From positions 1-32,658 of the forward strand of contig CANNRA010000004.1 of NCBI GenBank assembly GCA_947507735.1: a DNA stretch of 32,658 nucleotides, written 5' to 3'. How positions within the stretch are numbered: the stretch's first letter is position 1; each line of letters starts with the position of its first letter. A program made the translations under genes and the position numbers. This DNA comes from Actinomycetota bacterium. GTDB lineage: Bacteria > Actinomycetota > Thermoleophilia > Gaiellales > Gaiellaceae. Below the pieces are notes generated by a model. It saw nothing but the letters and a program-made list of their open reading frames with translations. It did not search any database and was not told the DNA's origin. Positions 1 to 32,658 of the stretch are shown here, piece by piece.

Positions 1-825
1 CATCGCCTGCTCGCCGGTGCTGTCGAGGCCGCTCAGCGTGTCCTCGTCGGGGGCACGCGCGGCTGCCGCTGCCGGGATGATCGCGGTCTGCTCGGCGGCG
101 GTTGAGGCGGTGTCGGCGGCGACCGTCTCGAACAGGACACAGGTGATGTTGTCCTCGCCGCCCCCGGCGTTTGCGGCGGCGATCAGGGCACGGGTGGCAG
201 CCTGCAGGTCGTCGCGGCTGTGCAGGAGGATCGCGCGCAGCTGCTCGTTGCCGACCATCGTCGTCAGGCCGTCGGAGCACAGCAGGTAGAGGTCGCCCGG
301 CTCGGAGGTAACCTCGAAGGTGTCGACCTCGACGTTGAGGTCGGTGCCGAGCGCGCGCGTGATGACAGCACGCTGCGGGTGGCCCTCCGCCTCCTCGGGC
401 GAGATCTGGCCGATGCGCACCAGCTCGGCGACCAGCGAGTGGTCGGGCGTGAGCTGCTCGATCGCGCCGCCGCGCAGCCGGTAGGCGCGCGAGTCGCCCA
501 CGTGGCCAATCTGCAGGCGGCCGTCCTTGCGGGCCAGCACCGCCGTGACGGTGGTGCCCATGCCCGAGGCGGCCGCGTCGATGCGCGAGCGCTCGTGGAT
601 GCGCCGGTTGCCCTCGAGAATCGCCTCGACCAGGTCGATCGGGCCGCCGCGGTGCACCGCCTCCTCGAGCGCCGTCGCGGCGAGCCGCGAGGCGAGCTCG
701 CCGGCCAGGGCGCCGCCCATGCCGTCGCACACCGCGAACAGCGGCGGCTCGTGGACGAACGAGTCCTCGTTGCCGCGCCGGCGACGGCCGGCGTCGCTGA
801 GCGCTGCGCTACGGCCGACGCTCAC
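1..825 (-). CDS. pstP: PP2C-family Ser/Thr protein phosphatase (PstP-like), 3' end beyond window start
   Basis: Own translation of the minus strand from GTG at 825 (SVGRSAALSDAGRRRRGNEDSFVHEPPLFAVCDGMGGALAGE...IGHVGDSRAYRLRGG...LYLLCSDGLTTMV...NAGGGEDNITCVLFE). PP2C motifs DGMGG, GDSRAY, SDGLT and EDN are present. The start overlaps the FhaB stop (GTGA). Not in the ORF track in this frame because it runs off the window and starts with GTG. Confidence 0.93.
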   Translation of the reverse strand, partial: MSVGRSAALSDAGRRRRGNEDSFVHEPPLFAVCDGMGGALAGELASRLAATALEEAVHRGGPIDLVEAILEGNRRIHERSRIDAAASGMGTTVTAVLARKDGRLQIGHVGDSRAYRLRGGAIEQLTPDHSLVAELVRIGQISPEEAEGHPQRAVITRALGTDLNVEVDTFEVTSEPGDLYLLCSDGLTTMVGNEQLRAILLHSRDDLQAATRALIAAANAGGGEDNITCVLFETVAADTASTAAEQTAIIPAAAAARAPDEDTLSGLDSTGEQAM

Positions 826-1337
826 GGCTCGAACCTGAACTCCGTCTCGCCGACGCGCACCAGGTCGCCCGGCTCCAGACGTACGGCGCCGGTCAGCAGG
901 ATGCTGTTGACGAAGGTGCCGTTGGTCGAGCCGACGTCCTCGAGCCAGACGCCGTCGGGCCGCGGATCAAGGCGCGCGTGCAGGGTCGAGGCGAACTGGT
1001 CGCCGGGCAGCACGAGGTCGTTCTCGTTGGCGCGGCCGATCGTCATCGGCACGTTGCCGATCGAGCGCAGCGAGCCGGGCTCCAGCGTCGGGCTGTCCGA
1101 GACGACGAGCTTGCCGGCCGGCAGCAGCGTCGCGTTCGCCAGCAGGCGACGCGCCTCCAGCGGCGACAGGATCATGCTCTCCTGGCCGACCCCGCCATAG
1201 CCCGGCTTCGCCTCGCGCGTGGCCGCGCGCAGGATCCGCCAGATCACCAGATAGAGCAGGACGACGAAGGCGATCTTGAGAACGAGGAGGACGCTCTCGA
1301 CCGTCGCCGAGGCGACGAGCGACGGCGTGCCGATCAC
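822..1337 (-). CDS. fhaB: FHA-domain protein with N-terminal TM helix (FhaB-like)
   Basis: N-terminal TM helix, C-terminal FHA motifs (IGRANENDLVLPGDQFASTLHARLD...VWLEDVGSTNGTFVN). Starts at an ATGA overlap with fhaA. Confidence 0.9.
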   Translation of the reverse strand: MIGTPSLVASATVESVLLVLKIAFVVLLYLVIWRILRAATREAKPGYGGVGQESMILSPLEARRLLANATLLPAGKLVVSDSPTLEPGSLRSIGNVPMTIGRANENDLVLPGDQFASTLHARLDPRPDGVWLEDVGSTNGTFVNSILLTGAVRLEPGDLVRVGETEFRFEP

Positions 1338-2239
1338 CGTTCCGACCGCTCGAAGACGAGCACGGTCGAGCCGAGCTCGATCCGGTCGCCGTTCTCGAGC
1401 TTGGCGCGGGACACGCGCGTGCCGTTCACCGACGTGCCGTTGGTGGAGCCGAGGTCAACGAGCCAGTGCTCGCCGTCCTCGAGGCGCACCTCGGCGTGGC
1501 GGCGGGAGACGTTGAGGTCGGCGACAACGATGTCGCAGTCCTTGGCGCGGCCCATCGCAACTGCTGGCTTGTCCAGCGCATGGCGGCCGCTCTCGCCGAC
1601 GAGCGCTGCGCCACCCTCGTGCGCGGGCGCTGCCGCGGGCTCGGGGGCCGGCGCGGGCGGCGTGTAGAGCATCGTGTCGCTCGACGGCGCGGCGGCAGGG
1701 ACGAGCGGCACGACGAGCGGCACGACAGGCGGCACGACGAGCGGCGGCGCTGCGACCTCGGCCGGTGCAAAGCCGCCGAAGACGTCGCTCTCGCTGCTCT
1801 CCAGCTCCGGGATCGGCGGCGGCAGCACGGGCTCGGCGCCGCGGCGTGGGCGCTCGGCGGTCCGCGAGGACTGCACCATGCGGGTTGCGATCCCGAAGTG
1901 GCCGAGCGGCAGGTCCTTGTCGGTGTCGATCGTCACGGTGGGCGGCGAGAGCAGCACGTAGCCCTCGCGGCGCGCGTGCTCGGCCAGGAAGTCCTGGAGC
2001 TCCAGCACCAGCGAGTCCTCGTAGTCGGCGAACTGGGTGCGATCGCCACTGCTCAGGAAGAGGGTGAACTCGTTTGGCGCGTACGTCCGCGAGACCGAGG
2101 CCATGCGATGGTCGTCCATCTCCTTCGTCAGCTTGCGCGCCAGTTCAACCGGCTGGACATGCGTTCTGAAGGCGCGACCAAAAAGCCCCTCGAAGAGGCC
2201 CTCGATCTTCTGTTCAATAGTCCGAAGGACGCTCATCAC
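1334..2239 (-). CDS. fhaA: DUF3662 + FHA domain protein (FhaA-like)
   Basis: N-terminus MSVLRTIEQKIEGLFEGLFGRAF typical of FhaA, Pro/Val/Ala linker, C-terminal FHA (MGRAKDCDIVVADLNVSRRHAEVR...DLGSTNGTSVNG). Start GTG 2239 or ATG 2236. Confidence 0.9.
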   Translation of the reverse strand: MMSVLRTIEQKIEGLFEGLFGRAFRTHVQPVELARKLTKEMDDHRMASVSRTYAPNEFTLFLSSGDRTQFADYEDSLVLELQDFLAEHARREGYVLLSPPTVTIDTDKDLPLGHFGIATRMVQSSRTAERPRRGAEPVLPPPIPELESSESDVFGGFAPAEVAAPPLVVPPVVPLVVPLVPAAAPSSDTMLYTPPAPAPEPAAAPAHEGGAALVGESGRHALDKPAVAMGRAKDCDIVVADLNVSRRHAEVRLEDGEHWLVDLGSTNGTSVNGTRVSRAKLENGDRIELGSTVLVFERSER

Positions 2240-2256
2240 CAGCTTCTACAGGGCAT

Positions 2257-4098
2257 TCACGAGTGTAGCTGGGGGTTTCGGCGCGGTGCCGCTGCGCGCT
2301 CGCGGAGCCTGCGCCAGGGAACGAGCGGCCCGGCAATCGTGGCGCTGACGAGGAAGGCGGAGGCGACGAGCGGCAGCGATGCGGTGCCCCGTACGGGAGC
2401 CACGGTCAGACCGGCGAGCACGAGGCCGAATCCGGTGAGCCACCGGCCGCTGCGCCCGCGCAGGAAGGGTAGGGCCGCAGCGGCCGCGGCCAGCACGACG
2501 GCCTCGGCAGCGATCGCGGGCCGGTGCTCCAGCACCTGCGCCAGCGCGCGCAGCACGGTTAGCGGCTGCAGGACGTTGTTGATGCCGAGCCCGGCGAGCG
2601 GTGCGACGCCGAACGGCAACGCGTTCCCCACCAGGCCGCAGGCGAGCACGCCCCCGAGCACGAGCGTCACGGCGAGCGCGATCCGGCGTGGCAGCGAGCG
2701 AACATGCAGCACTGCGAGCGGCACCAGGCCGAGCAGCGAGACCGCGCCAAGCACGGGCGCCAGCGCGATCAGCAGGCCCTCGGCGGGGCGGCGACGGAAG
2801 GCGAACAGCCACACGGCGGCGAACGCGGCCCAGGCAGCACCTGCACCGAAGGCGATGTTGCCGAGCGGCAGGATCGGCACGGCGAGCGCGAAGGCGAAGG
2901 CCCAGCCCGGCAGCGTCAGGCCGAGGACGGCGGCGACAAGCGCTGCGAGTGGCGCCCCGCCCGTCGGGAAGAAGGGGATCGTGGCGGCGGCCCAGCCGGC
3001 GAGCAGCGCTGCCAGCCCGGCGATCGCTAGCCGCTCGTTGGCGGGGCGCGCGAGCGTCGGGGCCGAGAGGCGAGGGGTGGCGATGACGCGGCGCGGGGCC
3101 TTGCTGCGCGGGCGCTGCGGCCGGTCGCCGCCGGAGCCGTTCCCGTCGTCGTTGCCGCCACCGCCACCGCCACCGCCAGTGCCACGGCGGCGCTTCGGCT
3201 GCTCCTTGCGACGCGGCCGGTCGGGGCGCTCACGGGTGCGCTCCGGCTTGCGGGAGCGGTTGCTCGTGGTGTGGCGTGGCGCAGCGCGCAGGGCGGCGGC
3301 GAGCGCCTCGGCGGAGGGGCGGTCGGCCGGATCGAGCGAGAGGGCGCTATCGACGAGCGAGAGCAGTTGCTTCGGCAGGTCGGGACGCTGGCCGCCGAGC
3401 GGCTCGGCGCCGATGCGAATGCCGCGCGCGGTGTCGAGCAGCGAGCCCTTCCAGAACGGGTGCTGGCCGGCGAGCGCCTCCCAGAGCAGGACGCCGATCG
3501 CCCAGATGTCGGCGGGCGGGCCGCCCTTGTGGCCGCGTAGCCGCTCCGGCGAGATGTACGCGAGCGTGCCGGGGACGTCGCCGTGGGCGGTGAGCGTCTC
3601 CTCCTCGGCCACCAGCGCGAGGCCGAAGTCGAGCAGCTTCGCGTGGATGCCGCCATGGCCCTCGGCGAGCATGATGTTCGACGGCTTGACGTCGCGGTGG
3701 ACGATGCCGGAGCCGTGGGCGTGCGCCAGCGCGTCGAGGATCTGGGCCGCGGCCTCGATTGCCTCGCCGTCGCGCAGTTGGCCGTTACGGATCGCGTCGC
3801 GCAGCGTGCCGCCGGCGATGTACTCGTAGGCGATGTAGACGTGCCCCGGGTCGCGCCCCAGGGCGTAGGCGCGCAGCACGTGGGGGTGGCGCAACTGTGC
3901 GGCGGCGCGTGCTTCGCGCTCGGCCCGCTCGCCTGCCCGTCCCTCGCGGGCGACGATCTTGAGCGCCACCTCGCGGCCGGTCGGTTCGTGCACCGCGAGC
4001 CACACCGATCCCGAGCCGCCAGAGCCGAGCGGGCGCAGGGGCCGATAGGCGCCGAGGACGAGGTTGGTGGTCGGAAGTGCTTCTGCTGCTGCGCCCAT
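2257..4098 (-). CDS. Ser/Thr protein kinase with Arg/Gly-rich linker and polytopic C-terminal membrane domain
   Basis: Kinase motifs LGSGGSGSVW, VALKIV, HRDVKPSN, DFGLAL, SPERL, DIWAIGVLLWE; basic/poly-Gly linker; then several hydrophobic segments. Confidence 0.93.
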   Translation of the reverse strand: MGAAAEALPTTNLVLGAYRPLRPLGSGGSGSVWLAVHEPTGREVALKIVAREGRAGERAEREARAAAQLRHPHVLRAYALGRDPGHVYIAYEYIAGGTLRDAIRNGQLRDGEAIEAAAQILDALAHAHGSGIVHRDVKPSNIMLAEGHGGIHAKLLDFGLALVAEEETLTAHGDVPGTLAYISPERLRGHKGGPPADIWAIGVLLWEALAGQHPFWKGSLLDTARGIRIGAEPLGGQRPDLPKQLLSLVDSALSLDPADRPSAEALAAALRAAPRHTTSNRSRKPERTRERPDRPRRKEQPKRRRGTGGGGGGGGNDDGNGSGGDRPQRPRSKAPRRVIATPRLSAPTLARPANERLAIAGLAALLAGWAAATIPFFPTGGAPLAALVAAVLGLTLPGWAFAFALAVPILPLGNIAFGAGAAWAAFAAVWLFAFRRRPAEGLLIALAPVLGAVSLLGLVPLAVLHVRSLPRRIALAVTLVLGGVLACGLVGNALPFGVAPLAGLGINNVLQPLTVLRALAQVLEHRPAIAAEAVVLAAAAAALPFLRGRSGRWLTGFGLVLAGLTVAPVRGTASLPLVASAFLVSATIAGPLVPWRRLRERAAAPRRNPQLHS

Positions 4099-4181
4099 CT
4101 GAGTGGAAGGTTTGGACGACGGGGGGGAAACTCCTTTCGCCGTGTTGAAACGCGGTAGACTGGGCCAGGCTTCCAGCCCTT

Positions 4182-5330
4182 ATGAATCGCGACGACGACG
4201 ACGACATCGAGTTCGACTTCTTCGCGGAGCCCGAAACCCGCGAGGCCCAGCCGAGCGAGCGAGGCTTCCGTGGCGGTCAGGCACCCCGCGAGGGCGGGCC
4301 GCGCCGCCCGTCCGCTCCATCGACGCCGCTGCTGCGCCTGCTCGGCCTGATCGGCTTCGCGATCCTGATCGTCGTGCTGCTCATCCTCTGGGTGTCCAGC
4401 TGCGGCGGCACGAGCAAGACGTCGGTGTACCGCAGCTACATGGCGAAGGTCGGCGTCGTCGGCACGGCCTCGGCGAAGGTTGGCAACCAGCTGATGGCAG
4501 CGCTCAACACTGCTGGCATCAAGTCCAGCGATCTCGACCCGAAGGTGCACAACCTCGCGCAGCAGGAGCAGCAGCGCCTGGCGACCGTGGAGCTCGTCAA
4601 GCCCCCCAAGGAGCTCATCGAGGAGCACGCGATGCTGCTCGAGGCCTTGCAGCTGCGCGTTGCCGGCCTCCAGGGGATCGCCACCGTCTTCCACGGCAAC
4701 CCGGTTGCGAAGGATCGCACCGCCACGGCCAACAGCCTCGCGGTCGCGTCGCAGCGTCTTGTCGCCGCCGACGTCGTATGGGCCGATCTCTTCAAGGCCG
4801 CCGCCGACACCGAACTGCAGCGCCAGGCGATCGTCGGCGTCACGGTGCCGCAGTCGAACCTGCTGGCCGGCAACGATCTCGGCAGCTCGCGCACGTGGGT
4901 GCCGGTGCTGCAGCGCATCCAGGGTGCCTCGACCGGCGGCTCCACCGCCACCGCGGCAGGCCTGCACGGGATGGGCCTCGTCGCGGTCAAGGTGCTCCCG
5001 TCCGGCACGCTGCTCGCGCCCGGCACCGAGACGACGATCGTCGCCAAGACTGATCTCGGCTTCGAGGTCACGGTCCTGGACACGGGTGAGAGCCAGGAGG
5101 TGCAGGTCAACGTGACCCTCACCATCCTCCAGTCGCCGACGCCGATCGTGAAGAAGGCTGTCATCGACCAGATCAACCCGGGCGAGCAGAAGACGATCAC
5201 CTTCTCCGATCTCGGGCCGGTCCAGTTTGCCACCAAGACCTCCGTGAAGGTCGATGTCCAGCCGGTGCCCGGCGAGCAGTCGACGGCGAACAACTCGGCC
5301 GAGTTCCCGGTCATCTTCTCGCTCGGCTAG
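4182..5330 (+). CDS. Hypothetical single-pass membrane protein with acidic N-terminus and extracytoplasmic beta-rich C-terminus (possibly CARDB-like)
   Basis: MNRDDDDDIEFDFFAEPE..., TM helix LLRLLGLIGFAILIVVLLILWVSSC, C-terminus TTIVAKTDLGFEVTVLDTGESQEVQVNVTLTI...NPGEQKTITFSDLGPVQFATKTSVKVDVQPVPGEQSTANNSAEFPVIFSLG. Confidence 0.8.
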   Translation: MNRDDDDDIEFDFFAEPETREAQPSERGFRGGQAPREGGPRRPSAPSTPLLRLLGLIGFAILIVVLLILWVSSCGGTSKTSVYRSYMAKVGVVGTASAKVGNQLMAALNTAGIKSSDLDPKVHNLAQQEQQRLATVELVKPPKELIEEHAMLLEALQLRVAGLQGIATVFHGNPVAKDRTATANSLAVASQRLVAADVVWADLFKAAADTELQRQAIVGVTVPQSNLLAGNDLGSSRTWVPVLQRIQGASTGGSTATAAGLHGMGLVAVKVLPSGTLLAPGTETTIVAKTDLGFEVTVLDTGESQEVQVNVTLTILQSPTPIVKKAVIDQINPGEQKTITFSDLGPVQFATKTSVKVDVQPVPGEQSTANNSAEFPVIFSLG

Positions 5331-5334
5331 GCCT

Positions 5335-5823
5335 GTGCTGGCCTTCCTCTCGTCGGGTGTCGCGGCCTGGGTCGCGGTGAGTGCTGCGGTCGCTGCTGGC
5401 GTATCGCTGGTGCTGGCTGCCTGGTTCGCCACCCGGATCCGCTCGATCCGCGCTGGCCAGAAGGTGCTGCTCGGCGGCGGCAAGGGCGACCTGATCGACT
5501 TCGCCGTGTCGCTGCAGGCGCGCATCGACGACCTGCATCGTGCCGTGGACGAGGTCGCGGCCGGCCTCTCGCGCGTCGACCGCCGTGTGGACGGCTCGCT
5601 GTCGAACGTGGCCGTGCTGCGCTACGACGCCTACGAGGACACGGGCGGCCAGCTCTCCGCGTCGGTGGCACTGCTCGACGGCGCGCGCACCGGCCTCGTG
5701 CTGACGGCGATCCAGGGCCGCGACCACGCGCGCATCTACGTCAAGAAGCTGGATCACGGCCGTGCCACGATCGCGCTCTCCCCCGAGGAGATCGAGGCGG
5801 TCGAGCGCGCAATGACGCCGTAA
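5335..5823 (+). CDS. DUF4446 family protein
   Basis: N-terminal TM, then QARIDDLHRAVDEVAAGLSRVDRRVDGSLSNVAVLRYDAYEDTGGQLSASVALLDGARTGLVLTAIQGRDHARIYVKKL. GTG start at 5335, just after the upstream stop. Confidence 0.85.
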   Translation: MLAFLSSGVAAWVAVSAAVAAGVSLVLAAWFATRIRSIRAGQKVLLGGGKGDLIDFAVSLQARIDDLHRAVDEVAAGLSRVDRRVDGSLSNVAVLRYDAYEDTGGQLSASVALLDGARTGLVLTAIQGRDHARIYVKKLDHGRATIALSPEEIEAVERAMTP

Positions 5824-5894
5824 CCCCACCTTCACCGTTGCTGCACCGGGGCGTGACGCTGCTGCACCCGCCCCGCCCGTTACACTCGCGATTC

Positions 5895-6431
5895 GTGGAC
5901 CATGTGCTCGTCCTCAACGCGAGCTTCGAGCCACTCAACGTGTGCTCGGTTCGGCGTGCGCACGTTCTCTTGCACAAGCGCAAGGCTGAGCTGCTGGAGA
6001 CGCTCGAACGTCCGCTTCGCTCGGCGGCCGGCTCGCACCCGTGGCCGCTCGTGATCCGGCTGCTCGACTACGTGCGGGTGCCGCGCTCCTCCTCGCGCAA
6101 GATCTCGCGGCGGGCGCTGTTCGCCCGCGACGGCTGGCGCTGCGTCTACTGCGGGACGGCGGCGGGCCGGATGACGCTCGACCACGTGGTGCCGCGCAGC
6201 AAGGGTGGCCGGTCGGAGTGGGACAACGTCGTCACGGCGTGTGCCCCGTGCAACCTGCGCAAGGGCGACCGGCCGCTGGAGACGACCGGAATGACGATGC
6301 GCATCCCGCCGCGGCCACCGCAGCCTGTGCTGTTCATCCGCCTGGCGGCGCCGACGGTGCCGCAGAGCTGGAAGCCGTACCTCGGCGAGGGCGCGCTCGG
6401 TGCGCTCGCCGCCCAGGTCGCTGCGGCTTGA
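5895..6431 (+). CDS. HNH endonuclease
   Basis: VDHVLVLNASFEPLNVCSVRRAHVLLHKRKAE...FARDGWRCVYCGTAAGRMTLDHVVPRSKGGRSEWDNVVTACAPCNLRKGDR. HNH core with two CxxC knuckles; GTG start preferred over the ORF-track start at 5838. Confidence 0.92.
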   Translation: MDHVLVLNASFEPLNVCSVRRAHVLLHKRKAELLETLERPLRSAAGSHPWPLVIRLLDYVRVPRSSSRKISRRALFARDGWRCVYCGTAAGRMTLDHVVPRSKGGRSEWDNVVTACAPCNLRKGDRPLETTGMTMRIPPRPPQPVLFIRLAAPTVPQSWKPYLGEGALGALAAQVAAA

Positions 6432-6484
6432 TCCCAGCCCGCCTGGTGGCGTAGGGTCGTTCCACTCGGCAGGAGGGGGACAGG

Positions 6485-7639
6485 GTGGGCGCACAGCTGC
6501 GTGAGAAGGCCGCGATCGTCGGCATCGGCGAGACGGAGTACTCCAAGGAGTCGGGCCGCACGGAGCTCGCGCTCGCGTGCGAGGCGATCCGCAAGGCCGC
6601 CGACGACGCCGGCATCTCGGTGGGCGAGATCGACGGGCTCGTCCGCTACGACATGGATCCGGTGGACGAGGTGGCGCTGACCTCGTCGGCGGGCCTGCGC
6701 AACCTGCGCTGGATGAGCCACACCGGCTACGGCGGCACCGGCGGCAACGCGGTGATCGTCCACGCTGCTGCCGCGATCGCCGCGGGGCTCGCGACGACGG
6801 TGGTCTGCTACCGCTCGCTCAACGAGCGCTCCGGTGCCCGCTACGGCCAGGGATCGACCTGGATGAGCGAGAAGGTGGGCGGCTTCGAGCAGATGCAGAT
6901 GCCCTGGGGCCTGCTGACGCCGGCGCAGGCGTTCGGCATGTTCGCGCGCCGCCACATGATCGAGTACGGCTGGACGAGCGAGCAGTTCGGCGCGGTCGCC
7001 GTGGCGCTGCGCACGCACGGGTCGATGAACCCGCGCGCGATGATGCGCAAGCCGATCACCGTCGCCGACCACCAGGCGTCACGCATGATCGCCGACCCGC
7101 TGCACCTGCTGGACTGCTGCATCGAGAGCGACGGCGGCTGCGCCGTGATCGTCACCACGGCCGAGCGTGCCCGCTCGCTGCGCAAGCCGCCTGCCTGGAT
7201 CATGGGTGCCGCGCAGGGTTCAGGGACGCGCGCCCGCGGCATCATCTTCCGCGACGACCTCGCCACCACCGAGGCGCACTTCACCGCGAAGGACGTCTAC
7301 GCCTCGGCCGGGGTCGGCCCGGCTGACATCGACGCGGTGATGATCTACGACCACTTCACGCCGTTCATCCCGATGGCCCTGGAGGCATACGGTTTCTGCG
7401 GCCGCGGCGAGGGCGGCCCCTTCGTCGAGGATGGCCGCATCCACTTCGACGGCGAGCTGCCGGTGAACACGCACGGCGGCAACCACTCGGAGGCGTACAT
7501 CCACGGTCTGCCGCACATCATCGAGGCGACCCGCCAGCTGCGCGGTGAATCCAGCGCCCAGGTGCCGGGCTGCGAGGTCGTGCTGTCGTGCAGCGCGGTC
7601 GCCCAGCTCTCTGCCGCCGTGATCCTGAGGAAGGACTGA
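6485..7639 (+). CDS. Thiolase-superfamily protein (lipid-transfer protein/SCP-x type, Ltp2-like)
   Basis: AAIVGIGETEYSKESGRTELALACEAIRKAADDAGI...NTHGGNHSEAYIHGLPHIIEATRQLRGE. GTG start preceded by an SD-like aggaggggg. Confidence 0.88.
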   Translation: MGAQLREKAAIVGIGETEYSKESGRTELALACEAIRKAADDAGISVGEIDGLVRYDMDPVDEVALTSSAGLRNLRWMSHTGYGGTGGNAVIVHAAAAIAAGLATTVVCYRSLNERSGARYGQGSTWMSEKVGGFEQMQMPWGLLTPAQAFGMFARRHMIEYGWTSEQFGAVAVALRTHGSMNPRAMMRKPITVADHQASRMIADPLHLLDCCIESDGGCAVIVTTAERARSLRKPPAWIMGAAQGSGTRARGIIFRDDLATTEAHFTAKDVYASAGVGPADIDAVMIYDHFTPFIPMALEAYGFCGRGEGGPFVEDGRIHFDGELPVNTHGGNHSEAYIHGLPHIIEATRQLRGESSAQVPGCEVVLSCSAVAQLSAAVILRKD

Positions 7640-7642
7640 CCC

Positions 7643-8065
7643 GTGCTGCGAGGCATGCCGCTCCCCCGTCCCGACCACGACACGCAGCCGTTCTGGGACG
7701 CCGCGCAGGAGGGCCGCTACGTCGTGCCCCGCTGCGCCGCCTGCGGTGTCGGCCACTGGCCGCCCGGCCCGATGTGCCCACACTGCTTCGGCGACGAGAT
7801 CGCCTGGGGCGACGCGCCGACGCGCGGCAGCGTCTACTCGTGGGTGGTGGCGACGCACCCGGTGGCCGAGGTGCTGGTCGACCAGGTGCCGTACGCGATC
7901 GCGCTGATCGACCTCGAGCCGGGGGTGCGCGTCGTCGGCAACGTCGTCGGTTGCGACCCGTCGGCGATCCAGGCCGGCATGGCGGTCGAGGTGTTCTTCG
8001 AGGAGCGCGAGGAGGGCGTCCGCGTTCCGAACTTCCGTATCCCTTCCGGCAATCTGGAGGCTTGA
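7643..8065 (+). CDS. Zn-ribbon OB-fold protein (DUF35 family)
   Basis: CAACGVGHWPPGPMCPHCFGDEIAW rubredoxin-like Zn ribbon followed by an OB-fold; adjacent to the thiolase. Confidence 0.9.
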   Translation: MLRGMPLPRPDHDTQPFWDAAQEGRYVVPRCAACGVGHWPPGPMCPHCFGDEIAWGDAPTRGSVYSWVVATHPVAEVLVDQVPYAIALIDLEPGVRVVGNVVGCDPSAIQAGMAVEVFFEEREEGVRVPNFRIPSGNLEA

Positions 8066-8068
8066 CTC

Positions 8069-8536
8069 GTGTCGTCCAACGTTCTCAATGCGTACTACGA
8101 CGAGCTCGCGGTCGGTGACCGCTTCCACACGCGCGCGCGCACGATCACCGAGGCCGACCTCGTCTTCTTCTCGGGCTGGTCGGGCGACTACTCGGCCCTC
8201 CACACCGACGAGGTGTACGCCAAGGCGGGGCCGTTCGGCAAGCGCATCGCGCACGGCTGCCTCACGCTCAGCGTCGCCACCGGCCTCGAGTTTGCGCTGA
8301 TGTCGGGCGACGGTCCGGAGGACGCGATCGTCGCGTTCTACGGCATGGATCGCGTGCGCTTCGTCAAGCCGGTCTTCATCGGCGACACGCTGCACGTCGA
8401 GGGCGAGGTGCTTGCCCTCGACCCGAAGGAGGAGGGTGGTCGCGGCGTCGTCACGATCCGCGAGGAGATCAAGAACCAGGACGGCGTCACCTGCGCCGTG
8501 CTCGACAAGCGGACGCTCCGCATCGTCAAGCCGTAA
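8069..8536 (+). CDS. MaoC-family hot-dog dehydratase/hydratase
   Basis: TITEADLVFFSGWSGDYSALHTDEVYAKAGPFGKRIAHGCLTLS...; hydratase-2 type D-x4-H motif. Confidence 0.92.
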   Translation: MSSNVLNAYYDELAVGDRFHTRARTITEADLVFFSGWSGDYSALHTDEVYAKAGPFGKRIAHGCLTLSVATGLEFALMSGDGPEDAIVAFYGMDRVRFVKPVFIGDTLHVEGEVLALDPKEEGGRGVVTIREEIKNQDGVTCAVLDKRTLRIVKP

Positions 8537-8576
8537 GGGCGTAGTCACCGGCACGGGCGCCGGTACGCTCTTGCCC

Positions 8577-9032
8577 GTGCCGGACTCCGCCCCGCTCGAA
8601 CGCTTCCTCGCTGCGCGCGCCGACGTGGTGCTGCGCAGCGCCGAGCTCGGCGAGAGCCGCTTTGCGCTGTACGAGGTCGAGGAGCTGGCGGAGGCCCAGC
8701 TCGGCTACGCCGTCGGCGCTGACGACGAGGATCTGACGGGCGACGAGACGGGCCAGTGGCGGCCGCTGTGGCTGGTCGTCGGCGAGGAGGAGCTCGGGCA
8801 GGTCGCTCTGCTCGTCGATCTCGGCGACCCGCGCCTGCCGGTGCTCGTCGCTGTCGAGGACGACGGTGGCTGGGCGCCGGTCGAGGTCGCCGAGACCTAT
8901 GCCGGCTTCGTGGCTCTGCTCGCCGACCTGCAGGAGTCTCGGGCCCAGGGGGCCGATCGGGCTGCGTTGCTGGTCGGCGCCGGAGCCAGGACTCCCACGG
9001 GCGCGCTCCGCTTCTGGGAGTCCTGGCTCTAG
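8577..9032 (+). CDS. Small hypothetical protein, possibly SMI1/KNR4-like
   Basis: From GTG 8577: VPDSAPLERFLAARADVVLRSAELGESRFALYEVEEL...WRPLWLVVGEEELGQVALLVDLGDPRLPVLVAVEDDGGWAPVEVAETYAGFVALLADLQ. Resembles SMI1/KNR4 fold proteins by eye only. Confidence 0.6.
   Translation: MPDSAPLERFLAARADVVLRSAELGESRFALYEVEELAEAQLGYAVGADDEDLTGDETGQWRPLWLVVGEEELGQVALLVDLGDPRLPVLVAVEDDGGWAPVEVAETYAGFVALLADLQESRAQGADRAALLVGAGARTPTGALRFWESWL
8983..9029. terminator. 15-bp perfect inverted repeat inside the 3' end of the 8577-9032 CDS
   Basis: GAGCCAGGACTCCCA (8983-8997), 17-nt spacer, TGGGAGTCCTGGCTC (9015-9029). Confidence 0.65.
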
Positions 9033-9038
9033 ACGCTC

Positions 9039-9059
9039 GCTCGGGCGGCTAGCCCGAGC
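9039..9059. terminator. Hairpin at convergent junction, likely bidirectional terminator
   Basis: GCTCGGGC-GGCTA-GCCCGAGC, 8-bp perfect stem and 5-nt loop; contains the amt stop codon. No U tract. Confidence 0.65.
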
Positions 9060-10461
9060 TAGGTGCTGACCCTGCGGGCTCCGAGTGCGGGTGGCGGTTG
9101 CTGGCCTGGTCGGTCGCGTGGGTGCCGAGCTGCGTGTGCGTGTCGGTGCCGTAGCCGCCGGGGACCGGGATGTAGAACTCGGGGTAGCCCCACATGCCGT
9201 GCTCGTGCACGTCGAGGCCCTGGATCTCGACCTCGGCCGGGACGCGGATGCCCCACAGCCTGTTGAGCGTCCAGAGGCAGCCGTACGAGGTGGCGAAGCT
9301 GAAGGCGCCGACCGCGACCAGGCCGATTGCCTGCTGGCCGAGCTGGTGGAACGAGCCGGTGTAGACGAGGCCGCCCGTGCCCGTGGCGAGGTTCTTCGCC
9401 AGCAGCGGCACCGCGAACAGGCCGGTGGCGAGGGTGCCCCAGATGCCAGACATGCCGTGCACCGCGACCGCCCCGATCGGGTCGTCGATGCCGCGCTTTT
9501 CGACCCAGACGACGCCGTACACCGCGATCACGCCGGCGACGGCGCCGATCACGACGGCCGCCCAGGGCGCGACGAAGCCGGATGCCGCGGTGATGGCGAC
9601 GAGCGCGCCGAGGGCGCCGTTCAGCATCATCGAGATGTCGGGCTTGCCGAGCTTCTTCCAGGCGATCAGCATGCCAACCACCGCGCCGGTCGCGGCCGCG
9701 ATGTTCGTGGTCATCGCCACGTACGCGAAGTAGCCCATCCCGCCGAAGTCGACCGACAGCGTCGAGCCCGCGTTGAAGCCGAACCAGCCGAACCAGAGGA
9801 TGAACGTGCCGAGCACGGCGAACGGGATGTTGTGGCCGGGGATCGCGTGGGCGCGTCCGTCCTTGCCGAACTTGCCGATGCGGGGGCCCAGGATGAGCGC
9901 CCCGGCGAGCGCGGCGAGCGCGCCCTGGTAGTGCACGACGGTCGAGCCGGCGAAGTCCTGCATGCCGCGCTGGAAGAGCCAGCCCGCCGGACTCCAGATC
10001 CAGTGCGACACGATCGAGTAGGTGATCGTGAAGAAGACCCCGAAGACGATGTAGACCCAGAGCTTGACGCGCTCGGCCATGGCGCCCCAGACGATCGCCA
10101 GCGAGACGCCGGCGAAGACGACCTCGAACAGGTAGCCGGCGGCGCCCGGGATCTCGGCGAAGAAGGAGAACGGCTTGCTGCCAACCGAGATCAGCGACTC
10201 GACCGAGGGGAAGAAGCCGGACGTGCCGATGATCTGGGAGCTGCCGTCACCGAACGCGATGCCGTAGCCGATCGCCCAGTAGACGACCGAGCAGAGGCCG
10301 AAGATCAGGATGTTCTTGCCAGCGATGTGGCCGGCGTTCTTCATGCGGGTGAGGCCCGCCTCGAGCAGGGCGAAGCCCGCCTGCATGAACATGACGAGCA
10401 CGGCCGCGATGACCACCCAGACCGTGCTGATGGCAATGAGAAGGTCGTGGTTCTTCGGCAT
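9049..10461 (-). CDS. amt: Ammonium transporter
   Basis: Amt/Rh family: MQAGFALLEAGLTRMKNAGHIAGKN, VVHYQGALAALAGALILGPR, GHNIPFAVLGTFILWFGWFGFNAGS, AVHGMSGIWGTLATGLFA. ATGA overlap with glnB; the ORF-track extension to 11286 is antisense/out-of-frame noise. Confidence 0.97.
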   Translation of the reverse strand: MPKNHDLLIAISTVWVVIAAVLVMFMQAGFALLEAGLTRMKNAGHIAGKNILIFGLCSVVYWAIGYGIAFGDGSSQIIGTSGFFPSVESLISVGSKPFSFFAEIPGAAGYLFEVVFAGVSLAIVWGAMAERVKLWVYIVFGVFFTITYSIVSHWIWSPAGWLFQRGMQDFAGSTVVHYQGALAALAGALILGPRIGKFGKDGRAHAIPGHNIPFAVLGTFILWFGWFGFNAGSTLSVDFGGMGYFAYVAMTTNIAAATGAVVGMLIAWKKLGKPDISMMLNGALGALVAITAASGFVAPWAAVVIGAVAGVIAVYGVVWVEKRGIDDPIGAVAVHGMSGIWGTLATGLFAVPLLAKNLATGTGGLVYTGSFHQLGQQAIGLVAVGAFSFATSYGCLWTLNRLWGIRVPAEVEIQGLDVHEHGMWGYPEFYIPVPGGYGTDTHTQLGTHATDQASNRHPHSEPAGSAPSSG

Positions 10462-10820
10462 CAGAAGCTCTCTCCGGGCTCGATCTCTTCGAGCCGCTTG
10501 CCGGTGCGGTTGTGCATGACTCCCGTGACGGGGGTCGTCCAGACGATGCCGTCGCCGGACTCGTTCCCGCTCACGGCGGCGTCGACGATGGACGCGACGA
10601 CCCTGTCGGCGAGGTCGTCCTGGACGATGAAGACCAGCAGGGCCTTCGGCAGGAAGCGCGACTCGAAGACGCGTCCCCGGTACTCGTGCGTGATGCCGCG
10701 CTGCTTGCCGTGGCCAACAGCCTCGATCACCGTCACACCTACGTGGCCTGTCTCGTCCTCGACCGCATCGATCACTGTCTCGATGCGCTCGCGGATCACG
10801 ACGGCTTCTACCTTGATCAT
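10461..10820 (-). CDS. glnB: PII-family nitrogen regulatory protein
   Basis: MIKVEAVVIRERIETVIDAVEDETGHVGVTVIEAVGHGKQRGITHEYRGRVFESRFLPKALLVFIV...GDGIVW; linked to amt. Confidence 0.93.
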   Translation of the reverse strand: MIKVEAVVIRERIETVIDAVEDETGHVGVTVIEAVGHGKQRGITHEYRGRVFESRFLPKALLVFIVQDDLADRVVASIVDAAVSGNESGDGIVWTTPVTGVMHNRTGKRLEEIEPGESF

Positions 10821-10928
10821 CGCGCTCCCTCCCGTCGTGCCGTGGTCTGTTCCTCGGCTCCGGCAGCGGCGGGGTGGGGCGGTTAGACCAAAAAAATCGC
10901 CCCGTCCTCCCCTGTGCTGCAGGAGTCC

Positions 10929-10971
10929 GAGGCGTCTTTGCCTCCCTTGCCGTCGAACGCCGACGGCAAGG
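10929..10971. promoter_or_regulatory. Two adjacent hairpins in the glnB/arsR divergent region
   Basis: GAGGC-gtcttt-GCCTC (10929-10944) and CCTTGCCGTCG-aacgc-CGACGGCAAGG (10945-10971, 11-bp perfect stem). Confidence 0.5.
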
Positions 10972-11020
10972 CGACAAGGTAGCGGTCCGATCGGAGCGCG
11001 TGTTATATTGATGTCTGTCG

Positions 11021-11377
11021 ATGCGTGACCTGCCCGTCAGCCCGTCGCCTGCCTGCTGCGTCCCGGGCGCACCGGTGCTCGACGTGGCCGTTGCCGAGTC
11101 GCTCGCGGCAGGCTTCAAGGCGCTCGCCGACCCGACGCGCATCGCAATCGTCAACCGGCTCGCCGCCCTCGGCGAGGTGTGCGTGTGCGACATCACCGAC
11201 GCCTTCAACCTCGGCCAACCCACCATCTCGCACCACCTCAAGGTGCTGCGCGATGCTGGCCTCGTCAGCGCGGAGAAGCGCGGCAAGTGGGCCTACTACC
11301 GCATCGTACCGGGCGAGCTCGAGCGGCTCGGCGGGGCGTTGCGCCCTGACGGCCTTCCGGTGGCGGTCGCCGTCTAG
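11021..11377 (+). CDS. ArsR/SmtB-family transcriptional regulator
   Basis: GFKALADPTRIAIVNRLAALGEVCVCDITDAFNLGQPTISHHLKVLRDAGLVSAEKRGKWAYYRI; vicinal Cys near the N-terminus (PACCVPG). TATATT-like -10 at 11004-11009. Confidence 0.92.
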   Translation: MRDLPVSPSPACCVPGAPVLDVAVAESLAAGFKALADPTRIAIVNRLAALGEVCVCDITDAFNLGQPTISHHLKVLRDAGLVSAEKRGKWAYYRIVPGELERLGGALRPDGLPVAVAV

Positions 11378-11631
11378 AGGAAGGTGCGCAGTTGGTCGCC
11401 GCCGACCCGCAGGCCGACCACGCCCGCAGCAGCGTCGATCGCAGCAATCACGTCGACCGGCACCAGGCGCCGCCGCCGGCCAAGCAGGCCATGGGTACGC
11501 ACTGACAGCGCGTCGGGGGCGTCGGGGCGACTGCCGTACATCGGGCACTCGACCCGGCCGAGCGGGAGGCCGGTCGCATCGGCGACAAGAAAGCCGCGCG
11601 TGCCCGCGAGATCGATGGCGACGCTGCTCAT
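11374..11631 (-). CDS. Small PRC-barrel-like protein
   Basis: MSSVAIDLAGTRGFLVADATGLPLGRVECPMYGSR...LVPVDVIAAIDAAAGVVGLRVGGDQLRTFL. Shares a CTAG stop with arsR on the opposite strand. Confidence 0.55.
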   Translation of the reverse strand: MSSVAIDLAGTRGFLVADATGLPLGRVECPMYGSRPDAPDALSVRTHGLLGRRRRLVPVDVIAAIDAAAGVVGLRVGGDQLRTFL

Positions 11632-11706
11632 GCGGGCAGATTCGCTGCGGCCGTGGCGAATCCTTGGCGTGGACGCGCGCTCGCTGCCGCTCGCGCGGCG
11701 ACCGGG

Positions 11707-12150
11707 TCAGGCGGGCTTGCCGGACATCAGGAACGCGATGACGAGGATCGCGGTGACGATCGCCGGTGCGATCGATGCGGCGCCGCGCATGGTGCTGGGC
11801 GACGGCGCGTGCCCCTTCTCGGTGGCGGCGATGCCGCGGCGCAGGAAGCCGTGCAGGACGAGCGCTCCGACGAGCACACCGACGTAGGTCAGCCCCGACC
11901 CGACGTCGAGCCACGTGCCGACCGCGTCCGCCTTGGCCTTGAGTCCCTCGCCGAAGCCGATCGAGGCGACGGTGGCGGGAATCGTGACGAGCATGTTCAG
12001 CCGGTAGGCGAAATGCAGCAGCAGGCCGGCGCGGGCGACATCGTCGATGCGGCGCGTAACTGCGACGAGCATGATCGCGACGGTGACCGCCGAGCCGAGC
12101 AGCACCATCGCGGCGAGGACGTGCAGGAAGAGGAGGGTGTCGGAGCGCAC
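11707..12150 (-). CDS. Small polytopic membrane protein (DUF2269-like)
   Basis: VRSDTLLFLHVLAAMVLLGSAVTVAIMLVAVTRR...; about four TM helices; GTG start 12150 right after the upstream stop. Confidence 0.75.
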   Translation of the reverse strand: MRSDTLLFLHVLAAMVLLGSAVTVAIMLVAVTRRIDDVARAGLLLHFAYRLNMLVTIPATVASIGFGEGLKAKADAVGTWLDVGSGLTYVGVLVGALVLHGFLRRGIAATEKGHAPSPSTMRGAASIAPAIVTAILVIAFLMSGKPA

Positions 12151-12152
12151 CG

Positions 12153-12626
12153 TCAGGCCCCCGGCTTCCAGATCATCAGCACGAGGATCGCGAGGATGGC
12201 GAGCCCGCTGCCCCAGTTGAGAATGAGGTGGATGCGGGCGCCAACCCTGGCGCGCAGCTCTGCGCTCGGCTGGTCGCCGTCGGCAGCGAGCTGCTCGGCC
12301 AGGTAGCGGACGTGGCGCAGCGGACGGCCGCCGGCGCCGCCCAGGGCGAGCGAGATGACCCAGAGGGCGAGCGCGGCCGACAGCCAGCCGGCGCCCAACG
12401 AGAGGTGGAGGTGGTGGACGAGCAGCATCCCGAAGACGATGGTGCCGATCGAGCCGAGGCCCGCCAGGATGACGCCGCTGCGGATCAGGCCGAGCAGCGC
12501 GGCGATCTCGCTCGGCTTCTCGCGCTTCATCGCCGCAACGTGCAGCGCCCCTGCCACGACCCCGCCGGCGAGCATCAGGAACGCCGAGAGGACGTGAAGT
12601 GCGATCAGCCACTGGAACGTCGTCAC
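12153..12626 (-). CDS. Small polytopic membrane protein (DUF2269-like)
   Basis: VTTFQWLIALHVLSAFLMLAGGVVAGALHVAAMKREKPSEIAALLGLIRSGV...; alternative start ATG 12638 lies inside a TATGCT -10-like box, so GTG 12626 is preferred. Confidence 0.78.
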   Translation of the reverse strand: MTTFQWLIALHVLSAFLMLAGGVVAGALHVAAMKREKPSEIAALLGLIRSGVILAGLGSIGTIVFGMLLVHHLHLSLGAGWLSAALALWVISLALGGAGGRPLRHVRYLAEQLAADGDQPSAELRARVGARIHLILNWGSGLAILAILVLMIWKPGA

Positions 12627-12662
12627 GCTGGCGAGCATACCGGCCGCCGCTACGATCGCCGC

Positions 12663-14108
12663 ATGGACGCCAGCGCCCGCCATCTCCGCGTTCTCACGGA
12701 GACGATCGAGGCGGTCAACTCGACGCTCGACCTCGAGGAGGTGCTCGCCCTGGTGGCGAGCAAGGTGGCCACGGCGCTGCACGCCGATGCCTGCTTCGTC
12801 TATCTCTACGACGCGCGCGCCGACGAGCTCGTGCTGCGCGCGACGCACGGCACCGGCGTTGACGAGATGACGCGCCGCCCGCGCATGCGCCCGGGCGAGG
12901 GCATCACCGGCGCCGCGGCCCTGCAGCGCGAGCCGATCATGATCGCCGCCGATGCGCACCTCGACCCCCGCTTCAAGCGCTTCACCAACCTGCCGGAGGA
13001 TCAGTACGAGTCGATCCTGGCGGTGCCCGTGCTCGCGCGCGAGAAGCTGGCCGGGGCGCTCAACGTCCGCACGCGCAGCGCCCACGAGTTCAGCCAGGAG
13101 GAGATCGACCTGCTCGTCGCGATCGCTGCGCAGGTGGCACACTCGATCGAGCATGCGCGGCTGTACGCGAACGCGCAGGCCCGCGTCGGCGAGCTGGAGG
13201 CCCTGGCGCGCATCTCGGCGGCGGTGTCGGATTCCCTGTACCTCGAGGAGTCGCTGGAGGAGATCGTCAAGACGACGGTGCACGCGGTGAAGGCGAGCGG
13301 TGCGTCGATCGTGCTCGACGACGGGCGCGTGCACTGGCCTGTCGGCAGCGAGGCGGCGCACGAGGCGCGGACGCCGCTGCGCTGGAAGGGTCGCGAGCTG
13401 GGCGAGCTGGTGACGCACCGCGAGACGCCGTTCACCGATGAGGAGCTGACGCTGCTCGGCTCGATCGCGCACCACGCGGCGGTGGCCGTTGAGCAGGGGC
13501 GTGCCGTGATGCGCGGCGTGCTCGCCCAGGAGATCCACCATCGCGTCAAGAACAACCTGCAGACGGTCGCCTCGCTCCTGCGCATCCAGGCGCGCGCGAC
13601 CGATGTCGATCCGCGCCGCGCCCTCAACGACTCGGTCAACCGCATCCTGGCCATCGCCGCGGTGCACGAGGTGCTCACCGAGCGTCGCGACGACGACGTC
13701 GATCTCGCGGAGCTGCTGGAGCGCCTGCGCGCGACGATCGTGCAGGGAGTCGGCGCCGGCAAGACGGTGACGACGCAGCTGCAGCAGGTCTCGTTGGCCG
13801 GGCACACCGCGACAGCGCTGGCGCTGGTGTTCAGCGAGCTGCTGCAGAACGCCCTGGAGCACGGTGGCACCACCGTCCACGTGGAGCTCGACCAGGTCGG
13901 CAGCCATCTGGTGCTGGCCGTGATCGATGACGGCCCGGGGATGGCGGCGGGCGGCAAGCCTGGCACCGGCCTCTCCATCGTGCAGGCGCTGGTGCGCGAC
14001 GAGCTGCGCGGTGACATCGACTTCGTCAGCGAGGGCGGCCTGCGCGCCGTTGTCACGTTCCCGGCGAGCGCAACAGCGGGGGGCGCGGCAGCAAGCTCGG
14101 CGGCATGA
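12663..14108 (+). CDS. pdtaS: GAF-domain sensor histidine kinase with HisKA_2-type dimerisation domain (PdtaS-like)
   Basis: GAF domain, AQEIHHRVKNNLQTVASLLRIQAR (HisKA_2 H-box), ELLQNALEHG N-box, DDGPGMAAGGKPGTGLSIVQALV. Confidence 0.9.
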   Translation: MDASARHLRVLTETIEAVNSTLDLEEVLALVASKVATALHADACFVYLYDARADELVLRATHGTGVDEMTRRPRMRPGEGITGAAALQREPIMIAADAHLDPRFKRFTNLPEDQYESILAVPVLAREKLAGALNVRTRSAHEFSQEEIDLLVAIAAQVAHSIEHARLYANAQARVGELEALARISAAVSDSLYLEESLEEIVKTTVHAVKASGASIVLDDGRVHWPVGSEAAHEARTPLRWKGRELGELVTHRETPFTDEELTLLGSIAHHAAVAVEQGRAVMRGVLAQEIHHRVKNNLQTVASLLRIQARATDVDPRRALNDSVNRILAIAAVHEVLTERRDDDVDLAELLERLRATIVQGVGAGKTVTTQLQQVSLAGHTATALALVFSELLQNALEHGGTTVHVELDQVGSHLVLAVIDDGPGMAAGGKPGTGLSIVQALVRDELRGDIDFVSEGGLRAVVTFPASATAGGAAASSAA

Positions 14109-14112
14109 CCGC

Positions 14113-14130
14113 GTGCTAGCATGCTAACAC
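14113..14130. promoter_or_regulatory. Near-perfect palindrome at the pdtaR start, with a -10-like TAGCAT
   Basis: GTGCTAGCATGCTAACAC; extending to CGTGCTAGCATGCTAACACG (14112-14131) gives 9 of 10 complementary pairs. ATG follows at 14132. Confidence 0.6.
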
Positions 14131-14131
14131 G

Positions 14132-14728
14132 ATGAGTGGTGCAGTTGACAGCCCGGGCCTGCTCCGCATCCTGATCGCGGAGGACGAGACGATCATCCGG
14201 CTCGATCTGCGGTCGCTGCTGGAATCGTCCGGCTTCGAGGTGTGTGGTGAGGCACGCGACGGCGAGGAGGCGGTCGCGCTCGCCCGCGCCACCGCACCGG
14301 ACCTCGCCATCTTCGACGTCAAGATGCCCAGGCTCGACGGCATTGAGGCGGCGCGCGTGATCCTCGAGGAGCGCCCCATCCCGATCGTCATGCTCACCGC
14401 CTACGGGCAGGACGAGCTGGTCGCACGGGCGATCGAGGCCGGCGTCTTCGGCTACCTCGTCAAGCCGTTCCGCGAGAGCGACCTGCTGCCCGCGATCCGC
14501 ACGGCGCGCGCTCGCTTCGACGAGCTGAGCGCGCTGCGCGAGGAGGTCGAGACGCTGCAGGATGCGCTCGCCGCACGCAAGGCGATCGAGCAGGCGAAGG
14601 GCCTGCTGATGGCCAAGGAAGGCATCGACGAGCAGGCCGCGTTCGCCCGGCTGCGCAAGGCGAGCCAGATCTCGGGACGGCCGATGAAGGTCGTCGCCGA
14701 CGCGTTGATCGCCACCTTCGACGTGTAG
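14132..14728 (+). CDS. pdtaR: Response regulator with C-terminal ANTAR RNA-binding domain (PdtaR-like)
   Basis: RILIAEDETIIRLDLRSLLES...IFDVKMPRLDGIEAARVI...MLTAYGQ...LVKPF; ANTAR region ALAARKAIEQAKGLLMAKEGIDEQAAFARLRKASQISGRPMKVVADALI. Confidence 0.95.
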   Translation: MSGAVDSPGLLRILIAEDETIIRLDLRSLLESSGFEVCGEARDGEEAVALARATAPDLAIFDVKMPRLDGIEAARVILEERPIPIVMLTAYGQDELVARAIEAGVFGYLVKPFRESDLLPAIRTARARFDELSALREEVETLQDALAARKAIEQAKGLLMAKEGIDEQAAFARLRKASQISGRPMKVVADALIATFDV

Positions 14729-14734
14729 GCGCGA

Positions 14735-14753
14735 CGGCCGCTAGACGCGGCCG
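14735..14753. terminator. Hairpin at convergent pdtaR/NUDIX junction
   Basis: CGGCCGC-tagac-GCGGCCG, 7-bp stem, overlaps the NUDIX stop codon. Confidence 0.55.
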
Positions 14754-15271
14754 GCAGCCATCGCCCAGAGCAGCGCCGTCAGCGACAGCCCGTCGACGAT
14801 CTCGCCTGCGACGGCCATGCGGCGCACCTCGGCGGCCGGGAACCATTGCACGCGGGCGATCTCATCGGCATCCGGCTCACGCTCGTGCGTCGCACCGTCG
14901 GCGACGTAGATGTTGAACCCGTGGTTCGAGATGGCGATCGGCTTGTAGTGGCCGAGGAAGGTGAGCGGGCCGGGGCGCCAGCCGGTCTCCTCCAGCGTCT
15001 CGCGCGCGGCGCCCTCCTCCGGCGTCTCGCCCGCGTCGATGCGCCCCGCCGGAACCTCCCAGCCCCAGTCAGCGCGGGCCAGCCGGTGCTGCCAGCAGAG
15101 CAGGACGCCGCGCTCCGGGTCGGTGACGACAACGCCTGAGGCGTCCGTCTGCAGCTCCAGCGTGTGCATCTCGAAGCGGGCGCCTGACGGCAGCTCGACG
15201 TCCTTGAGGACGACGCTCAGCCACTTGTTCGCGTAGGCGACGCGCTGGCCGTGCAGCTTCCAGAGGGTCAT
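14741..15271 (-). CDS. NUDIX hydrolase (ADP-ribose pyrophosphatase-like)
   Basis: Nudix box GRIDAGETPEEGAARETLEETGW; ATGA overlap with the M20 peptidase gene. Confidence 0.95.
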   Translation of the reverse strand: MTLWKLHGQRVAYANKWLSVVLKDVELPSGARFEMHTLELQTDASGVVVTDPERGVLLCWQHRLARADWGWEVPAGRIDAGETPEEGAARETLEETGWRPGPLTFLGHYKPIAISNHGFNIYVADGATHEREPDADEIARVQWFPAAEVRRMAVAGEIVDGLSLTALLWAMAAGRV

Positions 15272-16395
15272 GCCACTCCCGGGTCGAGGAGGAGGCGTGC
15301 CAGCAGGCGGGCGCGCTGGGGGAGCGAGGCGGCGAGGATGTGCTCGTGCGTCGCATGGGCGCCGGCGCCGTCGGGGCCGAGGCCATCCAGCACGGGCACG
15401 CCGAGCGCGCCGATCAGGTTGCCGTCGGAGCCGCCGCCGGAGCCGCCCCTGTCGAGCTGCAGTCCGAGCGCGGCGGCATGGCGGGCGGCTGCCGCGAAGA
15501 GCTGCTCGGCGCCGGGCGAGCACTCGAGCGGTGGGCGCGTCCACGCGCCCGTCCACTCGTGGCGGGCGCCGGCCACCTCGGGCACGAGGGCGCGCAGCGC
15601 CGACTCCAGCTCGGGCGCCTGGGTCTGCTGCGTGATGCGGATGTCGATCTGCGCCTCGGCTCGCGCCGGGATCACGTTCTCGGCGGTGCCGCCGCGGATC
15701 ACGCCGACGTTGACCGAGATGCCACGCGCCGGGTCGGCGAGACCGTGCACCGCCACGACCTGGCGGGCCAGCTCGTCGATCGCGCTGATGCCCGGGCTCG
15801 GCTGGGTGCCGGCATGGGCCGCGCGGCCGTGCACCGTCAGCTGGAAGCGGCCGATGCCCTTGCGGTGCAGCTTGACGCCGCCGCCGGGGAGGCACGGCTC
15901 GAGCACGAGGGCCGCCGCGGCCCCGGCGGCGGCAGCGGCGATGTGCGGGCGCGCCGAGACGCTGCCCTGCTCCTCGTCGGCCGTGATCAGCACGCGCAGC
16001 GCGCGGCGCGCAGGGTCGCCGGGGCGCGGGGCCTCGGCGAGCGCCGCCAGGATCGTCACGATCCCGGCCTTCATGTCGTAGGCGCCGGGGCCGTGGATGC
16101 GGCCGTCCGCGACCCGGAAGGGCATCCCGGCCAGCGTCCCGACCGCCCACACCGTGTCGGTGTGGGCGAGCAGCACGAGCGGGGCGCCGCCGCCGGGGAA
16201 GTCGACCTGCAGGTGGCCGCCGTCCTCGAGCACGGTCGTGCCGCCCAGCGCCTCCAGCCGTGCGCGCGTCCACGCGCTCGCCGCTGCCACGCCGGGCGTG
16301 CCGGTGGGCGACTCGATCTCGACCAGCTCCCGCAGCAGCGCAACCAGGGCAGCCGGGTCGTCGGCGGTGGGCGCCACGGGCGGAACGGACGTCAC
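15268..16395 (-). CDS. M20-family metallopeptidase (carboxypeptidase G2-like)
   Basis: LVLLAHTDTVWAVG, GAYDMKAGIVTILAAL, LRVLITADEEQGS; dimerisation domain GRAAHAGTQPSPGISAI. Confidence 0.93.
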   Translation of the reverse strand: MTSVPPVAPTADDPAALVALLRELVEIESPTGTPGVAAASAWTRARLEALGGTTVLEDGGHLQVDFPGGGAPLVLLAHTDTVWAVGTLAGMPFRVADGRIHGPGAYDMKAGIVTILAALAEAPRPGDPARRALRVLITADEEQGSVSARPHIAAAAAGAAAALVLEPCLPGGGVKLHRKGIGRFQLTVHGRAAHAGTQPSPGISAIDELARQVVAVHGLADPARGISVNVGVIRGGTAENVIPARAEAQIDIRITQQTQAPELESALRALVPEVAGARHEWTGAWTRPPLECSPGAEQLFAAAARHAAALGLQLDRGGSGGGSDGNLIGALGVPVLDGLGPDGAGAHATHEHILAASLPQRARLLARLLLDPGVA

Positions 16396-18278
16396 GCTCC
16401 GGCCTCTTCCTGCGCCTCCGCGAACAGCGCCTCCCAGCGCTCCATCAGCTTCGCCAGGTCGTCGCGCTGGCGCTTGTGCGCCGCGATCAGGTCGGCATTG
16501 CTCCAGTCCGCGGCCAGCTGCGCCTCGACCGCGACCAGCTTCTCCTCGGCAGCGGCGATCTCGACCTCGATCTTGTCGAGGTCGGACTTGCCCTTGCGCT
16601 TCGGCGGGCGTGCTTTCTCGGCGACAGCGGCCGCCCCGGCCCCGGCCTTCTTCGCGGGCGCAGGCGGCAGGATCAGCTCTTCCGCGCGCTTGGCGATCAC
16701 GTCGGCCCAGCCGCCGTCGTAGGAGCGCAGGTTCTTGCCCTCGACCGCGAGGGTGCGCGTCGCCACCGCGTCGAGTAGCGCGCGGTCGTGCGAGATCAGC
16801 AGCACCGTGCCCGGGAACGACTCGAGCGCCTCCTCCAGCGCCTCGCGGCTCTCGACGTCGAGGTGGTTGGTCGGCTCGTCCAGCACCAGGAAGTTGGCGC
16901 CCGACGCCACGATGATCGCCAGCGACAGCCTGCGCCGCTCGCCGCCCGACAGCGCCTTCACCGGCTTCTCGTGCGCATCCGCCCCGCTGAACAGGAACTT
17001 GCCGAGCAGCGACTGCGCCTGCGGCCGCTTCAGGCCCGTGCCCGAGACGCAGGCGTCGAGCACCGTGCCCCGCTCGTCCAGCTCCACCTCATGCTGCGAG
17101 AAGTACGCCGTCTTCACGTCGTGGCCGGTGCGGATCTTCCCCGCGACCTGCTCGCGGTTGCCCACCAGCGTCTCGATCAGCGTCGTCTTGCCCGCGCCGT
17201 TCTGACCGACCAGAGCAACGTGCTCGCCACGCTCGATCGCGAAGTCGACGTTCTTGAACAGCTCCTTGTCGCCCGCCTTCAGCTCCAGGCCGAGCACCTC
17301 CAGCACGACGCGCGCCGACCGCGGCGGATCCAGGAACTCGAAGCCGAGCGTGCGGCCGCTCGCGCCCGGGGCCTGCACGCGGACGCGCTGGATGCGATCC
17401 ATCTGCTTCAGCTTCGACTGCGCCTGGCGCGCCTTGGTGCCGTAGCGGAAGCGATCGACGAAGTTCTGCAGGCGCGCGAGGTCGGCGGCCTGGCGCTCGC
17501 TCAGCTTCGACATCGCCGAGGCGCGCGCCGCCTTCTCCTTGCGCCAGGTGTCCCAGGTGCCGGGGAAGTAGGTGCCCTTGCCGCGCTCCAGCTCCAGCAC
17601 GGCGGTCGTCACCGACTCCAGGAACCAGCGATCGTGCGCCACCAGGATGACCGCGGCGTCGATCGTCGTGATCTCCTTCTCGAGCCACTCCAGGCTCTCC
17701 ATGTCCAGGTGGTTCGTCGGCTCGTCCAGCAGCAAGAGGTCGGGATCCGACGAGAGGGCGCGCGCCAGCGAGGCGCGGGTCAGCTCGCCGCCCGAGAAGG
17801 TGTCGAGCGTGCGCGCGAGCTCCGCATCGGTGAAGCCGAGGCCGCGCAGCACCTGGTCGGCGCGGTCGCGCCAGTTGTAGCCGCCCGCGTGCTCGAGGCG
17901 CGCGTGCGCCTCCGACCAGCGGCGCATCGTCGCCGGCTCGTGGTCGCCTGCAGCCATGCGGGTCTCCAGCGTGGCCAGCTCCTGCTCGAGCTGGACGAGG
18001 TCGGACGCACCCGACAGCACGTAGTCGCGCAGCGTCAGCGAGCGGTCGCGCGGCGGGCGCTGGTCGTGCAGCGCGACGCGGCAGCTCTTCTCGAAGGCGA
18101 GGTCGCCGCCCTGGTAATCGGTCTCGCCCGCGATCACGCGCATCAGCGTCGTCTTGCCCGCCCCGTTCTGGCCGGAGAGGGCGAGGCGCTGCCTGCGCTC
18201 GATCGTGAACGACACCCCGTCGAACAGGGGCGTGCCGGAGAGCTCCTTGCGCAGAGCGGAGGCGATCAGGACGGCCAC
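16392..18278 (-). CDS. ABC-F family ATP-binding protein
   Basis: Two ABC cassettes ([14 protein letters not shown] / [16 protein letters not shown]), signatures [15 protein letters not shown] and [22 protein letters not shown] twice, C-terminal coiled coil. Start GTG 18278. Confidence 0.95.
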
Positions 18279-18377
18279 AGCCCTCGGAGGGTACCGCCAC
18301 CCGAGGGCGCACCCGCCGTTCGCTGCGCCACGTATCCTCCGGTCGACCTTTTCTTCTGCCGCACGACGAGGAGCGAC

Positions 18378-20384
18378 GTGACCGACGCAGACCTGCGCCG
18401 CCTGTCCATCGACACGATCCGGACACTTTCGATGGACGCGGTCCAGCAGGCCAATGCCGGCCATCCCGGCACGGCCATGGCGCTCGCGCCGCTCGCGTAC
18501 CTCATCTACACGAAGCATCTGCGGCATAACCCGGCCGATCCGGCCTGGCCCGACCGCGACCGCTTCGTCCTGTCGTGCGGCCATGCCGGGATGCTCCAGT
18601 ACGCGCTGCTGCATCTCACCGGCTACGAGCTTGCGCTGGACGATCTCAAGCAGTTCCGCCAGTGGGGCTCGCTCACGCCGGGCCACCCGGAGCGTGGGCA
18701 TACGGCCGGCGTCGAGCTGACCACCGGCCCGCTCGGCTCGGGCATCGCCTCCGCCACCGGCTTCGCCATGGCCGAGCGCTTCCTCGCCCAGCGCTTCAAC
18801 CGCCCCGGCCACGACGTCGTCGACCACCGCACGTACGTGATCGCCTCCGACGGCGACCTGATGGAGGGCATCTCGGCCGAGGCCGCCTCGCTCTCCGGCC
18901 AGTTCGCGCTCGGCAAGCTGGTCGTCTTCTACGACGACAACCGCATCACGATCGACGGCAGCACCGAGATCACCTTCTCGGTGGAGGACCGCGCCGCCCG
19001 CTACGCCGCGCAGGGCTGGCACGTCCAGACCGTCAGCAACATCGAGGATCTCGACGCGCTCGATGCCGCCATCGAGGCCGCCAAGGCCGAGACCGGCAAG
19101 CCGTCGCTCGTCGTCGTGCGCAGCCACATCGCCTACCCGGCGCCGAACGCGGTGGACACGTGGAAGGCGCATGGCGCCCCGCTCGGCAAGGACGAGGTCG
19201 CCGCCACGAAGCGCGTGCTGGGCCTGGATCCGGAGAAGAGCTTCGACGTTGCGCCCACCGTCTACGAGCACATGGGCCAGCACGCCCGCGGCACCGCCCT
19301 GCAGCAGGCGTGGCAGGGCCGCTTCGCCAAGTGGAGCAGCGCCTTCCCGGACGCCCGCGCCGACTGGGACCAGGCCGCAACGGGCAAGCCGGCCCCCGGC
19401 TTTGGCGCGAAGCTCCCCGTGTTCCCGGCAGGCGAGGGCGTCGCCACGCGCGACGCCGGCAAGACGATCATGCAGGCCTTCAAGGGCTCGGCGCCGACGA
19501 TGATCGGCGGCTCGGCCGACCTCGTCGAGTCGAACAAGACCGTCTTCGAGGGCGGCGGCCTGTTCTCGTCCACGCATGCCGGCCGCAACATTCCCTTCGG
19601 CATCCGCGAGCACGCAATGGGCGCCATCGTCAACGGCCTCGCGGCCCACGGCGGCATCGTCAAGCCGTACGGCGCCACCTTCCTCGTCTTCTCCGACTAC
19701 ATGCGCGGCGCCGTCCGGCTCTCGGCCCTGATGGGCCTGCCCGTCGTCTGGGTGTGGACGCACGACTCGCTCGGCGTCGGCGAGGACGGCCCGACCCATC
19801 AGCCGATCGAGCATGTCGAGTCGCTGCGCGCGATCCCGAACCTCTGGGTGATCCGCCCCGGCGACGCCAACGAGGCGTCCGCAGCCTGGAAGGTCGCGCT
19901 GGAGCGTGAGGACGGCCCTGTCGCCCTCATCCTCTCGCGCCAGAAGCTGGCAACGCTCGACCGCAACGAGGTCGCCTCCGCGTCCGGCCTCGAGCAGGGC
20001 GGCTACGTCCTCTGGGACAGCGCGCCCGGCAGCACGCCCGAGCTGATCCTGATCGGCACCGGCTCCGAGACCAACCTCGCGCTCGACGCGGGCCGCACGA
20101 TCGCCGCCACCGGCCGCTCGGTGCGCGTCGTCTCGATGCCCTGCCGTGAGCTGTTCGCGGCCCAGCCGCAGAGCTACCGCGACCAGGTGCTGCCGCCCGC
20201 CGTGCGCGCGCGCATCGCCGTCGAGGCCGGCATCACGGTCGGCTGGCACCGCTGGGTCGGCGATGCCGGCGACATCGTCGGCGTGGACCGGTTCGGCGCT
20301 TCCGCGCCGGGCGACCGCGTCTTCGCCGAGTACGGCTTCACCGTCGACAACGTCGTGGCGCGCGCGAGCGCGCTGCTCGGGTAG
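18378..20384 (+). CDS. tkt: Transketolase
   Basis: [43 protein letters not shown]...[13 protein letters not shown]...[31 protein letters not shown] start 18378 with an SD-like gaggagcg. Confidence 0.97.
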
Positions 20385-20396
20385 AGCGGAGACAGC

Positions 20397-20855
20397 GTGC
20401 GGATAGCGGTCGGCTTCGATCACCGCGGCGTCAAGCTGCGCAGCACCATCCTGGCGCGACTCGTCGCCCTCGGGCACGAGCCGGTGGACTTTGGCGTTCA
20501 CACCGACGAGGTGCGGGTCGACTATCCCGACATGGCTGCAGCCGTGGGCGGGGCGATCCAGCAGGGCAAGGCCGAGCGCGGCATCCTCGTCTGCGGCTCC
20601 GGTGTCGGCGCCTGCGTCGCCGCGAACAAGCTGCGCGGCATTCGCGCCGGGATCTGCCACGACGTCTACTCGGCCCACCAGGGCGTCGAGCACGACGACA
20701 TGAACGTGCTCTGCCTCGGCTCCGAGATCGTCGGTGCAGCCGTGGCCGACGAGCTGGTCGCAGCCTTTCTCTCCGCTACGTTCGATGGTGGCGAGCGCTA
20801 CGTGTCCCGTCTGAAGCTGGTCGAGCAGTTGGAGGAGAGTGGAAATGGGCGATAG
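20397..20855 (+). CDS. rpiB: Ribose-5-phosphate isomerase B
   Basis: [16 protein letters not shown]...[68 protein letters not shown]. Confidence 0.95.
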
Positions 20856-21945
20856 CCCTCTGCACAAGCTGGCCGGGTATGGCCAGAGCGTCTGGGTCGA
20901 CTCGCTCTCGCGGGACATGGTGCGCGGCGGTGAGCTGGCGCGGCTGATCCGCGAGGACGCCGTCACCGGTGTCACGTCCAACCCGGCGATCTTCCAGAAG
21001 GCGCTCGCGCAGGGCGCCGCCTACGACGCCCAGCTGGCCGAGCTGGCCGGTGCCTCCAGCGCGAAGGAGGCGTTCATCGCGCTCGCCGTCACGGACATCC
21101 AGGACGCCTGCGATGTGCTCCGCCCGGTCTTCGATGAGACGAAGGGCGCCGATGGCCACGTCTCGCTGGAGGTCGACCCGACCTACGCGTACGACACCGA
21201 GCAGACGTTCGCCGAGATGGCGCGCCTCTGGCAGGAGGTCGACCGGCCGAACCTGCTCGTCAAGATCCCGGCGACGCTCCCCGGCCTGCCCGCCATCGAG
21301 GATGCGATCGCCAGCGGCCGCTCGATCAACGTCACGCTGATCTTCTCGCTCGAGCGCTACGTCAAGGTCGCCGAGTGCTACATCCACGGCCTGCAGCGCC
21401 TCGCCGCCGACGGCAAGGATCTCTCCAGGGTCTCGTCGGTCGCCAGCTTCTTCGTGTCGCGCGTGGACACCGAGGCCGATGCGCGCCTCGAGGCTGCCGG
21501 CGCCGGCCACCTCTGCGGCAAGCTCGCCGTCGCCAACGCGAAGCTCGCCTATGCCGAGTACCAGCGGCTCTTCTCCGGCCCCGCCTGGGAGGAGCTCGCA
21601 GCGAAGGGCGCGCGGCCGCAGCGGCCGCTCTGGGCCTCCACCTCTGCCAAGAACCCGGCCTACCGCGACGTGATCTACGTCGAGGAGCTGATCGGCCCGG
21701 ACACCGTGAACACGATGCCCGAGGAGACGATTCGCGCCTTCAGGGATCACGGCCTGCTCGCCCGGACGATCGACGCGGACGTGGACGAGGCGCGCGCGCT
21801 GTTCGCCGCTGTCGCGGCCGCCGGTGTCTCGTACGACGACGTGGTGACCGTGCTCGAAGCCGAGGGCGTCCAGAAGTTCGCGGACGCGTTCAGCTCGCTG
21901 CTCGCCGGCATCGAAGCGAAGCGCACGATGATCGCGGGGGCCTGA
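20845..21945 (+). CDS. tal: Transaldolase
   Basis: GQSVWVDSLSRDMVRGGELARLIREDAVTGVTSNPAIFQKAL...LLVKIPATLPGLPAIEDAIASGRSINVTLIFSLERY. Confidence 0.97.
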   Translation: MGDSPLHKLAGYGQSVWVDSLSRDMVRGGELARLIREDAVTGVTSNPAIFQKALAQGAAYDAQLAELAGASSAKEAFIALAVTDIQDACDVLRPVFDETKGADGHVSLEVDPTYAYDTEQTFAEMARLWQEVDRPNLLVKIPATLPGLPAIEDAIASGRSINVTLIFSLERYVKVAECYIHGLQRLAADGKDLSRVSSVASFFVSRVDTEADARLEAAGAGHLCGKLAVANAKLAYAEYQRLFSGPAWEELAAKGARPQRPLWASTSAKNPAYRDVIYVEELIGPDTVNTMPEETIRAFRDHGLLARTIDADVDEARALFAAVAAAGVSYDDVVTVLEAEGVQKFADAFSSLLAGIEAKRTMIAGA

Positions 21946-21953
21946 GACCGGAC

Positions 21954-23381
21954 ATGACCGGCGGCCCGATCGCCCCTGCCGAGCTCATCGAGCGCATCTG
22001 GGAGCGCGACTCGACGGTCTGGACCGGGACGGGCGAGGCGGGGTGGCTGGGCTGGCTCGATGAGCCGGTGCACGCGCGCGAGCGCATCGCCGAGTACCGG
22101 GCGGTGGCTGCGCGCGTGCTGGAGGGCGTGGACGACGTGGTGCTGCTGGGCATGGGTGGCTCGTCGCTCGCGCCCGAGGTGCTGCGCCGGACGTTCGCCG
22201 TCGAGCGCTTCCACGTGCTCGACTCGACGCACCCCGCGGCGGTGCGTGCGCTGGCGGCGCAGCTCGACCCGGCCCGCACGCTGGTCGTCGCCGCGTCGAA
22301 GTCGGGCGGCACGATCGAGACGCGCTCGCACCTCGAGCACTTCTGGCTGCGCGCCCAGGGCGTCGCTGCCCGCGGCAGCCGCTTCCTGGCGATCACTGAC
22401 CCGGGCAGCGACCTGGAGCGCCTCGCCCGCGAGCGCGAGTTCGCAGCCGTGGTCTACGGTGAGCCGACGATTGGCGGACGCTACTCGGCCCTGTCGCCGT
22501 TCGGGCTCGTGCCGGCAGTCCTGATGGGCATCGACCTTGACCGGCTGGTCGCGAGCGCCGAGGCGATGCGGGAGGCCTGCCGGCTCGACCGCTCGCCGGG
22601 GCTCGAGCTGGGGCTCGCCCTGGGTGAGGGCTGGCTCGCCGGGCGCGACAAGGTGTGCCTGGGCGAGGCGCCGGGCGGGTTCGGCCTCTGGATTGAGCAG
22701 CTCGTCGCCGAGTCCACGGGCAAGCAGGGGAAAGGGCTCGTGCCCGCCCCCGGCGAGGGAGCTACGGCCCCTGGCGCCGCCTCTGGGAGCGCGCCCGCCG
22801 CCGACCGCCAGCTCGCCGAGGTGCGCATCCCCGAGCCGCACGCGCTCGGCAGCGAGTTCTTCCGCTGGGAGTTCGCCACGGCCGTCGCCGGCGCGCTCGT
22901 CGGCATCAACCCTTTCGACCAGCCCGACGTCCAGGCCGCCAAGGACCGCACCGGCGCGATCCTCGAGGCCGTGGTCGCCTCGGGCGCCGCTCCCGATGTC
23001 GCGCCGGTCTCCTCGGAGGCCGAGCTGCTAGCGCAGGCCCGGCCCGGCGACTACGTCGCAGTGCTCGCCTTCGTGAACCCGACCCCCGCGGTCGAGGCCC
23101 GGATCGAGGCCGCCGCCGACCGCATCCGCGGCGCCACCGGGCTCGTCGTGACGCACGGCATCGGGCCGCGCTACCTGCACTCCACCGGCCAGCTCCACAA
23201 GGGCGGTGCCAACAACGGGCTCTTCCTGCAGGTCGTTGACGACCGCGGGCCCGAGCTCGACATTCCCGGCCGGCCGTTCGGCTTCGGTCGGCTCATCGAC
23301 GCGCAGGCCGCGGGAGACCTGGAGGCGCTGCGTGAGCGCGGCCGCCGCGTCGCGCGGGTGCGACTGGACGAGCTCGCATGA
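21954..23381 (+). CDS. pgi: Glucose-6-phosphate isomerase
   Basis: VVLLGMGGSSLAPEVLRRTF...VVAASKSGGTIETRSHLEHFW...GRYSALSPFGLVPAVLMGIDL...LHKGGANNGLFLQV. Confidence 0.93.
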   Translation: MTGGPIAPAELIERIWERDSTVWTGTGEAGWLGWLDEPVHARERIAEYRAVAARVLEGVDDVVLLGMGGSSLAPEVLRRTFAVERFHVLDSTHPAAVRALAAQLDPARTLVVAASKSGGTIETRSHLEHFWLRAQGVAARGSRFLAITDPGSDLERLAREREFAAVVYGEPTIGGRYSALSPFGLVPAVLMGIDLDRLVASAEAMREACRLDRSPGLELGLALGEGWLAGRDKVCLGEAPGGFGLWIEQLVAESTGKQGKGLVPAPGEGATAPGAASGSAPAADRQLAEVRIPEPHALGSEFFRWEFATAVAGALVGINPFDQPDVQAAKDRTGAILEAVVASGAAPDVAPVSSEAELLAQARPGDYVAVLAFVNPTPAVEARIEAAADRIRGATGLVVTHGIGPRYLHSTGQLHKGGANNGLFLQVVDDRGPELDIPGRPFGFGRLIDAQAAGDLEALRERGRRVARVRLDELA

Positions 23382-23473
23382 GGATCGGCATGGTCGGACT
23401 GGCCCGGATGGTGCCGGCCGACGTGTTCGGGCGCGCTGCCGTCTACGAGCAGGCACTGGCCTCGGTTCGGTGA
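23378..23473 (+). pseudogene. 31-codon ORF with a gnd-like N-terminus; candidate remnant of 6-phosphogluconate dehydrogenase
   Basis: ATGA overlap with the pgi stop; peptide MRIGMVGLARMVPADVFGRAAVYEQALASVR*. The first 11 residues resemble the Gnd start (M-x-IGMVGLGRMG) and then diverge to a stop. Confidence 0.45.
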
Positions 23474-23477
23474 GGCT

Positions 23478-24659
23478 GTGACCCGCCTGAGGCTCGTCGC
23501 TCTCGCCGCAGTCGCTGCGGCCGCCTTCGCGGTGGCCACTGTCGCCGCGGGAGTCGCGTTTGCCGCGACGCCCGCTCGCGCTCCCTTTGCCATCGCCGTC
23601 GGCGACACCGTCCGTGTCTCCGGCACCCAGCTCTCCTGCACGGCAACCGGGCAGCCCGGTGCCGCGGGCCTGCTCTGCTCGCTGCGCGGCAAGGACGGCA
23701 AGGAGGCGGCCGGCACCTATGGCGTCGCGCTCTCCGACCACGGCGAGGCGCTCGTCATCGAGTTCGCGGAGGGCGGCGCGGCCGTCAGCCCGAAGCAGCT
23801 GTGGCGCGTCAAGGCCGGCCACCGTGCCGCGAGCGCAGCCGGCGCCGCACCCGTCACGCACGTCACCGACGTTGGCGGCAGCTGGTTCCTGGCCGGTACC
23901 GACCTGCGCTGCGTCGTCAAGCGTGGCGCCCTGCAGCCCGGCGTCGTGTGCAGCCGCTACGACGCCCAGGGCGTGCGCCCCAACAGCAACAGCATCGCCA
24001 TCACGCCCGCAGCGGCGGGCATCTACCGTTACGACGGCAAGCGCCGCGCCGCGCGCACGCTGGAGAAGGCCGAGCCCGACCGCGTCACCACCGTGCACCG
24101 CACGACCACGCTGCACCGCACAGCAGCCCGGCCGCGCGCCGCGGCCGCCACCAGGCCGACACCGATCGTCCAGCTCGCCGTGCGCGACACGTTGCGCCTG
24201 CCCTCGTCGCGCGTCGCCTGCACCGTCACCTCGGACGGCACCACGCCCGCGATGTTCTGCGTGCTCGTCGCCCGGCAGACCACGCCGGTGCCGAAGAGCT
24301 ACGCGGTGGGCCTCGACGGCAACGGCGCCGCGATCCTCGTCAGCTACGACGCGACGAGCCGCGGCTCGCTGCTGCGCACCATCCAGGCGGGCGGCCGCAC
24401 CCGGGCCCCCCGTGCCACGGGGAGAGTCGTCACGGCGCGCTTCGGCGAGGTGTACCGCGTCACCGGCACGGTCATCGTCTGCAACGTCCTCGCGGCCGGC
24501 GCACCCGGCGTCGCCTGCACGCTGAACGGCCCGAAGGGGCGCATCATCGGCGCTCCCGGCATCGCCGTCACCGACGGCGGCAGCGCTCGCATCTTCCGCG
24601 TCACCTCGAAGACGGCGTTCACGACGGTGATCGAGAGGGCCCAGCCTGCTTCTCGCTAG
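23478..24659 (+). CDS. Secreted protein with four Cys-pair repeats, function unknown
   Basis: Signal peptide (LRLVALAAVAAAAFAVATVAAGVAFAATP), GTG start, four repeats with C-X11-12-C pairs (CTATGQPGAAGLLC, CVVKRGALQPGVVC, CTVTSDGTTPAMFC, CNVLAAGAPGVAC). Confidence 0.8.
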   Translation: MTRLRLVALAAVAAAAFAVATVAAGVAFAATPARAPFAIAVGDTVRVSGTQLSCTATGQPGAAGLLCSLRGKDGKEAAGTYGVALSDHGEALVIEFAEGGAAVSPKQLWRVKAGHRAASAAGAAPVTHVTDVGGSWFLAGTDLRCVVKRGALQPGVVCSRYDAQGVRPNSNSIAITPAAAGIYRYDGKRRAARTLEKAEPDRVTTVHRTTTLHRTAARPRAAAATRPTPIVQLAVRDTLRLPSSRVACTVTSDGTTPAMFCVLVARQTTPVPKSYAVGLDGNGAAILVSYDATSRGSLLRTIQAGGRTRAPRATGRVVTARFGEVYRVTGTVIVCNVLAAGAPGVACTLNGPKGRIIGAPGIAVTDGGSARIFRVTSKTAFTTVIERAQPASR

Positions 24660-24668
24660 GCTCGTGGC

Positions 24669-25589
24669 ATGACTGCCGCACCGCGCAATCGCCGCTCCAT
24701 CCTCGCCGTCCCTGGCTCCTCCTGGAAGATGCTCCAGAAGGCCGCGACGCTCCCCGCCGACGTCGTCTTCATCGACATGGAGGACGCGTGCAGCCCGCTG
24801 GAGCGCACCGACGAGACGCGGCAGCAGGTCGTGCGCGCACTCACCGAGCTGGAGTGGGTCGCGCCGACGCGTGAGGTGCGCATCAACGACGTCACGACGC
24901 ACTGGTGCCACCGCGATCTCGAGGTGATTGCCGTCGGCGCCCGCGAGCACCTGCACGGCATCGTGCTGCCGAAGGTGGAGGACGCGAGCCACGTCCACTT
25001 CGTCCATCACCTGCTGAACCAGCTCGAGGCCGAGCACGGCATCCCCGGGCGTCGCTGCATCGAGGCGCAGATCGAGACCGCGCGCGGCATGGTCAACGTC
25101 GAGGCGATCGCCCAGGCCTCCGACCGCATCGAGACGATCGTCTTCGGGCCCGGCGACTACACCGCCTCGCTCGGCATCGTGCAGCTCTCGGTGGGCGCCA
25201 TCGACCCGCTGTACCCGGGCGACCAGTGGCACTACGCGCTGTCGCGGATCCTCACCGCAGCCCGGGCCTACGGCAAGCAGGCGATCGACGGGCCGTTCAC
25301 GCAGATCAGGGATCTCGACGCGTTCCGCGAGGTGGCGACGCGCTCGCAGCGGCTCGGCTTCGACGGCAAGTGGGCCGTCCATCCCGACCAGATCGCCATC
25401 CTCAACGAGGTGTACTCGCCGTCGCGCGAGCAGTTCGAGAAGGCGCTCGCGCTGGTCGAGGCGTACCGCGAGGCGACCCACGGCGAGACCCGCCGCGGCG
25501 CCGTCGTCCATGACGGCGAGATGATCGACGAGGCGAGCGCGAAGATGGCGAACGCGATCGTGACGCGCGGGCGAGCCGCGGGGCTGTAG
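24669..25589 (+). CDS. HpcH/HpaI aldolase / CoA ester lyase (malyl-CoA/citramalyl-CoA lyase-like)
   Basis: RRSILAVPGSSWKMLQKAATLPADVVFIDMEDACSPLER...CIEAQIETARGMVNVEAIA...IVFGPGDYTASLG...GFDGKWAVHPDQIAILNEVYSPS. Confidence 0.93.
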   Translation: MTAAPRNRRSILAVPGSSWKMLQKAATLPADVVFIDMEDACSPLERTDETRQQVVRALTELEWVAPTREVRINDVTTHWCHRDLEVIAVGAREHLHGIVLPKVEDASHVHFVHHLLNQLEAEHGIPGRRCIEAQIETARGMVNVEAIAQASDRIETIVFGPGDYTASLGIVQLSVGAIDPLYPGDQWHYALSRILTAARAYGKQAIDGPFTQIRDLDAFREVATRSQRLGFDGKWAVHPDQIAILNEVYSPSREQFEKALALVEAYREATHGETRRGAVVHDGEMIDEASAKMANAIVTRGRAAGL

Positions 25590-25622
25590 GCGCCCCCACC
25601 CGCGTTCTCGGCCACTGGCGGC

Positions 25623-25666
25623 CTTCACCGAACGGTCACCGCCCGGTGACCCGACTCGCACCCTGA
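25623..25666 (+). promoter_or_regulatory. PHO-box-like array of four 11-bp direct repeat units
   Basis: CTTCACCGAAC / GGTCACCGCCC / GGTGACCCGAC / TCGCACCCTGA, contiguous and in 11-bp register, upstream of a secreted phosphoesterase gene. Confidence 0.6.
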
Positions 25667-25721
25667 CGGCGCCGCCGCGCTCGTAGCGTCCGGGGGGTCA
25701 TCCGACTCGAGGGGATCCCCT

Positions 25722-26957
25722 GTGAAGAAGCCGTTCTCCCGCGCCGTCCTGGCTGCGGGTCTCGCACTCGCTGTTGCTGCCGCTGCGCTCGCGGGCACCG
25801 CGCTCGCCGCCGGCAAGCCGACCGTCAAGGCGGGCAAGCGTTCCGCCGCTGCGCCGCTGACCGTTGCCGTCATTGGCGACTTCCCGTACGGGCTGAACAA
25901 CGCGGACGTCTCGGAGTCCGACGCTGCGCCGGCGTTCGTCAAGCGGGTCAACGCCGACCCGGACGTGTCGCTGGTCGTCCATGTTGGCGACATCCACTCT
26001 GGCAAGCAGGTGTGCACCCAGGCGTACGACGAGGCGATCGCTCGCATCTTCTCCGGCTTCGCCGATCCGCTCGTCTACACGCCGGGCGACAACGAGTGGG
26101 CCGACTGCCACAAGGCCGCTCAGGGCGGCGGCGTCTACAACGCCACCACCAAGAAGGTCGAGCTCGTCATGGACGCGGCCGGCAACCCGCAGAGCTTCGC
26201 GAGCGGCAACCCGCTCGCCAATCTCTGGCTCGTCCGCCAGCTCTTCTTCGCGAAGGCCGGCACGACCCTTGGCAAGAACGCCATGCAGGTCGACTCGCAG
26301 GCCACCACGTTCGACCCGACCCACCCCAAGGACGCGCAGTTCGTCGAGAACGTGATGTTCGAGAAGGGCGGCGTCCTCTTCGTCACGGTGAACGTGCCGG
26401 GCGGCTCGAACAACGACCAGGATCCCTGGTACGTGACCCCCGTCGCCTCGGCCGACCAGCTGCGCGAGGCCGCCGAGCGCAATGGCGCCACCGCCCGTTG
26501 GCTGAACGCCGCGTTCGCGAAGGCGAAGGCCGACAAGGCCGCCGGCGTCGTCGTGATCTCGCAGGCCGACATGTGGGATCCGGAGAAGGGCGCCGACCAT
26601 CAGACCGGGTACGACGTGCTGATCACTGCGTTGAAGATCAACGTGAAGAGCTTCGCCAAGCCGGTGCTGATGTTCAACGGTGACTCGCACGTGTACCGCT
26701 CCGACAACCCGCTGTCGCCCACTGCGACCTGCGTGCTCGACGGTGCCACGACCTGCGTGTCGGACTACAACGTCCACCCGGCGATCGGCATCGACCTGCC
26801 GAACTTCCATCGCGTCGTCGTGCACGGCTCGACCGCCCCGCTCGAGTTCCTCAAGCTGACGGTGGACACCACGAGGAACGCGCCCAACGGCGACACCGCG
26901 TTCGGCCCGTTCGCCTGGGAGCGCAAGATCCAGGCCGATCTGATCAAGACGGCCTAG
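25722..26957 (+). CDS. Secreted metallophosphoesterase-like protein
   Basis: Signal peptide; calcineurin-like motifs VAVIGDFPYG, VVHVGDIHSG, YTPGDNEWADC, LMFNGDSHVY. GTG start. Confidence 0.85.
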   Translation: MKKPFSRAVLAAGLALAVAAAALAGTALAAGKPTVKAGKRSAAAPLTVAVIGDFPYGLNNADVSESDAAPAFVKRVNADPDVSLVVHVGDIHSGKQVCTQAYDEAIARIFSGFADPLVYTPGDNEWADCHKAAQGGGVYNATTKKVELVMDAAGNPQSFASGNPLANLWLVRQLFFAKAGTTLGKNAMQVDSQATTFDPTHPKDAQFVENVMFEKGGVLFVTVNVPGGSNNDQDPWYVTPVASADQLREAAERNGATARWLNAAFAKAKADKAAGVVVISQADMWDPEKGADHQTGYDVLITALKINVKSFAKPVLMFNGDSHVYRSDNPLSPTATCVLDGATTCVSDYNVHPAIGIDLPNFHRVVVHGSTAPLEFLKLTVDTTRNAPNGDTAFGPFAWERKIQADLIKTA

Positions 26958-26969
26958 CCAGCCTGACCG

Positions 26970-27010
26970 GCAGGGTGGGCTCGTGACTTCGGTCGCCGGG
27001 CCCACCCTGC
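26970..27010 (+). terminator. Strong hairpin after the phosphoesterase gene
   Basis: GCAGGGTGGGC (26970-26980) and GCCCACCCTGC (27000-27010), 11-bp perfect; inner GAC-TTCG-GTC with UUCG tetraloop (26985-26994). Confidence 0.7.
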
Positions 27011-27022
27011 TACCTTCCTCGC

Positions 27023-27853
27023 ATGCCCAAGCTTGCGATCATCACGTCGGGCGGCGAAGAGCGCCCGCTGCTCCGCGCCCCCGAGAACTCGCCCTTCACC
27101 ACGCAGCGCATCGAGATGCGGGTTCCCGGCTTCGCCCGGAACCCGTACGACCGTTTCATCGTCGCGCTGGCACACATCGATGCCGCCGAGCGCGCCGTGG
27201 CCGAGGGCTGCGACGCGATCTTCCTCGACACCTTTGCCGACTACGGCCTGGCCGAGATGCGCTGCGCCGTTCCGATCCCGGTGATCGGCGCGGGCGAGGC
27301 CGGCATCATCACCGCCTCGGCGAACGGCACGCGCGACTTCGCGATCGTCACCGTGTGGCCGCAGTCGATGAACTACCTCTACAAGGAGCGCCTCGACAAC
27401 GTGCTCGGCGGCGACCGCTGCAAGCACGTCGAGCACGCGCTGCCCGAGGCGGAGCTGAATAAGGCCGGCACCGACGGCTTCATCAAGAAGCGGATGGAGC
27501 GCCACGAGTCGAGCGTCATCGACATGCTCGCCGCGAAGGTGCAGCAGGTTGCCGATGAGTGCGGCGTCTCGACGATCCTGCTCGGCTGCACCTGCATGGC
27601 GCCGATCGGCCCGCAGATCCAGGAGCGCGTCACCGTCGAGGTGGTCGAGGGCACGCGCAATGGCCTGGAGGCCTGCTGGGCGACGATGGCGGCGCCGCAG
27701 GGCGAGGTCAACCTCAGCCCGCGCCGCGGCACCGTGCCGCTGATCGTGGACGCCTGGCTCGAGCACGGGATCATCCCGGCGTGGAGCCCCGACGAGTGCG
27801 AGCTGTGCGTCTCGCTCGCGTCGGCCGAGGAGATCGCCGCCTCGCTGGTGTAG
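27023..27853 (+). CDS. Asp/Glu/hydantoin racemase-superfamily protein
   Basis: DAIFLDTFADYGLAEMRCAVPIPVIGAGEAGIITA...VSTILLGCTCMAPIGPQIQERVTVEVVEGTRNGLE. Confidence 0.85.
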   Translation: MPKLAIITSGGEERPLLRAPENSPFTTQRIEMRVPGFARNPYDRFIVALAHIDAAERAVAEGCDAIFLDTFADYGLAEMRCAVPIPVIGAGEAGIITASANGTRDFAIVTVWPQSMNYLYKERLDNVLGGDRCKHVEHALPEAELNKAGTDGFIKKRMERHESSVIDMLAAKVQQVADECGVSTILLGCTCMAPIGPQIQERVTVEVVEGTRNGLEACWATMAAPQGEVNLSPRRGTVPLIVDAWLEHGIIPAWSPDECELCVSLASAEEIAASLV

Positions 27854-27871
27854 GTCGCTGTTCTGCCCGGT

Positions 27872-27916
27872 GCGCGCTGCCGCGGGCGACCTTCGAGGTC
27901 AGCCCGCGGCGCGCGC
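27872..27916. terminator. Large hairpin at convergent racemase/SRPBCC junction, likely bidirectional terminator
   Basis: GCGCGC-T-GCCGCGGGC-GACC-TTCGA-GGTC-A-GCCCGCGGC-GCGCGC; 19 pairs with two single-nt bulges. Confidence 0.75.
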
Positions 27917-28342
27917 GTCGAGCTGCTGCTGCAGGCCGGCCAGCGCCTTGTCGCCGAGCGCGCGCAGGAAGCCGCCCATGAACGGCTCGGCGATGCGCAG
28001 GGGGCCGCGCAGCCGCAGGTCGACGTCGTAGGTGATGCGCGTGCGGCCGGCGTCGCCGGGCTCGAACGTCACCTCGTCACGCGAGGTTGCCCGCGGGCCG
28101 CGGCCGAAGACGACGACGCAGCGGGGCGCGCTCAGCTCCTCGATCGCGTAGCGGAACGCCTGCGGCTTGCCGTTGACGTCGGCCAGGATGTGGAAGGCGC
28201 TGCCCACCTGCAGCGGGCCGTCATCGAGGCGGCGTGACTCGAGCAGGCCGGGATCCCACTCGGCGGCATTGCCGAAGTCGGCGACGTAGGCGAAGGCCTC
28301 GTCGATGGTGACTGGCACCTCGATGCTCTTGCGGTAGCGCAT
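27899..28342 (-). CDS. SRPBCC / polyketide-cyclase-like protein
   Basis: MRYRKSIEVPVTIDEAFAYVADFGNAAEWDPGLLESRRLDDGPLQVGSAFHI... Confidence 0.88.
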   Translation of the reverse strand: MRYRKSIEVPVTIDEAFAYVADFGNAAEWDPGLLESRRLDDGPLQVGSAFHILADVNGKPQAFRYAIEELSAPRCVVVFGRGPRATSRDEVTFEPGDAGRTRITYDVDLRLRGPLRIAEPFMGGFLRALGDKALAGLQQQLDARAAG

Positions 28343-28366
28343 GGGTATCTCCGCTCGCTGGGTGGG

Positions 28367-30568
28367 TCAGGTGTCGCGGCTGCGCCGGACGGGAGCGGGG
28401 GCAAGCGGCGACGGCTCGACGCGGACGATCCGCGCGATGCGCTCGGGGAGCCACCAGTTCCAGCGGCCGAAGTAGGACATGAGGCTGGGCACGAGGATCG
28501 CGCGCACGATGGTGGCGTCGATGAAGATCGCCACGGCGAGGCCGATGCCGAACTGCTGCAGGCCGACGATCGAGCCGGCGATGAAGCCCGAGAAGGCGGC
28601 GACCATGATGATCGCGGCTGCCGTGACGATGCGGCCGGTGCGCTCCAGCCCGTGCGCGACGGCGCGCTCGTTGTCCTGCACGTGATCCCAGCTCTCGCGC
28701 ATGCGCGAGACGAGGAACACCTCGTAGTCCATCGAGAGGCCGAAGAGCATGGCGAAGAGGAAGATCGGGATCCAGCCCTCGATCTGGTCGACCTGGTAGA
28801 TGCCGCCGAGCTCGGCGCCGAAGCCCCAGCGGAAGAAGACGACGAGCATCCCGTAGCTGGCGGCCACCGACAGCAGGTTGAGCGCGACTGCCTTGAGCGG
28901 CAGGAGCAGCGAGCGGAAGGCGCGCAGCAGCAGCAGGTAGGTGAGGGCGAGCACGGCGAGCACGAGCCACGGGAACGAGCCGTAGGCGACGTCGAGGAAG
29001 TCCACGCCCTGCGGCGGCCCGCCGCCGGCCAGCACGCGCGTCGCGGCGGGGAAGCGGGCGCCCGGGATGATCGTGTGGCGCAGCCGGTGAACGAACGCCT
29101 GGGCGGCCTGCTCGCCGTAGTCGCTGCGGCCCGCCACCATCACCTGGGCGTAGCGGCCGGAGCTATCGAGGAAGCGCCCGCCGGGGAAGAAGAAGACGGC
29201 GGCGACCTCCCTGTCGCCGTGCAGCGCGGTCTCCAGCCGGTCGATCGCTGCGACGTTTGCCGGCGAGAGCGCGCTGCCACCCGGACCTGCGTCGATCAGC
29301 ACCTGGGACGGCGAGATCGCACCGGGGCCGACGGCGGCGCGCAGCAGATCGAAGCCGCGCACCGACTGCGGCGTGCGCGGGATGCCCATGGTCGAGCCGG
29401 GCGTCACCTGGAGCGCGTAGGCGGGGACGGCGGCGGCGATCAGCACGGCGGTGCCGGCGGCAAGCCACAGGGCGGGCCTCTTCATGATCGAGCGGGCGAG
29501 CCGCGCCCAGAAGCCCTTGTCGATGTCGGTTGTGGCAGGGAGCTGTGGCAGCGGGATGCCGAGCCGCCGCAGGCGCGGGGCGACGTGGTGCTTGCGCACG
29601 CCGCGCGGCCCGAAGACGTGCAGCAGCGCCGGCTGCAGCGTGAGTGCGGCGACGATCGAGAGCAGCGGCAGCAGGAAGCCGGCAAGGCCGATCGAGCGGA
29701 TGAACGGCACCGGGATGAACAGCAGCATCGCCAGACCGATCGCGACCGTGGCGCCTGAGAAGACGACGGAGCGCCCGGCGGTCTCCATCGTGCGCACCAC
29801 CGCCTCGGTCTTGTCCAGCCCGCGCTCCAGTTCCTCGCGGAAGCGGTAGACGATGAGCAGCGAGTAGTCGACGGCGATGCCGAGGCCGATCAGCTGGACG
29901 AGGTTGGTCGAGTACGTGGCGATCGTCGTCTCGTGCGCGAACAGGTAGACGAGGCCGAGCGTGCCGAAGATGGTCGCTGCGGCGAAGAGGAACGGGATGC
30001 CCACCGCCCAGGAGAGGCCAAACACCGCGATCAGCACCGCCAGGGCGATCGGCAGCGCGATCGACTCGCCCTGCTTGAGGTCGTTCGTGAAGATCGGGTC
30101 GAGGTCGCGCTGGATGGCTGCTGCACCGGTGACGTAGACGCGGACGCCGTCGGGCGTGCCGATCGCGTCACGCAGCGCGTAGGTGTAGCCCTTAGCCTCG
30201 GCGAGCTCGAGGGTGGAGGTGACGTCCTGGTAGAGGACGGTCTTGCTCGCCACTCGCAGCTCGGCCGCCTGGGCGGTGGGGATGACGTGGGCGGCCTGGG
30301 TGACGCGGGCGGAGAGCTCGGCCTTGAGGCCGGGTGCAGCGGCGTCCCTGACCTGGAAGACGACGGTGAAGGCGCCATCGCTGCGGTCGCCGAAGTGCTG
30401 CTCCAGCGTGGTGCGGACGATCTCGGAGTCGGTGCCGGGCACCGTGAAGGTGTTGGAGAGCAGCTTGGAGAGCTGCGTCGAGGCGCCGAATCCGACCACC
30501 AGCACCGCCAGCCAGAGACCGAGCACCGGCCAGCGGAAGCGGATCACGAAGCGGGTCCAGCGAGACAC
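28367..30568 (-). CDS. MMPL/RND-family transporter
   Basis: About 12 TM helices in two halves; GIAVDYSLLIVYRFREELERG and GLSMDYEVFLVSRMRESWDHV motifs. GTG start at 30568. Confidence 0.93.
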   Translation of the reverse strand: MSRWTRFVIRFRWPVLGLWLAVLVVGFGASTQLSKLLSNTFTVPGTDSEIVRTTLEQHFGDRSDGAFTVVFQVRDAAAPGLKAELSARVTQAAHVIPTAQAAELRVASKTVLYQDVTSTLELAEAKGYTYALRDAIGTPDGVRVYVTGAAAIQRDLDPIFTNDLKQGESIALPIALAVLIAVFGLSWAVGIPFLFAAATIFGTLGLVYLFAHETTIATYSTNLVQLIGLGIAVDYSLLIVYRFREELERGLDKTEAVVRTMETAGRSVVFSGATVAIGLAMLLFIPVPFIRSIGLAGFLLPLLSIVAALTLQPALLHVFGPRGVRKHHVAPRLRRLGIPLPQLPATTDIDKGFWARLARSIMKRPALWLAAGTAVLIAAAVPAYALQVTPGSTMGIPRTPQSVRGFDLLRAAVGPGAISPSQVLIDAGPGGSALSPANVAAIDRLETALHGDREVAAVFFFPGGRFLDSSGRYAQVMVAGRSDYGEQAAQAFVHRLRHTIIPGARFPAATRVLAGGGPPQGVDFLDVAYGSFPWLVLAVLALTYLLLLRAFRSLLLPLKAVALNLLSVAASYGMLVVFFRWGFGAELGGIYQVDQIEGWIPIFLFAMLFGLSMDYEVFLVSRMRESWDHVQDNERAVAHGLERTGRIVTAAAIIMVAAFSGFIAGSIVGLQQFGIGLAVAIFIDATIVRAILVPSLMSYFGRWNWWLPERIARIVRVEPSPLAPAPVRRSRDT

Positions 30569-30620
30569 GACGCACCCAACTTAGCAACAGCGGATTGGCC
30601 TAGGCTTCGGGAAAACCGCG

Positions 30621-31496
30621 CTAGTTTGTGACAGGTGCTGCGACCGCTTCGGTCGCGGCGTCTCCTGGCTGCTCCTCGCGCGCCAGGATGACGGCGCCTG
30701 CGATCACGAAGGCGAACGCGAGCACGCGGGCCACTCCGGCAGCGCCGCTCGGCAGCGGCTCGTCGTAGAGCGTCATGCCCGCGGCGATCGGCACGGCGTT
30801 GGTCAGCATCGTGGCGAGGCCCGCGGTGGTGAGCGCGCCGCCGCGCTGGAAGCCCATCTGCAGCACGAGCGTCCCGGCGGCGTAGGCGGCGAGCATCAAC
30901 GGCGCGAGCGCGAGGCGGCTGCCACCCTCGACAACCGACTTCGTGCAGACGTCACCGGCGGCGAAGAGGATCCCGGCTGCCGCCCCGTAGCTCGCTCCTC
31001 GCCCGAGCAGCCCGCCGCCGAGCCGCACCACGAGCAGCGCCACCACGAGCGAGCCGACGATCCACGCCAGCAGCGGCACCCACTCGCTGCTGCGGCCCTG
31101 CTCGGCGCCACGCGCCAGCGACAGGCCGAGCAGCCCGAGCCCGGTGATCGCGACGCCGACGCCGATTCGCTCGCGCCGCGCGAGGCGCACCATGCCAGGC
31201 CGGCCGACGAGGAAGGCGAGCACCCCGATGCCTCCTGCCGAGGCGGCCTGCACGAGCGACAGCGGGGCCAGCGCCAGCGCCAGCACGTAGAGCAGCCAAC
31301 CCGCAACCTCGGCGAGGAAGCCGGTCAGCCAGCGGCGGCTGGCCAGCAGCACGCGCACGGCGTGGAGCGGCCGCTTGATCGAGACGGCGGGCAGGCTTGA
31401 CGCTGCGGAGTGCTCGGTGAGGTAGCCCCAGTTGAGCAGGCAGGCGGAGGCGATCGTGATGACGAGGGCGAGCGAGAGCTGTGCGTTCGCCCCCAT
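30621..31496 (-). CDS. EamA/DMT-type transporter
   Basis: About 10 hydrophobic helices, multidrug/metabolite exporter-like topology; starts just after the lipoprotein stop. Confidence 0.8.
   Translation of the reverse strand: MGANAQLSLALVITIASACLLNWGYLTEHSAASSLPAVSIKRPLHAVRVLLASRRWLTGFLAEVAGWLLYVLALALAPLSLVQAASAGGIGVLAFLVGRPGMVRLARRERIGVGVAITGLGLLGLSLARGAEQGRSSEWVPLLAWIVGSLVVALLVVRLGGGLLGRGASYGAAAGILFAAGDVCTKSVVEGGSRLALAPLMLAAYAAGTLVLQMGFQRGGALTTAGLATMLTNAVPIAAGMTLYDEPLPSGAAGVARVLAFAFVIAGAVILAREEQPGDAATEAVAAPVTN
30640..30656 (-). terminator. Hairpin in the 3' end of the EamA gene
   Basis: GCGACCG-CTT-CGGTCGC (7 pairs, or 6 pairs with GCTTC loop). Confidence 0.45.
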
Positions 31497-31500
31497 CGGC

Positions 31501-32076
31501 TCAGCGAGCGGCGGCGAGCGTGAAGGAGGAGAGCAGCGCGGCGCACGGCGCGTCCGGGTCAGCGGCGGCGCGCCGGCAGACGAGCAGCCACTCGGTGGCG
31601 CCGCGCAGGACGAAGGTGACCTGCTGCTGGACGAGGTCGCTGTCGAGCGTGTACTCGATGCGGTAGCTGCGCACCTCGATGCCTGCGACGGTGATCGTCT
31701 CGCTGGCTGTGACCTTGCCCTTGCGGTCAGTGGCGAGCTGCGCCGCGACCTTGTCGAGCTCCAGGGCGGCAGCAGCGAACTTGGCCGGGTCGAAAGGCTT
31801 GACGAGCGGGTAGACGGCGACCGCGAGAAGCTGCGAGCCGGGGCCCGTTGCGTTCATGCCGCGAGGCCGCGTGGAGATCTTCCAGCCGATCGGGGCGGTG
31901 TAGCTGTAGCCGCTGCCTGCGACCTTCTGGGTCGTCGGGGCGACAGGGGCGGGCTGCTTGGCGCTACCGCCGCAGCCGGCGACGGCAACGGCGAGCAGGG
32001 CTGCGAGGGCGAGCACTGCGACGGTGCGCGTCCCGCGCGGGGTGCTGCGGAAATGGCGGTTCAGGGGGTGCTGCAT
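31501..32076 (-). CDS. Putative lipoprotein
   Basis: MQHPLNRHFRSTPRGTRTVAVLALAALLAVAVAGCGGSAKQ lipobox; ATGA overlap with the M23 gene. Confidence 0.85.
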   Translation of the reverse strand: MQHPLNRHFRSTPRGTRTVAVLALAALLAVAVAGCGGSAKQPAPVAPTTQKVAGSGYSYTAPIGWKISTRPRGMNATGPGSQLLAVAVYPLVKPFDPAKFAAAALELDKVAAQLATDRKGKVTASETITVAGIEVRSYRIEYTLDSDLVQQQVTFVLRGATEWLLVCRRAAADPDAPCAALLSSFTLAAAR

Positions 32077-32658
32077 CACGGTTTGGCTCCAGTCACGTCG
32101 GCCTCCAGCAGGTACGCCGCGGGCCGCGCGGCGACGGTGAGCCGTGCCGGGGCGGGCGGCGCTGCCACGACCTGGACGGCGTCGCTCCCGCGCTGCCACG
32201 CGGCGAGCATAGGGCTCGGGTTGACAGCCCCGGCGTAGCCGACCGCTGCGAGGGCGGCCGGGTGGATCTCGAAGTGGAGGTGCGCCGGGGTGCGCTCGGC
32301 GTCGCCGGTGTTGCCGACCAGACCGAGCGGCGCGCCGGCACGCACGCGGCTGCCGTTGCGTAGGCCGGGTGCGTACGCGTCGAGGTGCGCGTAGTAGAAG
32401 GCGTTGCCGGCGGTGTCGCGCAGCCAGAGCCGCTGCCCACCGCGGGGGTTCCAGCCGAGCTCGGAGACGGTGCCGTCGGTGACAGCCACCACCGCGGTGC
32501 CGCGTGGCGCGAAGAGATCGATGCCGTGATGCCAGATGACGCCCGCGCGCGCGGCGCCGAACGTGTCGGTGACCGGCGTGCTCCGCGCGATCGGGAAGGC
32601 GTGGCGACCGGGGGTGACCGGAACGGCAACGTGGGCCAGCGCCGCTGCGCCCGCCACG
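32076..32658 (-). CDS. M23-family peptidase (LytM), 5' end beyond window
   Basis: IWHHGIDLFAPRGTAVVAVTDGTVSELGWNPRGG...FYYAHLDAY...VGNTGDAERTPAHLHFEIHP. Confidence 0.92.
   Translation of the reverse strand, partial: VAGAAALAHVAVPVTPGRHAFPIARSTPVTDTFGAARAGVIWHHGIDLFAPRGTAVVAVTDGTVSELGWNPRGGQRLWLRDTAGNAFYYAHLDAYAPGLRNGSRVRAGAPLGLVGNTGDAERTPAHLHFEIHPAALAAVGYAGAVNPSPMLAAWQRGSDAVQVVAAPPAPARLTVAARPAAYLLEADVTGAKP

What the first reader, a model, noticed from the sequence alone, without database searches (positions are those of the whole stretch)
25623..25666. Four contiguous 11-bp repeat units resembling a PHO box upstream of a secreted phosphoesterase
CTTCACC-GAAC, GGTCACC-GCCC, GGTGACC-CGAC and TCGCACC-CTGA lie in exact 11-bp register, each with ACC at positions 5-7. 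Streptomyces PhoP boxes are tandem 11-nt units with a GTTCACC core. The downstream gene encodes a signal-peptide-bearing metallophosphoesterase, a plausible Pho regulon member. A TAGCGT -10 candidate follows at 25684-25689.
Basis: partly seen in the sequence, partly recalled or inferred. Interest (0 to 1): 0.68.

Follow-up and report, generated by a model that had tools for sequence, protein, structure and literature searches.

The report
PHO box ahead of secreted phosphatase
A stretch of four 11-letter DNA repeats in an uncultured actinobacterium looks like a genuine phosphate-starvation switch in front of a secreted phosphatase-type gene, because the same switch precedes this genome's known phosphate genes; it is a convincing new example of a known kind of control site.

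Summary
The PHO-box reading survives independent tests. A matrix built from pstS promoters of related genomes (own genome excluded) ranks 25623 first in the window (21.7 bits; 0 of 20,000 shuffles reach it). In about 166 kb of this genome the only comparable sites lie upstream of pstS, a divergent response-regulator/histidine-kinase pair, and a response regulator-ppk1-ppx operon; unrelated sites score 13.3 or less. Of 12 genome-wide places within 2 mismatches of GTTCACC-N4-GTTCACC, only three are intergenic: pstS, regulator-ppk1 and this one. Upstream of the gene's homologues, GTTCACC pairs (Actinobacteria) and CTGTCAT pairs (Proteobacteria) peak at exactly 11-nt spacing (z 9.4 and 5.7), only next to the start codon. 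Sister species lack both gene and array. Refinement: units 2-3 also form a perfect 8-2-8 palindrome, resembling the inverted repeat reported for RegX3. No binding or expression has been measured. Verdict: a PhoP/PhoB-type PHO box, new member of a known kind. The family-wide Pho link of this uncharacterised secreted metallophosphoesterase is the more interesting part.

The parts
25623..25633 (+). PHO-box unit 1, CTTCACC-GAAC
   Evidence: 6 of 7 to GTTCACC; start of best PWM hit in window
25634..25644 (+). PHO-box unit 2, GGTCACC-GCCC
   Evidence: 6 of 7 to GTTCACC
25645..25655 (+). PHO-box unit 3, GGTGACC-CGAC (weaker head-to-tail; better match when read inverted)
   Evidence: 5 of 7; forms palindrome with unit 2
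25656..25666 (+). PHO-box unit 4, TCGCACC-CTGA (degenerate, ancillary)
   Evidence: 4 of 7; comparable to TCGTACC as last unit at regulator-ppk1
25634..25651 (.). Perfect palindrome GGTCACCG-CC-CGGTGACC overlapping units 2-3
   Evidence: inverted repeat I5; only zero-mismatch copy in the genome
25684..25689 (+). Candidate -10 element TAGCGT
   Evidence: CGTA conserved at this place in homologues of G021, the Kiruna MAG and G052; no sigma-70 consensus promoter reported
25722..26957 (+). Secreted calcineurin-like metallophosphoesterase, 411 aa, GTG start, signal-peptide-like N-terminus; Shine-Dalgarno-like GAGGGG just upstream
   Evidence: PF00149 25.7 bits over cut-off 21.5; AlphaFold model pLDDT 86; Foldseek top hits purple acid phosphatase and GpdQ
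24669..25589 (+). Upstream neighbour, HpcH/HpaI (CitE-like) lyase; 3' flank of its sister-species copies has no array
   Evidence: PF03328

Best explanation
25623-25666 is a PHO box: a tandem array of 11-bp direct-repeat units, oriented towards the metallophosphoesterase gene, on which a PhoP/PhoB-type response regulator binds head-to-tail when phosphate is scarce and recruits RNA polymerase to the -10 at 25684, so that a secreted phosphatase or phosphodiesterase is made to release phosphate from organic esters. Shown computationally: exact array, independent matrix score, same array at the genome's own pstS and regulator genes, conservation of spacing and position upstream of homologues in two phyla. 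Inferred: binding by one of the two PhoP-like regulators of this genome, activation rather than repression, and the enzyme's activity.
For: Array exact. Matrix from 12 relatives' pstS boxes: window best 21.65 bits, next 17.4; own genome pstS 28.7, regulator/kinase 24.4, this site 21.7, regulator-ppk1-ppx 19.2, remaining unrelated sites at most 13.3; mirror-image matrix control at most 12.6 in 198 kb; leave-one-out pstS boxes 18.6-31.1 bracket it; 0 of 20,000 shuffles. Genome pattern scans: 13 hits against 4 for the control, the only intergenic ones at pstS, regulator-ppk1 and here; GTTCACC-N4-CGTCACC has 0 or 1 mismatch only at three Pho loci. Relatives' pstS upstream arrays and regulator upstream arrays. 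Homologue spacing test: Actinobacteria z=9.4 and Proteobacteria z=5.7 at exactly 11 nt, absent at four offset control positions. G052 homologue has CTTCACC-CTCC-GTGCACC. Sister species lack gene and array together.
Against: No binding, transcription or phosphate-response data. Units 3-4 are weak. The two closest homologues (G021 and the Kiruna MAG, about 60% identity) have only degenerate arrays; no TIGR00975 PstS was found in G021. The palindrome is not part of a canonical PHO box. In Actinobacteria 12-nt spacing is also raised (z 5.6). Enzyme activity is unproven: the invariant residues include GDNE and GDxH where I would expect GNHE and GHxH.
Confidence: 0.87

Rival explanations
1. The functional element is the palindrome GGTCACCG-CC-CGGTGACC at 25634-25651, an operator for a symmetric dimer (TetR/GntR-type repressor, or a RegX3-like regulator using inverted repeats), and the direct repeat is incidental.
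For: Perfect 8-2-8 palindrome, only zero-mismatch copy in the genome. RegX3 of M. tuberculosis is reported to use an inverted GTGAAC repeat with a 5-7 nt gap (PMC7525159); GGTCAC-N6-GTGACC resembles it, and RegX3 is among the best PDB matches of this genome's regulator.
Against: No second near-copy of the palindrome stands out in the genome (pattern hits equal the control). The G052 homologue keeps direct repeats without the palindrome. pstS and regulator arrays of the order are direct repeats.
Confidence: 0.07
2. The inverted repeat is a transcription terminator or attenuator hairpin of the upstream CitE-like gene.
For: Hairpin GGTCACC-GCCC-GGTGACC lies 45 nt after the stop codon and is formed in the predicted fold.
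Against: No T-run, no terminator called; regional folding energy no better than shuffles (z=+1.04); in two sister species the 87-88% identical upstream gene has no such hairpin sequence and is followed directly by a different cassette.
Confidence: 0.03
3. The array is an 11-bp box for a different OmpR-family regulator with similar sites (MtrA-like) rather than the Pho regulator.
For: From general knowledge, several OmpR-family regulators bind tandem 11-bp units and their sites can look alike; two paralogous regulators, 68% identical, exist here.
Against: The same matrix marks pstS, the regulator/kinase pair beside pst/phoU, and regulator-ppk1-ppx, all phosphate genes.
Confidence: 0.03

Closest known systems
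PhoP PHO boxes of Streptomyces coelicolor (direct repeat units of 11 nt, GTTCACC core)
   Same: 11-nt head-to-tail units, GTTCACC-like core, several units of falling conservation, upstream of a gene for phosphate acquisition; CA pairs 9 bp apart as described in PMC7244524
   Different: Order-specific second and third units (CGTCACC, CTTCACC, CGYTACC at pstS and regulator genes); this site has GGTCACC and GGTGACC, giving a palindrome; the lineage is uncultured and has two PhoP-like regulators
PhoB Pho box of Escherichia coli (CTGTCAT-N4-CTGTCAT)
   Same: Same 11-nt architecture; proteobacterial homologues of this gene show CTGTCAT-like pairs at 11-nt spacing
   Different: Different core sequence
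RegX3 sites of mycobacteria (inverted GTGAAC repeat with 5-7 nt gap, per PMC7525159)
   Same: Units 2-3 form GGTCAC-N6-GTGACC; also a phosphate-starvation regulator
   Different: Here the conserved element among relatives is the direct repeat
Calcineurin-like phosphoesterases: purple acid phosphatase, GpdQ
   Same: Best structural matches of the model
   Different: Only 10-11% identity; residues equivalent to canonical His metal ligands seem replaced (invariant GDNE, GDxH); no sequence match in PDB

Membership tests
PhoP/PhoB-type PHO box | At least two direct-repeat units in 11-nt register with 7-nt core | tested here: met
   Four units in register, two with 6 of 7 matches
PhoP/PhoB-type PHO box | Matrix score above background | tested here: met
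   Order-specific matrix, 21.65 bits, best in window; 0 of 20,000 shuffles
PhoP/PhoB-type PHO box | Same array at core Pho genes of the same genome | tested here: met
   pstS, regulator/kinase, regulator-ppk1-ppx
PhoP/PhoB-type PHO box | Cognate response regulator and sensor kinase present | tested here: met
   Two OmpR-type regulators and a HisKA/HATPase kinase beside pstS, a pstC-like permease and phoU; for the C54 regulator PhoB is the best NCBIfam match but its equivalog cut-off is not reached (178 of 296 bits)
PhoP/PhoB-type PHO box | Conserved upstream of homologous genes | tested here: met
   11-nt spacing z 9.4 and 5.7; G052 array; only degenerate in G021 and Kiruna
PhoP/PhoB-type PHO box | Binding by phosphorylated regulator and phosphate-dependent transcription | not testable with these tools
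   Needs EMSA, footprint, reporter
RegX3-type inverted repeat | GTGAAC inverted repeat, 5-7 nt gap, at several Pho genes of the genome | tested here: not met
   Palindrome found only here; other Pho sites are direct repeats
Intrinsic terminator | Stable G+C hairpin followed by T-run | tested here: not met
   None called; no T-run
Calcineurin-like metallophosphoesterase | PF00149 domain and fold | tested here: met
   25.7 bits over cut-off 21.5; fold matches PAP, GpdQ
Calcineurin-like metallophosphoesterase | Canonical metal ligands GNHE and GHxH | tested here: inconclusive
   Family invariants include GDNE and GDxH; not superposed on a metal site

The most novel reading that the evidence does not exclude
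This uncharacterised family of secreted metallophosphoesterases with altered metal ligands is a standard phosphate-starvation enzyme, controlled by PHO boxes in both Actinobacteria and Proteobacteria, alongside PhoA, PhoD and PhoX, and is gained as a gene-plus-box cassette.
Probability: 0.5. Interest if true: 0.55.

Novelty: new member of a known kind. Interest (0 to 1): 0.4.

Why it matters
It extends the PHO-box code (GTTCACC-N4-CGTCACC-N4-CGTCACC at pstS, similar arrays at the regulator gene) to an uncultured actinobacterial order, and it assigns a testable role, phosphate scavenging, to a widespread secreted enzyme family that has no named function. In environmental genomes such boxes can flag which unknown secreted hydrolases are made under phosphate limitation.

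Tried and rejected
Terminator reading. Palindrome as a repeated operator: genome scan equals control. A Streptomyces matrix: the source paper is not held, so a local matrix was built. pstS loci on the minus strand were first scanned in the wrong orientation, corrected. Sequence search of the enzyme in PDB gave nothing. The array ahead of the HNH gene at 5820-5868 was followed and is not conserved in sisters. Paper searches found no description of this enzyme family as a Pho member, nor a Pho regulon study of this lineage (which guessed Thermoleophilia; the order was not identified), but the library is partial.

Full report
Observation. The sequence at 25623-25666 reads CTTCACC GAAC GGTCACC GCCC GGTGACC CGAC TCGCACC CTGA, exactly as reported. 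It lies in the 132-nt gap between an HpcH/HpaI (CitE-like) lyase gene ending at 25589 and a GTG-started gene at 25722 with a signal-peptide-like N-terminus and a PF00149 metallophosphoesterase domain. Units 2 and 3 also form a perfect palindrome, GGTCACCG-CC-CGGTGACC.

Is it a PHO box? The window belongs to a 2.16-Mb draft genome (233 contigs). I avoided testing with the consensus alone. From 61 genomes (own plus 60 relatives), pstS loci were fetched. Of the 18 loci over the family cut-off, 14 have a GTTCACC-type pair scoring at least 11 of 14 with 11-nt spacing upstream, most as three units of the kind GTTCACC-N4-CGTCACC-N4-CGTCACC. Summed over loci, the score at 11-nt spacing (203) stands clear of all other spacings from 7 to 17 nt (160-174). 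By eye one locus counted as low-scoring (L105), and one scored in another register (L117), also have such arrays.

A 29-position matrix from 12 of these, own genome excluded, was applied to the window. The best hit on either strand is 25623, plus strand, 21.65 bits; the next is 17.4. None of 20,000 dinucleotide shuffles of the intergenic region reached it, although the best came close at 21.3. Leave-one-out scores of the training boxes run from 18.6 to 31.1. In about 166 kb of this genome held as loci (selected as pattern hits, so enriched for lookalikes), the sites of 19 bits or more are pstS (28.7), the gap between a response regulator and a histidine kinase (24.4), this site (21.7) and a response regulator-ppk1-ppx operon (19.2; a shifted register of the same array 17.6). 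Unrelated sites reach at most 13.3, and a mirror-image matrix at most 12.6.

Genome-wide pattern scans agree. GTTCACC-N4-GTTCACC with up to 2 mismatches gives 13 hits (12 places) against 4 for the reversed pattern. By inspection of the flanking reading frames only three places are intergenic: pstS, regulator-ppk1 and this one. GTTCACC-N4-CGTCACC matches perfectly only at pstS, and with one mismatch only at regulator-ppk1 and regulator/kinase; at two mismatches this site is one of about 40, so that pattern alone would not single it out. Neighbouring genes on those contigs are pstS, a binding-protein-dependent permease, phoU, kinase, regulator (C93) and ppk1, ppx (C54). The two regulators are 68% identical. 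Regulator genes of most family members carry the same array upstream.

Does the array go with the gene? Among 60 related genomes only G021 and G052 have a homologue; the Kiruna MAG is a further close one (its kinship is inferred from 60% protein identity). G052 has CTTCACC-CTCC-GTGCACC 70 nt before its start codon, without the palindrome. G021 and Kiruna have only degenerate arrays, and no TIGR00975 PstS was found in G021. In two sister species the neighbouring lyase is 87-88% identical, but the metallophosphoesterase and the array are both absent, and a PemK/MazF-type toxin-antitoxin pair sits there instead. The array therefore belongs to the phosphoesterase gene and not to the 3' end of the lyase.

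Wider family. Eighty loci with homologues were fetched from genome contigs. In 20 actinobacterial upstream regions, window excluded, the best GTTCACC pair exceeds shuffles most at 11-nt spacing (z=9.4; next 5.6 at 12). In 22 regions labelled mostly as proteobacterial, the best CTGTCAT pair stands out only at 11 nt (z=5.7; all others at most 1.7). The signal vanishes at four other positions in the same loci. In 523 kb around homologues only two sites reach 17 bits, and one of them is itself 88 nt upstream of a homologue (L034). The enzyme family therefore appears to be under Pho control in two phyla. This is a statistical statement about sequence, not a measurement; the homologues are not phylogenetically independent, start codons were chosen by rule, and I chose the two groups by hand.

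The product. The model (pLDDT 86) matches purple acid phosphatases and the glycerophosphodiesterase GpdQ (probability 1.00, about 10% identity). The family invariants include GDNE and GDxH where canonical members have GNHE and GHxH (my knowledge), so catalysis should be tested and not assumed.

Mechanism. Most likely a phosphorylated PhoP-type regulator binds units 1-2 first, then 3-4, and activates transcription from the -10 at 25684. That units are occupied in order of conservation is described for Streptomyces (PMC7866108; PMC6283541); here it is inferred. The palindrome might let the regulator bind in an inverted arrangement, as reported for RegX3 (PMC7525159), but no other Pho site found in this genome has it.

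Conclusion. It is a new member of a known kind. The remaining uncertainty is experimental.

Noticed in passing
window 5820-5868: Five in-register 11-bp units (CGTAACC-CCAC-CTTCACC-GTTG-CTGCACC-GGGG-CGTGACG-CTGC-TGCACCC) before a TACACT -10 and an HNH endonuclease gene (GTG 5895); second-best matrix score in the window, 17.4 bits, but only a trace (7.7) in one sister species and nothing in the other. Chance or a species-specific box.
   Followed up: partly
G000 contigs C54 (L141) and C93 (L142): Two paralogous PhoP-like response regulators, 68% identical, each with its own PHO-type array: one leads ppk1-ppx, the other is divergent from a kinase beside pstS.
   Followed up: partly
L170 and L171, about 2410-3040: Sister species carry a PemK/MazF-type toxin-antitoxin pair between the CitE-like lyase and the downstream genes where this genome has the phosphoesterase: a variable site.
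   Followed up: partly
window 25722-26957, alignment A2: Invariant GDNE and GDxH motifs in place of canonical GNHE and GHxH in a calcineurin-like fold suggest an altered metal site.
   Followed up: no
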